This document shows, one piece after another, positions 1-64,000 of a stretch of 64,000 nt of DNA. The DNA comes from Halovulum marinum (GTDB lineage Bacteria; Pseudomonadota; Alphaproteobacteria; Rhodobacterales; Rhodobacteraceae). The stretch is from positions 62,001-126,000 of the forward strand of contig NZ_WIND01000001.1 in assembly GCF_009697225.1 (NCBI RefSeq). The letters are read 5' to 3'. The position numbers and the translations under genes were made by a program. How positions within the stretch are numbered: the first letter of the stretch is position 1; each line of letters begins with the position of its first letter. The notes beneath the pieces are model-generated. The model did not search any database, was not told the DNA's origin, and worked only from the letters and a program-made list of their open reading frames with translations.

Positions 1-2
1 AT

Positions 3-29
3 CTGCGCGGCCTGTTCAGCCAGTTCTAG
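3..29 (+). CDS. possible C-terminal end of a gene entering from the left edge
   Basis: One plus-strand frame reads LRGLFSQF and then TAG, which looks like an ordinary C-terminus of a gene lying mostly outside the window. Only eight codons are visible, so neither frame nor product can be confirmed. It would converge on the DUF4864 gene to its right. Confidence 0.25.
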   Translation: MRGLFSQF

Positions 30-53
30 CACGATTGCGCGACGCCCGGCACG

Positions 54-461
54 TCAGGCGCCGAACGCACCGGGGCGCAGGAAGCGCACGCCGTTGATCT
101 CCCAGCCGTCGGACGTCATCACCATCTCGTACTCGAGCAGGTGGACCTCGCCGGCCTGATCGGTGATCAGCACGCTCTGATAGGAGGCGCCGCCGCGTTC
201 GGTCAAACCGCCGAAGCGGATATCCGACGGCCGCCAGACCATCGGATATCCCTGGCGCACCATGTCGCCGAAGCGCTCGGCAGTGCCGAACAGGCCCTGA
301 ATCTGCGGGCTTGCAAAGGTGAACGCCTTGGCGAAATCGTCGGCGCGGAGCGCCTCGATCTGGCCGCCGATCACGTCGCGGATCTGCGTGTCGACGCCCT
401 GTGCCGGCGCCGGCCCGGCCAGGCCCAGCGCCACGGCGGCCGCAAGAAGCGTTGTTCGCAT
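54..461 (-). CDS. DUF4864 family exported protein
   Basis: A 135-residue protein of unknown function. The N-terminus is a Sec signal peptide (MRTTLLAAAVALGLAGPAPAQ, cleavage expected after residue 21), so the mature protein is periplasmic. The rest reads like the DUF4864 family common in alphaproteobacteria: an early helix with QIEALRADDFAKAF, a FGTAERF/GYPMVWRP stretch and a C-terminal sheet ending DGWEINGVRFL, a small NTF2-like fold by pattern. It lies downstream of lysK on the same strand with a gap of about 80 bases and may be read from the same transcript. No catalytic residues are recognised. Confidence 0.75.
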   Translation of the reverse strand: MRTTLLAAAVALGLAGPAPAQGVDTQIRDVIGGQIEALRADDFAKAFTFASPQIQGLFGTAERFGDMVRQGYPMVWRPSDIRFGGLTERGGASYQSVLITDQAGEVHLLEYEMVMTSDGWEINGVRFLRPGAFGA

Positions 462-539
462 CGGATGCCTCCCGGTGGTTGACCGGGAAACACCTAGCGC
501 GGCGCCGACAGCCGGCGAGACGCCGCGACGCAGAAACGA

Positions 540-2123
540 TCACGCCGCCAGCTTGCCCTCCAGCGCGGCGTCGATCAGCGCCACCGTCTCGGGCACCCCG
601 TAAAGCGCCACGAACCCGCCGAAGCGCGGCCCCTGGCTGGCACCCAGCAGCACCTCGTAGATCGCCTGGAACCAGGCGCGCAGCGGCTCGAATCCGTGCG
701 CCTTGCCGACGGCGAAAACCTCGCTCTGCAGCGCCTCGGCCTCGACCGGCCCGTCCCAGGCCGCCAGCCTATCGCGCAGATCCTTCAGCGCGGCGGCTTC
801 GGTGTCCGCGGGCAGTCGGAAGGTCTTGTGCGGCTTGACCTGCTCCTGGTAGTAGCGCACCGCGCGCGCGGCGGCCGCGTCCAGACCGGGGTGGGTGTCC
901 GGGGCCGCATCCGCGTACTTGCGGATGAAGCCCCACAGAACATCCTTGTCCTCGGCGCCCGACGCCGAGGCGAGGTTCAGCAGCATCGAAAAGGTGATCT
1001 CCATGTCGCTGGCCGGCACCGCCTCGCCATGGATGTGGAAGGCGGGGTTGGCGAACCTGCCTGCCGGGTCCTGTCCGGGAAAGGCGCGCAGGTGCTGGTG
1101 ATACTCGTCCACCGCCTTGGGGATCACGTCGAAATGCAGCCGCTTCGCGGTCTTGGGCTTCTGGAACATGAAGAACTGCAGGCTTTCCGGCGCGGCGTAT
1201 GCCAGCCAGTCCTCCATCGACAGACCGTTGCCCCTGGATTTCGAGATCTTCTGCCCCTTGTCGTCGAGGAACAGCTCGTAGGTCAGCGTCTCGGGGCCGG
1301 GCATGCCCAGCGCGCGGCAGATCTTGCGCGCCTGGGTGACGCTGTCGATCAGGTCCTTGCCGGACATCTCGTAATCCACGTCCAACGCCGCCCAGCGCAT
1401 CGCCCAGTCCGGCTTCCACTGCATCTTGACGTGACCGCCGGTCACCGGCAGCTCGACCCGCTCGCCGTCTGGCTCCTGGTAGACGATCGTGCCCTTCGCG
1501 GCGTCGCGCTCCAGCGTCGGCACCTGCAACACATGGCCGGTCTTCGGGCTGACCGGCAGGAACGGGCTGTAGGTCGCGCGCCGCTCCTCGCCCAGCGTCG
1601 GCAGCATGATCTCCATGATCTTGTCGAACCGCTCCAGCGCGCGCAGCAGCATGTCGTCGAACCGGCCGGCCCGGTAGTATTCGGTGGACGAGGCGAACTC
1701 GTACTCGAACCCGTAGGCGTCGAGGAACTCGCGCAGCATCGCGTTGTTGTGCGCACCAAAGCTGTCGTGGCAGCCGAACGGATCGCGCACCACGGTAAGC
1801 GGCAGGTCCAGATCCTCGGCCAGCAAGTCCTTGTTCGGCACGTTGCCGGGCACCTTGCGCAGCCCGTCCATGTCGTCGGAAAAACAGATCAGCCGGGTCG
1901 GAATGTCGCTCAGCTGCTCGAAGGCGCGGCGCACCATGGTGGTGCGCGCAACCTCGCCGAAGGTGCCGATATGCGGCAGGCCCGAGGGGCCATAGCCGGT
2001 CTCGAACAGCACGTAGCCCTTCTCGGGCGGTGCCTTGGCGTACCGTTTGACCAGCTTGCGCGCCTCCTCGAAGGGCCAGGCCTTGGAATTCATCGCGGCG
2101 TCGCGCAGGTTGCTTGCGGTCAT
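540..2123 (-). CDS. lysK: class I lysine--tRNA ligase
   Basis: Charges tRNA-Lys with lysine in the cytoplasm. At 527 residues it has the normal length of the class I (archaeal-type) LysRS, which replaces the class II enzyme in many alphaproteobacteria. The HIGH signature appears as [10 protein letters not shown] near residue 50 and the KMSKS signature as [11 protein letters not shown] near residue 290. An alternative start 10 codons downstream ([10 protein letters not shown]) is possible; the longer start is kept because the frame is open and coding-like. It is divergent from the TerB-like gene across about 150 bases and is followed by the DUF4864 gene. Nothing suggests truncation. The assignment rests on the two signatures and overall length. 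Confidence 0.95.
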
Positions 2124-2272
2124 CGTTTCTTACCGGTTGTGGCGGGTTGAGGCTCACCGCCTACTGCCGCCGGGTCACCGCGTCAATGCACCGTCTGCGA
2201 TGAATCGCCCGCTTGCGCCGACGGCGCGGGCCACGCACGATGGGTTCAACCGCAGGCCGGAAGAGCAGACCT

Positions 2273-2722
2273 ATGACCGAATCAGACAAGATGACCGCCT
2301 CGTTCAACCCGCAGGACGCGCTGATCGCCGTGATGTTCGCGGCCGCCGCCTCGGACGAGATCCCCTCGGCGCCCGAACTGCTGTGGATCCTGCGCATCGT
2401 CGAAAGCCTGCCGATGTTCGAAGGCTACGACCGCGAGCGGATCCAGCAGATCTCGCGCACGGTGGTCGACCTGCTGGAAGAGGAAGACGGGCTGGACGCG
2501 CTGTTCGGTCTGGTGCGCGACGCGCTGCCGGAAAGCCTGTACGAGACCGCCTATGCGCTGGCCTGCGACGTGGTCGCCGCCGACGGGCGGGCGCGCACGG
2601 TCGAGTTGCGCCTGCTGGAGGAGATGCGCGACGAGCTTGAACTCGACCGGCTGCACGCCGCCGCCATCGAGCGCGGCGCGCGGGCGCGCTTCGCCCATCC
2701 CAAGGCGCACGGGCTGGACTAG
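2273..2722 (+). CDS. TerB-family (tellurite resistance-like) protein
   Basis: A soluble 149-residue, mostly helical, acidic protein. The central pattern (FAAAASDEIPSAPE, then LVRDALPESLYETAYALACDVVAADGR, then a C-terminal helix with LRLLEEMRDELELD) is the repeated helical layout of TerB-like domains, which carry acidic metal-binding positions. The start is the ATG after AGAGCAGACCT; an upstream in-frame ATG at 2213 would add an Arg-rich stretch that does not look coding. Family members outside ter operons are of unknown function, and no other ter genes are nearby, so a tellurite phenotype should not be inferred. Confidence 0.75.
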   Translation: MTESDKMTASFNPQDALIAVMFAAAASDEIPSAPELLWILRIVESLPMFEGYDRERIQQISRTVVDLLEEEDGLDALFGLVRDALPESLYETAYALACDVVAADGRARTVELRLLEEMRDELELDRLHAAAIERGARARFAHPKAHGLD

Positions 2723-2753
2723 GCGCCCAGCCTCGGGGTTCCAGCCTCCGGGT

Positions 2754-3419
2754 TCAGGCGGCCAGACGGGTCTGCCCGGCCTGCCGCCGCGCCTCCTCGC
2801 TCTCCAGGCGCAGGTTCTCTTCCATCAGCTTCTGGATCCGGCGGCGGGTGCGGGCGCTGTGCAGCTGGCGGGTCATCAGGCCTTGCGGCACATAGCTGTG
2901 GCCGCCGTCGCCCTGGCTGACGACGTAGTATTCCTTCTCGGCCGCGGCGATCCGGTTCTCGTGGCCGGCGACCACGACGATCAGGCGCAGATCGGTGATC
3001 CGGTCCTCGCAGTCGCGCAGGTCCAGATGTTTGATCGCACGCCAAACCAGATTGCGGAAGTTGCCGATGGCGCGGCTCTCGCCGCGGTCCAGCGCCACCT
3101 GGTTCGATCGTTCCAGCATGTTCGTCACGTCGTCAACGTCCAGTTCCTCGCGGTCGGTGACCACGGTGGAGTAGTTCTTGCCGTCGATGATCAGCTCGGC
3201 GATGACGTCGATCAGATAGATCGGCTCGGCGCCCATGTTGGTGACGACGCATTCGGCCTTGTCGCCGCGGTCGGCCGAGCGGTTGACGAAGATGTTGGTT
3301 CGGCGCGACCGGCGGGTGCTGCTGAGCAGAAGATGCAGGTAGATCAGCCAGATCAGCGTCATCGCGCCGTTCAGCAGGATGTTCACCAACGTGCTGTTTG
3401 CTGCAAGCCAGTCGATCAT
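2754..3419 (-). CDS. membrane-anchored protein of unknown function
   Basis: A 221-residue protein not assigned to a named family. A single hydrophobic segment at about residues 10-32 (TLVNILLNGAMTLIWLIYLH) is followed by SSTRRSRR, which predicts an N-terminal membrane anchor with a cytoplasmic body. The body has alternating strands such as VTNMGAEPIYLIDVIAELI and a charged, helical C-terminus. There are no Cys/His clusters or nucleotide motifs. It lies between the convergent TerB-like gene and the end of the glycerol operon, beyond that operon's terminator, so it is probably transcribed on its own. Confidence 0.6.
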   Translation of the reverse strand: MIDWLAANSTLVNILLNGAMTLIWLIYLHLLLSSTRRSRRTNIFVNRSADRGDKAECVVTNMGAEPIYLIDVIAELIIDGKNYSTVVTDREELDVDDVTNMLERSNQVALDRGESRAIGNFRNLVWRAIKHLDLRDCEDRITDLRLIVVVAGHENRIAAAEKEYYVVSQGDGGHSYVPQGLMTRQLHSARTRRRIQKLMEENLRLESEEARRQAGQTRLAA

Positions 3420-3488
3420 GGGCCGCTCCGTCGCCTTCGGAACCGAACGCCCAGGCGGGCACTTGGTTGCACGAGCGGCGGAACGCGA

Positions 3489-3510
3489 ACCGGGGCCCGA
3501 AGGCCCCGGT
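3489..3510 (-). terminator. UUCG hairpin ending the glp operon
   Basis: A perfect 9-bp inverted repeat (ACCGGGGCC / GGCCCCGGT) around a 4-base loop. Read on the minus strand the loop is UUCG closed by C-G, the very stable tetraloop class. It starts 25 bases beyond the glpV stop. There is no clear U-tract after the stem, so it may act as a 3' stabiliser or as an L-shaped terminator. Confidence 0.7.
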
Positions 3511-3534
3511 GATGCTTTCAGATCGCGGCCAGGC

Positions 3535-5244
3535 CTACTGCCAGGAGGCGATCAGCTCGTCATAGGACACCGTCTTCGGCTCTTCGTCCTCGTTCTCGAG
3601 CTTGGCCTTCGGCGCACCCGGCTGGCTCAGCCAGTCCTCGGGGTCCATCTCCTCGTTCATCTTCGGACCGATGTCGCCCTGGATGCCGGCGCGCTCCAGG
3701 CGCTCCAGCACGCTTTCCATGTCCGAACACAGCGAATCCAGTGCTTCCTGTGCGGTCTTGGCGCCCGACATCGCATCGCCGATGTTCTGCCACCACAACT
3801 GCGCCAGCTTCGGATAATCCGGCACGTTGGTCCCGGTCGGCGACCACTGCACCCGTGCGGGCGAGCGGTAGAATTCCACCAGGCCGCCCAGCTTTGGCGC
3901 ACGTTCGGTAAAGCTGTCATGCTGGATGCTGGACTCGCGGATGAAGGTCAGCCCGACATGGGATTTCTTCACGTCCACGGTCTTGGAGGTGACGAACTGC
4001 GCGTACAGCCAGGCTGCCTTGGCGCGGTCCTCGGGCGTGGACTTCATCAGCGTCCACGACCCCACGTCCTGATAGCCGACCTTCATGCCTTCTTCCCAGT
4101 AGACGCCGTGCGGGCTGGGGGCGAGACGCCATTTCGGCGTGCCGTCCTCGTTCATCACCGGCAGTCCCGGCTCGACCAGCGACGCAACGAAGGTCGTGTA
4201 CATGAACATCTGCTGCGCGATGTTGCCTTGCGCAGGAACCGGTCCCGCCTCCGAGAAGGTCATGCCCATGGCCGCGGGCGGCGTGTACTTCTGCAGCCAC
4301 TCGATGGCCTTCTCGACGGCATAGACCGCCGCAGGAGAGTTCGCCGCACCACCGCGAGAGACGCAGGCGCCGACCGGCTGGCTGTTCTCGTTGACGCGGA
4401 TGCCCCATTCGTCGACCGGCAGGCCGTTCGGCTCGCCCTTGTCGCCCATGCCGGCCATCGACATCCAGGCATCGGTATAGCGCCAGCCGAGGCTCGGATC
4501 CTTCTTGCCGTAGTCCATGTTGCCATAGACCTGCTGGCCGTCGATCTCCCTGCCGGTGAAGAACTCGGCGATATCCTCATAGGCCGCCCAGTTGATCGGA
4601 ACGCCCAGGTCGTAGCCATATTCTTCCTTGAACTCGGCCTGGATGTCGGGATCGGTGAACCAGTCGTAGCGGAACCAGTACAGGTTCGCGAACTGCTGAT
4701 CGGGCAACTGCACCAGTTTGCCATCGGGGGCGGTGGTGAACTGAATGCCGATGAAGTCGTCAAGGTCCAGCGTCGGGCTGGTGACGTCGGCGCCCTCGCC
4801 TTCCATCCAGTCGGTCAGGTTGCGCGCCTGCTGATAGCGCCAGTGGGTGCCGATCAGGTCGCTGTCGTTGACATAGGCATCATAGACGTTCTCGCCCGAC
4901 TGCATCTGCGTCTGAAGCTTCTCGACCACGTCGCCCTCGCCGATCAGGTCGTGGGTGACGCGGATGCCGGTGATGGCGGTGAACGCCGGGGCCAGCACCT
5001 GCGATTCGTATTCGTGCGTGGTGATGGTTTCGGAAACGACGTTGATCTCCATCCCCGCGAAGGGCTCGGCCGCGTCGACGAACCACTGCATCTCGGCTTC
5101 CTGCCCGGCGCGGTCGAGCACCGACATGTCCCCGATCTCGTTGTCGAGGAACTGCATCGCCTCTTCCATGCCGGCGAAGGCGGGCGCCCCCAGCAGGGTC
5201 AGCGCCAGGCCCATGGCCGTGGTCGATTTCAAAGACAAGTTCAT
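3535..5244 (-). CDS. glpV: glycerol ABC transporter, periplasmic substrate-binding protein
   Basis: Predicted to capture glycerol in the periplasm and deliver it to the GlpP/GlpQ permease. The 569-residue protein starts with a signal peptide (positively charged start, hydrophobic ATTAMGLALTLLGAPAFA-like core, cleavage near residue 24). It continues as a large family 1-type solute-binding protein with many Trp/Tyr residues, which fits a polyol ligand. It is the last gene of the seven-gene glp cluster, matching the glpSTPQUV order described for Rhizobium leguminosarum. A hairpin precedes it and a stable hairpin follows it, as often seen for binding-protein genes that need more transcript than the rest of the operon. 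Confidence 0.85.
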   Translation of the reverse strand: MNLSLKSTTAMGLALTLLGAPAFAGMEEAMQFLDNEIGDMSVLDRAGQEAEMQWFVDAAEPFAGMEINVVSETITTHEYESQVLAPAFTAITGIRVTHDLIGEGDVVEKLQTQMQSGENVYDAYVNDSDLIGTHWRYQQARNLTDWMEGEGADVTSPTLDLDDFIGIQFTTAPDGKLVQLPDQQFANLYWFRYDWFTDPDIQAEFKEEYGYDLGVPINWAAYEDIAEFFTGREIDGQQVYGNMDYGKKDPSLGWRYTDAWMSMAGMGDKGEPNGLPVDEWGIRVNENSQPVGACVSRGGAANSPAAVYAVEKAIEWLQKYTPPAAMGMTFSEAGPVPAQGNIAQQMFMYTTFVASLVEPGLPVMNEDGTPKWRLAPSPHGVYWEEGMKVGYQDVGSWTLMKSTPEDRAKAAWLYAQFVTSKTVDVKKSHVGLTFIRESSIQHDSFTERAPKLGGLVEFYRSPARVQWSPTGTNVPDYPKLAQLWWQNIGDAMSGAKTAQEALDSLCSDMESVLERLERAGIQGDIGPKMNEEMDPEDWLSQPGAPKAKLENEDEEPKTVSYDELIASWQ

Positions 5245-5284
5245 ATGGTTTCCTCCCTTGGTATCGAACTTGAGTGCGAAAGTG

Positions 5285-5307
5285 CCGCGCCCGGATGCCG
5301 GACGCGG
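5285..5307 (-). other. intercistronic stem-loop upstream of glpV
   Basis: CCGCG-C-CCGG-ATG-CCGG-A-CGCGG forms a near-perfect hairpin with a single C/A mismatch in the short glpU-glpV gap. Such elements commonly protect the downstream binding-protein mRNA segment. This role is inferred from position only. Confidence 0.45.
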
Positions 5308-5320
5308 AAAGACGCCCGGG

Positions 5321-5593
5321 TCAGACGAAGCGGAACACCGCCGCCGCGTAGACCAGGCAGACGATAAGTGCGCCCCATTGCGGCGCGGCCCCCAGCCCCA
5401 GCCAGGCCAGGTTGATGAAGGCCGAGCCGAGCAGCGCGATGAACAGCCGGTCGCCGCGCGTGGTCTCGATCCGCAGCACGCCGACGCGCGGCGTTTCGGG
5501 GTAGCGGATCGCCAGCACGCTGAAGATCACCAGCAGCAGCGCGATGACGGCGAAGAAGATCGCCGTGGGCCATGTCCATGCCATCCAGGCCAT
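5321..5593 (-). CDS. glpU: DUF2160 small membrane protein of the glycerol transporter
   Basis: A 90-residue integral membrane protein with three hydrophobic segments (around residues 10-28, 50-65 and 70-88) joined by a short loop containing RYPETPRVGVLRIETTRGD. This is the DUF2160 pattern, a family found almost only next to glycerol ABC importer genes. The corresponding Rhizobium gene is called glpU. Its exact role in the transporter is not established. It sits 12 bases after glpQ and is presumably co-translated with the permeases. Confidence 0.8.
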   Translation of the reverse strand: MAWMAWTWPTAIFFAVIALLLVIFSVLAIRYPETPRVGVLRIETTRGDRLFIALLGSAFINLAWLGLGAAPQWGALIVCLVYAAAVFRFV

Positions 5594-5605
5594 AGTGGTT
5601 CCCCC

Positions 5606-7331
<1,726 letters not shown>

Positions 7332-7332
<1 letters not shown>

Positions 7333-8420
7333 CACGCGGCCCTCCCCAGCGCAGCCGGCTCCACCCGCCAGTCGTCGGCGTAGACGTTCACCTTCGACGG
7401 CTCGAACACGACCCGGGTCATCTCGGGCGAGACCGACACGCCCTCGTGCGCGATGATGTTGATCTGGGTGCCGAAGAAATCGGCGCGGATGATGCGGTGC
7501 CGGCCGACGTCCTCGATCCGGCGCACCTTGACCGGCACGCCCTCGTCGGCGGAGAGCGTCACGAACTCGGGGCGGATGCCGATCTGCACCCTGCCCTGCG
7601 GCTGGCCATAGCTCGCGCCCAGCGGGATCTCGGTGCCGTCGACATAGGCGGTGGCGCCGTCGATCTTCGCATCCAGCAGGTTCATCCCGGGCGAGCCGAT
7701 GAAATAGCCGACGAAGGTATGCGCCGGCGTCTCGAACAACTCCTCGGGGGTGCCCATCTGCACCACGCGGCCGTCGTACATCACCACCACCTTGTCGGCG
7801 AAGGTCAGCGCCTCGGTCTGGTCGTGGGTGACGTAGATCATCGTGTGCCCGAACCGGTTGTGCAGCTCCTTCAGCTGGGTGCGCAGTTCCCATTTCATGT
7901 GCGGGTCGATCACCGTCAGCGGCTCGTCGAACAGGATCGCGTTCACGTCCTCGCGCACCATGCCGCGGCCGAGGCTGATCTTCTGCTTGGCGTCGGCGGT
8001 CAGGCCGCGGGCCTTGCGGTCCAGTTCCGCCTCCATGTCGATCATATGGGCGATCTCCTCGACGCGGCGGGTGACATAGTCCGCGTCCGCGCCGCGATTG
8101 CGCAGCGGGAACGCCAGGTTGTCGCGCACGGTCATGGTGTCGTAGACGACCGGGAACTGGAACACCTGCGCGATGTTGCGGTCGGCGGTGGACTTTTCCG
8201 TCACGTCGTCATCGCCGAACAGGATCCGGCCCTGGCTGGGCACCAGCAGGCCCGAGATGATGTTCAGCAGCGTGGACTTGCCGCAGCCCGAGGGGCCGAG
8301 CAGCGCGTAGGCCTCGCCGTCCTTCCAGACATGGTTCAGCTCTTTCAGCGCGTAGTCGTCGTCGCCCGTCGGCGCGGCCAGGTAGGAGTGCGCCAGGTTC
8401 TTCAGCGTGATCTGTGCCAT
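7332..8420 (-). CDS. glpT: glycerol ABC transporter ATP-binding protein GlpT (degenerate signature motif)
   Basis: A 362-residue MalK-like ATPase with a C-terminal OB/TOBE regulatory region. Walker A is intact (GPSGCGKST, about residue 46), as are Walker B (NAILFDEP) and the H-loop (YVTHDQTEAL, about residue 197). The ABC signature that is normally LSGGQ reads LTADA (about residue 138, context LTADAKQKISLGRG), and the D-loop is TVID rather than SNLD. The partner GlpS has the opposite pattern. The start is the ATG of MAQITLKNL after a GGGAACCC leader; a longer in-frame start inside the glpS end is unlikely. Naming follows the Rhizobium glpSTPQUV cluster. Confidence 0.85.
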
Positions 8421-8430
8421 CGGGTTCCCT

Positions 8431-9519
8431 TCACGCCGCCAGCGCGTAGGCCGCAGGGGCGACCAGCGCGCCGTCCTCGGCGAAAATGTAGACATGCGCC
8501 GGGTCCAGATAGACGTCGATCGGCGCGCCCAGCGACAGGTGCTGCACGCCGCCGACCAGCCCGACCCAGCGCTCGCCGTGATGGTCCAGGTGCACGTAGG
8601 TCTCGGAGCCGGTGATCTCGGTCACTTCGAGGCGGCAGTCGAACTTCATCGCGGTGCCGCTGTGCTGGTTGAGCGCCAGGTGGTTGGGACGAAACCCGGC
8701 CAGGTAGCGCCCGTCGGCAAGGTCGGCCAGCTTGCCGGTCGCCTCGGCGGCCTGCCCGTCGCCGAACATCAGCTTGTTCCCCGCCTTCGAGATCGCGAGG
8801 AAGTTCATCGGCGGGTCCGAGAACACCCGCGCCGTGGTCGCGTCCGCCGGCTGGCGGTAGACCTGCGGCGTCGCGCCGAACTGGGTGACACGCCCCTCCC
8901 ACAGGGTCGCGGTGTTGCCGCCCAGCAGCAGCGCCTCTTCAGGCTCGGTGGTGGCATAGACGAAGATCGAGCCTGACTCCTCGAAGATCTTCGGGATCTC
9001 GGCGCGCAGTTCCTCGCGCAGCTTGTAGTCCAGGTTCGCCAGCGGCTCGTCCAGCAGCACCAGGCCCGCGTCCTTGACCAGCGCGCGGGCCAGCGCGCAG
9101 CGCTGCTGCTGGCCGCCGGAAAGCTCCAGCGGCTTTCGGTCCAGCATCGGCGTCAGTTGCAGCAGGTCGGCGGTCTTGCGCACCGCGGCGTCGATCTCGG
9201 CGCGGTCGCGGCCGGTCAGCCGCATCGGCGAGGCGATGTTGTCATAGACCGTCATCGACGGATAATTGATGAACTGCTGGTAGACCATCGCCACCTTGCG
9301 GTCCTGCACGCGCATGCCGGTCACGTCCGCGCCGCGCCAGAGGATGCGGCCGGTGCTGGGCACGTCCAGCCCCGCCATCAGCCGCATCAGCGAAGTCTTG
9401 CCGGACAGCGTCGGCCCCAGAAGCACGTTCATGGTGCCAGCTTCCAGCACCAGGTCGGTGGGGTGGATATGGGTCTCGCCCGCCACGACCTTGCTGACAC
9501 CCGCCAGTTCCAGCGTCAT
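8431..9519 (-). CDS. glpS: glycerol ABC transporter ATP-binding protein GlpS (missing H-loop histidine)
   Basis: A 362-residue MalK-like ATPase with a C-terminal TOBE-type region. Walker A is GPTLSGKTS, the signature is a canonical LSGGQQQR (about residue 131) and Walker B is LVLLDEPLANLD. The switch region, usually YVTHD, reads VYATTEPEEAL near residue 188, so the H-loop histidine is replaced by threonine. Paired with GlpT, the intact halves would combine into one consensus ATP site. The ATG follows GGGGAGACGAG, a good ribosome site. It is 19 bases after glpD and 10 bases before glpT, clearly within the same operon. Confidence 0.85.
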   Translation of the reverse strand: MTLELAGVSKVVAGETHIHPTDLVLEAGTMNVLLGPTLSGKTSLMRLMAGLDVPSTGRILWRGADVTGMRVQDRKVAMVYQQFINYPSMTVYDNIASPMRLTGRDRAEIDAAVRKTADLLQLTPMLDRKPLELSGGQQQRCALARALVKDAGLVLLDEPLANLDYKLREELRAEIPKIFEESGSIFVYATTEPEEALLLGGNTATLWEGRVTQFGATPQVYRQPADATTARVFSDPPMNFLAISKAGNKLMFGDGQAAEATGKLADLADGRYLAGFRPNHLALNQHSGTAMKFDCRLEVTEITGSETYVHLDHHGERWVGLVGGVQHLSLGAPIDVYLDPAHVYIFAEDGALVAPAAYALAA

Positions 9520-9538
9520 CTCGTCTCCCCTTCGGTTC

Positions 9539-11131
9539 TCATTCGGCCGCCGACATCTGCCGGGCGCGACGCTCGGCCATCCAGGCGTCCAGCGCCCCGA
9601 CCTGCGCGGGGTCCAGCCGCAGCCCCAGTTTGGAACGGCGCCATACCGCATCCTCGGCGGTGCGCGCGTACTCGCGGTCCATCAGCCAGGCGACTTCGCG
9701 CTCGGTCAGCGTGGCGCCGAAGTCGCGGCCCAGATCCTCGAACGCCTGCGCGCCGTCCAGAATCTGCCGCGCCTCGGTGCCGTAGGCCTTGACCAGGCGC
9801 AGCGCGTGGCGGTCCGTCAGGAACGGGAAGTCGCGGCGCAGCGCGTCCGTCAGCGCGTCGCGCCCGTCGACAGGGAAGTCCCCGCCGGGCAGCGGCACGC
9901 CCGCCGTCCACGGCGCCCCGGCCTGCGGGAAATGGCGCACGATCTTCTTCAGCGCGTCCTCGGCCAGCCGGCGGTGCGTGGTGATCTTGCCGCCGAACAC
10001 CGACAGCACCGGGGCGGCGGCGGCGTCCATCGACAGCACGAAATCGCGGGTCGCGGCGGTGGCCGACGTGGCGCCGTCGTCATAGAGCGGCCGCACTCCG
10101 GAATAGGTCCAGACGATGTCCTCGCGCGTTACCGGCGTCTCGAAATACTCCGAGGCGAAGCGGCACAGGTAGTCCTGCTCGGCCTCGGTGGCGTGCGCCG
10201 CCAGCGGATCCTCGGTGTGTTCGCGGTCGGTGGTGCCGATCAGGGTGAAATCTGTCTCGTAGGGGATCGCGAAGATGATCCGCCCGTCGGTGCCCTGGAA
10301 GAAGTAGCAGCGGTCGTGGTCGAACAGCTTGCGGGTGACGATGTGGCTGCCCCGCACCAGCCGGATCCGTTCCGAGGTGTTCAGCCGCACGCGTTCGCGC
10401 ACGACCTCCTCGACCCAGGGTCCGGCGGCGTTGACCAGCACCCGCGCCCGGGCGGTGCGGGTGGCGCCGCTGTCGGCAGCCTCGAGGGTCAGCGTCCAGT
10501 GCGCCGGCCCGCGCTCGGCCGAGACCAGCCGGGTGCGGGTCTCGATCGCCGCGCCGCGCGCCTCGGCGTCGCGGGCGGTCAGCGCCACCAGGCGGCTGTC
10601 CTCGACCCAGCAGTCCGAGTACTCGAAGGCGCGCTCGAACTTCGGCTTCAGCGGCTTGCCGGCCGGATCGGTGGTCAGGTCGACCGACCGGGTCGCCGGC
10701 AGCACCTTCCGCCCGCCCAGACCGTCGTACATGAACAGCCCGAGCCGGATCAGCCAGGCCGGCCGCCGCCCCTTCATCCACGGCATCACCCGCGACAGCA
10801 GCTTCGAGGTCGGCGTGTCCGCGTCGAAACGCATGTCCGGGTGATAGGGCAGAACGAAGCGCATCGGCCACGAGATGTGCGGCATCGCGCGCAGCAGCAC
10901 CTCGCGCTCGACCAGGCTTTCGCGGACCAGCTTGAACTCGAAGTATTCGAGATAGCGCAGCCCGCCGTGGAACAGCTTGGTCGACGCCGAGGAGGTCGCC
11001 TGCGCCAGGTCGCCCATCTCGACGAGATGCACGCTCAGGCCCCGGCCCGCCGCATCCCGCGCGATCGCGCAGCCATTGATGCCGCCCCCCACGACGAAGA
11101 CGTCGCGGACAGCAGGCGCCTGCCCTGTCAT
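9539..11131 (-). CDS. glpD: glycerol-3-phosphate dehydrogenase (FAD-dependent)
   Basis: Oxidises glycerol 3-phosphate to dihydroxyacetone phosphate and passes electrons to quinone at the inner membrane. The 530-residue protein begins with a Rossmann FAD motif (VFVVGGGINGCAIARDAAGRG) followed by SSASTKLFHGGLRYLE, characteristic of GlpD. The start is the ATG behind GGGAGGACGTGCC; an upstream ATG at 11212 would add a Lys/Asn-rich leader within the likely operator region. It is the first gene of the glp operon. No glycerol kinase gene is in the window, so glpK must lie elsewhere for the pathway to work. Confidence 0.93.
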   Translation of the reverse strand: MTGQAPAVRDVFVVGGGINGCAIARDAAGRGLSVHLVEMGDLAQATSSASTKLFHGGLRYLEYFEFKLVRESLVEREVLLRAMPHISWPMRFVLPYHPDMRFDADTPTSKLLSRVMPWMKGRRPAWLIRLGLFMYDGLGGRKVLPATRSVDLTTDPAGKPLKPKFERAFEYSDCWVEDSRLVALTARDAEARGAAIETRTRLVSAERGPAHWTLTLEAADSGATRTARARVLVNAAGPWVEEVVRERVRLNTSERIRLVRGSHIVTRKLFDHDRCYFFQGTDGRIIFAIPYETDFTLIGTTDREHTEDPLAAHATEAEQDYLCRFASEYFETPVTREDIVWTYSGVRPLYDDGATSATAATRDFVLSMDAAAAPVLSVFGGKITTHRRLAEDALKKIVRHFPQAGAPWTAGVPLPGGDFPVDGRDALTDALRRDFPFLTDRHALRLVKAYGTEARQILDGAQAFEDLGRDFGATLTEREVAWLMDREYARTAEDAVWRRSKLGLRLDPAQVGALDAWMAERRARQMSAAE

Positions 11132-11189
11132 GGCACGTCCTCCCTGCACAGAGAGAACATCAGAATCGCCCGCCATGTCAAAGCCCACA

Positions 11190-11206
11190 TTTTCGTTTTT
11201 GTTCGA
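11190..11206 (-). promoter_or_regulatory. candidate GlpR operator facing glpD
   Basis: On the minus strand the site reads TCGAACAAAAACGAAAA, two CGAA units 10 bases apart, about 60 bases before the glpD start. DeoR-family sugar-phosphate repressors often bind direct repeats about one helical turn apart. A near-copy in opposite orientation lies before glpR. Binding by GlpR is an inference. Confidence 0.45.
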
Positions 11207-11387
11207 TTTCACGCAACGTCATGGAATAACCGGCTTTTCCGGCAAGCGTCAGCGCGACCTCAGGCGCCTCACAGGTGAAAGGACGCCCGAAACACATCGG
11301 AATTGACACCAAACGCGGCTTCATGCAACGTTTCCGCCATCGATACGCGCGCAATGACCGCCCATGATCGCGCAACATCGCACGCAA

Positions 11388-11405
11388 ACGAACTCAATAC
11401 GAAAA
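11388..11405 (+). promoter_or_regulatory. candidate GlpR operator facing glpR
   Basis: ACGAACTCAATACGAAAA carries two CGAA units 11 bases apart and ends 11 bases before the glpR start codon. It mirrors the site in front of glpD (shared CGAAC and ACGAAAA ends). The layout fits one repressor controlling both the glp operon and its own gene. Confidence 0.45.
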
Positions 11406-11416
11406 AAGACGCGCCG

Positions 11417-12181
11417 ATGCCGCTGAGTTTCCGCAAGACGCAGATCCTGGAACTGGCGCAAGAGGCCGGGCATGTCTCGGTCGAGGATCTGGCGTCGCGC
11501 TTCGGCGTCACCCTGCAGACCATCCGCCGCGATCTGTCGGAACTGGCCGACGACGGCATGCTGGCCCGGGTCCACGGCGGCGCGGTCGTGCCGCAGGGCG
11601 CCGCCAACATCGGCTACGCCGAGCGCCGCACCATCAACAAGGAGGCGAAGGCCGCGATCGCGCGGCTCTGCGCCGCCGAGATCCCCGACAACTCGTCGGT
11701 GCTGCTGAACATCGGCACCTCGACCGAGGCGGTGGCGATGGAACTGCTGGGGCACGCCAACCTGACGGTGATCACCAACAACATGAAGGTCGCGAACATC
11801 CTGGCCGCCAACCCAAGCTGCCAGATCATCGTCGCCGGCGGCGTGCTGCGGCACAGCGACGGCGGGCTGGTGGGCGATCTGACCACCCAGGCGATCGAGC
11901 AGTTCAAGGTCGACCGCGCGATCATCGGCACCTCGGCGCTGGACCCGGACGGCGACCTGATGGATTTCGACATCCAGGAGGTGCGCGTCAGCCGCGCGAT
12001 CATCCAGCGCTCGCGCCAGGTGTTCCTGGTGACCGACCGGTCCAAGCTGACCCGCAGCGCGCCTGTCCGCATTGCCTCGCTGAGGGATCTGGACGCGATC
12101 TTCACCGACTACCTGCCCGACGATCTGATCGCCCGCTGCCGCGAGTGGGAAACGCGCGTCTGTCTGACCCGAGAGGGCTGA
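11417..12181 (+). CDS. glpR: DeoR-family transcriptional repressor of glycerol genes
   Basis: A 254-residue regulator. The N-terminal winged helix has the DeoR pattern (LSFRKTQILELAQEAGHVSVEDLA, split by turn, then RFGVTLQTIRRDLSEL). The C-terminal sugar-phosphate sensor has DNSSVLLNIGTSTEAVA, the isomerase-like effector pocket of this family, and expected ligands include glycerol 3-phosphate. It is divergent from glpD. The start is taken at MPLSFRKTQ, where family homology begins; earlier in-frame ATGs at 11303 and 11354 would place the candidate operator inside the coding region. Confidence 0.88.
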   Translation: MPLSFRKTQILELAQEAGHVSVEDLASRFGVTLQTIRRDLSELADDGMLARVHGGAVVPQGAANIGYAERRTINKEAKAAIARLCAAEIPDNSSVLLNIGTSTEAVAMELLGHANLTVITNNMKVANILAANPSCQIIVAGGVLRHSDGGLVGDLTTQAIEQFKVDRAIIGTSALDPDGDLMDFDIQEVRVSRAIIQRSRQVFLVTDRSKLTRSAPVRIASLRDLDAIFTDYLPDDLIARCREWETRVCLTREG

Positions 12182-12316
12182 ATGGGCGAACAAACGGCAA
12201 TTTCGCGCTATACTGTCCAACATGACGCAACGTCCGCTACGGTCGCAATCCGGCTGCACTCTTGCCTCCGCCGCGATTGCTGGGTGTAGTGCGACTTCAA
12301 TCGATGCGGGACAGCG

Positions 12317-13090
12317 ATGCAGAACGGACACGGCGCACTGGTCGTCGAGGACATCCACAAGAGTTTCGGCGACCTCGAGGTGCTCAAGGGCATCTCGCTT
12401 TCGGCGAACGAGGGCGACGTGATCTCGATCATCGGCGCGTCGGGTTCCGGCAAGTCCACCTTCCTGCGCTGCATCAACCTGCTCGAGATCCCCGACCGAG
12501 GCCGCATCCTGCTCAAGGGCGAGGAAATCCGCGTGCGTCGTGACGCCTCCGGCCGGCTGTCGGGCGTCGACCGGGCGCGGATCCAGCACCTGCGCGCGCG
12601 CCTGGGCATGGTGTTCCAGACCTTCAATTTGTGGGGCCACATGAGTGTCCTGCAGAACGTGATGGAGGGGCCGACGCTGGTGCTCAAGCGCCCCCGGAAC
12701 GAGGCCCGCGACGAGGCGATGGCCCTGCTCGACAAGGTCGGCATCGCCGAAAAGCACGCCGCCTACCCGGCGCAACTGTCCGGCGGCCAGCAGCAGCGCG
12801 TGGCGATCGCGCGGGCGCTGGCCATGCGCCCGGAGGTGCTGCTGTTCGACGAACCGACCTCGGCGCTCGACCCCGAACTGGTCGGCGAGGTGCTGCGCGT
12901 GATGCAGGGTCTGGCCGAGGAGGGGCGGACGATGATCGTGGTGACCCACGAGATGGGCTTCGCGCGCGAGGTCTCCAACCGGGCAATGTTCTTCCACCAG
13001 GGCCGCGTCGAAGAAGAAGGGCCGCCGCAGGCCGTGTTCGGCGCACCGCAATCCGCACGCTGCAAGGCCTTCCTTTCCAGCGTCCTTTGA
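12317..13090 (+). CDS. polar amino acid type ABC transporter ATP-binding protein
   Basis: A 257-residue ATPase of the HisP/OccP class. Walker A is GASGSGKST, the signature is [15 protein letters not shown], Walker B is [12 protein letters not shown] and the H-loop is [11 protein letters not shown], all intact. The insertion after Walker A ([17 protein letters not shown]) is typical of histidine/octopine-type importers. It is the first gene of a four-gene importer, followed after 25 bases by its binding protein. A TATACT hexamer at 12209-12214 could be the -10 element, but no good -35 is visible. Substrate is unknown; amino acid or opine-like is expected for the family. Confidence 0.85.
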
Positions 13091-13115
13091 ACCGTCCCGA
13101 ACAGAGGAGGACGAC

Positions 13116-13850
13116 ATGAAGTCAATCCCGAGCTTGCTGGCCGCGACAGTCCTGACTGCCGCCCTGGCCGCCCCCGCGATGGCGCAGACCGTGCGCATGG
13201 GAACCGAAGGCGCCTATCCGCCGTACAATTTCGTCAACGACGCCGGCGAGGTCGACGGCTTCGAGCGCGAACTGGGCGACATGCTGTGCCAGATCGCCGG
13301 GCTGGAGTGCGCCTGGGTCACCAACGAGTGGGATTCGATCATTCCGAACCTGGTGTCCGGCAACTACGACGTGATCATCGCCGGCATGTCGATCACCGAC
13401 GAGCGCGACGAGGTGATCGATTTCACGCAGCCGTATTTCCCGCCCGACCCGTCGGCCTACGCGGCGCTCGCCGGCGCGGGCGAGGACGTGCTGGCGGGCG
13501 TGGTCGCGGCGCAGGCCAACACCATCCAGGCGGCGCATGTCGCGTCCTCGGGCGCGACCCTCGTCGAGTTCGCCAGCCCGGACGAAACCGTCGCCGCCGT
13601 CCGCAACGGCGAGGTCGACGCGGTGATCGCCGACAAGGCCTATCTGGTGCCGATCGTCGAGCAGTCCGGCGGCGAGCTGGAGTTCGTCGGCGAGGACGTG
13701 GTCCTGGGCGACGGCATCGGCGTCGGCCTGCGCGAAAGCGACGGCGAGTTGAAACAGAAGCTGGATGCGGCGATCACCCAGCTGAAGGAGGACGGGACGC
13801 TGAACACGCTGATCCGGAAGTGGTTCGGCGACGAAGCCCAGACGTTCTGA
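13116..13850 (+). CDS. polar amino acid ABC transporter substrate-binding protein
   Basis: A periplasmic family 3 solute-binding protein of 244 residues. The signal peptide is clear (MKSIPSLLAATVLTAALAAP, cleavage after AMA-Q near residue 23). The mature start VRMGTEGAYPPYNFVN, then GFERELGDMLC and the central SITDERDEVIDFTQPYF are hallmark segments of lysine/arginine/ornithine-type binding proteins. The start has a strong AGAGGAGGACGAC ribosome site. A perfect hairpin directly after the stop probably protects this transcript segment. Confidence 0.88.
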   Translation: MKSIPSLLAATVLTAALAAPAMAQTVRMGTEGAYPPYNFVNDAGEVDGFERELGDMLCQIAGLECAWVTNEWDSIIPNLVSGNYDVIIAGMSITDERDEVIDFTQPYFPPDPSAYAALAGAGEDVLAGVVAAQANTIQAAHVASSGATLVEFASPDETVAAVRNGEVDAVIADKAYLVPIVEQSGGELEFVGEDVVLGDGIGVGLRESDGELKQKLDAAITQLKEDGTLNTLIRKWFGDEAQTF

Positions 13851-13856
13851 GCCGAT

Positions 13857-13882
13857 GCGGGGGCGCCGCCGCGCGCCCCCGC
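13857..13882 (+). other. 10-bp intercistronic hairpin after the binding-protein gene
   Basis: A perfect inverted repeat, GCGGGGGCGC / GCGCCCCCGC, separated by six bases, begins 6 bases past the stop of the binding-protein gene. Importer operons often carry such a stem here, giving more binding protein than permease. The stem also makes the upstream ATG at 13855 an unlikely start for the permease. Confidence 0.6.
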
Positions 13883-13890
13883 CGTTCCCG

Positions 13891-14748
13891 ATGTTCGCAT
13901 CCTGCACCGATCCCTCGACGCTCAGCGGCTTTCCGTGGCTCGCCTGCTACCTGACCACCGGCAAGCACCTGGCGTTCTATTTCAGCTTCCTGGTGGTGCT
14001 GGCCCTGCTGGTCCTCGCCGCCCCCGCGGCGCTGGCGATGGGGCTGGGCGCGGCGCTGGCGCGGCGCTCGCGGATCGGGCCGCTGCGCTGGGTCGCCGGG
14101 CTCTACACCTCGATGGTGCGCGGGGTGCCGGACGTGATCTTCTTCCTGTTCGTGCCCATCGCGCTGGACCAGGCGATCGAATGGACCCGGCACAAGCTGC
14201 TGTGCCCGGACGTGACCGAGCCGATCCGGCGCGGCAACGACTTCGTGGTCTGCGCCCAGGCCAAGCTGCCGCTGTCCAGCGCCGATGCCTGGGTACACGA
14301 CGTCTACGGATTCCTGCTGGCGCTGATCGCCTACGCGCTGGTGTTCGGCGCCTTCGCCGCCAACGTCCTGGACGGCGCGCTGAAGGCGGTGCCGAAGGGC
14401 CAGCTCGAGGCGGCGCAGGCGATCGGCATGTCTCCCGGTCAGGTCCTGCGCCGGGTACACGTGCCGCAGATGTGGCTCTACGCGCTGCCCGGGCTGTCGA
14501 ACCTGTGGCAGATCCTGATCAAGGCGACCCCGCTGCTGTTCCTGCTGGGGATCGAGGACGTGGTCTACTGGGCGCGCGAGCTGGGCGGCGCCAAGACGCA
14601 GATCTTCGCCTATCCGCATCCCGACTGGCGGGCCTGGTATTTCGGCGGGCTGATGCTGTTCTACCTGCTGCTGACCTGGATCAGCCAGCGCGGCTATGAA
14701 CGCATGATGACGCGTCTGGCGCGCGGGCAGAAGGTGGCGGGCGCATGA
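13891..14748 (+). CDS. polar amino acid ABC transporter permease (HisQ-like)
   Basis: Inner-membrane subunit of the importer, 285 residues from the chosen ATG (MFASCTDPSTLSG). Several transmembrane helices are clear, for example FYFSFLVVLALLVLAAPAAL. The family motif YTSMVRGVPDVIFFLF is present and the coupling loop reads AVPKGQLEAAQAIGMSPGQV. It is longer than typical HisQ because of a loop around KLLCPDVTEPIRRGND. An in-frame ATG 36 bases upstream is rejected because it lies at the edge of the hairpin and would add a Pro/Arg stretch. It overlaps the next permease by 4 bases. Confidence 0.85.
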   Translation: MFASCTDPSTLSGFPWLACYLTTGKHLAFYFSFLVVLALLVLAAPAALAMGLGAALARRSRIGPLRWVAGLYTSMVRGVPDVIFFLFVPIALDQAIEWTRHKLLCPDVTEPIRRGNDFVVCAQAKLPLSSADAWVHDVYGFLLALIAYALVFGAFAANVLDGALKAVPKGQLEAAQAIGMSPGQVLRRVHVPQMWLYALPGLSNLWQILIKATPLLFLLGIEDVVYWARELGGAKTQIFAYPHPDWRAWYFGGLMLFYLLLTWISQRGYERMMTRLARGQKVAGA

Positions 14749-15584
14749 CCTGCGCCGAAGCGATTGCCGCCTACGGCCTGCGCGCCCTGGGCCTGGGCGA
14801 GCGGCTGCTGCCGTCGGGCGAGATCACCCTGTGCCAGCAGGTGGCGCTGATCGGCTCGGGGCTGATCTGGAACCTGTACTTCGCCGGCTTCGCCCTGCTC
14901 CTCGGCTTCTTCCTGGCCACCGGCCTGGCGCTGGCCAAGACCAGTCACCGCCGCGCCGTGCGGCTGCCGGCCGCCGGTTTCATCTACCTGTTCCGCGGCA
15001 CGCCGCTGTTCATCCAGTTCTTCTTCGCTTACGAACTGTTCGTGCAGGTGCCGCGCGCCGGGTTCCAGATCGACCTCGGCGTCGTGGTGATCGGCGCGCA
15101 GACCGCGTGGCTGACCAAGGCCTGGGCCGGGGCGCTGCTCGTGCTGTTCCTGAACACCTCGGCCTATACCGCCGAGATCTTCAACGGCGCGCTGCGGGCG
15201 GTGCCGCGCGGCGACGTCGAGGCCGCGATGGCGATCGGCATGACGCCGGCCCAGCGCTTCCGCCGGGTGATCTGGCCGACGATGCTGCGCCTGGCCTGGC
15301 CGGCCTACACCAACGAGGCGATCTTCCTGTTCCATGCCACCGCGCTGGTGTTCTTCTCGTCATTCCCGACCTGGCGGCAGGAAGGCGACGCGCTCTACTA
15401 CGCCAACTACTTCGCCGAGAAAACCTTCAACCCGTTCGTCGCCTACCCGATCGCCGCGGGCTATTTCGTACTGGCGACGCTGATCCTGATCGCCGCCTTC
15501 GGCCTGGCCGGCCGCATCCTCAACCGGCACGTGGCGCCGGAGCAGCGGCGCCGGTTCCGCTTCCGCCCCGAATACGTGCGCTGA
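14745..15584 (+). CDS. polar amino acid ABC transporter permease (HisM-like)
   Basis: Second permease of the importer, 279 residues. The start is fixed by an ATGA overlap with the preceding gene. It has the family motif FIYLFRGTPLFIQFFFAYE and the coupling loop AVPRGDVEAAMAIGMTPAQR, with flanking hydrophobic helices. It should pair with the HisQ-like subunit. It closes the operon; a short GC hairpin follows immediately. Confidence 0.87.
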   Translation: MTCAEAIAAYGLRALGLGERLLPSGEITLCQQVALIGSGLIWNLYFAGFALLLGFFLATGLALAKTSHRRAVRLPAAGFIYLFRGTPLFIQFFFAYELFVQVPRAGFQIDLGVVVIGAQTAWLTKAWAGALLVLFLNTSAYTAEIFNGALRAVPRGDVEAAMAIGMTPAQRFRRVIWPTMLRLAWPAYTNEAIFLFHATALVFFSSFPTWRQEGDALYYANYFAEKTFNPFVAYPIAAGYFVLATLILIAAFGLAGRILNRHVAPEQRRRFRFRPEYVR

Positions 15585-15600
15585 GCGCGGAGATCCGCGC
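15585..15600 (+). terminator. possible terminator of the amino acid importer operon
   Basis: GCGCGG-AGAT-CCGCGC forms a 6-bp stem with a tetraloop directly after the last permease stop. There is no U-tract, so assignment as a terminator is tentative. Confidence 0.35.
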
Positions 15601-16076
15601 CGGCAGTCAGCCGAAAGGCGATGACAGGACCGGGTTCCGCGCCCGCAACGCCGTGGATGGCCGACATGAGGTCCTTCTGGTGGACCGGGAGTGACAAGGT
15701 TGCTCTCGATCGAGCGCCCCGATTGCTCAGGTTCGTCAGGCCCTTGCGTCCGACATCGGAATTTGCGGCTTCGCCCGCCGCCAGCGCCGATGCTTCGTCG
15801 GTGCAGGCCGATCATGGCCTTGTGGCCGTCGGACTTGCCGGGTGTTGGCATCCACCCGGTCGATGATCCAGACCTGCGGCGCGGCGGTGTTGCAGTCGAC
15901 GCAGATGATGATGCGACCGCCACCGCGTCGACCTCGGATACGGCCGCGCCGGTCGGCCCTTGCGATTCACGCGGTTGATCGAGACTTGGATTCCGCTTTC
16001 CGCCGCCCGGGCGAGACCGGCAAAATCGACCGACAACGTCCTGTGTCGGGAAGATCTGGCTGCCCAGGTCAGCAGG
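15601..16076 (-). other. decayed segment at the left end of the element remnant
   Basis: No intact gene is visible. A minus-strand frame contains the peptide ARAAESGIQVSINRVN (DNA about 15966-16013), which matches AWAARNGISVSINQVK encoded at about 19971-20018 (35 of 48 bases identical by hand count). The rest has no coding signature that can be named. It lies between the importer operon and the giant broken gene and is interpreted as element debris. Confidence 0.5.
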
Positions 16077-17274
16077 TCATGGGGCATCCGGTGCCCCGGA
16101 TGCCCTGATACGGTTTCCCAGACGGGCTGTGCCGTCAAGAAATGATCTCTTCCATAGCAAACACAGGGTACGCGCAGCGGCGGCCCTCGCCGTCCTCAAT
16201 ACGCGATCCCAGATCCCAGGCAGAAGGCCCGCCATCTCGTTCGGGTCCATGACCAGCGACACCGGATCCTCGGCGCGGGTCTCGACCATGCCGGTCGTCC
16301 GGTTGAAGTAGCGCGTCTGCTTCGGCTTCTTCACCTCCCACATCGCCGGCGCCGGGTTGGCCTCGATCAGCCGGTGCAGGGCCTGTCCGAGGCGGTTCTT
16401 CTCGGCGCGGATGGCGACCTCCTGCGCCCGGGTGAGCGCCGCGACCAGCGGGTTGAAGGCCTCCGAGCCGCGGCCGAGCGCGCGCTTGCTCTCCTGCCCG
16501 CGGGTCGAGAACCGCCGCCCGACGCCGGTCGCGTCCAGCACTGCCTCGGTGTTGTCGGTCTCGGCGAAGCCCTTCAGCGGCACATAGAAATCATACTGTG
16601 TCCGCCACATCGCCGCCTCGGCCGGGGTGATGAGCCCGGCGTCGAGACGCAGCTGCATGGTGCGCTCGCGCAGCCGGTGGATCAGGTCGGCAATGTCGTC
16701 GAGGGTCTGCGCATGCGGCCCGGCGCGGAAATCGGCGAGGATCTTCCGCGCCTCGGCCGCGGTCATGCCGGATCCGCCGTCCGGCATCTTCGGGTTGATC
16801 CGGGCGATCTGCTTGTCCCGCTCCTCGGCGTGCCGGGCGTAGAGGTACGTCCCGACATCCGCGACCGTCAGCCTGCCGCGGGTTGCGGCGATCATGTCGA
16901 TGATCGGCTTGGCGAAGTCCTGGTCGATCTCGAACAGGTGCCGGCCGACCTTGCCCGAGAACGTCGTCTCGGCCACATGGGCATCCTGGTTCTTCGGCAG
17001 CGAGGCGCCGGTCGCGCGCATCACCGCCTGCTGCGCCCGCAGCACCGGCAGGAACCGGTCCTGCAGCTTGATCCGGGCCTTGTCGATGTGATCGTCGACC
17101 GCGCCGCCGGCATTGCCCAGCCGCGACCACAGGGCCACGTTCCGCGCCCGCAGCTCCTCCCACACGCGGCGGTCGGGGATCGAGAGCGTCGCCCCCATCG
17201 CCGATCCCTGGTGGGCCTGGCCCTGCTGCCGCTTCGGCCGGTGGCGGACGTTCAGCGCGAAGCGGGGCTCATCC

Positions 17275-17946
17275 TCGGCGAAGCCCTGCGGCGGTTTTCC
17301 GTCCTTGAAAACGGATCTCGGAGTGAGCATGTTCGATTTCACCCGAAGGAGATCGATGGTGCCGCGCAGCGGAGCGTTAAGGGAATTGGCCCCGGTATGT
17401 TTATATCCACTCGTGCCTCCTTCGGGCTCACCTCTCACATAGCGAACCAGGTTCTTCCCGCTGCGGACAGCCCTGCGGACCTCGGCCTGGGTGTCGGTCT
17501 CCTCGTGAACGGTCAGCACGACGGTCGCGGCATCACCGGTCGCTGACGACCCTTTCAGCCTGATCGCCGCCACGACGATCTGATCGTTGGTGCTGGGCGT
17601 GTCGAGCAACAGGCGGAAGTCTCCCGCCCTGCCCTCGCCCACGTTGGTCAGGATCATCACCGGATTCGCCAGCAGCTGCGGCAGGTCGACCAGGGTCTGC
17701 GGGCGCAGGTTTCGCCCGTGCTCCTTCATCACCTTCTGCAGCTTGCTTGCCTGCATGACCATGTTGTTGCCGCGCCCGCCGAGGCGCCGCAGGATCTCCG
17801 GCACCGGCCCCAGCGTCAGGCTCGCCGAGGGATCCAGACGCCCCTGCAGCAGGTCGATCACGTCCTTCTTCCAACCCGACACCGCGCCGACCGAGAACCG
17901 GAACTCGCCCCGCTTGCGCATCGCCCGGACGATCCCCGGCGCCGGC
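17275..17946 (-). repeat. 672-bp tandem repeat, copy A
   Basis: Copy A of an in-frame tandem duplication with a period of 672 bases (224 codons). Matching landmarks in the two copies are offset by exactly 672, for example AAGCC(C/A)TGCGGCGG at 17281 and 17953. The last roughly 150 bases (17782-17935) are almost identical to copy B, while the middle is clearly diverged. Confidence 0.85.
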
Positions 17947-18618
17947 TCGGCGAAGCCATGCGGCGGTTTTCCGTCCTTGAAATCGGATTTCGGAGTGAGC
18001 ATGTTCGGCTTAACCCGAAGCAGGCTGACGGTGCCGCTGAGCGGAGCATTAAGGGAATTGACCCCGGTATGTTTAAATCCGCCCTTGCCTGCTTCGGGTT
18101 CGGCTCTCACATAGCGCACTAGGCTTTTCCCGCTGCGGACAGCTTTCTCGATTTTGGCCGTGATCTGGTCCGCCGGATGCACGGTGAGCAGCACGGTCGC
18201 CTTCTCGCCGCTAGGAGGCTTCGCCCCGCGAAGCTTGACCGACGCGACCACGATCTCCCCGTCCTTGCTCAGGTCGTCCAGCACCAGACGCAGGTCGCCC
18301 GTCCTGTTGTCGCCCGGGCTCCGCAGCACCATGACCGGATCCGCCAGAAGCTGCGGCAGATTCAGCAGGGTCTTTTCCTGCAGCCGCTTGTGCTTCTGGA
18401 TCACGGCTTTCAGCTTGCCGCCGGACATGACCACATCCTGACCATGCCCGCCAAGGCGCCGCAGGATCTCCGGCACCGGCCCCAGCGTCAGGCTCGCCGA
18501 GGGATCCAGACGCCCCTGCAACAGATCGATCACGTCCTTCTTCCAACCCGACACCGCGCCGACCGAGAACCGGAACTCGCCCCGCTTGCGCATCGCCCGG
18601 ACCGATCCCCGGCGCCGG
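17947..18618 (-). repeat. 672-bp tandem repeat, copy B
   Basis: Copy B of the same duplication. Near its right end it has one extra base relative to copy A (GGACCGATCC at about 18599-18608 against GGACGATCC), at the point where the reading frame changes. The homology ends around 18617. Confidence 0.8.
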
Positions 18619-19852
18619 TCCGCGCCGACTCGGCGCCGCCCTGCTGCTCGGTCAGCGCCTGCGCCAGGTCGTCGCGCGCGCGGCCGAGTTGCTGCAGGGC
18701 CTCGAACGCTTCCTCGATCCGCCCGGCATCCTGCGAGTCCAGCGCCGCGTCCATCCGCTCCCTGAGCCGCTTCACCGCCGCCGCGCGCCGCGTCACGGTG
18801 GCGGACGGGGCGACCGAGAACCGCGCCAGCGCGGCAGCCTCGGCCGCGACGCGGGCTTCCGCCGCCTTCGCCCGGTCGCCGAACCTGCCGGTCAGGATCT
18901 CGCGCATCACGTCCTCGGCCCGGCCCCGGTCGCCGCGGAGGCCCTCGCCGCGGCGCCAGTTGGCGACGGCATCGAGGAACCGGCGCACCTTGTCGATCGC
19001 GGTCTTGAGGAAGCCCTTCGGCTTGCTGTCGCCGAACAGCAGGTCCGGCAGCAGGTCGGCGATCAGTTCCTCGGTCAGCTGCGCCTGCGCGTCGGCGGTC
19101 GGCAGTCCGGCGTAGAGCCTGCGCTTGGCCTCGATCACCGCCTTCGGCTGCGCCAGCGCGAGCCTGGTGAGCGCCGCCCACACGCTCGCGGTGAACAGAC
19201 CGTGCTTCCGCCCCCACAGGCCCGGCCGGGCGAGAACGTGAACCAGTTCGTGATAGAAGGTGCGGAAGATGGGTGTTCGTTCCGGTCTCCACCAGGATCC
19301 GCCGCCCGATCGCCACGCCCCGGAGCGTCGAGACATCGCCGGTGTCGAACAGCACGTCGAGCTCGCCCGGCGTCTCGACCGAGATCTGCGGCAGGTTCAC
19401 CCGGGCCAGTTCCGCGTTCAGCCGCCGGAACATCGCCAATTCGCGGTCGTACTGGTCCGCCCGGGCGCGCGAGTTGACAGTGCCGCCCTGCAGGTCGTCC
19501 CGGCGCGACGCCACGACGGGCGCGGCGCTATAGCCCTGGCCCGGCTGCCGGTCGGCGATCCGGAATATCGGCTGCGGCGCGGCGGCGGCGGCGCGCATGT
19601 CCGGCGTGAGCGGCAGGGTCCAGACCGGGCGCGGCTGGCCGGCGGCATCGACCATCCCGAGGCTCTCGTCGATCTCGGCGCGGCCCCCGAACTTCCTGGC
19701 GAGCTTCTCCACCGCCTTGCGGGTCGCGTCGAGCAGCTGCCCGCCCTCGGGCGCGTCCCACAGGTTCCTCCCGTTGGCGGGACAGGTGTCGCCCGCCTTC
19801 TGGTGAGATGCCAGGGCGGCGATGCGGCGGTCGGTGAGGGCCTGGCGGGACT

Positions 19853-20125
19853 CTAGACCGTCTTGGTCCCGAACACCTTTCGCGCGTAGTCGTGCTGCTC
19901 TTTCGACTTCCGCTTTAGCTGCTCGAGTTCGGAGCGCGTCAGCATCTCGGAAGTTGAGCGCGTCGCCGGCTTCACCTGGTTGATCGAGACGCTGATCCCG
20001 TTCCTCGCGGCCCATGCGTGGATTCTCTGGTGCGCCGCGATTTCCTCCGGCGTCAGCGCCGGTGCGGGCGTCGGTGTCGGCTTGCGCCGGAAGATCGAGC
20101 AGATCGCCCTGGTTGCGCGCGTCAT
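19853..20125 (-). CDS. small element-associated protein or fragment
   Basis: A 90-residue frame from an ATG (MTRATRAICSIFRRKP) to a TAG, just upstream of the giant broken gene on the same strand. It has a Pro/Thr linker (PTPTPAPAL), then a helical part with AWAARNGISVSINQVK and a highly charged C-terminus (ELEQLKRKSKEQHDYARK). It is not assigned to a family. The central peptide recurs in degraded form at the left end of the island, so it is likely element cargo. It may be a complete small gene or the 5' part of the broken one. Confidence 0.4.
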   Translation of the reverse strand: MTRATRAICSIFRRKPTPTPAPALTPEEIAAHQRIHAWAARNGISVSINQVKPATRSTSEMLTRSELEQLKRKSKEQHDYARKVFGTKTV

Positions 20126-20622
20126 CGTCGAACAGACCGCCAGCCGGCGGCGCGGCGTCGCAACTCCCGCTACGCTTTTGCCGGCCGGGCTTGAAGTATC
20201 AGCGTTCGGCAGGCGGTTCCCTGGTAGCCTACCGCCGCGCATACATTTCCCACATGGTCTCTGCCCCATAATTATGGCCATAAGAATGATACCCTCACGG
20301 ATCCACTTCGTAGCCTACACAAACGCCGATCCTCGGGGAAAGCTAGGTGAACCTGTTTTAGGAAGCCATTCCATGCTGCCAGACAGATGCACGCCCTCGT
20401 ATCGGGACGATCTCCAGATAAGGATGATGCACGCTACCTATCCGACGCTACCTGTCCTCACATCGGGGTAGGCGAGAGCCTCTGTCAGCAGCGAATGCCC
20501 TGCCGGTCATTCCGTTGGTCGGACCTCAAATCTTCTACGCGCGCCATGTGGGGAAAATGTTGGCACGCCCGTCAACCGAGCAGGCTTTCGCCCGCACAAA
20601 CAACATCTTAATGGTCTGGATT
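20126..20622. other. gene-less segment between element remnant and tRNA-Ala
   Basis: About 500 bases with no convincing coding frame and visibly lower GC than the neighbouring genes. The only structure noted is a perfect 12-base palindrome, TTATGGCCATAA, at 20272-20283. It directly abuts the 3' CCA end of the tRNA gene, the usual integration side for tRNA-targeting integrases, but no integrase gene or repeat of the tRNA end was found. Confidence 0.6.
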
Positions 20623-20698
<76 letters not shown>

Positions 20699-20882
20699 GA
20701 ACCGGGCGCGGTTTTGCGCTTTCCCGGCGGAACTGTCAAGCGGTCACCGGGCCGTCCGGCGGAAAACCCAACAGCCGCGAAACCGAACCGCACATCCGGT
20801 GCAATGAGCGGCTGAAAGCCGCGCGCGCGATCTGCTAGACTTGCACAGTCTCCGGACATGAGACTTCACAGGAGGGATTCAA

Positions 20883-21539
20883 ATGGCACTTCGCATCAAT
20901 GACACCGCCCCGGATTTCACCGCGGAAACGACAGAGGGCAAGATCCGCTTTCACGAATGGATCGGCGACGGCTATGCGGTGCTTTTCTCGCATCCCAAGG
21001 ATTTCACCCCGGTATGCACCACCGAACTGGGAGTGATGGCCGGCATGGCCGACGAGTTCGCCAAGCGGAACTGCAAGATCATCGGCATCTCGATGGACCC
21101 GGTCGAGGATCACCAGAAATGGAAGGCCGACATCCAGTCGGTGTCCGGCAACGCGGTGGGCTATCCGATGATCGGCGATCCGGACATGTCGGTGGCCAAG
21201 CTCTACGACATGCTGCCGGCCGAGGCCTCGGGGGATCCGGCGAATCGCACGCCGGCCGACAACCAGACCGTGCGCTCGGTGTTCGTGATCGGTCCCGACA
21301 AGAAGGTGAAGCTGGTGCTCACCTACCCGATGACGACCGGGCGCAATTTCGACGAGATCCTGCGGGCGATCGACTCGATCCAGCTGACCGCCAACCACCA
21401 GGTCTCGACGCCGGCCAACTGGAAGCACGGCGAGGACGTGATCATCGTTCCCGCGGTCTCGGACGAGGACGCCGAGAAGCGCTTCGGCAGCTTCGAGCGG
21501 GTGCTGCCCTATCTGCGTCGCACCAGACAGCCGAACTGA
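20883..21539 (+). CDS. 1-Cys peroxiredoxin (Prx6 class)
   Basis: Reduces hydrogen peroxide and organic peroxides in the cytoplasm. At 218 residues it has the full length of the Prx6 class, with a long C-terminal domain. The peroxidatic motif is PKDFTPVCTTELG with the catalytic cysteine at residue 45. No resolving cysteine is evident in the usual C-terminal position, so an external thiol reductant is expected. The ATG follows CACAGGAGGGATTCAA, a strong ribosome site. It is monocistronic and converges on the DM13 gene across a hairpin. Confidence 0.92.
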   Translation: MALRINDTAPDFTAETTEGKIRFHEWIGDGYAVLFSHPKDFTPVCTTELGVMAGMADEFAKRNCKIIGISMDPVEDHQKWKADIQSVSGNAVGYPMIGDPDMSVAKLYDMLPAEASGDPANRTPADNQTVRSVFVIGPDKKVKLVLTYPMTTGRNFDEILRAIDSIQLTANHQVSTPANWKHGEDVIIVPAVSDEDAEKRFGSFERVLPYLRRTRQPN

Positions 21540-21549
21540 GCCGCGCGGG

Positions 21550-21573
21550 GCGCCGCCGGTCCGCCGGCGGCGC
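21550..21573. terminator. bidirectional hairpin between convergent genes
   Basis: A perfect 10-bp inverted repeat, GCGCCGCCGG / CCGGCGGCGC, with a TCCG loop. It lies exactly in the gap between the peroxiredoxin and DM13 stop codons. There is no U-tract on either side. Confidence 0.5.
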
Positions 21574-21574
21574 T

Positions 21575-22057
21575 TCAACGCTCCAGCGTCGCCACTGCGT
21601 AGAGCTGGCCGAACTCGGCCTCCCACAGCAGCACCGAGCCGTAGTCGGACGGATCAAGCCCCTCGGGCAGCAGGATCGTCTGGTCGCCGGCGAAACTGTC
21701 CAGCGGCCCCGCGTCCAGCACCTCGTCCAGCCGCGGCACGATGCCGGCGGCATCGCCCTCGGCGGTGCTCAGCAGCACGCGCAGGTCCGGGCCGGGGGTG
21801 ACCCGGAACTCGGTGAAACGCAGGATCTGGATGCGCCCTGCATCCAGCAGCTGCGCGCGGCCCCGTGCCCGGTGAAGATCGCCGGCGGCGCTGAAATCGC
21901 CGGCCGAGAAGATGCGCGCGGTGACCTCGGCCGGCACCGTCGCGCGCGGCGTCTGGCGCAACAGGTCGGGCGCGATCAACTGCACCGAAACCACGCCCGC
22001 GACGAAGCCCGCAAGCACCCCCAGAACCGTCGTCAGCAGACCGGTCAGTTGCCCCAT
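21575..22057 (-). CDS. DM13-domain membrane-anchored protein
   Basis: A 160-residue protein with one N-terminal membrane segment (LLTTVLGVLAGFVAGVVSVQ, about residues 6-25). An extracytoplasmic DM13 domain follows: FSAGDFSAAGDLHRARGRAQ, then ILRFTEFRVTPGPDLRVLLS and a C-terminal YGSVLLWEAEFGQLYAVATL. DM13 domains are suggested to be electron-transfer or redox modules; the catalytic details are not established. The start (MGQLTG) was chosen over a longer upstream frame that overlaps gltX. It lies 11 bases after gltX and is probably co-transcribed with it. Confidence 0.75.
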   Translation of the reverse strand: MGQLTGLLTTVLGVLAGFVAGVVSVQLIAPDLLRQTPRATVPAEVTARIFSAGDFSAAGDLHRARGRAQLLDAGRIQILRFTEFRVTPGPDLRVLLSTAEGDAAGIVPRLDEVLDAGPLDSFAGDQTILLPEGLDPSDYGSVLLWEAEFGQLYAVATLER

Positions 22058-22068
22058 CGCGCGGCCCC

Positions 22069-23406
22069 TCAGGCGGATCCGGCGCGCTCGGCGGCCGGGA
22101 TGCGCTGCAGCAGCGGCAATAGCGCGCCCATGTCCGGGCCGTCGCCGCGGCCGGTCAGCGCCAGCCGCAGCGGCCGGAACAGGTTCCTGCCCTTGCGCCC
22201 GGTCGCGGCCTTGACCTCCGCGGTCCAGGCGCCCCAGGTCGCCGGCGTCCACGGGCGCGGCGGCAGCAGCGCCAGCGCCTGCGCGACGAACGCGGCGTCC
22301 TCGTCGGCGATCTGCGGCGCGGCGCCGTCACGGCACAGCGCCCACCAGCCTTCGATGTCGTCGACCCGGTCCAGGTTCTCGTGCACCGCCGCCCACAGCG
22401 CGGGCGCCACGTCGCCGGGAACGCCCAGCGCCGACAGCCGCGCCGCCACGGCATCGTAGGGCATCGCCCGCACCACGCGCGCCGACAGCGCCTGCAGCTC
22501 GGCCGGATCGAACCGGGTCGGCGCCGCGCCGAACCGCGGCAGCTCGAACTCCGCCGCCAGCTCGTCCAGCGATCCGGCCGCCTCGACCGCCTGCCCCGAG
22601 CCGATGCGCGCCATCAGCGACAGCAGCGCCTGCGGCTGTATCCCGGCGGCGCGGAGATCACGCAGCGACAGCGTGCCCAGCCGCTTCGACAGCGCCTCGC
22701 CGCCGGGCCCGGTCAGCAGCGAGTGATGCGCATAGTGCGGCTCTTGCCCGCCCAGCGCCCGCACGATCTGGATCTGCGTCGCGGTGTTGGTGACGTGGTC
22801 GAGGCCGCGCACCACATGCGTCACCCCCATGTCCATGTCGTCGGTGACCGAGGCCAGCGTGTACAGCAGCTGGCCGTCACCCCGGATCAGCACCGGGTCC
22901 GAGACCGAGGCGGCGTCGATCGACTGCGGCCCGAGAATGCCGTCGTCCCACTCGATCCGCTGCTGGTCCAGCAGGAAACGCCAGTGTCCTCCGCGCTCGG
23001 CACGCAGCCTGTCCTTCTCGGCGTCCGCCAGCTTCAGCGCGGCCCGGTCGTAGACCGGCGGCCTGCCCATGTTCAGCTGCTTGCGGCGCTTCAGCTCCAG
23101 CTCCTGCGGGGTCTCGAACGCCTCGTAAAGCCTACCGGCCTCGCGCAAGGCCTGCGCCGCCTCGTGATAGCGCTCCAGCCGCGTCGACTGGCGCTCCTCG
23201 CGGTCCCAGGTCAGGCCCAGCCACTCCAGATCCTCGCGGATCGCGTCGACGTACTCCTCGCGCGAGCGCTCGGGATCGGTGTCGTCGATGCGCAGGATGA
23301 AGGTGCCGCCGGCACGGCGGGCGATCAGGTGGTTGAACAGCGCGGTGCGCAGGTTGCCGACGTGGATGTGGCCGGTGGGCGACGGGGCAAAGCGGGTGAC
23401 GGTCAT
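22069..23406 (-). CDS. gltX: glutamate--tRNA ligase
   Basis: Class I synthetase that attaches glutamate to tRNA in the cytoplasm, 445 residues. The HIGH-type signature is PSPTGHIHVGNLRTALF at the N-terminus and the KMSKS equivalent is EALSKRLGTLS. The C-terminal helical anticodon-binding domain reads RKGRNLFRPLRLALTGRGDGPDMG. Alphaproteobacteria commonly carry two GltX paralogs with different tRNA preference. Which this is (tRNA-Glu or tRNA-Gln specificity) cannot be told here. It is divergent from the metallopeptidase gene. Confidence 0.93.
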   Translation of the reverse strand: MTVTRFAPSPTGHIHVGNLRTALFNHLIARRAGGTFILRIDDTDPERSREEYVDAIREDLEWLGLTWDREERQSTRLERYHEAAQALREAGRLYEAFETPQELELKRRKQLNMGRPPVYDRAALKLADAEKDRLRAERGGHWRFLLDQQRIEWDDGILGPQSIDAASVSDPVLIRGDGQLLYTLASVTDDMDMGVTHVVRGLDHVTNTATQIQIVRALGGQEPHYAHHSLLTGPGGEALSKRLGTLSLRDLRAAGIQPQALLSLMARIGSGQAVEAAGSLDELAAEFELPRFGAAPTRFDPAELQALSARVVRAMPYDAVAARLSALGVPGDVAPALWAAVHENLDRVDDIEGWWALCRDGAAPQIADEDAAFVAQALALLPPRPWTPATWGAWTAEVKAATGRKGRNLFRPLRLALTGRGDGPDMGALLPLLQRIPAAERAGSA

Positions 23407-23559
23407 GCGGATCCCGGAAAATCTGTCGTTCGCCTGCTCTTATCGCGGATTCGGCGCGGGCAGAAGCCCGTGCTTGCGACGGGCCGCGCGCGCCGGCGCA
23501 GGCTGGCATTGCCGGGCGTTCCCGCCTATCTGCCTTTCAGGCAAGCGCGGAGGATCGGC

Positions 23560-23967
23560 ATGCATGACGACCAGGGCCCGGTGGCGCCCGACCTCGACAC
23601 CATCGAGGGGCACGCCCGCGACGCGGTCGAGGCGCTGCCCGCCGCCTTCCTGCCCACCGCCCGGCAGGTGGCGATCCGGGTGGTGGACTGGCCCGACGAC
23701 GACATGCTGGACGATCTGGGCATCGACGATGTCTACGGGCTGACCGGGCTCTACGACGGCATCCCGATGACGCAGAAGTCGGTGATGGACGTGGCCCAGG
23801 GTCCGGACACGATCTGGCTGTTCCGCCGCCCGATCCTCGACGAATGGGCGGACCGGGGCGAGATCGGGCTGCGTGCGCTGGTCGCGCACGTGCTGGTGCA
23901 CGAGATGGCGCATCACTTCGGCTGGTCCGACGCCGACATCGCCGCCATCGACCCGTGGTGGGAATGA
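23560..23967 (+). CDS. small zincin-like metallopeptidase family protein
   Basis: A 135-residue cytoplasmic protein of the zincin_1/DUF1025 type. The motif HEMAHHFGWSDADI near the C-terminus supplies the HExxH zinc site and a downstream Asp that could be the third ligand. An earlier block, DVYGLTGLYDGIPM, is typical of the family. The physiological substrate is unknown. The start ATG has a GCGGAGGATCGGC ribosome site. It converges with the TylF-like gene, leaving only four bases between stops. Confidence 0.8.
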   Translation: MHDDQGPVAPDLDTIEGHARDAVEALPAAFLPTARQVAIRVVDWPDDDMLDDLGIDDVYGLTGLYDGIPMTQKSVMDVAQGPDTIWLFRRPILDEWADRGEIGLRALVAHVLVHEMAHHFGWSDADIAAIDPWWE

Positions 23968-23971
23968 GCCG

Positions 23972-24652
23972 TCAGGCCGGCTGCATGATGAACGAATTGC
24001 AGAACGTCGCATAGGGCTGGTACGGGATCGCCTGCCATCCGGGATGCGCGCCCAGGAACTCGCGGAACGCGCGCGCCTCGCCCCGGCGCGGATCGCCCCG
24101 GTAATGGAACCAGTCGTCGAAGGCGATCAGCGTGCCCGGCTGCAGCAGGGGCGCGACCCGGTCCAGCACCGTCACCGTCGCCTCGTAGAGGTCGCAGTCG
24201 ATGTGGATCAGCGCCGCGCGCGGCGCCAGCGTCGGCAGCGCGGCCGGCAGCGTGTCCTCGAACAGGCCGACCTCCAGCCGCGGCGGGGTCAGCCCCAGCC
24301 CGGTGAACAGCGCCCGCACCCCGTCGGGCGTCACCGGCGCGTCCAGCGCGATGGTCGGGTGGCGCGGGTCGCGGTTCAGCGCACAGTCGCCCGCCGTCCA
24401 GCGGCCGTGGCCTTCGGAGTCCGCGGCCAGCCCGGCGAAGCTGTCGAAGCCGACCAGTTGCGGCGTCCGCGCGAACCACGGCGCCGAGGCCAGCAGCTTG
24501 CCCATCATCAGCAGCGTGCGTCCGCCGTAGACGCCGAACTCCAGCACGTCGCCCTCGATCTTCTCGAAGCCGATGAACTGCATCGCCCGCTTGAAGAATG
24601 CCAGGCGGTCGTCGCCCAGAACGAACTCGTTGATTTCCCTGGCCGTCGCCAT
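23972..24652 (-). CDS. TylF/MycF-type SAM-dependent methyltransferase
   Basis: A 226-residue enzyme predicted to methylate a sugar or polyketide-linked hydroxyl using S-adenosylmethionine. The SAM region reads GDVLEFGVYGGRTLLMM, and the family block is ALIHIDCDLYEATVTVLDRV followed by IAFDDWFHYRGDP, in which the acidic residues bind a metal in TylF homologs. Close homologs occur in surface glycan and secondary metabolite loci, but no such cluster surrounds it here, so the substrate is open. An imperfect CtrA-like TTTA-N7-TTAAC lies about 50 bases upstream and is not considered proven. Confidence 0.78.
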   Translation of the reverse strand: MATAREINEFVLGDDRLAFFKRAMQFIGFEKIEGDVLEFGVYGGRTLLMMGKLLASAPWFARTPQLVGFDSFAGLAADSEGHGRWTAGDCALNRDPRHPTIALDAPVTPDGVRALFTGLGLTPPRLEVGLFEDTLPAALPTLAPRAALIHIDCDLYEATVTVLDRVAPLLQPGTLIAFDDWFHYRGDPRRGEARAFREFLGAHPGWQAIPYQPYATFCNSFIMQPA

Positions 24653-24735
24653 GCCTCGCCCCGCAGCCCCGTGCCACCGGCCCCGGATATGGCCGGGCGC
24701 CGGTTAACGGCTGGTAAAGGCCGCGGCGCGACGGC

Positions 24736-26394
24736 TCAGCTGTTGTCGCGCCAGCGGTTGACGATCGGGTAGCGCCGGTCCAGCCAGAACGCCCGGCTGG
24801 TCAGCCGCGCCCCCGGCGCGGACTGGAAGCGCTTGTATTCCGAAATGTAGATCAGCTGCTCGATCTTCTTCACCGTGTCACGGTCGAAGCCGGCCTCGAC
24901 GCAGTCCGCGACCGAGCTTTCGCCCTCGATCAGCATCCCGAGAATGTCATCCAGCACCTCGTAGGGCGGCAGGCTGTCCTCGTCCTTCTGGTCGGCGCGC
25001 AGTTCGGCCGAGGGCGGCTTGTCGATCACCCGGTCCGGCATCGCCGCGCCCTTCGGGCCCAGCATCCAGTCGCGGTGGGTCTCGTTGCGCCAGCGGCAGG
25101 TGGCGAAGACGCGGGTCTTGTAGAGATCCTTGATCGGGTTGTAGCCGCCCGCCATGTCGCCGTAGATCGTCGCGTAGCCGACCGCCACCTCGGACTTGTT
25201 GCCGGTGGTCAGCAACATCTCGCCGAACTTGTTGGACAGCGCCATCAGCATCACCCCGCGCAGGCGGGACTGGATGTTCTCCTCGGTCACGTCCGGCGCC
25301 ATGCCGTTGAAGATCGGCGCAAGGCTTTCGGTGACCGCGGCGCGGGCCGGGCCGATGGGCACGGTGTCCAGCCGGCAGCCCAGCTTGCGCGCGACCGCCT
25401 CGGCATCCTCCAGCGAATGCTCGGATGTGTATTCCGAAGGCAGCATCACGCAGCGCACGTTTTCAGCGCCGATGGCGTCGGTGGCGATGGTCGCGACCAG
25501 CGCGCTGTCGACGCCGCCGGACAGGCCCAGCACCACCTTCGAGAAGCCGGCCTTGTGCAGGTAGTCGCGCAGCGCCTCGACCATCAGGCGGTATTCCTGC
25601 TCGATCACCGGCGGATGCACCGCCTTCTCGCCCTCGCGGGCGACCCAGCCGTGGTTGGTCTCGTCGAAGTCGACATGAGCGACCGCCTCGTCGAACACCG
25701 GCAGCATCATCGCCAGCTTGCCGCCCGGGTTCAGCACGAACGAGCCGCCGTCGAACACCTGGTCGTCCTGACCGCCGACCATGTTCAGGTAGATCAGCGG
25801 CACGCCGTTCTCGATCACGCGCGACACCATGTGGCCCATGCGCCGGTCCAGCTTGTTGCGGGCGTAGGGCGAGCCGTTCGGGACCAGCAGGATCTCGGCG
25901 CCGGATTCGACCATGGTCTCGGCCACGTCCTCGTACCAGCTGTCCTCGCAGACGGGCGTGCCCAGCCGCACCGCGTCCATGCCGAACGGACCCGAGACCG
26001 GGCCGCTGGTATAGAGCCGCTCCTCGTCGAACACGGCATAGTTCGGCAGGTGGTGCTTGCGGGCGATGCCGGCGACGGCGCCGTCGCGCAGCATGTAGTA
26101 GGCGTTGTACAGCCGCCCCGCCTCGTAGAGCGGTCCGCCGATCGCCAGCGCCGGGCCGTCGGCGCAACGCGCGGCCAGCGCCTCGATGTGGGCGCGGGCG
26201 TCCTCGACGAAGGCCGGCTTCAGCACCAGGTCCTGGGTCTGGTAGCCGGTGATGAACATCTCGGGCAGCGCCACCAGACCGGCGCCCGCCGCGCGGCCCT
26301 GCAGCCAGGCCGCGTGCGCCTTGTCGGCGTTGCCGGCCAGCGCCCCAAGCGTCGGGTTCAGCTGCGCGATCGTGACGCGATACGTGCGGGCCAT
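24736..26394 (-). CDS. nadE: glutamine-dependent NAD+ synthase
   Basis: Final step of NAD biosynthesis: amidation of nicotinate adenine dinucleotide using glutamine-derived ammonia. At 552 residues it is the two-domain form. The N-terminal nitrilase-like glutaminase has the Glu-Lys-Cys triad visible in LPEMFITGYQ, ARKHHLPNYAVFDEERLY and GTPVCEDSWYEDV. The C-terminal synthetase starts near residue 280 with VLGLSGGVDSALVATIA, the ATP-pyrophosphatase loop. The start (MARTYRVTIAQLNP) is at the beginning of family homology. It is divergent from the MORN-repeat gene. Confidence 0.94.
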   Translation of the reverse strand: MARTYRVTIAQLNPTLGALAGNADKAHAAWLQGRAAGAGLVALPEMFITGYQTQDLVLKPAFVEDARAHIEALAARCADGPALAIGGPLYEAGRLYNAYYMLRDGAVAGIARKHHLPNYAVFDEERLYTSGPVSGPFGMDAVRLGTPVCEDSWYEDVAETMVESGAEILLVPNGSPYARNKLDRRMGHMVSRVIENGVPLIYLNMVGGQDDQVFDGGSFVLNPGGKLAMMLPVFDEAVAHVDFDETNHGWVAREGEKAVHPPVIEQEYRLMVEALRDYLHKAGFSKVVLGLSGGVDSALVATIATDAIGAENVRCVMLPSEYTSEHSLEDAEAVARKLGCRLDTVPIGPARAAVTESLAPIFNGMAPDVTEENIQSRLRGVMLMALSNKFGEMLLTTGNKSEVAVGYATIYGDMAGGYNPIKDLYKTRVFATCRWRNETHRDWMLGPKGAAMPDRVIDKPPSAELRADQKDEDSLPPYEVLDDILGMLIEGESSVADCVEAGFDRDTVKKIEQLIYISEYKRFQSAPGARLTSRAFWLDRRYPIVNRWRDNS

Positions 26395-26506
26395 GCGGTG
26401 CCCCCTTGCTTCAGTCCCCCGCAGACATATCCCACCGCCCGAGGGACGCAAGTGCCGGCGTCGCCGCATTCGCGCCACGACGACGACACTTTCGGGGACA
26501 AAACCG

Positions 26507-26560
26507 TTGTAAGGAATGTGACCTATCCATAACATTCCCCGGGATCAGGGGCTGGAATGT
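26507..26560 (+). promoter_or_regulatory. candidate promoter with triple GGAATGT sites before the MORN gene
   Basis: TTGTAA at 26507-26512 and TAACAT at 26530-26535 are spaced by 17 bases and could form a sigma-70 promoter. GGAATGT occurs at 26513-26519 and 26554-26560, and inverted (ACATTCC) at 26532-26538, so three copies fall within 48 bases around the promoter. This suggests an operator in the nadE-MORN divergent region. The binding protein is unknown. Confidence 0.4.
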
Positions 26561-26641
26561 GGACAACCCGCCGGACCCGACGGTAGAAACCGGACAAACC
26601 GGCGCCTGCCCGCCCGGCAGCGAAACTTGAGGATCGGTGTT

Positions 26642-28066
26642 TTGACGAGAACCCTGACGACAGCGTCTCTGGTGGCCTTGTTACTTGCGGGTGCCGCGCA
26701 GGCGCAGGACGGCGACGTCCAGACCAAGCAGTACGACACCGGCGGCGTCTACACGGGTGAGTTCAAGGACGGCAAGCAGCACGGCCAGGGCCGCTACACC
26801 CTGCCCAACGGCTATGAGTACGAGGGCGAGTGGGTCGACGGCCGGATCGAGGGCCAGGGCTCGGCGAAGTTTCCCAACGGCTCGGTCTACACCGGCGCGT
26901 TCGTCAACGGCTCGCCCGAGGGGACCGGCAAGATCGTGTTCTCGGACGGCGGCACCTACGAGGGCGAGTGGGCCGGCGGCAAGATCAACGGCACCGGCGT
27001 CGCGGTCTACGCCAACGGCGTGCGCTACGAGGGCGAGTTCAAGGACGCGGTGCACCACGGCCAGGGGGTGATGACCTCGCCCAACGGCTACCGCTACGAA
27101 GGCGCCTGGGTGAACGGCGTCAAGGACGGCGAGGGCATTATCCTCTATCCCGACGGCGCCACCTACGAGGGCCAGATCGCGCAGGGCGTGCGCGAGGGCC
27201 AGGGCACGCTGAAGATGCCCGACGGGCTGAGCTACACCGGCGAGTGGAAGGGCGGCCAGATCAACGGCACCGGCGTGCTGGTGCAGGCCAACGGCGACAG
27301 GTACGAGGGCCAGCTGCAGAACGGCCAGCGCCACGGCGAGGGCGTGGCCACCTACGCCAGCGGCGACGTCTACGAGGGCGCGTTCGCCAACGACCAGCGG
27401 CACGGACAGGGCACCTTCACCGGCACCGACGGCTACCGCTACGTCGGCCTGTGGGTCGAGGGCCGGATCGAGGGCGAGGGAACCGTCACCTACCCCGACG
27501 GCTCGGTCTACGCCGGCGAGTTCAAGAACGACGTCGCCCACGGCACCGGCAAGATCACCTATGCTGACGGCTCGTCCTACGAGGGCGAATGGGCCAACGG
27601 CGTGATCGAGGGCAAGGGCGTCGCCCGCTACGAGAACGGCCTGGTCTACGAGGGCGAGTTCAAGAACGCCCGCAACCACGGCTTCGGCACGATGACCTAC
27701 GAGGACGGGTTCACCTACACCGGCCAGTGGAAGGACGGGCTGCGCGACGGCAGCGGCACCGCGACCTACGCCGACGGCACCGTCTACGAGGGCCAGTTCG
27801 TCGCCGGCCAGCGCGAGGGCGCCGGCAAGATCACCATGACCGACGGCTTCGCCTACGAGGGCGGCTGGAAATCGGGCGAGATCGACGGCGAGGGCGTGGC
27901 TACCTATCCCAACGGCGACCGCTACGAGGGGTTCTTCGCCAAGGGCCAGCGCCAGGGCCGGGGCAAGATGATCTATTCCAGCGGCGAGGAATACGACGGC
28001 TACTGGGCGCGCGGCGAGCAGGCCTCCAAGGAAGAGGCCGAGGCCGCCGCCGGCGCCGGCAACTGA
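26642..28066 (+). CDS. exported MORN-repeat protein (18 repeats)
   Basis: A 474-residue secreted or periplasmic protein made almost wholly of MORN repeats. After a signal peptide (MTRTLTTASLVALLLAGAAQ, then AQ) there are 18 full and one partial 23-residue units of the form YEGEWxxGxxxGxGxxxYxNG, giving a single elongated beta-strand ribbon. The C-terminus is short and acidic (SKEEAEAAAGAGN). No enzymatic domain is fused to it, so a scaffold or lipid/surface-binding role is likely, by inference only. The start is a TTG with AGGA eight bases before it; another in-frame TTG 15 bases upstream is possible. No ATG fits. Confidence 0.85.
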   Translation: MTRTLTTASLVALLLAGAAQAQDGDVQTKQYDTGGVYTGEFKDGKQHGQGRYTLPNGYEYEGEWVDGRIEGQGSAKFPNGSVYTGAFVNGSPEGTGKIVFSDGGTYEGEWAGGKINGTGVAVYANGVRYEGEFKDAVHHGQGVMTSPNGYRYEGAWVNGVKDGEGIILYPDGATYEGQIAQGVREGQGTLKMPDGLSYTGEWKGGQINGTGVLVQANGDRYEGQLQNGQRHGEGVATYASGDVYEGAFANDQRHGQGTFTGTDGYRYVGLWVEGRIEGEGTVTYPDGSVYAGEFKNDVAHGTGKITYADGSSYEGEWANGVIEGKGVARYENGLVYEGEFKNARNHGFGTMTYEDGFTYTGQWKDGLRDGSGTATYADGTVYEGQFVAGQREGAGKITMTDGFAYEGGWKSGEIDGEGVATYPNGDRYEGFFAKGQRQGRGKMIYSSGEEYDGYWARGEQASKEEAEAAAGAGN

Positions 28067-28083
28067 CCGGCGCGGCGCGCCGG
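28067..28083 (+). terminator. hairpin directly after the MORN gene
   Basis: CCGGCGC-GGC-GCGCCGG is a perfect 7-bp stem starting right after the stop codon. There is no U-tract. A second weak hairpin, GTTTCT-ATTG-AGAAAC, lies at 28227-28242 in the same gap. Confidence 0.4.
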
Positions 28084-28134
28084 GACGGTTCGGGGGACGG
28101 CCGCCGCGCGGCCACCCCGCGCGGGGCGCCGCTC

Positions 28135-28180
28135 GGTGCCGGAACAGGCGCCGGAACTGGCGCCGGAACTGGCGCCGGAC
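28135..28180. repeat. 12-bp tandem repeat array
   Basis: Nearly four head-to-tail copies of GGCGCCGGAACT (first unit GGTGCCGGAACA, last unit cut at ten bases) in the noncoding gap between the MORN gene and the Dabb-like gene. GGCGCC is itself a palindrome, so the array can also fold. Confidence 0.8.
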
Positions 28181-28317
28181 GGCGTGAAATGGGCGGTTTT
28201 CACCGTGAAAACCCCATTAACCACTTGTTTCTATTGAGAAACTGTTCGTGAAGACTTCGTAAACGCTGCCAGACCGGCCTTGCGGACTTGCAGGACAGGT
28301 TCCGCCAAGGCCAGGAC

Positions 28318-28659
28318 TCAGCCCGCTTGCGTCGGATCGAACTGGTCGGCCGCGAACACGGTATGGATGACGTGGCCGTCGAACATCTCGAACAGCTTTT
28401 TCGACGTTTCCTTGCTGGCCCAACGGGTCGGCGACGCAAGCGCCTCTTCTATGTCGGCGCGGGACGCGAACTTCATCGCCATCGTCAGCGGAAACGGGCT
28501 GTCGGGGTCGTCGCTTTCGACCTCTCGCAGGACCCTGAGTTCCAGGAGCTTCGGAAACGCGGACCAAAGCGGAACGAGGTTTTCCCGCCAGTGAGCATGA
28601 AAAGCCTCTTCCATCCCCGGCTTGATCGTGCCTTTGAAAAACGCGCAGCGAATGAACAT
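28318..28659 (-). CDS. Dabb/EthD-like small stress-type protein
   Basis: A 113-residue protein with the alternating strand-helix pattern of dimeric alpha/beta barrel (Dabb) proteins. It begins MFIRCAFFKGTIKPGMEEAF, then a helix ending in WSAFPKLLELRVLREVE, and a second strand-helix set with MKFASRADIEEALASP. Members include stress-induced proteins and small monooxygenase-like enzymes; the reaction here is unknown. The start ATG is the only good one. It stands alone between the MORN gene and the decayed methyltransferase. Confidence 0.65.
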   Translation of the reverse strand: MFIRCAFFKGTIKPGMEEAFHAHWRENLVPLWSAFPKLLELRVLREVESDDPDSPFPLTMAMKFASRADIEEALASPTRWASKETSKKLFEMFDGHVIHTVFAADQFDPTQAG

Positions 28660-28844
28660 GACAGCTTCTCTTTATGGCGCGGAGCATGGATCCTGCTCTC
28701 GCTGCCCGGTTTACCGGCGCGGCCGGGTCCTGCAAAGCGAAATACCATCGGGCTGGAACGATCAAGCGCGGCGTAGAAGGCTGTCACCAGCCCCCCCTTG
28801 CGCCGTTCGGTTGGCCCAAAGCGCTGCAATCCTGGTTTTCGTCC

Positions 28845-29375
28845 ATGCCCGCGACCTATGACACGATCGGCCCGACCTACGGCGACTTGCGCCGCCCCGA
28901 TCGCGCATCGCGGCATGGATCGCACCGGCGCTGGGGGATGCGCGCACTGTGCTCAACGTGGGTGCCGGGACCGGATCGTATGAGCCGGCGGGGCGTGCGG
29001 TGACAGCGTTGGACCCTTCGCCGAGATGATCCGGCAACGACGGGTCCCGGCGGCGCAGGTCGTGCAGGGCGTGGTCGAGGCGCCGCTTTTCGCCGACCAC
29101 AGTTTCGATGCCGCCATGGCGGTGCTGACCGTGCATCACTGGACCGATCAGCGGCGCGGCCTTGCGGAACCGTGCCGCGTCTCGCGCGGGCCAGTGGTGA
29201 TCCAGACCTGTGACTCGGCGTTCCGGGGCTTCTGTCTTGCAGACTGGATTCCCGAACTGGTGACGCTGGACCAGGAGCAGATGCCGCTGCTCGATCTATA
29301 TGCAGAGGTGCCGGAACCGGTGGAAATCACGCCGGTGCCGGTGCCGCACGAATGCGACTACCGGCTGGTCGTGGC
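28845..29375 (+). pseudogene. decayed class I SAM-dependent methyltransferase gene
   Basis: Read across frames, the region spells a methyltransferase: MPATYDTIGPTYGDLRRPD, then RIAAWIAPALGDARTVLNVG, AGTGSYEPAGRAVTALDPS, EMIRQR, and FDAAMAVLTVHHWTDQRRGL. Two single-base losses break it, near 28902 (between the Asp codon and RIAAWI) and near 29020 (before EMIRQR). Similarity fades after VPVPHECDYRL, so the 3' end is also lost. The AGTGS and DPS motifs of the SAM pocket are still recognisable. Intact homologs would act on a small molecule or protein; substrate unknown. Confidence 0.75.
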
Positions 29376-29455
29376 GCGCGGGAACCCGCGCGATTCAGAC
29401 AAGCGCCGTGACAGAGGACGAACGAGACATCCCCACGGAAAATGGAGAAGAAACG

Positions 29456-29827
29456 ATGCCTCTGACAGCGATCTACGCGCAGTTGAACTCATCCGACCTG
29501 TCCGAAAGCGCCGCCTGGTTCACGGTTCTGTTCGGCCGCCCGCCGGACGCGCGGCCCATGGACGGGCTGCTGGAATGGCATCACGGCAGCACGGCGGGCA
29601 TGCAGCTGTTCGAGGACGCCGCGAAGGCGGGCAGCGGTACGATGACCCTGATCGTGGAGCGGCTGGACGACGACATCGCGCGGCTTGCAGCCGCAGGACT
29701 GGCGGTCGGCGCATCGCAGCAGGCAGACCAGGCGCGCATCGTTCGATTGCAGGACCCGGACGGCAATCGGGTGGTGCTGGCCGAACCGCGGTCACGGGTG
29801 CCTGACAACGCGGCAGCCAAATGCTAA
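29456..29827 (+). CDS. VOC (glyoxalase/bleomycin resistance fold) family protein
   Basis: A 123-residue, one-module VOC protein. The start block TAIYAQLNSSDLSESAAWF and the end block VRLQDPDGNRVVLAEP, with the conserved terminal Glu region, are characteristic. VOC proteins bind a metal and act as dioxygenases, isomerases or drug-binding proteins; which applies here cannot be read. The start ATG follows AATGGAGAAGAAACG, a good ribosome site. It begins about 80 bases after the methyltransferase relic and ends just before the DMT gene, which may be co-transcribed. Confidence 0.75.
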   Translation: MPLTAIYAQLNSSDLSESAAWFTVLFGRPPDARPMDGLLEWHHGSTAGMQLFEDAAKAGSGTMTLIVERLDDDIARLAAAGLAVGASQQADQARIVRLQDPDGNRVVLAEPRSRVPDNAAAKC

Positions 29828-29856
29828 GGGCCATTGATCACGCCCCGAGGTTCCTC

Positions 29857-30306
29857 ATGCATTTCACACTCTACGCCTTCGCCGCCGTCCTGCTGGGGGC
29901 GCTGCTGGCGATGCAGCCGCTGATCAACGCCGTTCTGGCCGGGGCGGTCGGCAGCCCCGCCGTGGCGACGACGATCTCGATCTTCGTGGCCTTCCTGGGT
30001 GCGCTGCTGCTGCTGGCGGTGATGGGCGTCGGCACGGGGCTCAGCCGGACGACGCTGGCGGCGGTGCCGTGGTGGGCCTATCTGGCCGGGTTCATCGGCA
30101 CGCTGTTCGTCGGCGGGGCGATCGTGATCGCGCCGGTCACAGGGGCGCTGGTGTTCTTCGTCTGCATCGTCGCGGGGCAACTGGCCGGGGCGACGCTTGC
30201 CGACCATCTGGGCGCGTTCGGGCTGGAGGTGCGGCCGGTCTCGGCGCTGCGCCTCGCCGGGCTGGCGCTGGTGCTGGTGGGCGCGGTGATGGTGCAGAAG
30301 GGTTAG
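29857..30306 (+). CDS. DMT-superfamily YdcZ-type membrane protein
   Basis: A 149-residue integral membrane protein with five hydrophobic segments, a half-size member of the drug/metabolite transporter superfamily (DUF606/YdcZ). The start LLGALLAMQPLINAVLAGAV, with polar residues inside the first helix, and the end GLALVLVGAVMVQKG match the family. Such proteins are presumed to work as dimers. The start was placed at MHFTLYAF behind a GAGG element; an earlier ATG overlapping the VOC stop is possible. Substrate unknown. Confidence 0.78.
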   Translation: MHFTLYAFAAVLLGALLAMQPLINAVLAGAVGSPAVATTISIFVAFLGALLLLAVMGVGTGLSRTTLAAVPWWAYLAGFIGTLFVGGAIVIAPVTGALVFFVCIVAGQLAGATLADHLGAFGLEVRPVSALRLAGLALVLVGAVMVQKG

Positions 30307-30554
30307 ACCCGCCCGCCGCCGTCCGGCCATCGGGGATCCCGGCGGCACCGGCCGGCGACCCGGCCCGGGCGTCGTCCGCCATCCGCTGCCATGTACGATA
30401 CGCGGGACGTCCCGGCAGAGCGGGCTGAACGGGCATGCCCCGGTCACGGTCCGATCCCCGCCCGACGACCGCTTCATCGCCCCGCACTGCGGCGGCTGCG
30501 TCCATTCCGTCTCAACACGCGCGGGCCCGGGGTCGTCGTGACGGGAATGGGCGA

Positions 30555-30742
30555 CGGTCCAGCCTTGGCCCTCGGGCGGTCCGCGAACCGTTGCATGGCG
30601 GCGAGGATGACAGCGATCTTCTTCCCGTGGCGGCGGATGCAGGCGCCTCTTCGCGGACCTCGGCCATCACCACCACGTCGCCGGCGCGCAGCGCCGAGAG
30701 CGGCGGCGGCTGGTCGCCCAGCACCGGGACCCGCCGCGTCAC
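30555..30742 (-). pseudogene. 5' relic of an FeS-type photolyase/cryptochrome gene
   Basis: Starting at a GTG that overlaps the SDR stop codon (GTGA), one frame reads TRRVPVLGDQPPPLSALRAG and VVVMAEVREEA. After a shift near 30641-30650 another frame continues IRRHGKKIAVILAAMQRFAD. Together these match the N-terminus of the FeS-BCP/CryB-like photolyase family (VLGDQLSP...LSALR, VVMAEVREEA, HHKKKIAF...AMRHFA). The remainder of the roughly 500-codon gene is absent. It therefore appears to be the stump of an SDR-photolyase operon. Confidence 0.7.
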
Positions 30743-31410
30743 CACGGGATCGGCTTGAAGGCCTGGTCGAAAAAGCCGCCGGTGTGCTGCGGGCGCAGGG
30801 CATGCAGCACGCGCATTAGGTTCTCGGCGGCCACATCCGGCGGCATCGCCGCCTCGCCCACATAGCGGCGGGTCAGCGCCGTGCGGACGGTGCCGGGATG
30901 CAGCGCCACGACGATGCTGTCGGGGTTGCGCCGGGTCATCTCGACCGCCGCGGTGCGCACGATCTGGTTCAGCGCCGCCTTCGCCGCGCGGTAGCCGATC
31001 CAGCCGCCCAGCCGGTTGTCGCCGATCGAGCCGACCCGCGCCGAGAGCGTGGCGAACACCGCCCGCCCCTGCCGCTTCAGCTTGGGGCCGAAGTGCTTGA
31101 GCAGCAGCGCCGGGCCGGTGGCGTTCAGCGCGAATTGCGCCGCCATCGCCGCGGGGTCGATCCGGGCCAACGCCTTCTCGGGGCGGTGGCCGGCGATCTC
31201 CAGCGCGCCGGTGGCGTCGAAGATCAGGTCGAACGGCCCGCTGATCGCGCGCGCGGCGGCGGCGACGCTGGCCTCGTCGGTCAGGTCCAGACCGTCGGCC
31301 GAGCGGCTGAGCGTGGTCAGATCCGCGCCGGCGAACGCCTCGGCCAATGCGCCGCCGATGCCGCCCGAGGCGCCGACCAGCAGCACGCGGACATGGGGTT
31401 TCAGCTCCAT
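30739..31410 (-). CDS. short-chain dehydrogenase/reductase (C-factor-like)
   Basis: A 223-residue NAD(P)-dependent oxidoreductase. The nucleotide loop is VLLVGASGGIGGALAEAF, the structural NxxG equivalent is FDATGALEIAG, and the catalytic Tyr-Lys pair is in GYRAAKAALNQIVRTAAVEM. The C-terminal PHTGGF-like segment (HTGGFFDQAFKPIPW) resembles CsgA/C-factor type SDRs. It was probably the first gene of a two-gene unit with a photolyase that is now a relic. It is divergent from the GST gene. Substrate unknown. Confidence 0.82.
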   Translation of the reverse strand: MELKPHVRVLLVGASGGIGGALAEAFAGADLTTLSRSADGLDLTDEASVAAAARAISGPFDLIFDATGALEIAGHRPEKALARIDPAAMAAQFALNATGPALLLKHFGPKLKRQGRAVFATLSARVGSIGDNRLGGWIGYRAAKAALNQIVRTAAVEMTRRNPDSIVVALHPGTVRTALTRRYVGEAAMPPDVAAENLMRVLHALRPQHTGGFFDQAFKPIPW

Positions 31411-31488
31411 CCCGCACCAAGGTGGCGCGGCGCATTGCCGTTTCCAGTTCGGCTGCTACCGTCCACCCCACGCAGTGCAGGAGGCAGG

Positions 31489-32283
31489 ATGCCGCGCCCG
31501 GTCGTCTATCACATCCCCGTGTGCCCGTTCTCGCAGCGGATCGAGATCCTGCTGGCGCTGAAGGGGCTGCAGGACGCGGTCGACTTCCACGTCGTCGACA
31601 TCACCCGGCCGCGCCCGGACTGGCTGGCCGCCAAGACCGGCGGGCCGGTGCCGCTGCCGGTGCTGGAGACCGAGGACGGCCGCATCCTGCGCGAGAGCCT
31701 GGTGCTGCTGCGCTATGTCGAGGAGCGCTTCGCCGGCGCGCCGGTGGCCCGCGCGGACGCCTACGAACGCGCGGTCGAGCGGCTGATGATCGCCCGCGAG
31801 AACGCCTTCGCCACCGCCGGCTACGCCATGGTGATGAACCGCGACCGCGGCCGCACGGCGGCGTTCCGCGACGAGATGCTGGCGCATTACCGCTGGCTGA
31901 ACGACACGCTGGAGGCGCGCAACCCCGGCGGGCTGTGGCTGTTCGACCGCTTCGGGCTGGCCGAGACCGTGTTCGCGCCGCTGATGATGCGGTTCTGGTT
32001 CCTGGACTACTACGAGGATTTCGCGCTGCCCGAGGCGCCGGAGTATGCCCGGGTGCGGCGCTGGCGCGAGGCCTGCCTGGCGCATCCGGCGGCGCAGCAG
32101 GTGACCCCCGAGCAGATCGTGAAGCTGTACTATGACTATGCCGTCGGCGCCGGCAACGGCGCCCTGCCCGAGGGACGGCGGGTGTCGAGCTTCGCCTTCG
32201 AGCCGGACTGGCCCGATCGGCCGATGCCGCCGAAGGACAAGTACGACCGGATCGCGGGCGACGCCGAGCTGGGCCTGGTCTAG
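31489..32283 (+). CDS. glutathione S-transferase family protein
   Basis: A 264-residue two-domain protein. The thioredoxin-like N-terminal domain has a cysteine at the catalytic position (YHIPVCPFSQRIEILLAL), which places it with Cys-type GSTs of the omega/beta style that carry out thiol exchange rather than classic conjugation. The glutathione-binding turn is VPLPVLETEDGRILRES. The C-terminal all-helical domain follows, with an extended tail rich in Pro and Asp (PDWPDRPMPPKDKYDR). The start follows GTGCAGGAGGCAGG. It converges on the SRPBCC gene across a palindromic hairpin. Confidence 0.83.
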   Translation: MPRPVVYHIPVCPFSQRIEILLALKGLQDAVDFHVVDITRPRPDWLAAKTGGPVPLPVLETEDGRILRESLVLLRYVEERFAGAPVARADAYERAVERLMIARENAFATAGYAMVMNRDRGRTAAFRDEMLAHYRWLNDTLEARNPGGLWLFDRFGLAETVFAPLMMRFWFLDYYEDFALPEAPEYARVRRWREACLAHPAAQQVTPEQIVKLYYDYAVGAGNGALPEGRRVSSFAFEPDWPDRPMPPKDKYDRIAGDAELGLV

Positions 32284-32297
32284 CGGCCCGGACCGGA

Positions 32298-32313
32298 GGC
32301 GGCCCGGGCCGCC
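32298..32313. terminator. GC palindrome between convergent GST and SRPBCC genes
   Basis: GGCGGCCCGGGCCGCC is a perfect 16-base palindrome in a 38-base gap between two stop codons. It could form a hairpin in either transcript; no U-tract follows. Confidence 0.35.
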
Positions 32314-32321
32314 GCGCGCGG

Positions 32322-32759
32322 TCAGGCGGCCGCGGCTTCGCGCAGACGGGCGAGATGCTTGTCCCAGCCGATGTCCAGATGCGCCAGCAGCGGCAGCTGC
32401 TGCGCGTCGGCGGGCACCACGCCGCGGTGCGTCAGCGTCAGGCGGGTGCCGTGGACCACCGGCTCCAGCACCCATTCCACGGTGCTGGACCGCCCCTCCA
32501 TCGGGCCGACGGTGAAGGTGGTGACCAGCCGCTCGGGCGGCTGCCAGTCCAGCACCTCGCCCCACAGCACCCGTTCGCCGTCGCGGACCATGGTGTAGCT
32601 GGCGCCGGGGGCCAGATCCTCCGCGGTTTCCTGGAACCACTTGGCCAGGTGTTCGGCGCGGGTCAGATAGTCCCAGACCACCTGCGGGCTGGCCTCGATG
32701 AAGATCGTCTTGACCAGGTCGGCGGTCTGCCGGGTGGCGTCTGCGAGGGTGTCAGGCAT
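32322..32759 (-). CDS. SRPBCC (AHSA1-like) domain protein
   Basis: A 145-residue START/Bet v 1-fold protein. The family hallmarks are FIEASPQVVWDYLTRAEHLAKWF near the N-terminus, then VLDWQPPERLVTTF, and a terminal helix with HLDIGWDKHLARLREA. These proteins enclose a hydrophobic ligand pocket. Genes of this type are often paired with an ArsR-family regulator, as here, and the first codons overlap the regulator's end by eight bases. The ligand and any enzymatic role are unknown. Confidence 0.85.
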   Translation of the reverse strand: MPDTLADATRQTADLVKTIFIEASPQVVWDYLTRAEHLAKWFQETAEDLAPGASYTMVRDGERVLWGEVLDWQPPERLVTTFTVGPMEGRSSTVEWVLEPVVHGTRLTLTHRGVVPADAQQLPLLAHLDIGWDKHLARLREAAAA

Positions 32760-33078
32760 TTCCGTTTCCTTTCTCGATTTCCGTTTTCAGGCGGTCCAGT
32801 CGCACGGACCAGAAGGCGTCGATGTCGGCCAGCCAGCCGCTGACGGCGGCCAGCCCCTCGGGGTGCAGCCGGCCGATGCGTTCGCGGCCGCGCGGCTCCA
32901 CCCGGATCAGGTTCCCCTCCTCGAGGATGGCGATGTGCTTGCGGACCGCGGGGCGCGTCATCGCGAAGTTCTCGGCGACCGCGCCGATGGTCATGTCGCG
33001 CTGCGCCAGCAGCGCCACGATCGCCCGTCGGGTCGGATCGGCCAGCGCGCGGAAGGCGGCGTCCGCGTCGTGGGTCAT
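32752..33078 (-). CDS. ArsR-family winged-helix repressor
   Basis: A 108-residue DNA-binding protein. The helix-turn-helix core reads DPTRRAIVALLAQRDMTIGA, then AENFAMTRPAVRKHIAILEE and the wing GNLIRVEPRGRERIG. No cysteine metal-site motif (such as CxC) is present, so it is not a metal sensor of the classic type; a ligand of the neighbouring SRPBCC protein is a possible signal. Two palindromic sites and a good promoter lie just upstream of its start, which points to autoregulation. Confidence 0.88.
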   Translation of the reverse strand: MTHDADAAFRALADPTRRAIVALLAQRDMTIGAVAENFAMTRPAVRKHIAILEEGNLIRVEPRGRERIGRLHPEGLAAVSGWLADIDAFWSVRLDRLKTEIEKGNGNA

Positions 33079-33105
33079 GCAGGGTCCTTTCGGTTGCGCC
33101 GGATC

Positions 33106-33157
33106 ATGAAACCTTTCGGTTTCTCTTTTAATATGATACCTGAAGGTTTCATGTCAA
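33106..33157 (-). promoter_or_regulatory. ArsR-SRPBCC promoter with two operator palindromes
   Basis: On the minus strand TTGACA (33157-33152) and TATTAA (33133-33128) are 18 bases apart, a strong sigma-70-like promoter about 50 bases before the regulator start. Palindrome 2 (33133-33152, ATGATACCT-GA-AGGTTTCAT, one mismatch) fills the spacer. Palindrome 1 (33108-33123, GAAACC-TTTC-GGTTTC) lies downstream of the -10. Both share the half-site GAAACC/GGTTTC. Occupancy would block the polymerase. Confidence 0.7.
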
Positions 33158-33206
33158 GGGGAATTCGGACTTTCCCTCTCTGGCCGCCGCCGTTATGATC
33201 CGCGCC

Positions 33207-33263
33207 ATGTTGCAGATGATCGCCCTGCCGGCTGCTGCCCTGCTTCTCCTTAGCCGCCTCTGA
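33207..33263 (+). CDS. leuL: leucine-rich leader peptide upstream of leuA
   Basis: An 18-residue ORF, MLQMIALPAAALLLLSRL, with seven leucines, four of them in a row (codons CTG CTT CTC CTT). It ends 85 bases before leuA. Its stop codon lies inside the left arm of a hairpin. This is the layout of a leucine attenuator, in which ribosome stalling at Leu codons controls folding of the downstream RNA. An in-frame ATG at 33195 would extend it by four codons. There is no strong ribosome site. Confidence 0.65.
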   Translation: MLQMIALPAAALLLLSRL

Positions 33264-33296
33264 GCGTGCCGGGATAACGGCGCGCGCGCTCAGAGG
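33257..33296 (+). promoter_or_regulatory. attenuator-like stem-loop of the leuA leader
   Basis: A perfect 10-bp inverted repeat, CCTCTGAGCG (33257-33266) and CGCTCAGAGG (33287-33296), encloses an inner stem GCCG-GGATAA-CGGC. The left arm includes the leader-peptide stop codon, so a stalled or released ribosome would affect pairing. Only a short T-run (AGTTTCG) follows, so termination strength is uncertain. Confidence 0.6.
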
Positions 33297-33348
33297 AGTT
33301 TCGCCCGCGCCGCACTCACCATCCCGATCGGCTCAAGGACCAAGACCC

Positions 33349-34902
33349 ATGACACAGAGCACCGAACAGGACCGCGTCCTGATCTTCGACACCACGCTGC
33401 GCGACGGCGAGCAGTCCCCCGGCGCGACGATGACGCTGGAAGAGAAGCTGGAAATCGCCCGCATGCTGGACGAGATGGGCGTCGACATCATCGAGGCCGG
33501 GTTCCCGATCGCCTCGGAGGGCGACTTCGAGGCGGTCAGCAGGATCGCCCGGCAGACCCGGAACGCGGTGGTCTGCGGGCTGGCGCGCGCCAACCCCGCC
33601 GACATCGACCGCGCCTGGGAAGCGGTGCAGCACGCGCAGCGGCCGCGCATCCACACCTTCATCGGCACCTCGCCCACGCACCGCGAGATCACCCAGCTGG
33701 ACATGGACCGGATGGCCGAGCGGATCTACGAGACCGTCAGCCACGCGCGGAACCTGTGCGACAACGTGCAGTGGTCGCCGATGGACGCGACCCGGACCGA
33801 GACCGACTACCTGCTGCGGGTGTGCGAGATCGCCATCGCCGCCGGCGCCACCACGATCAACATTCCCGACACCGTGGGCTATACCGCCCCGCGCGAAAGC
33901 GCCGACATCATCCGGATGCTGCGCGACAAGGTGCCGGGTGCGCAGGACGTGATCTGGGCGACGCACTGCCACAACGATCTCGGCATGGCGACGGCGAACA
34001 GCCTGGCGGCGGTCGAGGCCGGCGCGCGCCAGGTCGAGTGCACGATCAACGGCCTGGGCGAGCGCGCCGGCAACACTGCGCTGGAGGAGGTGGTGATGGC
34101 GCTGCGGGTACGCAACGACATCATGCCCTACCGGACCGGGGTCGACAGCCGCAAGATCATGCAGATCAGCCGCCGGGTCGCCGCCGTCTCGGGCTTCCAG
34201 GTGCAGTACAACAAGGCGATCGTCGGCAAGAACGCCTTCGCGCACGAGTCCGGCATCCACCAGGACGGGATGCTGAAGAACGCCGAGACCTTCGAGATCA
34301 TGCGCCCGGAGGACGTCGGCCTGACCGAGACCAACCTGGTGATGGGCAAGCATTCGGGCCGCGCGGCGCTGCGCGCCAAGCTGAAGGACCTGGGTTTCGA
34401 GCTGGGCGACAACCAGCTGAAGGACGTGTTCGTGCGGTTCAAGGCGCTGGCCGACCGCAAGAAGGAGGTCTACGACGACGACCTGATCGCGCTGATGGCC
34501 GACAGCACCAGCGCCGGCGAGGGCCTGGTGCAGGTCAAGTTCCTGCGGGTGATCTGCGGCACCGAGGCGCCGCAGTCCGCCGACCTGACCCTGACCATCG
34601 ACGGCGAGGACCGGCAGGTGACCACCCAGGGCGACGGGCCGATCGACGCGGTGTTCAACGCGATCCGCAAGCTGGTCCCGCACGAGGCGCGGCTGGCGCT
34701 GTACCAGGTTCACGCCGTGACCGAGGGCACCGACGCGCAGGCCACGGTGTCGGTGCGGCTGGAGGAGGACGGCCGGATCTCTTCGGCGCAGGCATCGGAC
34801 ACCGACACCGTCGTCGCCTCGGCCAAGGCCTATGTCGGCGCGCTGAACCGGCTGATCGTCAAGCACAAGCGCACGACCGAGGCGACGTTGTATTCGGCTT
34901 GA
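33349..34902 (+). CDS. leuA: 2-isopropylmalate synthase
   Basis: First committed step of leucine synthesis: condensation of acetyl-CoA with 2-ketoisovalerate in the cytoplasm. At 517 residues it is full length. The catalytic TIM barrel starts with FDTTLRDGEQSPGATMT, and the metal-binding His pair is in ATHCHNDLGMATANSLAA. The C-terminal LeuA regulatory domain (from about residue 395, with DGPIDAVFNAIRKLV) should give leucine feedback inhibition. Together with the leader peptide this suggests control by leucine at both RNA and enzyme level. The ATG follows CAAGGACCAAGACCC. Confidence 0.96.
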   Translation: MTQSTEQDRVLIFDTTLRDGEQSPGATMTLEEKLEIARMLDEMGVDIIEAGFPIASEGDFEAVSRIARQTRNAVVCGLARANPADIDRAWEAVQHAQRPRIHTFIGTSPTHREITQLDMDRMAERIYETVSHARNLCDNVQWSPMDATRTETDYLLRVCEIAIAAGATTINIPDTVGYTAPRESADIIRMLRDKVPGAQDVIWATHCHNDLGMATANSLAAVEAGARQVECTINGLGERAGNTALEEVVMALRVRNDIMPYRTGVDSRKIMQISRRVAAVSGFQVQYNKAIVGKNAFAHESGIHQDGMLKNAETFEIMRPEDVGLTETNLVMGKHSGRAALRAKLKDLGFELGDNQLKDVFVRFKALADRKKEVYDDDLIALMADSTSAGEGLVQVKFLRVICGTEAPQSADLTLTIDGEDRQVTTQGDGPIDAVFNAIRKLVPHEARLALYQVHAVTEGTDAQATVSVRLEEDGRISSAQASDTDTVVASAKAYVGALNRLIVKHKRTTEATLYSA

Positions 34903-35042
34903 GCCCAGACGCCGCGCCCGGGTTTGCGGGCGCGGTGCAACGGCGCGCTACCCTCGGCCGCCATCCGCAGCAGGGCGGACCCACATCCGCCGCCGAACTG
35001 TGGTATGCTTGCCCCGCCGCTCTCCGACGGAGGCTGCCGGTC

Positions 35043-35891
35043 ATGCCCGCCTCGGCGCGAAACCTGATGTTGACGCTTGTCTTGCTCGGCCTTTCCGCCG
35101 CTGCCGGCGCGTCGCTGGCGCAGGACGCGGCGTGCGGCGCGCCCGACGCCCCCTGCACCGTCGCGGGCGGGACCTATCATGTCGCGCTGCCCGAGGCGGC
35201 GGCGCCGCTGCCCGCGGTCATCTGGCTGCACGGTTATGGCCGGTCCGGCGCGGCGATGATCCAAAAGCCCGAGTATGTCGCGCCATTCACCCGGCGCGGC
35301 TATGCGGTGATCATGCCCAGCGGTCAGCCGTTCGCGCCGGACAGCGCGCTGGATTGGGGCGTCACGGACGGCTACGACTGGGCGCGCGACGACATCGCGT
35401 TCATCGCCGCGGTGCGCGACGACGCGCTCGCGCGTTTCGGGCTCGACCCCGCGCGCATCCTGATCGCGGGCTTCTCGCGCGGCGGCTCGATGGTCTGGGA
35501 CCTCGCCTGCCGGGCACCGGAACTGGGACGCGGCTTCGCCGCCGTCGCCGGCGCGTTCTGGGAGCCGATGCCCGCCCGCTGCGAGGCGCCGGCGCACCTG
35601 TTCCACACCCACGGCTTCGGCGACCGGCTGGTGCCGTTCGAGGGCCGCGAGGTCCGGTTCCAGGACTTCGACTTCACGCAGGGCAACGTGATGAAGGGGA
35701 TCGACGTCTGGCGCCGCACGAACGGCTGCATGGTCAGCGCGCGGAACAGCTTCGGCGAGGACGGCTCGATGCAGAAGGACTGGAAGGCGTGCGGCGCCGG
35801 CTCGATCCGGCTGCGGCTGAACCGGGGCGGGCACGGCGTGCCGGCGGGATGGCGCGCGGCGGTGCTGGACTGGTTCGAGGCCCTGCCCTGA
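35043..35891 (+). CDS. secreted alpha/beta hydrolase (PHB depolymerase/LpqC-like)
   Basis: A 282-residue exported esterase-type protein. It starts with a signal peptide (hydrophobic LMLTLVLLGLSAAAGASLAQ, cleavage near residue 28). The oxyanion region is AVIWLHGYGRSGAAM and the nucleophile elbow is IAGFSRGGSMVWDLA. The general-base His is likely in the C-terminal RGGHGVPAGWRAAV. Paired cysteines in the mature part could form disulfides. The pattern resembles polyhydroxybutyrate depolymerase/feruloyl esterase-like hydrolases; the natural ester is unknown. The start ATG follows the leuA gap. No operon partners. Confidence 0.75.
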   Translation: MPASARNLMLTLVLLGLSAAAGASLAQDAACGAPDAPCTVAGGTYHVALPEAAAPLPAVIWLHGYGRSGAAMIQKPEYVAPFTRRGYAVIMPSGQPFAPDSALDWGVTDGYDWARDDIAFIAAVRDDALARFGLDPARILIAGFSRGGSMVWDLACRAPELGRGFAAVAGAFWEPMPARCEAPAHLFHTHGFGDRLVPFEGREVRFQDFDFTQGNVMKGIDVWRRTNGCMVSARNSFGEDGSMQKDWKACGAGSIRLRLNRGGHGVPAGWRAAVLDWFEALP

Positions 35892-36094
35892 GCCCGGGCG
35901 GGACGACCGGGCGCCTGACCCGCGCGCGGCGGGCACGGTCTGATATACCGGCGGTCAGGCAGGCCGGACTGTCGCCGAAAGGACTCGCCCGGTGCGGTCA
36001 AGTTCACTTACTGCGCGGGTTTTTCATGGCCCCGTGCCGGCAACGCAATACATGCAGGAAGGTATCGAGCTGGATTTCCTTGAGGGGCGATCTG

Positions 36095-36526
36095 ATGCCA
36101 TGCGACTACTGGACCTATGCCGCCGAGAACGTCGTCGTCAAAAGATACGTGGGGCGCATAACGCACAGGTGCGTGCTCGACCTGCTCGACAGGATGGAGC
36201 TGGACCCGGACTATGTCGAAGGCATGTCCGAGTTCGATGACCTGCGCCACGTCACCGAGCTTGCGGTTACCGACCAGGAGGTGATCTGGTTCGCCGACCT
36301 GATCAAGGGGTTCAGCCACCGCAGCAGGACGCCGATGCGCAAGGCCGTGCTGACCGCCTCGGAACAGACCCGCGCCGCCGCCGAGCTGTTTCGCACCGAG
36401 GTCGAGACCGTGCCGGGGCTGGAGGTCGCGATCTTCGCCGACATCGAGCAGGCGCTCGCCTTCCTGGGGATCGATGGGCTGCCGCTGGGCGACCGGCTGC
36501 GGACCGAGCGCCTGTTCGTGCACTAG
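36095..36526 (+). CDS. STAS/SpoIIAA-like protein of unknown function
   Basis: A 143-residue soluble protein. The first strand-turn pattern (VVVKRYVGRITHRCVLDLLD), a middle block with EFDDLRHVTELAV and the end EVAIFADIEQALAFLGID resemble the STAS-like single-domain proteins abundant in proteobacteria. The typical phosphorylatable Ser is not evident. The ATG has TTGAGGGGCGATCTG before it. The neighbours (hydrolase, sulfotransferase) give no functional hint. Confidence 0.55.
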   Translation: MPCDYWTYAAENVVVKRYVGRITHRCVLDLLDRMELDPDYVEGMSEFDDLRHVTELAVTDQEVIWFADLIKGFSHRSRTPMRKAVLTASEQTRAAAELFRTEVETVPGLEVAIFADIEQALAFLGIDGLPLGDRLRTERLFVH

Positions 36527-36550
36527 CCGCGCCCGGCGCCGCCGCGGGCG

Positions 36551-37312
36551 TCAGGTCCAGGGCGTGCCGTCGGCGCGGTAGCCGGCCTCGCCCAGCAGCG
36601 CGGTCTCGTCGCTGGCGCGCAGGTGGGCGACCAGCTCGTCCCAGTTCGCCACGCGCTCGTGCAGCCGGCCGGCGGTCTGCCGGTAGAAGCTGCTGGACAG
36701 CTGCCCGGGCGTCGCCTCGGAACCGAGGAAGTCCAGCAGCCGCGCCATGTGGCCGGGATCGTCCACCTCCTCGTAGCGGATGTCGAACACCGGCTTGCCG
36801 GGGATCTGGCGCAGCGACTGCGCCAGCTTGCGAAAGCGGGTGGTGACGGTGCGGCTGCGGCGCAGTTCGTCGGGCGTGACGGTGACCTGCACCCGGTCGC
36901 GGGGCGCGTCCGCATCGCGCTGCACATAGCGCTCGGTCTTGCGCGCGCTGAGCAGCGAGACGCAGATCGCGAGCGCCGCCCGCGACAGGATCACCACCGG
37001 GCGGTCGGGCGCGGTCAGGTGATCCTCGAGGAACGGCCGGTCCTGCAGGTGCATCGGGAACAGCTTGAAACCCACCGCCTGCCCCGGGTGGCGCGCCGCC
37101 AGCCGCTGCAGCAGCGTGGCGCCCATGGCGTCGCGGGCCGCCGCCTGTTTCGGCTTCAGGCCCAGCTCCTCGCGGACATCGGCGGGCAGTTCGACCCACT
37201 TCGCCTTGTAGATCTCGGTGTAACAGACGATGTCCGGCGCGGAATCGAGCAGGCTGACCAGATTGTAGGACCCGGTCCGCGGAGTGGCGAGAAGGACGAA
37301 ATCACGGCTCAT
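36551..37312 (-). CDS. sulfotransferase family protein
   Basis: A 253-residue cytoplasmic enzyme predicted to transfer sulfate from PAPS to an acceptor. The 5'-phosphosulfate loop is FVLLATPRTGSYNLVSLLDS at the N-terminus. The 3'-phosphate region is likely in VVILSRAALAICVSLLSAR, and the C-terminal helix region around YRQTAGRLHERVANW is typical. The ATG of MSRDFVLLATP is preferred to a GTG four codons earlier because family homology begins there. It is divergent from mreB, with about 240 bases between starts. The acceptor (glycan or small molecule) is unknown. Confidence 0.78.
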   Translation of the reverse strand: MSRDFVLLATPRTGSYNLVSLLDSAPDIVCYTEIYKAKWVELPADVREELGLKPKQAAARDAMGATLLQRLAARHPGQAVGFKLFPMHLQDRPFLEDHLTAPDRPVVILSRAALAICVSLLSARKTERYVQRDADAPRDRVQVTVTPDELRRSRTVTTRFRKLAQSLRQIPGKPVFDIRYEEVDDPGHMARLLDFLGSEATPGQLSSSFYRQTAGRLHERVANWDELVAHLRASDETALLGEAGYRADGTPWT

Positions 37313-37356
37313 GGACGTCTGCACCGGGGTTCTGGCTGCGTTTGTCGCGGTCCTAG

Positions 37357-38592
<1,236 letters not shown>

Positions 38593-38641
38593 CCGGACCA
38601 CGGGCGGAACCTGCCGTTCCGTTTGGAGGGAGCAGACGGGC

Positions 38642-39565
38642 GTGTCACGCGGGAACGACGAAGCCTCGGCGATGTGGCGCTCGGTCCGCCGCGTGCTGCT
38701 GGCGGGCATCTGCCTGCTGTTCCTGGCGCTGTTCCTGCTGTGGCGCATCGACAATCCCCGCGTCGAGAGCCTGCGCATGGCGCTGATGGACCGGCTGCTG
38801 CCCAGCTTCGAGTTCACCATCAGCCCGGTGACGACGCTGACCCGGATCATCTCGGAATACGAGACGCTGGACCGGGTCTACGAGCAGAACCGCGAGCTGC
38901 GCCGCGAGCTGCAGCGGATGAAGGGCTGGCGCGAGGCGGCGCTGCAGCTGGAAGAGAAGAACGCCCGGCTGCGGGCGCTGAACAACGTCCGACTGAGCCC
39001 GCGCATCGGCTTCATCACCGGCGAGGTTCTGGCCGACAGCGGCAGCCCGTTCCGGCAGTCGGCGCTGCTGAACATCGGCCGGATCGACGGCGTCGCCGAC
39101 GGCTCGGCCGCGGTCGACGGGCTGGGGCTGGTGGGGCGCGTGTCGGGCGTCGGCGAGCGCACCGCACGGATCATCCTGCTGACCGACATCAACAGCCGGG
39201 TGCCGGCGGTGGTCCAGCCCTCGGGGCAGCGCGCCCTGATCACCGGCAACAACACCAGCGCGCCGCTGTTGGAATTCGTCGAGGACGTCGAGGACGTACG
39301 CCCCGGCGACCGCATCGTCACCTCGGGCGACGGCGGCATCTTTCCGGCCGACCTGCTGGTCGGCACGGTGGCGCTGGACCGCGCCGGCCGGTTGCGGGCG
39401 CGGCTGGCGGCGGACTACGGCAGCCTGGAATTCATCCGCGTGCTGCGCCAGACGCCGACCGAGGCGATCCCCGGCACCGGCGAGCTGATCGGCCCGCCGG
39501 CGCCGCCGGGCCTGCGGCCCCAGGCCGGCGCCGGCCGCGACGAGACCGCCGAGGCGGCGGAATGA
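38642..39565 (+). CDS. mreC: rod shape-determining protein MreC
   Basis: Bitopic elongasome protein of 307 residues that links MreB to PBP2 in the periplasm. It has one N-terminal membrane helix (LLAGICLLFLALFLLWRI), a coiled coil at about residues 75-110 (ELRRELQRMKGWREAALQLE), and the two beta-barrel MreC domains with GLVGRVSGVGERTARIILLT. The C-terminal tail is Pro/Ala-rich. The start is a GTG behind GGAGGGAGCAGACGGGC. The stop overlaps mreD (ATGA). Confidence 0.95.
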   Translation: MSRGNDEASAMWRSVRRVLLAGICLLFLALFLLWRIDNPRVESLRMALMDRLLPSFEFTISPVTTLTRIISEYETLDRVYEQNRELRRELQRMKGWREAALQLEEKNARLRALNNVRLSPRIGFITGEVLADSGSPFRQSALLNIGRIDGVADGSAAVDGLGLVGRVSGVGERTARIILLTDINSRVPAVVQPSGQRALITGNNTSAPLLEFVEDVEDVRPGDRIVTSGDGGIFPADLLVGTVALDRAGRLRARLAADYGSLEFIRVLRQTPTEAIPGTGELIGPPAPPGLRPQAGAGRDETAEAAE

Positions 39566-40098
39566 GCGCGCGCGCGCCCTCGCCGCTGCAGATGCTGCTG
39601 TTTGCGGCGATCGCCGTCGCGGTGATCCTGGTGCAGCTGCTGCCGCTGCAGCTGCGGGCCGAGCACATGGTGCATCCCGACCTGCTGCTGGCGCTGGCCG
39701 CCGCCTGGGCGGTGCGCCAGCCCGAGAACCTGCCGCTGCTGCTGGTCGCCCCGATCCTGCTGCTGGCGGACCTGATCCAGGACCGGCCGGTCGGGCTGTG
39801 GGCGCTGATCAGCCTGCTGCTGCTCGAGGGCATGTCGGCGCAGCGCGAAGCGTTGCGCAACCGTCCGTTCCCGTTCGAATGGGCGGCCTTCACCGCGCTG
39901 CTGGCGCTGGGCCTGATCGGCCAGTCGGTGGTGCTGGCGCTGGCGCTGGTCGAGCGCCCTGCCGGCGGCATCACGGTGCAGCTTTTCGCCACCACCGCGG
40001 CGGTCTATCCTGTGGTCGCGCTGGTGCTGCATTATGTGCTGCGCGTGCGGGCGCCCAAGCCCGCCGAACGCTCGCGACGGCTGGGACGGGTGGCATGA
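39562..40098 (+). CDS. mreD: rod shape-determining protein MreD
   Basis: A 178-residue integral membrane protein with five or six hydrophobic segments and the MreD pattern (VHPDLLLALAAAWAVRQP, then LIQDRPVGLWALISLLLLEG). It bridges MreC and the PBP2-RodA synthase. The start is defined by an ATGA overlap with mreC, and the stop overlaps mrdA in the same way, so the three are translationally coupled. Sequence conservation of MreD is low in general; position in the operon supports the call strongly. Confidence 0.92.
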   Translation: MSARAPSPLQMLLFAAIAVAVILVQLLPLQLRAEHMVHPDLLLALAAAWAVRQPENLPLLLVAPILLLADLIQDRPVGLWALISLLLLEGMSAQREALRNRPFPFEWAAFTALLALGLIGQSVVLALALVERPAGGITVQLFATTAAVYPVVALVLHYVLRVRAPKPAERSRRLGRVA

Positions 40099-42032
40099 GA
40101 AGACCGACGATCAACATGCAGGTCCGGATGACCCGCCGCGGGCTGGTGCTGATGGGCGCGCAGCTGGCGGTGGTCGCGGGGCTGGGCGCACGGATGCGGC
40201 AGTTGCAGGTCCAGGAGGCCGACCGCTACCGGATGCTGGCCGAGGAGAACCGGATGAACATCCGGCTGCTGGCGCCCGCCCGCGGCCTGATCCTGGATCG
40301 CAACGGCATCGCGCTGGCGGAGAACCGGCAGAACTATCGCGTGGTCATCATCCGCGAGCAGGCCGGCGACGTGGCCGCCGTGCTGGACAAGCTGGCGCGG
40401 CTGATCCCGCTGTCCGACGACCGCCGCGAGAAGGTGCTGAAGGAGGTCGCGCGCCGCGCGGCCTTCGTGCCGGTCACCGTCACCGAGCGCCTGAGCTGGG
40501 AGGAGATCGCGCGCGTCGCCGGCAACGCCCCGGCGCTGCCCGGCGTGCTGCCCGAGGTCGGGCTGACCCGGCATTATCCGCAGCAGGATGTCGGCGCGCA
40601 CGTCGTCGGCTATGTCGGCCCGGTCAGCGAGCGCGACCTGGAGCATGCCGAGGACCGCGACCCGCTGCTGCAGATCCCGGACTTCCAGATCGGCAAGACC
40701 GGGATCGAGGTGCGCGAGGAACAGGCGCTGCGCGGCTCGGCCGGGGCCAGCCGGATCGAGGTCAACGCGCTGGGCCGCGTCATGCGCGAGCTGGACCGTC
40801 GCGAGGGCACGCCGGGGCGCGACCTGCACCTGACCCTCGACAGCGAACTGCAGGCCTATGCGCTGGAGCGGATGGCCGGCGAAAGCGCCGCGACGGTGGT
40901 GATGGACGTGCGCACAGGGGGGATCCTGGCCTCGGCCTCGGCACCCGGTTTCGATCCCAACGCCTTCGTCTTCGGGATCAACTACGACAACTGGAACACG
41001 CTGCTGAACGATCCCTTCCGGCCGCTGTCCAACAAGGCGGTGTCGGGCGCCTACCCGCCGGGCTCGACCTACAAGATGGCGGTCGCGCTGGCGGCACTCG
41101 AGGCCGGGGTGCTCGACAGCAAGCGCACGGTCTGGTGCCCCGGCTACTACCAGCTGGGCAACCGGCGGTTCCACTGCTGGAAGCGCGGCGGGCACGGCCA
41201 TGTCAACCTGCAGGTCGGCCTGGAGCAGTCCTGCGACGTGTACTATTACGACACCGCGCGCGAGGTCGGGGTCGAGCGGATCTCGGCGATGGCGAACCGG
41301 CTGGGCGTCGGCATCCCGCACGAGTTGCCGCTGCCCGCGATCACCGCCGGGCTGACCCCCACCGGGGCGTGGAAGCAGGCCAAGTACGGCGACGCCTGGC
41401 GCATCGGCGACACCCTGAACGCCGGCATCGGCCAGGGCTACGTGCTGGCCTCGCCGCTGCAGCTGGCGGTGATGACGGCGCGCATCGCCACCGGCCGCGC
41501 GGTCGTGCCGACGCTGATCCGCGCCGTCGACGGCCGCCCGGTCGATCCCGGCGAAGCCCCGGACCTGGGTCTCGGGAGCACCGCGCTGTCGTTCGTGCGC
41601 GACGGCATGTATCAGGTGGTCAACAACCGGCGCGGCACCGCCTACAAGGCCCGCATCGCCGACCCCGAGAACGAGATGGCCGGCAAGACCGGCACCAGTC
41701 AGGTGCGCAACATCACCGTCGAGGAACGCGCCCGCGGCGTCGTCCGCAACGAGGACCTGCCCTGGAACCGGCGCGATCACGGGCTGTTCGTCTGCTACGC
41801 CCCCTACAACAACCCGCGCTATGCGGTGGCGACGGTGGTCGAACACGGCGGCGGCGGCTCGTCCGCCGCAGCGCCGGTCGCGCGCGACATCATGATGCGC
41901 GCGCTCTACGGCCCGGTGCCGCCGCTGGCGGCCTATCCGCCCGGAGAGCGCGACGAGATCGAGCGCCGCCGCGCCGAGGAGCCGCAGCCGCAGGGCCCCG
42001 AGCGGCCGGAGGGAGGCAGCGACCGCGCATGA
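40095..42032 (+). CDS. mrdA: penicillin-binding protein 2
   Basis: Class B peptidoglycan transpeptidase of the elongasome, 645 residues. It has an N-terminal membrane anchor (GLVLMGAQLAVVAGLGARM) and a pedestal domain starting LAPARGLILDRNGIALAENR. The transpeptidase domain has SxxK in GAYPPGSTYKMAVALAAL (about residue 325), SxD-type EQSCDVYYYD and the KTG triad AGKTGTSQVRN (about residue 530). The ATGA start overlaps mreD. The C-terminus has a Pro/Glu-rich tail (EEPQPQGPERPEGG). It partners with RodA, encoded next. Confidence 0.97.
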   Translation: MRRPTINMQVRMTRRGLVLMGAQLAVVAGLGARMRQLQVQEADRYRMLAEENRMNIRLLAPARGLILDRNGIALAENRQNYRVVIIREQAGDVAAVLDKLARLIPLSDDRREKVLKEVARRAAFVPVTVTERLSWEEIARVAGNAPALPGVLPEVGLTRHYPQQDVGAHVVGYVGPVSERDLEHAEDRDPLLQIPDFQIGKTGIEVREEQALRGSAGASRIEVNALGRVMRELDRREGTPGRDLHLTLDSELQAYALERMAGESAATVVMDVRTGGILASASAPGFDPNAFVFGINYDNWNTLLNDPFRPLSNKAVSGAYPPGSTYKMAVALAALEAGVLDSKRTVWCPGYYQLGNRRFHCWKRGGHGHVNLQVGLEQSCDVYYYDTAREVGVERISAMANRLGVGIPHELPLPAITAGLTPTGAWKQAKYGDAWRIGDTLNAGIGQGYVLASPLQLAVMTARIATGRAVVPTLIRAVDGRPVDPGEAPDLGLGSTALSFVRDGMYQVVNNRRGTAYKARIADPENEMAGKTGTSQVRNITVEERARGVVRNEDLPWNRRDHGLFVCYAPYNNPRYAVATVVEHGGGGSSAAAPVARDIMMRALYGPVPPLAAYPPGERDEIERRRAEEPQPQGPERPEGGSDRA

Positions 42033-43168
42033 CCTTCCTCGACCGCTCGCAACGCCAGACCCCCACCGGGCTGACGAAGCTGCTGCACATGAACTGGGCG
42101 CTGGTGGTGCTGCTGACTGCGATCTCGGCAGCCGGGTTCCTGATGCTCTATTCGGTGGCCGACGGCTCGTTCGACCCCTGGGCCAGCCGGCAGATGGTGC
42201 GGTTCGGCATCGGCGTGGTGCTGATGCTGGCGGTGGGGTTGGTGCACATCCGGTTCTGGCGCTCGGTGGCGCCGCTGATCTATGTCGGCGGACTGCTGCT
42301 GCTGGTGTTCGTCGACTTCTTCGGCACTGTCGGCATGGGCGCGCAGCGCTGGCTCGACATCGGTTTCATGCGCCTGCAGCCGTCCGAGCCGATGAAGGTG
42401 GCACTGGTGATCGTGCTGGCGCTGTATTACGACTGGCTGCCGCCCGAGAAGGTCTCGCGCCCGCAGTGGCTGCTGCCGCCGATCGTGCTGACGCTGATCC
42501 CGATGGGCCTGGTGCTGATGCAGCCCGACCTCGGCACCGCGATCCTGCTGGCGGCGGGCGCGGCGGTGGTGATGTTCGTCGCCGGCGTGTCGATCTGGTA
42601 TTTCGCCGCCGCGATCGGCGCCGGCGTCGGGCTGGTGACGCTGGTGATGCAGAGCCGGGGCACCGCGTGGCAGCTGTTGAAGGACTACCAGTACCGCCGG
42701 ATCGACACCTTCCTCGACCCCGGCCAGGACCCGCTGGGCGCGGGCTATAACATCATCCAGTCGAAGATCGCGCTGGGCTCGGGCGGGCTGGCCGGGCGCG
42801 GTTTCATGGAGGGCACGCAGACGCGGCTGAACTTCCTGCCGGAAAAGCACACCGACTTCATCTTCACCACCTTGGCCGAGGAGTTCGGCTTTGTCGGCTC
42901 GGTGACGCTGCTGGGGCTGTACGCGCTGGTGGTGATCTTCGCGCTGATCTCGGCACTGCGCAACCGCGACCGGTTCGGCGCGCTGCTGACCACGGGCATC
43001 GCCGCCACCTTCTTCTTCTTCTTCGCGGTGAACATGGCGATGGTGATGGGGCTGATCCCGGTGGTCGGCGTGCCGCTGCCGCTGGTCAGCTATGGCGGCT
43101 CGGCGATGCTGGTGCTGCTGGCGGCCTTCGGCCTGATCCAGAGCGCGCACGTCCACCGCCCCCGCTGA
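42029..43168 (+). CDS. rodA: peptidoglycan glycosyltransferase RodA
   Basis: SEDS-family polymerase, 379 residues with about ten transmembrane helices, that polymerises lipid II for side-wall growth with PBP2. Signature regions are ARRWLDI-like GAQRWLDIGFMRLQPSEPMK, MQPDLGTAILLAAGA, and FLPEKHTDFIFTTLAEEFGF with the catalytic Asp. The C-terminus carries GVPLPLVSYGGSAML. The start overlaps mrdA by ATGA. It closes the mre-mrd operon; ghrA follows after 16 bases and may be read through. Confidence 0.97.
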   Translation: MTFLDRSQRQTPTGLTKLLHMNWALVVLLTAISAAGFLMLYSVADGSFDPWASRQMVRFGIGVVLMLAVGLVHIRFWRSVAPLIYVGGLLLLVFVDFFGTVGMGAQRWLDIGFMRLQPSEPMKVALVIVLALYYDWLPPEKVSRPQWLLPPIVLTLIPMGLVLMQPDLGTAILLAAGAAVVMFVAGVSIWYFAAAIGAGVGLVTLVMQSRGTAWQLLKDYQYRRIDTFLDPGQDPLGAGYNIIQSKIALGSGGLAGRGFMEGTQTRLNFLPEKHTDFIFTTLAEEFGFVGSVTLLGLYALVVIFALISALRNRDRFGALLTTGIAATFFFFFAVNMAMVMGLIPVVGVPLPLVSYGGSAMLVLLAAFGLIQSAHVHRPR

Positions 43169-43184
43169 CCGCAACGGAGCCTTC

Positions 43185-44120
43185 ATGCCGAAAGTCCTCT
43201 ACGCCGGCGCCGACAGTGCACGCGAGAGTTATGCCCGCGAACTGACCGCCGGCTTCGCCGAGGCAGGCGTGGCCGCCGAGCTGGTGTTCGACGCGCCCGA
43301 TCCGGCGGCGATCGACTACATCGTCTATGCGCCCGCCAGCGGGCTGCGCGACTTCACCCCGTTCACCAACACCCGCGCGGTGCTGAGCCTGTGGGCCGGG
43401 GTCGAGACCATCGTCGGCAACCGCACCCTGACCCAGCCGCTGACCCGGATGGTCGATCCCGGCCTGACCGAGGGCATGCGCGAATGGGTCACCGGCCACG
43501 TGCTGCGGCACCACCTCGGGATGGATGCGCACATCACCGGCCAGGACGGCGTCTGGCGCGGCGACCGGCCGGCGCCGCTGGCGCGCCACCGGCCGGTCGC
43601 CGTGCTGGGCCTTGGCGCGCTGGGCACCACCTGCGCGCGGGCGCTGGCCGGGCTGGGCTTTCCGGTGACCGGCTGGAGCCGCGCGCCGCGCGCGGTGGAC
43701 GGCGTCGATTGCCGGCACGGCGTCGAGGCGCTGGCGCAAGTGCTGTCCGGGGCGCAGATCCTGGTACTGCTGCTGCCCGCCACGCCCGAGACCGACGGGC
43801 TGATGAACGCCGAGCGGCTGGCGCTGCTGCCGCCCGGGGCGGTGATCGTAAACCCCGGCCGCGGCAGCCTGATCGACGAGCCGGCGCTGCTGGCGGCGCT
43901 CGACTCGGGCCGGGTGGGCCACGCGACGCTGGACGTGTTCCGCACCGAGCCGCTGCCGCCCGGACACCCGTTCTGGGCGCATCCGCGGGTGACGGTGACG
44001 CCGCACATCGCCTCGGCCACGCGGCCCGAGACCGCGGCGCGTGCGATCGTGCGCAACATTTCCCGGGCCGAGCGGGGCGAGCCGCTGGAGCATGTGGTGG
44101 ACCGCGCGCGCGGTTACTGA
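43185..44120 (+). CDS. ghrA: glyoxylate/hydroxypyruvate reductase A
   Basis: NADPH-dependent D-2-hydroxyacid dehydrogenase, 311 residues, reducing glyoxylate to glycolate and hydroxypyruvate to glycerate. The Rossmann loop is VAVLGLGALGTTCARALAG. The catalytic Arg lies around VIVNPGRGSLIDEP region residues and the His in VTVTPHIASATRPETA. The N-terminal part (YARELTAGFAEAG, ALSLWAGVETIV-like) follows the GhrA rather than GhrB/SerA subgroup. It sits between rodA and the convergent capsule genes, with no pathway partners nearby. Confidence 0.85.
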   Translation: MPKVLYAGADSARESYARELTAGFAEAGVAAELVFDAPDPAAIDYIVYAPASGLRDFTPFTNTRAVLSLWAGVETIVGNRTLTQPLTRMVDPGLTEGMREWVTGHVLRHHLGMDAHITGQDGVWRGDRPAPLARHRPVAVLGLGALGTTCARALAGLGFPVTGWSRAPRAVDGVDCRHGVEALAQVLSGAQILVLLLPATPETDGLMNAERLALLPPGAVIVNPGRGSLIDEPALLAALDSGRVGHATLDVFRTEPLPPGHPFWAHPRVTVTPHIASATRPETAARAIVRNISRAERGEPLEHVVDRARGY

Positions 44121-44128
44121 ACGAGCGA

Positions 44129-46177
44129 TCAGTTCCGCCAGAGCGGCGCCAGGCCGCGCAGCCGGTACTGCAGCCCCGCCACCAGCTTGTGCCGCCTGGT
44201 GGCGTGCCGGCTGACCGAGCCGGCGCGCGCCGACAGCCGCGACAGGATCACCTCGGGGGCGCAGGCCAGCCCGGTCTCGGCGTCGAAGTAGCGCGGATAG
44301 GCGATCAGCGCGGCATGCACCAGCGCGGTCAGATCGGGCCGGGCGACGCGCCGCGGGCATGGCGCCGCGTGGTCCCGCGTCAGCCCCCAGCCGGCGTAGA
44401 ACGGGGTGCCGAAGCAGTGAACCTCGCGCCCGCGCAGCAGTGCCTCGAATCCCATCAGCGAGGTCATCGTCACCACCACGTCGGCCTGGTCCATCGCCTC
44501 CGCCGCCGAGGTGTCGCGGGCGACATGATCCGCCAGCCGGGACATCTCGTCCGCGCGGATCAGGCCCTGGCGCAGCCCGGCCTCGATGTCCGGGTGCGGC
44601 TTGTAGATCACCACGTCGTCCGGGAACAGCGCGCGGGCGCGGCGCAGCAACTCCAGGTTGGTGCCGACCGCGCCGGTGCCCAGCCGGATCGAGGCGTCGT
44701 CCTCGACCTGCCCCGGCACCAGCACCCGGCGCCGGCCCGGCCTCGACGGGAACCGCGGCGCGGCGCTGCCGACGTTGTACTTGGTCAGCCGCGCGGCGAC
44801 GATCGCCGACTGCAACGCCTCGGCCCGCTTGCGGGCGTGGCTCGGCAGGTCGGCCGAGGCGGCGATGATCCGCTCCAGCCGGCTTTCGCGGGTCGGATCG
44901 AAATAGATGCCGAGATCGTCGATCACCAGCGAGGCGGCGGGAAGCAGCTGCGCCCCAAGCCCGACCGAGCGCAGGAACCCGTCCTCGGCGCGCCACAGCG
45001 GCACCGCGCGGGCCTCGGCCGCGGCGCGGATCTCGGGGGTTTCCTTGCCGGCCCAGAGCAGCAGCGTGCGGCCGCTGCCGGACGCCCTGGCGACGGCGCG
45101 GGCCGGGTCGTTCTCGAACGCCGGCGGGCCGGCCTCGCCGCGCAGGAACGCGCGCATCGGCGCGTGCTTCCACGGCTTCATCCCGGTGCAGAGCAGCGGC
45201 CGCGCGTTCTCGCGCCGGGCGCGGGCCTGTGCCTCCAGGGCGCGGGCAACATCCTCGAAGGCACAAAGCCGGTCGTGGTGCGGGTCGTACCACGCCGGGT
45301 AGTCGATCAGCGCGGCGTGGAACAGCGCCTCGACCGACAGCGCGCGACCGCGGCGCGGGACCGGTATGCGGTCGTCGCTCAGCCCCCAGCCGGCATAGAA
45401 CGGCTGTCCGAAGACCACGGGCCGGTGGCCGGCAAGGATTGCCTCGAAGCCCAGCTGCGACGAGACGCAGTAGACCGCCGTCGCCCCGGCCAGCAGCGTC
45501 CAGGGGTTCACCGGCGCGGCACAGACCTGGGTGCGCTGGTCGAGGTCCTCGGGGCCGAAGTGGCCCCGGCGGTGGCCCGCGGCGGTGACCGGATGGGTGC
45601 GCAGCAGCAGGCGCGCGCCGGGATGCTCGGCGCGGGCGGCGGCCAGCATCGCGGCGAAACTTTCCGCCGACGCGCCGGCGTGGGCGATGGCGGCGTCGCC
45701 GGCGGTCTGGTCGATCACCAGCACGTAGCCCGGCGCGGGCGCCGGCGCCTCGGGCGACCAGTCGCTGTATTTCGACAGCCCCTCGTCGCGCAGGAAGGCG
45801 ATGCCGTCGCGGGCGCGGGTCTCGGCCTGCGGCGTCAGCGCGCTTTCGGCCAGCATCCGCTCCAGCCGAGACGGTCGCGCGGCATCGTAGTGCAGCGCCA
45901 GATCGTCGATCAGCAGGCCCAGCGCGCGCTCGCCCGACGGGCCCGGGCGCACCGAGCGCAGGAACGCGTCCTCGACGTTCAGCAGCGGCTTGTTCCAGCG
46001 CCGCGCCACCCACTGCCCGCGCGCCGACACCGGGCGCCGGCCCCAGACCGCCACCGCGTCGGCGCGGCGCGGGTCGGCCAGCGGCGCCAGCCGCCAGCCG
46101 GACAACTCGAGGATCCGCCGGATCCGCCGGTTCAGCAGGAAGCCGCCGGTGTAGGCGGCCGCCAGCCGGGTGCTCAC
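44129..46177 (-). CDS. kpsC: capsule polysaccharide biosynthesis protein KpsC-like (two tandem modules)
   Basis: A 682-residue cytoplasmic enzyme built of two homologous capsule-synthesis modules. Each contains a blocky motif of the type VFGQPFYAGWGLSDD (first half) and CFGTPFYAGWGLTRD (second half), plus GFLRSVGLGAQLLPAASLVI and AFLRSVRPGPSGERALGLLI. KpsC proteins are retaining beta-Kdo glycosyltransferases that, with KpsS, build the poly-Kdo linker of group 2-type capsules on phosphatidylglycerol. The start is a GTG overlapping the upstream export gene stop (GTGA), chosen over a longer frame running into that gene. Confidence 0.85.
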   Translation of the reverse strand: MSTRLAAAYTGGFLLNRRIRRILELSGWRLAPLADPRRADAVAVWGRRPVSARGQWVARRWNKPLLNVEDAFLRSVRPGPSGERALGLLIDDLALHYDAARPSRLERMLAESALTPQAETRARDGIAFLRDEGLSKYSDWSPEAPAPAPGYVLVIDQTAGDAAIAHAGASAESFAAMLAAARAEHPGARLLLRTHPVTAAGHRRGHFGPEDLDQRTQVCAAPVNPWTLLAGATAVYCVSSQLGFEAILAGHRPVVFGQPFYAGWGLSDDRIPVPRRGRALSVEALFHAALIDYPAWYDPHHDRLCAFEDVARALEAQARARRENARPLLCTGMKPWKHAPMRAFLRGEAGPPAFENDPARAVARASGSGRTLLLWAGKETPEIRAAAEARAVPLWRAEDGFLRSVGLGAQLLPAASLVIDDLGIYFDPTRESRLERIIAASADLPSHARKRAEALQSAIVAARLTKYNVGSAAPRFPSRPGRRRVLVPGQVEDDASIRLGTGAVGTNLELLRRARALFPDDVVIYKPHPDIEAGLRQGLIRADEMSRLADHVARDTSAAEAMDQADVVVTMTSLMGFEALLRGREVHCFGTPFYAGWGLTRDHAAPCPRRVARPDLTALVHAALIAYPRYFDAETGLACAPEVILSRLSARAGSVSRHATRRHKLVAGLQYRLRGLAPLWRN

Positions 46178-47319
46178 TCCAGCGCCCGGTCGCCCAGTCG
46201 CGTCAGCGTGGCGGCGAAGTTCAGCGTCTGCGATGTCGCCTCCAGCACCCTGGTCCATGCGACGAACGGCGCCTCCGTGATGTAGATCGTGTCATCGTCG
46301 CGGATCTGGAAATCCTTGGCAATGAAGATGCCGCCGGGGCTGGTCAGGTCGATGACATAGGCGAAGGGCTCGCCCTCGGCCATGTCGTTGCGGCCGGTGA
46401 CGCGGTTCGCCACCGACGCCATCTCGCGCCGGAAGACGAACACCCCGGTCGGATCCGACAGGTTGCCGTTCAGCCCGCCGACCTCGGCCAGCGCGTCGAT
46501 CGCGCTGATGTCGGCGCGCGGGAACGGCACCCGGGCCTGCGCACCGGTCGCGCCCAGCGCGGTGAAGGCGCGCTGGTCCTCCTCGACGATGATGGTGTCG
46601 CCGGCGCGCAGCGCGATGTCGTTGGCCGGGTTCTCGTACAGGTCCTGCAGGTAGATGCGGCCCGAGCCGCTGCGGCGGCGCACGGTGACGATGGCAAGCT
46701 CGGGGTCGGCGGTCACCCCGCCGGCCCGCGCCAGCATCGCCGCCAGCGTGTTGGTCGAGGGCTCGATCGGATAGACCCCCTGCCCGGAGACGCCGCCGAT
46801 CAGGTTGATCGTCGCGCCGTCGCCGGCCAGCCGGCGCACCTCGACCTGCGGGTCGGGAGTGGCGCGGCCCAGCGACTCGGTGATCAGTTCGCGCAACTCG
46901 TCGGGGGTGGCGCCGGCAGCCCTGATCGTGCCGGCGTAGGGCACGAAGATGTTGCCGCGCTGGTCGACCTGGATCTCCTGCAGGTTGGCGACCTTTTGGC
47001 CGGTACCGACCAGCAACCCGTTGTCGACGTTCTCCCACACGGTGACGGACAGCGAGTCGCCGGCGTTGAAGGCGTCGGTGCGCAGTTCCGGCAGGGTCAG
47101 GAAGCTTTGCGAGAAGCCGAAGCGCGGATCGACATAGGCGCGCTGCGCCACGGCGCCGTCGACCAGCACGACGTTCAGATCGCCCCCCGCGCGTTTCGAG
47201 GAGGCGACGATCTCTTCGGCGCTGGGGCCGGGGCGCGGCAGGCTGTTGCAGCCGGCCACGAAAACGACGCAGGCCAGAACCGCGGCGCGGGCCGCGGTCC
47301 GGCGGTATCGGGGTGTCAC
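46174..47319 (-). CDS. outer-membrane polysaccharide export (OPX) lipoprotein, KpsD/Wza-like
   Basis: A 381-residue polysaccharide export protein. It starts with a lipoprotein signal (VLACVVFVAGC, lipidated Cys near residue 24). A poly-export domain follows (FNAGDSLSVTVWENVDNGLL, then GNIFVPYAGTIRAAGATPDE) and then two SLBB-like repeats (INLIGGVSGQGVYPIEP, LAAMLARAGG and later IDALAEVGGLNGNLSDP). It should form the outer-membrane channel for capsule. It is translationally coupled to kpsC. Inner-membrane KpsM/T/E-type partners are not in the window. Confidence 0.87.
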   Translation of the reverse strand: MTPRYRRTAARAAVLACVVFVAGCNSLPRPGPSAEEIVASSKRAGGDLNVVLVDGAVAQRAYVDPRFGFSQSFLTLPELRTDAFNAGDSLSVTVWENVDNGLLVGTGQKVANLQEIQVDQRGNIFVPYAGTIRAAGATPDELRELITESLGRATPDPQVEVRRLAGDGATINLIGGVSGQGVYPIEPSTNTLAAMLARAGGVTADPELAIVTVRRRSGSGRIYLQDLYENPANDIALRAGDTIIVEEDQRAFTALGATGAQARVPFPRADISAIDALAEVGGLNGNLSDPTGVFVFRREMASVANRVTGRNDMAEGEPFAYVIDLTSPGGIFIAKDFQIRDDDTIYITEAPFVAWTRVLEATSQTLNFAATLTRLGDRALE

Positions 47320-47392
47320 GCTCGCTGCCTCATGATCTGTTTTGCCCGACCATAGATCATTGGACGGGCAGGGAAAAGCCGGGCGGCCGGGA

Positions 47393-48673
47393 TCAGCCGG
47401 CCTCGGTGCGCAACTGTGGCCGTGCGGACTCGGATCGCCAGGCGACCGACTGGTAGGGATCGCGGTCGGCCAGCATCACGTCGATCACATGGCGCAGCGC
47501 GTCGGCCCGCCCCGAGGCGGTGTAGAAGCCGCCGGGAAACTGCGAGGTCTGCAACAGGAACTGCCGGTAGGCCATGTAGGCGTCCAGGTCCGGCCGCCGC
47601 GGATTGGCGAAGAATTCGTCGATCGGCTGGTGCGAGACCAGTTCCGGCTTGTCGTAGACCGAGCGGCCGAAGGCGCGCAGCGGCAGGCCGCGCCACAGCG
47701 CCTGCTGGCCCGCGGTGGAGTTCACGGTGACGGCGGTGGAGGCGTTGTCCAGCATCTCGCCCAGGCGGCCGCCGCGGATCATCTGCACCCGCCCGGCGAT
47801 GCCGTGGCGCCGCGCCGCCGCCATGATCAGCCGGAACAACGGCTCGCGCCCGTCCTCAAGCGGGTGGGTCTTGAACACCAGCCGGTGGTGCGGCGGCGCG
47901 CCCCGCGCGAAACCCTTGCAGCACAGGTCGATGAAGTCCGAGATGTGCTGGAAATCCGAGTGATCGCGGAACGAGCTGTCGTGCGCCAGCTGCAGCAGCA
48001 CGAGGTGGTAGTTCGCGCCGCTGGTCTTCAGCTTGCGCGTCTCGACCCGGCGCTCGAGCGTGTGCAGCGGCAGCAGCGCCAGACGCTTGATGTAGAGCGA
48101 CCATTCCCGCTTGACCGAGATCGTCCGGTGCGGCCGGAAGCAGCGGTAGCGGCGGTTCGCGAACAGGATCCGCCAGTGATACAGCGCGCCGTACCACATG
48201 TGATGGTAGATCGAGCCCCACTGTGCCGGCGCTTCGGGCAGCTTGTCGGGGTTGCACCCCAGCATCGCCCGCATCTCGGACACCTGCATGTTCATCAGGC
48301 GCGAGTTGCCGTTCACCCCGTCACGTTCGTAGGTGACCCAGTAGGGGCGCAGGTAGCCTTCCTCGAAGCAGTGCACCGACAGGCCGCGCAGCCGCGCCAC
48401 GCGGCGGGCGATGGCGTGCACCGGCCGGGTGTCGCCGTAGAGAACCAGATCGGTCACCGGGTTGACGTCGAGAAAGGCGCTCAGCACCGCCTCCCATTCC
48501 GAGACATCCCGGAGGAAGGGGGTGTAGGCGTCGCGATGCGGCCAGTAGTGCTGGTCGCCGGCGTTGAACCCGATCCGGTGCACCTGCGTCCCGGCCAGCC
48601 GCAGCTGCCGCGCCAGGTCGCCGAAGAAGGGACCGTGCGGCCCCTGCAAGAACAGGAAGTACCTGTCGCTCAT
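47393..48673 (-). CDS. kpsS: capsule polysaccharide synthesis protein KpsS-like
   Basis: A 426-residue protein with the KpsS pattern: start FLFLQGPHGPFFGDLARQLR, then VHCFEEGYLRPYWVTYERDG and a late block TAVTVNSTAGQQALWRGLPL. KpsS adds the first Kdo of the beta-Kdo linker to phosphatidylglycerol. The start (MSDRYF) is preferred to an ATG six codons earlier because it matches the family. It is separated from the OPX gene by about 70 bases on the same strand, so the three genes probably form one transcription unit. Confidence 0.85.
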   Translation of the reverse strand: MSDRYFLFLQGPHGPFFGDLARQLRLAGTQVHRIGFNAGDQHYWPHRDAYTPFLRDVSEWEAVLSAFLDVNPVTDLVLYGDTRPVHAIARRVARLRGLSVHCFEEGYLRPYWVTYERDGVNGNSRLMNMQVSEMRAMLGCNPDKLPEAPAQWGSIYHHMWYGALYHWRILFANRRYRCFRPHRTISVKREWSLYIKRLALLPLHTLERRVETRKLKTSGANYHLVLLQLAHDSSFRDHSDFQHISDFIDLCCKGFARGAPPHHRLVFKTHPLEDGREPLFRLIMAAARRHGIAGRVQMIRGGRLGEMLDNASTAVTVNSTAGQQALWRGLPLRAFGRSVYDKPELVSHQPIDEFFANPRRPDLDAYMAYRQFLLQTSQFPGGFYTASGRADALRHVIDVMLADRDPYQSVAWRSESARPQLRTEAG

Positions 48674-48842
48674 CCTAACGCCCTGCCCCAATCGGTTTTT
48701 CTTGATCCTCTAGCACGAATCATCCGGTTTCCAATCGTGTCCCGTCGATACAGCCCGCGATGGGCGGGATTATGTCGCCCTTGCCCACGGAATGGGCATC
48801 CAGTATCCCGCCAGTGGTGCTCGCGAGCAGGATAGGGACCCG

Positions 48843-49466
48843 ATGTTTACCGGAATCATAACAGACGTGGGCGAAGTCGCGGAGGTGAGCGGCCGCGGCG
48901 ACCTGCGCGCCCGGCTGATCACGGCCTTTCCGGCCGGGGGCATCGCGCTGGGCGCCTCGATCGCCTGCGCCGGCGTCTGCCTGACCGTGGTCGACCGCGG
49001 CAGCGGCGACGCGCCCGGCATCGCCGGCGACTGGTTCGACGTCGACATCTCGGCCGAGACGCTGTCGAAGACCACGCTGGGCGCCTGGACCCCCGGCACC
49101 CGCGTCAACCTGGAGCGCGCCCTGCGCGTCGGCGAGGAACTGGGCGGGCACATCGTTTCGGGGCACGTCGACGGCACCGCCGAGGTGCTGTCCGCCGAGG
49201 ACTCGGGCGACAGCACCGTGATGACCTTCGAGGCGCCCGCGCACCTGGCGAGGTTCATCGCCCCCAAGGGGTCGGTGGCGCTGGACGGCACCTCGCTGAC
49301 GGTGAACGACGTCGACGGGCCGCGCTTCACCGTCAACTTCATCCCCCACACCAAGGCCCACACCACCTGGGGCGCGGTGCGGCCGGGCGCCCGCGTGAAC
49401 CTGGAGGTGGACACGATGGCGCGCTACGTCGCCCGGCTCGACGACATGCGGAGCAGCGGAGCATGA
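48843..49466 (+). CDS. ribE: riboflavin synthase (alpha subunit)
   Basis: Dismutates two molecules of 6,7-dimethyl-8-ribityllumazine to riboflavin. The 207-residue protein has the canonical start MFTGIITDVGEV and two tandem lumazine-binding repeats, each with a GxxLTV-type turn (SIACAGVCLTVVDRG in the first, VALDGTSLTVNDVDG in the second) and the central GGHIVSGHVDGTAEV. A longer frame upstream is rejected. No FMN riboswitch structure could be recognised upstream. The stop overlaps ribBA (ATGA). Confidence 0.95.
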   Translation: MFTGIITDVGEVAEVSGRGDLRARLITAFPAGGIALGASIACAGVCLTVVDRGSGDAPGIAGDWFDVDISAETLSKTTLGAWTPGTRVNLERALRVGEELGGHIVSGHVDGTAEVLSAEDSGDSTVMTFEAPAHLARFIAPKGSVALDGTSLTVNDVDGPRFTVNFIPHTKAHTTWGAVRPGARVNLEVDTMARYVARLDDMRSSGA

Positions 49467-50563
49467 GCGACACCGGGAACTACGCCGCGGCGATCTCGTC
49501 CATCGACGAGATCATCGCGGACGCGCGCAACGGGCGCATGTTCATCCTGGTCGACCACGAGGACCGCGAGAACGAGGGCGACCTGGTGATCCCGGCGCAG
49601 ATGGCGACCCCGGACGCGATCAACTTCATGGCCACCCACGGCCGCGGGCTGATCTGCCTTTCGCTGCCCGGCGCGCGGCTGGACGCGCTGGGCCTGCCGC
49701 TGATGGCGGCGTCGAACTCGTCGCGGCACGAGACCGCGTTCACCGTCTCGATCGAGGCGCGCGAGGGGGTGACCACCGGCATCTCGGCACACGACCGGGC
49801 GCGCACCGTCTCGGTGGCGATCGACCCGCTGTCGAAGCCGCAGGACATCGCCACTCCGGGGCATGTGTTCCCGCTGCGCGCCCGCGACGGCGGCGTGCTG
49901 GTCCGCGCCGGCCACACCGAGGCGGCGGTGGACATCGCCCGGCTGGCGGGGCTGAACCCGTCGGGGGTGATCTGCGAGATCATGAAGGAGGACGGGTCGA
50001 TGGCCCGGCTGCCGGACCTGATCGCCTTCGCGCAGCTGCACGGGCTGAGGATCGGCACGATCAGCGACCTGATCGCCTATCGCCGCCGCTACGACAACCT
50101 GGTCCGCGAGAGCGCCGTGCAGCACATGGAATCGGAATACGGCGGCGAGTGGCTGCTGCGCGTCTACACCGACGAGACCGCCGGCGCCGAGCACCTGGTG
50201 CTGACCAAGGGCGACATCTCGACCGCCGAGCCGGTGCTGGTGCGGATGCACGCCGCCAACCCGCTGGAGGACATGCTGGGGATGCGCCCCGGCCGCTCGC
50301 ACCAGCTGGCGGACGCGATGCGGATGATCGCCGCCGAGGGCCGCGGCGTCGTGGTGCTGCTGCGCGACATGTCGATGAAGCTGAACTTCGGCGACGAGGG
50401 CGCGCCGCAGACGCTGCGGCAGTACGGGCTGGGGGCGCAGATCCTGGGCTCGCTGGGCATCCACGAGATGGTGCTGCTGACCAACTCGCCCAGCCCCAAG
50501 GTCGTCGGCCTGGAGGGCTACGGGCTGTCGATCGCCGGCACGCGGCGGATCGAGCTTCCCTGA
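49463..50563 (+). CDS. ribB: 3,4-dihydroxy-2-butanone 4-phosphate synthase with degenerate GTP cyclohydrolase II domain
   Basis: A 366-residue RibBA-type fusion. The RibB half (residues about 1-205) is intact, with ILVDHEDRENEGDLVIPAQM, FMATHGRGLICL and the HTEAAVDIARLAG region, and makes the four-carbon riboflavin precursor. The C-terminal half is RibA-like, but the zinc site that should read Cys-x10-Cys-x-Cys is absent: the corresponding stretch is ANPLEDMLGMRPGRSHQL with no cysteines. Such RibBX hybrids with inactive cyclohydrolase domains are known in proteobacteria. A separate RibA would then be needed elsewhere. Confidence 0.85.
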   Translation: MSDTGNYAAAISSIDEIIADARNGRMFILVDHEDRENEGDLVIPAQMATPDAINFMATHGRGLICLSLPGARLDALGLPLMAASNSSRHETAFTVSIEAREGVTTGISAHDRARTVSVAIDPLSKPQDIATPGHVFPLRARDGGVLVRAGHTEAAVDIARLAGLNPSGVICEIMKEDGSMARLPDLIAFAQLHGLRIGTISDLIAYRRRYDNLVRESAVQHMESEYGGEWLLRVYTDETAGAEHLVLTKGDISTAEPVLVRMHAANPLEDMLGMRPGRSHQLADAMRMIAAEGRGVVVLLRDMSMKLNFGDEGAPQTLRQYGLGAQILGSLGIHEMVLLTNSPSPKVVGLEGYGLSIAGTRRIELP

Positions 50564-50564
50564 G

Positions 50565-51650
50565 ATGCGGCGCAAACAAGTGGGCCGCATACTTCTTGCG
50601 GTTTTGGCCGGTGTACTAATACTCCCATTGGTTTGGGTAGCGAGTGCGACCACCGGCGCCGAGCGGCTGCAACGGCTGGCAGAGCTGACGGGCTATCGCC
50701 TGCGTGGTTCGAACTTCGATCCGGTGGATGGGGAAACGAAGGGTGTCTTTCGTGGCTCTCCTTCGCATGTAACTCTCACAGGACAGATCTACCACGACCT
50801 GATCGTCGCTCAGCAGTGGGGGCAACGTGTTTCCCGCCTGGATACCGCCGGTTCGGTGGTCTGGAGCGTAAAAACAAGCTTACCTGTAGTCGGCGCGGAA
50901 CTCTTCGATGATCATCTCGTCGTCGCAACGTTGGACAGGGTCATTGCATTGGCCCCCGAAAACGGACGCCAGGTCTGGGAACGTATGATCGACTTCACTC
51001 CTTCGGGTCTCGGGCGCGCAACGGGTGCTGCGATATTGCTTCCTCCGGCAGCGGAAGCTGCTCCCCTGGCAGTGAGTTCGGCGGACGGCGAAACCAGCAC
51101 GCTGCCCGTTCTTCCGCTTGGGATGGCGCGTCACCTGATCGTTCGAGATAACGAGATCATCATCGCCAGAACTTTCGACCACCAAGTGACCAGAACCGGT
51201 ACCGACGGAAGCCCAATCAATAGTATAGATTCATATTTTCCAAACTACGTTCAAGTTCTGGACGGCGATACGATTGCCGTCGCAGAAGAACACGCCAACC
51301 GGATCGTCCGCGTCAGTTTTTCGACTGGAGCCCGGACCAGCTTTGCCAGTTGTGCACACCCATTGTTCGCCGATACGACAACGACCCCAGCGACGATAGT
51401 GGCACGACAAGCACGCACCGCTACTTCAACCCGCGGCGTCAATGCCCCTCGATCCCTTTGTGACAGCCGTGTGCAATCCGATGCTATTTATTCGCCGAAC
51501 GGCTTTCATGTCGTCGATCAGCGATATATCTACGTCGCCGACACGGACAATCATCGTATTGTGCTGTTCGACGTGAACACCGGAAACCGGATCGGAACCC
51601 TCACCGGGTTCAATAATCCGATCAGGGTCATCGCGATCCAACCTAAGTGA
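50565..51650 (+). CDS. membrane-anchored beta-propeller-like protein, atypical composition
   Basis: A 361-residue protein of unknown function with an N-terminal signal anchor (ILLAVLAGVLILPLVWVASA). The rest is strand-rich, with repeats resembling NHL/PQQ-type propeller blades: LDTAGSVVWSVKTSLPVVG, LDRVIALAPENGRQVWERM, and near the end YIYVADTDNHRIVLFD. DNA of this gene is clearly lower in GC than its neighbours and uses AT-ending codons freely. It starts one base after the ribBA stop and its own stop touches the ribH leader, so it is transcribed with the riboflavin genes. It is likely a horizontally acquired insertion. Confidence 0.7.
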   Translation: MRRKQVGRILLAVLAGVLILPLVWVASATTGAERLQRLAELTGYRLRGSNFDPVDGETKGVFRGSPSHVTLTGQIYHDLIVAQQWGQRVSRLDTAGSVVWSVKTSLPVVGAELFDDHLVVATLDRVIALAPENGRQVWERMIDFTPSGLGRATGAAILLPPAAEAAPLAVSSADGETSTLPVLPLGMARHLIVRDNEIIIARTFDHQVTRTGTDGSPINSIDSYFPNYVQVLDGDTIAVAEEHANRIVRVSFSTGARTSFASCAHPLFADTTTTPATIVARQARTATSTRGVNAPRSLCDSRVQSDAIYSPNGFHVVDQRYIYVADTDNHRIVLFDVNTGNRIGTLTGFNNPIRVIAIQPK

Positions 51651-51670
51651 CGCCGCAGGAGACCGCGCCC

Positions 51671-52210
51671 ATGGCCACCGCCATCACCCATCACGCCCTG
51701 CCCGCCCCGGTCTTCGACCGGCCGACGCGGGTGCTGATCGTAGTCGCCCCCTATTACAAGGACATCGCGGACCAGCTGCTGCAGGGCGCCCGCGCCGCCT
51801 GCGAGGCCGCCCGCGCGATGCACGACACCGTCGAGGTGCCCGGCGCGCTGGAGGTGCCGCAGGCGATCGCGCTGGCCGCCGCCAGCGGCGAGTACGACGG
51901 CTATGTCGGCCTGGGCTGCGTGATCCGCGGCGAGACCACGCATTACGACACCGTGTGCAACGACAGCTCGCGCGGGCTGATGGAGCTGGGCCTGCGGGGC
52001 CTGTGCGTCGGCAACGGCATCCTGACCGTCGAGAACGTCGAGCAGGCGCAGGTTCGCGCCGAGGCCGCGGGCCAGAACAAGGGCGGCGGCGCGGCCGAGG
52101 CGGCGCTGCACCTGATCGCGCTGAAGCGGCGCTTCGCGCGTCCGGCGCCGGCGCTGCCCGAAGGCAGCTTCCAGGTCGCGGGCATGCCCGGCACCGGGGG
52201 ATCCGCGTGA
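51671..52210 (+). CDS. ribH: 6,7-dimethyl-8-ribityllumazine synthase
   Basis: Condenses 3,4-dihydroxy-2-butanone 4-phosphate with the pyrimidine precursor to lumazine, the substrate of RibE. The 179-residue protein has VLIVVAPYYKDIADQLLQGA, the substrate block VEVPGALEVPQAIALAA, and VGLGCVIRGETTHYDTVCND with the catalytic His. The C-terminal tail is longer than usual (PALPEGSFQVAGMPG). The ATG follows GCAGGAGACCGCGCCC; a GTG eight codons upstream overlapping the previous stop is an alternative. Confidence 0.93.
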   Translation: MATAITHHALPAPVFDRPTRVLIVVAPYYKDIADQLLQGARAACEAARAMHDTVEVPGALEVPQAIALAAASGEYDGYVGLGCVIRGETTHYDTVCNDSSRGLMELGLRGLCVGNGILTVENVEQAQVRAEAAGQNKGGGAAEAALHLIALKRRFARPAPALPEGSFQVAGMPGTGGSA

Positions 52211-52698
52211 TGGCCGGCTCCGGGGACAGGGCCGACCGCAAGGAGGCGGCGCGGCAGATGCGCTCGGCCGCACGGCTGTTCGCGACCCAGGCGCTGTTCC
52301 AGATGGAGGCCGCGGACGCCACCCTGGCCGACGTGCAGGAAGAGTTCGAGACCCACCGCTTCGGCGCCGAGATCGACGGCGACACCTATGCCGAGGCCGA
52401 TCTGGACCTGTTCCGCACCATCCTGCACGGCGCCGTGGACCGGCAGGCGCGGATCGACCGGCTGACCGACGCCGCGCTGGTCGAGAAATGGCCGATCGCC
52501 CGGATCGACCCGACGCTGCGCGCGCTGTTCCGTGCCGCCGGCGCCGAGATGCTGACCACCGAGGTGCCGCCGCGGGTGGCGATCAACGAGTATGTCGACG
52601 TCGCCAAGGCGTTCTTCCCCGACGGCCGCGAGCCCAAATTCGTCAACGCCGTGCTGGACCACATGGCGCGGGAGATGCACCCCGAGGCCTTTACCTGA
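52210..52698 (+). CDS. nusB: transcription antitermination factor NusB
   Basis: A 162-residue all-helical protein that binds boxA RNA with S10 (NusE) to support rRNA antitermination. Family features are AARLFATQALFQMEAADAT at the start, LIEKWPIARIDP-like LVEKWPIARIDPTLRALF in the centre and VAINEYVDVAKAFFPDGREP near the end, followed by FVNAVLDHMARE. It begins in an overlap with ribH (GTGATG). The ribH-nusB link is conserved in many proteobacteria. A short basic N-terminus precedes the domain. Confidence 0.93.
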   Translation: MAGSGDRADRKEAARQMRSAARLFATQALFQMEAADATLADVQEEFETHRFGAEIDGDTYAEADLDLFRTILHGAVDRQARIDRLTDAALVEKWPIARIDPTLRALFRAAGAEMLTTEVPPRVAINEYVDVAKAFFPDGREPKFVNAVLDHMAREMHPEAFT

Positions 52699-52781
52699 GC
52701 CGAGCTTGCCGCTTGCAATGCCGCGGCGCACAAGCCTAGGCTTGCGCCGACACGCCGAAGGCCGAAGGGAAACTGCAAGCG

Positions 52782-53507
52782 GTGATCCGAACCAGCCTGA
52801 TCCGCGGGCTCTTTGCGCTTGGCCTCGGCGCTGGCGTGGCCGTGTCGCAGGAGGCGCCGCGGATCACCGGCCATGCGTTCGAGACCAATCCCGCCTACGA
52901 GCGCCGGGTGCTGCTGAACCGGCTGCAGACCGATCTGGTCTACGTCGACCGGCTGCGCGGCGAGATCCCGCTGGACGCCGCACCGGCGCCCCCGGACGCG
53001 CGCGCGGCCGAACCGGCGTCGGACCGGTCCGGGGTCCTGCGGCTGACGACGCGGCTGGCGCTGCTGCTGCTGGTCGGGCTGGCGGCGGTCGCGCTGTTCC
53101 GGCGCCGCGGCTGGCTGGCAGAGCGGTTCGGCCCGCTGCCGCAGGGCCGGCGCGCGCGCCGCACGGCGGCGCCGGCGCGCCCGGATGCGGCGCCGGCGGA
53201 GGGCGCGGCGCTGCTGGCGCGGCTGCGTGCGATGACCGACCGCCGCGCCGCGCTGGTCGCGCTGCTGTCGGCGACGCTGGACGCGGCAGCCGAGCAGAAC
53301 GGGCTGCGCCTGGGCCGCTCCGAGACCGCCCGGGAGCTGCTGCGCCGCCTGCCCCGCGACTGGCCGCACCTGCCGGCGCTGCGCACGCTGGTGATGACCG
53401 AGGAGCTGGTGCAGTTCGGCGGCCGCCCGCTGCCCGGGCCGACCTTCCACGCCTGCCTCGGCGCCGCCGCGCCGATCCTGACCCCGGCGCAGGGGGCGGC
53501 GGCGTGA
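52782..53507 (+). CDS. DUF4129-like membrane protein of the MoxR cluster
   Basis: A 241-residue protein with a weak N-terminal signal or anchor, a clear transmembrane helix near residues 90-105 (LTTRLALLLLVGLAAVALF), and a C-terminal cytoplasmic helical domain (SETARELLRRLPRDWPHL, then LVMTEELVQFGGRPLPG) of DUF4129 type. The start is a GTG. It opens the MoxR-associated cluster, and its stop overlaps the next gene by GTGA. Function unknown; members of this cluster type are linked to MoxR ATPase pathways. Confidence 0.7.
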   Translation: MIRTSLIRGLFALGLGAGVAVSQEAPRITGHAFETNPAYERRVLLNRLQTDLVYVDRLRGEIPLDAAPAPPDARAAEPASDRSGVLRLTTRLALLLLVGLAAVALFRRRGWLAERFGPLPQGRRARRTAAPARPDAAPAEGAALLARLRAMTDRRAALVALLSATLDAAAEQNGLRLGRSETARELLRRLPRDWPHLPALRTLVMTEELVQFGGRPLPGPTFHACLGAAAPILTPAQGAAA

Positions 53508-54755
53508 GCGCGGGCCGCGGCGCCGAACTGGCCGCCATCGTCGCCGTCGCCGTGGTGGCGCTGAGCGTGGGCTGGATGGTCGCGCGCGGCGGCCAGGTGC
53601 CGGTCGAGCGCTCGGCCGTCGGCCTCCGCGGGCTGGTCAGCTGGATGCGCGGGCAGGACGCCGAAATCCGCTATGCCAGCTTCGGCACCGTCGCGCCCGG
53701 CAGCGTCGGGCTGCGGGTGATCCCGGTGCTCGACACCGACCTCGACGCCGAGTTCAGCCGGCCCGAGGCGCGGCGCGACTGGCTGATGACCGGGACCGAG
53801 CGCGACCTGTCGCGCGGCGTGCTGATCCGCAAGGCGGCGCTGCTGCCCAGCCTGGTGGTGCTGCCGAAGTGGACGCGCGCGGTGCGCCACACCGGCTATG
53901 CCCACGAAAGCCTGCTGCTGCCGGGTGCCGACGCCGCCGCCGCCGCGCGCGCCTTCGACGCGCTGCCGGCGCCGCTGCTGCGCCCGGGCGGCGTGCTGCG
54001 CTTCGACGCCGGCGGCGGGTACGGCGGGCTGCTCTACGAGCCGCAGCTGTTCGCGCCGCGGCTGGCCGCCGGCTGCGCGCCGGAGCTGTCGGCGGGGCCG
54101 GGGCACCTGCTGATCCGCTGCGACCGCGGCGGCGGCCCGGTCTGGCTGCTGTCCGACCCCGACCTGATCAACAACCACGGCCTGCGGCTGGCCGGCAACG
54201 CCGACGCCGCCGCGCAGCTGCTGACCCGGATCGCCGGCGGCGGGCCGATCCTGATCGACACCACCAACCACATCTTCACCCTGGCCGACGCGCCCGCCGT
54301 CCGTCGCCGCGGCTGGGCCGACCTGGCACGGTTCTTCGCCTGGCCGCACGTTCTGGCCTGGTTCGGCCTCGGCGCGCTGACCGCGCTGCTGCTGTGGCGC
54401 AGCTGGGTGCGGTTCGGTCCGGCGCAGGTGCTGTACGACGACCGGCCGGGCGCCGCGCGCAGCGTGTCGATCGCCGCCAAGGCGCGGATCCTGCGGATGG
54501 CCGGCAACGATCCGCGCCTGTTCGCCGCCCATGTCGAGAACCGCCTGCGCCGGGTCGAGCGGCGGCTGTTCGGCCAGGCCGGCAGCGCCGAACCGGCGGC
54601 GCGGATCGCCGAGTTCGTGGCGCGCACCGACCCGGAGCTGGCCAAGGGGTTCAAGCACGCCGCCGCAGCCGCTATGACACCCGGGACCGGCACCCCGCCG
54701 GCGCAATTGCTGACCCTGCTCGACGGCTTCGAGCAGCAGGCCGAGAGGGTGCTGA

Positions 54756-54766
<11 letters not shown>
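53504..54766 (+). CDS. DUF4350-domain membrane protein
   Basis: A 420-residue protein with an N-terminal transmembrane helix ([19 protein letters not shown]). An extracytoplasmic DUF4350-like domain follows ([55 protein letters not shown]). A second membrane helix lies near residues 285-302 ([17 protein letters not shown]), with a cytoplasmic helical tail after it. The GTG start overlaps the preceding stop, and the end overlaps the moxR start by 11 bases. Its role in the MoxR system is unknown. Confidence 0.75.
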
Positions 54767-55708
<942 letters not shown>

Positions 55709-55712
<4 letters not shown>

Positions 55713-57022
55713 TCCGCCCCGGCCGGAGGCTGCTGCTTCTGGCGGGGGGCGCATTGGCGCTGACGGTGCTGCTGCTGGCGGCGGACGTGCTGCCGCCGCA
55801 GGCGGCGCTGGCGCTGTGGACGGTGCTGGCGGTGCTGGCGCTGGCCGACCTGGCGCTGGTGCCGGGGGCGCGCGCGCTCGACGTGGCGCTGGACGCTCCG
55901 GCCGAGGTGTTCGCCGGCGAGGACGTGCGGCTGCGGGTGCGCGTCGGCGCGCGCCGCGGACCGGTGCCGCCGGTGGCCGGCGCCCGCGCCGAGGCCGACG
56001 ACGCGCTGGGCGGGCTGACCCGGTTCGCGCTGGCGCCGGTCGCGCCGGACCGGGCCGACGGCGCCGTCACCCTGCACGCCGGCCGGCGCGGGCTGTTCCG
56101 GGTGGCGGCGGTCTGGCTGCGCTGGCCCAGCCCGCTGGCGCTGTGGGAGGTCGTCGCCCGCCTGCCGACGGACCTGGCGCTGCGCGTGGTGCCGAACATC
56201 CGCCCGGTGGTCTCGGGCACGATCGACGCTCAGGTCCGCTCGGAGCTGTACGGCGTCAAGGACACCGTCAGCCGCGGCGAGGGCTCGGAATTCCATCAGC
56301 TGGTCGAGTTCACCACCGGCATGGACACCCGCGCCATCGACTGGAAGCACTCGGCCCGCCACCGCGCGCTGGTCGCCAAGGAGATGCGCGCCGAGCGCAA
56401 CCACCAGATCATCCTGGCGCTGGACAACGGCTATCTGATGCGCGGCGAGGTCGCGGGGCTGGCGCGCATCGACCATGCGATCAACGCCGCGCTGGCGATG
56501 ACCTGGGCGGCCGGACTGGGCGGCGATCTGGTCGGGCTCTACAGCTTCGACGCCGAGCCGCGCCGCTACATCCCGCCGCAGCCGGGCCGCGCGGCGTTCC
56601 CGGCGCTGCGCTCGCAGCTGGCGGAGATGGGCTACAGCAGCGTCGAGAGCAACCACACGCTGGCGCTGGCGCATCTGAACGCGCGGCTGAAGCGGCGGTC
56701 GCTGATCGTGATCTTCTCGGATTTCGCCGACACCACCACCGCCGAGCTGCTGGTCGAGAACCTGCAGGTGCTGAACCGCGCCCACGTCATCGTCTTCGTC
56801 ACCCTGCGCGACCCGGAGCTCGAGACCCGGCAGGACGCGATGCCCGACAGCGCCGACGCGGTGGCCGAGGCGGTGGTCGCGGCCGACATGGCACGCGAGC
56901 GGCAACTGGTCCTCGACCGGCTGGCGCGGCTCGGCATACTATGTCTGGAAACCGCGCCGAACACGCTGACGGCGCGCCTGCTGAGCACCTATCTGGAGAT
57001 CAAGGCGCGGGAACTGATATGA
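55709..57022 (+). CDS. DUF58-domain protein (MoxR partner)
   Basis: A 437-residue protein with two N-terminal membrane helices ([19 protein letters not shown] and [19 protein letters not shown]), then an Ig-like extracytoplasmic or cytosolic region, and the DUF58 block [20 protein letters not shown], then [16 protein letters not shown]. The last half is VWA-like ([13 protein letters not shown] in place of the DxSxS MIDAS, so the metal site is incomplete). The start is GTG in a GTGA overlap with moxR. DUF58 proteins are regular MoxR partners; the process served is not established. Confidence 0.85.
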
Positions 57023-58038
57023 GCGTCGCGCAGAATCTGATCCGCTCGGCCCGGTTCCGCGCCGAACGCGAGGCGGACTGGCGCCGGCTGGAGGCGATCG
57101 TCACCAAGGCCGAGCGCCGCGGCCTGAAGGCGCTGGGCTTCGACGAGGCGCAGGCGATGGCGACGCTGTACCGGCAGGCGATGGCGTCGCTGTCGATGGC
57201 GCGCGAGATCAGCCTGGACCGGGCGCTGCTGGCCTATCTGGAGGCGCTGTGCGCGCGCGCCTACCTGGCGGTGTATGCCCCGCAGGAGCGGCTGGGCGGC
57301 ATGATCGGCCGGCTGCTGGTGGTCGGCATTCCCGGCGCGGCGCGGCGGCTGTTCCCGCTGATCCTGATTTCCTACGCGATCATGGCGCTGGGCGGGCTGG
57401 CGGGCTGGATGCTGTTCCAGAACGATCCCACCTGGTACGACACGCTGATGCCGGCCGGAATGGCCGGCGGCCGCGGCCTGGAGTCCAGCCGCGAGGAGCT
57501 GCTGGCGGTGATCTATTCCGGGCAGGAGGCGCAGTCCGGACAGCTGGCGGCGTTCGCCTCGGTGCTGTTCTCGCACAATGCGCGGATCGCGATCCTGATC
57601 TTCTCGCTCGGGGTGCTGGCCTGCGTGCCGGGCACAGTCCTGACCTTCCTGAACGGGCTGACGATAGGCGCGTTCGTGGCGCTGCACGCCGATCGCGGGC
57701 TGCTCTACGACATCGTCGCCTGGCTGTCGATCCACGGCGTGACCGAGCTGTCGGCGGTGGTGATCGCCTGCGCCGGCGGGCTGCACCTGGGCCAGGCGGT
57801 GCTGTTCCCGGGCGAGGTGCGCCGCCGCGACGCGCTGCGCCGCAACGCCCGCGACGCGGTCAAGCTGGCGCTGCTGGCGGCGCTGATGCTGGTCGTCGCC
57901 GCGGCGCTGGAAGGTTTCGGGCGGCAGCTGATCCAGGACCCCGGCGCGCGGCTCCGCACCGGGCTGGCGATCGGCGCGCTGTGGGTCGTCTGGCTCGGCC
58001 TGTCGGGCCGCGGCCGCGCCGGGCGGGGCCTGACATGA
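57019..58038 (+). CDS. SpoIIM-family (stage II sporulation protein M-like) membrane protein
   Basis: A 339-residue integral membrane protein with a cytoplasmic helical N-terminus (RFRAEREADWRRLEAIVTK) and five or so membrane helices. The DUF95/SpoIIM motif region LFSHNARIAILIFSLGVLAC, then GTVLTFLNGLTIGAFVALH and a late SIHGVTELSAVVIACAGGL, is clear. This organism is not a spore former by context; SpoIIM-like proteins are frequent in MoxR-DUF58-RDD clusters. The start is an ATGA overlap with the DUF58 gene. Confidence 0.85.
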   Translation: MSVAQNLIRSARFRAEREADWRRLEAIVTKAERRGLKALGFDEAQAMATLYRQAMASLSMAREISLDRALLAYLEALCARAYLAVYAPQERLGGMIGRLLVVGIPGAARRLFPLILISYAIMALGGLAGWMLFQNDPTWYDTLMPAGMAGGRGLESSREELLAVIYSGQEAQSGQLAAFASVLFSHNARIAILIFSLGVLACVPGTVLTFLNGLTIGAFVALHADRGLLYDIVAWLSIHGVTELSAVVIACAGGLHLGQAVLFPGEVRRRDALRRNARDAVKLALLAALMLVVAAALEGFGRQLIQDPGARLRTGLAIGALWVVWLGLSGRGRAGRGLT

Positions 58039-58985
58039 GCCGCGACGGCGCCCCCGGCCGCGCCCGCCCCGGCCGCGCCCGCCCCGGTGGTGCCGAGCGC
58101 CGGCTGCTGGTCGAGATCCTGCCGCCCGAGGGCGTGCCGATCCGCTTCGAGGTCGCCGGGCTGGGCGCGCGCACCGTGGCGCAGATCGCCGACATCCTGG
58201 TTACCTTCGCGGTGCTGGTGGTGCTGATGGCGGTGCTGTTCCTGTCCGATCTGGTGTCGCTGGAGGCGGTGATCGCGATCGGCGCACTGCTGTTCTTCGC
58301 GATCCGCGTGCCCTACTACGTTCTGACCGAGACGCTGATGAACGGCCAGACCTGGGGCAAGCGGCTGACCGGTCTGCGGGTGATCGCCGCCGACGGGCGG
58401 TCGCTGACGGCGCACGCGGTCACCGTGCGCAACCTGCTGAAAGAGATGGAGATCTTCATCCCCGGCACGCTGCTGCTGGCGACCACCTCGCTGGACCGGC
58501 TGACGGTGATCCTGCTGCTGGGCTGGATCGGCATCCTGCTGGCGGTGCCGCTGACCAACGCCCACCGCCAGCGCCTGGGCGACATCCTGGCCGGAACCTA
58601 CGTGGTGATGCTGCCCACGCCGGTGCTGCTGCCCGATCTGGCCGAGCAACCGGTGGCCGACGCCGCCTACCGCTTCCTGCCGCACCACCTGGACCACTAC
58701 GGCCGCTACGAGCTGCAGACGCTCGAGGCGCTGCTGCAGGTCGACGCCGGTGCGCTGAGCCGGATCGCCGCCGAGCGGCACCGCGCCAACCTGCGCAAGG
58801 TCGCCGAAACGATCTCGCGCCGGATCGGCTATGAGACACATGTGCCGGAAGCGGATACCGAGGGCTTCCTGCTGGCGTTCTACCGCACCCAGCGCGCCTA
58901 CCTCGAGAACCGCAAGCTGTTCGGCGACGCGCGCGAGGACAAGTTCCATCGCGACACCGACGGCAGCGGCGGCGCGCGCGGCTGA
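58035..58985 (+). CDS. RDD-family membrane protein
   Basis: A 316-residue protein. After an Arg/Gly/Pro tail (GAPGRARPGRARPGGAERR) comes an RDD domain with three or four membrane helices. The motif AQIADILVTFAVLVVLMAVL carries the Asp, and NGQTWGKRLTGLRVIAADGR is the second hallmark. RLGDILAGTYVVML ends the domain. A long soluble C-terminal helical part (about 110 residues) follows. RDD proteins are proposed transporters or membrane organisers. The start overlaps SpoIIM by ATGA. Confidence 0.85.
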   Translation: MSRDGAPGRARPGRARPGGAERRLLVEILPPEGVPIRFEVAGLGARTVAQIADILVTFAVLVVLMAVLFLSDLVSLEAVIAIGALLFFAIRVPYYVLTETLMNGQTWGKRLTGLRVIAADGRSLTAHAVTVRNLLKEMEIFIPGTLLLATTSLDRLTVILLLGWIGILLAVPLTNAHRQRLGDILAGTYVVMLPTPVLLPDLAEQPVADAAYRFLPHHLDHYGRYELQTLEALLQVDAGALSRIAAERHRANLRKVAETISRRIGYETHVPEADTEGFLLAFYRTQRAYLENRKLFGDAREDKFHRDTDGSGGARG

Positions 58986-59126
58986 TCCCGGCGGAGCAGG
59001 CCGCCGCCGGCATCCGGTAGCGGCCGACCGGTTTGCAACGCTGCGCCGGGCGGCGTCGCAAGACGTTTGAACCGCCGCGCGGGCAGTGCTACCAATCTGA
59101 ACGGGCTGGATTTTGAGGGATGTGGG

Positions 59127-59918
59127 ATGGCGGATGCCCCGTTTCGGCCGCCGCTGGGAATCGGGCGGCTGGTAACATCGACCTTCGGGTTGCTTCTGCG
59201 CCATGCGCCGCTGTTCCTGGCGATCTCGCTGATCCCGTCGGTGGGGCAGGCGGCGCTGCAGCTGTTCGCCTATCCGACCGATTTCGGCGACATCGCCGCG
59301 GGCGAGCCGGCCACGCTGTACCTGACGCGGGTGTTCGCGGTGATCGGCATCTCGCTGATCATCAGCCTGCTGACGATGGGCGCGATCACCATGGCCGCCT
59401 ATGACGTGCGGCTGGGCAATCCGGTGCGCGTCGGCCGCTATCTGACGCGCACGCTGGGCGCGGCGCCGGCGATCGTCGTGCTGGGCCTGCTGCTGTACGT
59501 GGCGATGGGCTTCGGCTTCCTGCTGCTGGTCCTGCCCGGGCTCTACCTGATGGCGCGCTACTGGGTGATGGCCCCGGCGATCCTGGTCGAGCGCGCCGGG
59601 TTTCGCGGCCTGGGCCGCGCCGCCGAGCTGACCCAGGGCTACCGTTGGCCGATCCTAGGCGCAGGGGTGCTGATGTTCGTGGTCGTCATCCTGATCTCGA
59701 TCGGGCTGGCGGAGGCGCTGGGCGTCGCCGCGGGCCCGAACGCCTTCGGCACGACGGCGATGCTGTCGCCGGGCTATACCGTGGTGCTGCTGGTGCAGGC
59801 GCTGACCGCGGCGATCCAGATCACCCTGCTGTCGATCTTCACCGCCCTGCTCTACGCGCGGCTGCGCGAGATCAAGGAGGGTCTGGGCATGGAGGACCTG
59901 GCGGCGGTCTTCGCGTGA
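59127..59918 (+). CDS. multi-pass membrane protein, YciC-like
   Basis: A 263-residue integral membrane protein with about six helices, resembling the YciC/GlpQ-type membrane domain superfamily: start RLVTSTFGLLLRHAPLFLAI, centre VLPGLYLMARYWVMAPAILV, then RGLGRAAELTQGYRWPILGA. No catalytic motif is seen. The ATG follows TTTTGAGGGATGTGGG. It is separated by 141 bases from the RDD gene and coupled to the next gene by GTGA, so the pair may be a separate transcription unit. Confidence 0.65.
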   Translation: MADAPFRPPLGIGRLVTSTFGLLLRHAPLFLAISLIPSVGQAALQLFAYPTDFGDIAAGEPATLYLTRVFAVIGISLIISLLTMGAITMAAYDVRLGNPVRVGRYLTRTLGAAPAIVVLGLLLYVAMGFGFLLLVLPGLYLMARYWVMAPAILVERAGFRGLGRAAELTQGYRWPILGAGVLMFVVVILISIGLAEALGVAAGPNAFGTTAMLSPGYTVVLLVQALTAAIQITLLSIFTALLYARLREIKEGLGMEDLAAVFA

Positions 59919-60670
59919 GCGGGCTGGATCTGCGGCAGCTGGCGTCCGACGGCGCTGCGATCCTGCTGCGGCACGGCCGCCGGGCCGGGCTGGACCTGCT
60001 GGCGCTGGGCGTCGGAATGATCACCGCCGAGGCGCTGCTGGTCCCGGAACGCTTCGTCGCCGCACGCACCGGCGCCGCCGAAGGCTGGCCGCTGTCGATC
60101 CTGCTCGACCCGTTCCTGCTGCTGCACGAGGCCGGCTTCGCGCTGCTGTTCGGCGCCGCCTGCCTGCGCATTGCCGACGACATGGGCGGCGCCGCGGGGC
60201 GGCCCACCGGCGGGCGGCTGCGCCGCAACGCGGTGCCGCTGATCGTGACGATGATCGCGCTGGGCTACCTGTCCTATTTCGCGCTGCTGCTGGTGATCCT
60301 GCCGGCGCTGCTGCTGGCCGCGGCCACCACCACCGCCTATCCGGCGATCCTGGTCGAGGACCGCGGCTGGGCCGGGCTGCGCCGCAGCATCGCGCAGTGC
60401 CTGCCGCATCTGTTCCGGCTGACGGCGGCCTGGGCGGTGGTGTTCCTGCCGTTCCTGTTCGTGCTGTTCGCGATGATCCCCGAAGCCCCGGCCGAGACCG
60501 GCGCCGAGACCCCGGTCGAGGCCCGCGCCGCCGTACTGTGGGTTTCGAGCCTGGGGATGGAGGTGGTGCAGACGCTGCTGAACCTGGCCAGCCTGGGGCT
60601 GATCATGGCCGCCTACCGGCAGCTGGGCCCCGACGGCGACGCGCGGCAGCTGAACGACGTCTTCGAATGA
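59915..60670 (+). CDS. multi-pass membrane protein, relative of the preceding gene
   Basis: A 251-residue integral membrane protein with about six helices. It shares the layout and the middle pattern of its upstream neighbour (LLLVILPALLLAAATTTAYP, AILVEDRGWAGLRRSIAQCL against AILVERAGFRGLGRAAELTQ), so the two are probably ancient paralogs. The start is a GTG in a GTGA overlap. A hairpin follows the stop and separates it from the convergent parC. Function unknown. Confidence 0.65.
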   Translation: MSGLDLRQLASDGAAILLRHGRRAGLDLLALGVGMITAEALLVPERFVAARTGAAEGWPLSILLDPFLLLHEAGFALLFGAACLRIADDMGGAAGRPTGGRLRRNAVPLIVTMIALGYLSYFALLLVILPALLLAAATTTAYPAILVEDRGWAGLRRSIAQCLPHLFRLTAAWAVVFLPFLFVLFAMIPEAPAETGAETPVEARAAVLWVSSLGMEVVQTLLNLASLGLIMAAYRQLGPDGDARQLNDVFE

Positions 60671-60693
60671 CCGCCCGCCGCCGGGACGGGCGG
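60671..60693. terminator. hairpin between convergent membrane protein gene and parC
   Basis: CCGCCCG (60671-60677) and CGGGCGG (60687-60693) form a 7-bp stem with a nine-base loop, right after the stop codon and nine bases from the parC stop. No U-tract. Confidence 0.4.
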
Positions 60694-60701
60694 CGCCGGC
60701 G

Positions 60702-62984
60702 CTAGAGGCCGTCGCCGCCGTTGAACCTGGTGTCCCGCGGGAAGCCGCGCGGCGCCATCCGCCCGGCGCCGGCGCGCTTGCCGATCCAGTCGTCCAGCGC
60801 GGTTTCGGTCCGGGTGCGCCCGGCCGGGTCCTTCCAGCTCAGCCCGTCGGCCAGATCGAACGTGGTCACGTCCGACAGCCCCGAGGCGCTGGGGTCCAGC
60901 GGCGCCGACGAGGCCGGCACCTTCTGCAGGCGCACGCCCTTGCCGCGGGTCATTTCAGGCAGTTCGGCCAGCGGGAAGATCAGCACCTTCTTGTTGCGGC
61001 CCACGGTGGCGACATGGTCACCCCGCACCGCCTTGCAGGCCACCGCGACCACGCCCGGCTTCAGGTTCAGCACCTGCTTGCCGGCGCGGGTCTGGGCGAC
61101 CACCTCGTCCTCGGGCACGACGAAGCCGTCGCCGGCGCTGGAGGCGACGATCAGCCGGCGGCCCGGCCGGTGCACGAACAGCGCCAGCGGCTCGACCTCG
61201 TTGGGCAGATCGACGATCAGACGCACCGGCTCGCCCATGCCGCGGCCGCCGGGCAGGTTGCTGGCGGGCAGCGTGTAGAACCGGCCGTTGGCGCCGAACA
61301 GCAGCACCTTGTCGGTGGTCTCGGCGTGGAAGATGTAGGCCGGGCCGTCGCCGTCCTTGAACTTCAGCTCCGAGTCCAGCGCGATATGGCCCTTCATGGC
61401 GCGGATCCAGCCCATCTTCGAGCAGACCACGGTGATCGGCTCGCGCTCGATCATCGCCTCCAGCGGCACCTCCTCGGCCTCGGGGGCCTCGGCGATCAGG
61501 GTGCGGCGCGCGCCGCCGGTGGCCTTGGCGCCGAAGGTCTTGCGCACCTCGCGCAGCTGGTCGGTGATGCGGTCCCACTGCAGCGCCTCGTCGGCCAGCA
61601 GCGCGGTCAGATCCTCGGCCTCTCCGACCAGATCGTCGCGCTCGCGCCGCAGCTCTATCTCCTCGAGCTTGCGCAGAGAGCGCAGGCGCATGTTCAGGAT
61701 CGCCTCGGCCTGCACGTCCGAAAGCTGGAACTCCGCCATCATCACCGGCTTGGGCTGGTCCTCGGTGCGGATGATCTCGATCACCCGGTCGAGGTTGAGG
61801 AAGGCGATCAAGTAGCCTTCCAGCACCTCGAGCCGGTTGGCGATCTTGTCCAGCCGGTGCTGCGAGCGGCGCTGCAGCACCTCGCGCCGGTGGTCGAGGA
61901 AGGCGCGCAGCACCTCCTTCAGCGAGCAGACCTTCGGCGTCTTGCCGTCGATCAGCACGTTCATGTTCAGCGAAAAGCGCGTCTCCAGGTCGGACTGGCG
62001 GAACAGCGTCTCCATCAGCACGCTCGGCTCGACGGTGCGGGCCCGCGGCTCCAGGACGATGCGCACGTCCTCGGCGCTTTCGTCGCGGATGTCGGCCAGG
62101 ATCGGGATCTTCCGGGCGGTGATCAGCTCGGCGACCTTCTCGATCAGCTTCGACTTGGGCACCTGATACGGGATCTCGGTGACGACGATCTGCCACTGGC
62201 CGCGGCCCAGATCCTCGACCTGCCAGCGGGCGCGCACGCGCATCGCGCCGCGGCCGGTGCGGTAGGCCTCGGCGATCCCCGCCCGGCTTTCGACCAGCAC
62301 GCCGCCGGTGGGGAAATCGGGGCCGGGAATGTAGTTCAGCAGCGTCTCGTCGCGCGCGTCCGGCGTCTTGATCAGGTGCAGGCAGGCGCCGACCAGCTCG
62401 TCGATGTTGTGCGGCGGGATGTTGGTCGCCATCCCCACCGCGATCCCGCTGGAGCCGTTCGCCAGCAGGTTCGGGAACGCGGCGGGCAGCACCACCGGCT
62501 CGTGCTCGGAGCCGTCGTAGTTCGGGCGGAAATCGACCGCGTCCTCGGTCAGCCCGTCCATCAGCGCGAAGGCGGCGGCGGTCGAGCGGGCCTCGGTGTA
62601 GCGGGCGGCGGCGGGGTTGTCGCCGTCGATGTTGCCGAAGTTGCCCTGCCCGTCCACCAGCGGGTAGCGCATGGCGAAGTCCTGCGCCAGCCGGGCCAGC
62701 GCGTCGTAGATCGCCTGGTCGCCGTGCGGGTGGTAGTTCCCCATCACCTCGCCGGTGATCTTGGCGCATTTGCGGAACGGACCGTTCGGCTCCAGCTTCA
62801 GGGTCCGCATGGTATAAAGGATGCGGCGATGCACCGGTTTCAGCCCGTCGCGGGCGTCGGGCAGCGCGCGATCGGTGATCGTGGACAGCGCATAGGTCAG
62901 ATAGCGGTCGCCCAGCGCCCGCCGCAACGGCTCGCTGAGATTGCCCATGTCCGGTATTTCGGGGTCGTCAGTCACATCAACCAT
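60702..62984 (-). CDS. parC: DNA topoisomerase IV subunit A
   Basis: Breaks and rejoins DNA in chromosome decatenation, together with ParE. The 760-residue protein has the quinolone-region start [20 protein letters not shown] and [19 protein letters not shown]. The catalytic tyrosine is residue 129 in [11 protein letters not shown], where GyrA instead has AAMRYTE. The C-terminal beta-pinwheel lacks a GyrA-box (QRRGGKG), which supports ParC over GyrA. The length is normal for alphaproteobacterial ParC. Position 80-85 region residues look wild type. Confidence 0.94.
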
Positions 62985-63090
62985 AGATGTGGTGATAGCC
63001 GCGGAATCGGATCTGGTCCAGAGGATCCTGCCGCTTCCGCGGCGCGGCGCCCGGCGGCGGCATCTTCCCGCCGGGCGCGCGCGGGTCCGC

Positions 63091-63288
63091 TCAGGCGGCC
63101 AGCAGCGCCTGCACCAGCGGCAGGACCAGGCCGGCGGCGATGCCGGACAGCATCAGCCCGCGCAGCAGCGCGCGCCGACCGCGGGTGCGCCGGTGCAGAC
63201 GCTCGGCCGCCTCGGCCTGGTCGATCGCCTCGCGCGCCAGGCGCGAAAGCTGGTGAACGTTGTCGGGGGTGCTGACTGCTGTACTCAT
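63091..63288 (-). CDS. small single-span membrane protein
   Basis: A 65-residue protein with a charged, helical N-terminus ([20 protein letters not shown]) and a C-terminal membrane segment ([20 protein letters not shown]). It has a Ser/Thr start ([10 protein letters not shown]). No family is recognised. The compact layout and good start make it credible despite its size. The longer open frame that extends upstream is not coding-like. It lies upstream of parC on the same strand, with about 105 bases between them. Confidence 0.55.
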
Positions 63289-63508
63289 TGCCTCGGTTCT
63301 CCGGTTACGGTCGCCAGGATTGGCTGCCGCCGACCGTGGCAGACTCTGCTGAACGCAAGGTAAATGCGCGCGTAAGTTAAGCGCGGGCGGCCGGCGGGCG
63401 CGTGCCGCCGGTCTCGGCCCCGCCGCGCCGAAGGGGGATTGAACCGCCGCCACCGCGCCGCTACCACCGCGGCGGCGCCGACCGGGCGCCGGAACGGGCG
63501 GACGAATC

Positions 63509-64000
63509 ATGAGCCGGAAGACCGTACTGATCACCGGATGCTCGTCGGGCATCGGCCAGGACGCGGCGCACGGGCTGGCGGCGCGCGGCTGGCGCGTGTT
63601 CGCCACCTGCCGCAAGGATGCCGACTGCGCCCGGCTGCGCGACGCGGGGCTGGAGAGCTTCCGCCTCGACTACGCCGACGAGGACAGCCTGGCCGCGGCG
63701 GTCGACGAGACCCTGGCGCGCACCGGCGGCACGCTGGACGCGCTGTTCAACAACGGCGCCTACGCGATCCCCGGGCTGGCCCAGGACCTGCCCCGCGACG
63801 CGCTGCGCGCGATCTTCGAGACCAACCTGTTCGGCCAGTTCGACCTGATCAACCGGCTGATGCCGACCTTCCGCGCGCAAGGCCACGGGCGGGTGGTCAA
63901 CAACTCGTCGGTGCTGGGGCTGATCGCGCTGCGCGCCCGCGGCGCCTACATCTCGTCCAAGTTCGCGATGGAGGGGCTGACCGACGTCTACCGGCTGGAG
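63509..64000 (+). CDS. short-chain dehydrogenase/reductase, cut by the window end
   Basis: The first 164 codons of an NAD(P)-dependent SDR. The nucleotide loop is VLITGCSSGIGQDAAHGLAA, the NAG-type motif is FNNGAYAIPG, and the catalytic set is NNSSVLGLIALRARGAYISS with YxxxK (YISSK). Members with CSSGIG in place of the GASxGIG start are common among retinol-dehydrogenase-like or YbbO-type SDRs. The 3' third is outside the window. Confidence 0.85.
   Translation, partial: MSRKTVLITGCSSGIGQDAAHGLAARGWRVFATCRKDADCARLRDAGLESFRLDYADEDSLAAAVDETLARTGGTLDALFNNGAYAIPGLAQDLPRDALRAIFETNLFGQFDLINRLMPTFRAQGHGRVVNNSSVLGLIALRARGAYISSKFAMEGLTDVYRLE

Follow-up and report, generated by a model that had tools for sequence, protein, structure and literature searches.

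A gene for a propeller-like protein occupies the junction between ribBA and ribH in the riboflavin operon of Halovulum marinum, within a stretch of 64,000 nucleotides that was analysed as a whole (the window; Table 1). From the evidence presented below, we think it probable that a foreign gene entered this junction on its own after the species had split from its two sequenced genus-mates, and that it encodes a membrane-anchored propeller which would be transcribed with the rib genes, translated by re-initiation and employed as a binding protein of the cell envelope, independently of flavin.

Operon layout

The genes of this region, as identified by Pfam, follow each other in the order ribE, ribBA, propeller gene, ribH and nusB. 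The stop codon of ribBA ends at 50563 and leaves a single base (50564) before the ATG of the propeller gene; the likely ATG of ribH (51671) lies 20 nt past the stop of the propeller gene, and a second possible in-frame ribH start, a GTG at 51647, overlaps that stop. This close packing, with gaps of 1 nt to ribBA and 20 nt to the likely ribH ATG, agrees with the placement between the two genes that had been proposed from the sequence alone (the sequence-only reading).

Table 1. Features of the propeller gene and its surroundings (window coordinates)
Feature	Position	Strand	Characteristics
Capsule genes (two Capsule_synth, one Poly_export/SLBB)	44132-48682	-	Divergent from the rib operon
ribE (riboflavin synthase)	48843..49466	+	Pfam PF00677 (Lum_binding), E 1.2e-48; start checked
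ribBA	49463..50563	+	Pfam PF00926 (DHBP_synthase) and PF00925 (GTP_cyclohydro2); used for the junction comparison
Propeller gene	50565..51650	+	Intact ORF, ATG start, 361 amino acids, TGA stop; GC3 0.59
Connector of blades 5 and 6	51351..51461	+	Bounded by the only two cysteines of the protein (263, 299)
Spacer, 20 nt	51651..51670	+	Contains AGGAG (51657-51661), which lies 9 nt ahead of the ribH ATG
ribH (lumazine synthase)	51671..52210	+	Pfam PF00885 (DMRL_synthase), E 2.3e-40
nusB, next gene of the operon	52210..52698	+	Pfam PF01029, E 3.1e-30

Base composition and codon usage

The GC content of the propeller gene is 0.568 and its GC3 is 0.591; the corresponding values for eight of eight nearby genes range from 0.684 to 0.740 and from 0.927 to 0.975. 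Its GC3 is the lowest among 207 genes of its own genome, which were chosen by a mechanical rule (ORFs of at least 150 codons, amino-acid score) rather than from curated annotation and were taken partly from the window and partly from fifteen 20-kb stretches, i.e. from 15 of 74 contigs. The distribution in this sample has a mean of 0.90 (SD 0.08), a median of 0.93 and a first percentile of 0.64, and the next-lowest value after that of the propeller gene is 0.636. When codon adaptation to the neighbouring genes was computed, the gene ranked third lowest of the 207, two genes being lower. The clearly different composition ascribed to it earlier is therefore borne out by both measures. Since further low-GC3 genes exist in the genome, it should be regarded as the extreme of a tail and not as the sole odd gene.

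Two other ORFs of the window, at 5609-7309 (-) and 19980-20471 (+), have a GC3 of 0.68 and are the sixth and seventh lowest of the 207. Elsewhere in the genome, GC3 is unusually low in L069:2246-5562 and in most of L072; these stretches are perhaps genomic islands.

The ribBA-ribH junction in related genomes

Of 60 related genomes, 50 have a RibBA match at E ≤ 1e-50, and loci were obtained for 30, one of which is the genome of H. marinum itself. In none of the 29 relatives does a propeller match occur near ribBA (loci of about 4 kb). The stop of ribBA and the start of ribH overlap or are at most 12 bases apart in 28 of these 29, 26 having been scored by script and two (L022 and L033) by eye; in some rows the script took an upstream ribH start codon (e.g. 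L027, scored at -47), where the sequence has an ATG adjoining the stop. The sole wide junction is that of L029, with a 585-nt gap (901-1485) which contains neither a propeller match nor a convincing gene. Both genus-mates, whose RibBA proteins are 86% and 85% identical to that of H. marinum (the genus comprises three genomes), have a tight junction free of the insert; one of them, G198, was examined at the junction. The last few codons of ribBA differ between relatives.

It appears, then, that the gene does split an otherwise conserved gene order, as had been claimed. The result named in the sequence-only reading as refuting, namely the same gene at the same site across the family and with normal composition, was looked for and found at 0 of the 29 readable junctions. 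Because no copy is present at the junction in 29 relatives and ribBA abuts ribH in 28, insertion is the simplest reading, and the event would most simply be a lineage-specific insertion of a single gene after the split from the two sequenced genus-mates.

Domain content and predicted structure

Two Pfam models score above their cut-offs in the protein: PQQ_2 (PF13360; E 2.6e-10, 40.8 bits, cut-off 27.6) over residues 78-257, and NHL (PF01436; E 2e-5, 24.8 bits, cut-off 20) in blade 6. The propeller-like character suspected earlier is thus supported, and the accompanying statement that the protein belongs to no family has to be corrected at the superfamily level, where PQQ_2/BamB-like and NHL repeats are recognized. 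No specific family of NCBIfam, PHROGs or PADLOC fits (the PHROGs and PADLOC scans covered four of the five proteins of the family, all except that of G1197), and an Rfam scan returned nothing.

An AlphaFold2 model built from a four-member alignment (mean pLDDT 75.8, pTM 0.76) consists of an N-terminal hydrophobic helix (about residues 3-42) and a propeller (about residues 65-360) made of six four-stranded groups, completed by a closing strand. Residues 21-64 have a pLDDT below 50, and the connector between blades 5 and 6 is also poorly modelled (mean pLDDT 42 in residues 281-300). The two cysteines that bound this connector are candidates for a disulphide, and together with the hydrophobic N-terminus they suggest a domain that faces the periplasm and is tethered to the inner membrane. 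Structure comparison with VIA-align gave a best Z of 23.3 over 243 residues (rmsd 2.9; 3no2), and the best 50 rows (Z 20.2-23.3) are all to propellers of the PDB. The neighbours retrieved by both Foldseek and VIA-align are NHL, YWTD and related propellers, with many rows tied, and a viral structure library yielded propellers of many kinds and no specific lead. The fold alone gives no activity.

The protein can be compared with several known groups of propellers. It resembles BamB-type proteins (PF13360, TIGR03300) in its PQQ_2 match and likely envelope location, but it reaches 23.5 bits against an equivalog cut-off of 285.2, as a partial match, and, unlike BamB, it lacks a cysteine close to its N-terminus that could carry a lipid anchor, i.e. 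it has no lipoprotein signal. BamB has eight blades, whereas six are seen in our model. With the NHL propellers (PF01436; PknD, TRIM71, Thin, NHLRC2) it shares the repeat in blade 6 and the fold (Z about 20), and Thin also gives a sequence match (E 5.2e-8); however, the kinase, RING and thioredoxin parts of those proteins are replaced here by nothing more than the hydrophobic N-terminal helix, and the first half of the protein matches PQQ_2 rather than NHL. The first VIA-align row, 3no2 (BACCAC_01654 of Bacteroides caccae, a protein of unknown function), is 13% identical; no special kinship need be assumed, since YWTD propellers tie with it within 1 Z unit. The scytonemin-cluster families (NF033206/NF035926) match weakly: ScyF gives 16.7 bits with the window protein (cut-off 350) and ScyE 24.4 bits with the homologue P0002 (cut-off 80).

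Homologues and their distribution

The genome of H. marinum contains one copy of the gene. Two homologues (34-36% and 32% identity to the window protein) occur in G381, a genome of another genus in the same bacterial family. A third was found in Telluria antibiotica TW-1 (28% identity, pairwise E 3e-22) when GTDB genomes were scanned with a three-member alignment, and a fourth in G1197, from the family of Telluria (23% identity, pairwise E 5e-13), in a search of 245 genomes of that family. The single window protein retrieved no match from the GTDB collection, and the three-member alignment at least 15 loci. Twelve of the matches (L049-L060), from other phyla, are weaker (E 4e-7 to 4e-5) and align with sections of the C-terminal half; they could be either NHL proteins of a generic kind or distant members of the family. 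All five family members have EEH, the PN preceding blade 6, ADTDN and the closing NxP without variation, and four of the five have the cysteine pair that lies between blades 5 and 6. Polar residues with which blades begin (R189, N227, N312, N350) are conserved too and might face the central channel, as in SGL/paraoxonase-type enzymes.

The searches summarized here were made in overlapping genome samples, so that their counts are not additive, and several scored only some first-look candidates. Among 394 genomes (393 genera) of the bacterial family to which H. marinum belongs, members at E ≤ 1e-8 were found in its own genome and G381 only. At E ≤ 1e-4, 390 genomes of the order gave three matches (own, G381 and one weak) and a sample of 385 genomes gave five (own and four weak). 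Three matches (own and two weak, local ones) came from 198 genomes at E ≤ 1e-3, one (own) from 299 genomes at E ≤ 1e-8, one (G381) from three genomes at E ≤ 1e-6 and two (Telluria and G1197) from 245 genomes at E ≤ 1e-8. The family does exist, but within the genomes searched it is rare and patchily spread. A small, unnamed propeller subfamily is thereby outlined, and searches of Pfam, NCBIfam, PHROGs and PADLOC yielded no specific family for it; nor was any report recognized as dealing with this gene in a literature search, which is not proof of its absence from the literature.

Neighbourhoods of the homologues

Copy 1 of G381 (L044) is on an 8-kb contig, and the DNA on either side of the gene matches plasmids of Sagittula, Leisingera, Ruegeria, Phaeobacter and others. 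IS3-type DNA flanks it on both sides (L044:1-300 and 1396-1760): among the best rows, an IS3-family transposase is annotated in two of five upstream and three of five downstream matches, the rest having no listed gene. In Pfam searches the downstream piece gave a sub-threshold HTH_Tnp_1 match and the upstream piece none. Copy 2 of G381 (C3; L045:7400-8461, minus strand) is located between a gene for a GntR/UTRA regulator and one for alanine racemase, with a GC of 0.512 vs 0.643 and 0.616 in these two neighbours. Its frame opens only at a TTG, past a stop codon that interrupts the frame close to where the start is expected, and it may therefore be decaying. In the same genus (three genomes), alr is preceded by a different gene in G1165, which has no family member, and G1166 (77% complete) has no alr match.

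The Telluria locus (L048:3962-14119) encodes a MurJ-type flippase, a sugar transferase, an asparagine synthase, the propeller, a hydrophobic protein and a cytidylyltransferase; the propeller gene is thus bordered by the asparagine synthase gene and by a hydrophobic, polymerase-like gene (identified as such by eye, with no Pfam match). Its GC (0.578) is near that of the asparagine synthase gene (0.582) and its GC3 (0.59) is exceeded in both genes with which it was compared (0.71 and 0.85). Oxidoreductase-like and aminotransferase-like genes follow further on in this locus (by eye). The G1197 copy is a lone gene with an ATP-grasp gene on one side and an alcohol dehydrogenase gene on the other. 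When 300 nt on each side of the window copy, both G381 copies and the Telluria copy were compared, only short matches at chance level were obtained.

Origin of the gene

The combination of aberrant composition and absence in close relatives by which recent horizontal transfer is recognized is found here, and the best reading is that of a horizontally acquired gene from a rare propeller subfamily. The idea of a gene of foreign appearance that is recent at the level of the genus and lodged in a tight operon holds up; the moron-like origin proposed with it, taken in the phage sense, finds no support, as no match was obtained in phage records, plasmid records or viral contigs (pattern scans) or in PHROGs, and the gene stands singly between operon genes and not within a prophage. 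Searches of plasmids, phages, GTDB genomes and viral contigs for a donor or mobile vector gave nothing of high identity, only the distant homologues. Between 50400 and 51800 we saw neither a scar nor terminal inverted repeats, and no duplication of a target site was clear; the TGA at both ends of the insert probably represents two stop codons and nothing more.

The gene could instead be an old one in the bacterial family, which nearly all relatives have lost and whose AT content has risen by drift, and the distant homologues in G381 are in keeping with such a history. However, no relative examined keeps the gene at this site, its GC3 is the lowest of the 207 genes, and the 28 tight junctions out of 29 mean that many precise losses would be needed; we regard this history as highly improbable. 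A more serious possibility, though still an unlikely one, is a recent arrival by mobile-element activity or transformation that is tolerated because it is non-polar and that has no selected function. The restriction of the gene at this site to one species, the IS3-type DNA adjoining one homologue and the possible decay of the TTG-initiated copy of G381 would all fit a passenger of this kind, and the case would then be an ordinary one; the intact frame of 361 codons and the retention of the family motifs in the window copy argue against it. Horizontally transferred genes are known to insert into existing operons (PMC2259305), and what is particular to the present case is that one gene with sharp boundaries lies in an operon for the synthesis of a core vitamin.

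Possible functions

The tight place between ribBA and ribH had raised the idea of a function linked to flavin, such as flavin binding, export or the maturation of periplasmic flavoproteins, the position in the operon then being functional. Riboflavin synthesis is cytoplasmic, however, and the propeller begins with a hydrophobic helix; the gene is missing from this junction in 29 of 29 relatives; and a tblastn search of the four homologue loci (8, 17, 17 and 18 kb) with RibBA, RibE and RibH had no match at E ≤ 1e-3. As no conserved genomic link with riboflavin genes was found in these loci, a flavin role is unlikely, and we give it very little credence.

A role in surface polysaccharide is suggested by one neighbourhood, that of Telluria, where the homologue sits in a surface-polysaccharide locus, and an accessory protein for assembly, modification or export can be envisaged. 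Capsule-type genes also lie about 2-6 kb upstream of the gene in the window, but they did not arrive with it: a KpsS-like match is present near the rib genes in 12 of the 29 insert-free relatives, both genus-mates included, so that the window capsule genes are no evidence for such a role. The other three homologues lie outside loci of this type as far as examined, and we consider the polysaccharide role rather unlikely. A broader proposal, which we hold to be more doubtful still, would combine it with the history of the family: rare, undescribed, six-bladed membrane-anchored propellers that travel as lone genes, one copy having IS3-type remnants next to it, settle within or alongside housekeeping genes without polar effect and serve the assembly or modification of surface polysaccharide. 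Were this true, the vitamin B2 operon would be the expression platform of the propeller. For the envelope-binding, flavin-independent protein that we favour, the propeller would probably act in the cell envelope by binding a ligand or a partner, as a scaffold, adaptor or glycan binder, with a link to surface polysaccharide as one possible variant.

Proposed expression

We suppose that a foreign single gene entered the ribBA/ribH junction after the species had split from its two sequenced genus-mates. With its ATG one base past the ribBA stop, it would most likely depend on the rib promoter for its transcription and on re-initiation past the ribBA stop for its translation. A promoter and terminator scan, limited to the sigma-70 consensus, was empty, which is weak evidence given that no more than 0.4 promoter-like sites were expected by chance. 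A foreign gene would have been accommodated in a tight operon of core metabolism with a spacing that should let both neighbours be translated, which cleanly illustrates one way for new genes to gain expression at once; if co-transcription and function were shown, it would offer a tractable case of regulatory hitch-hiking. By eye, the gene has no clear Shine-Dalgarno sequence of its own. The Shine-Dalgarno-like AGGAG in the spacer is probably the ribosome-binding site of ribH, and an insertion that lets ribH initiate through it would be non-polar and hence tolerated. In many relatives, a comparable ribH signal is visible by eye within the end of ribBA.
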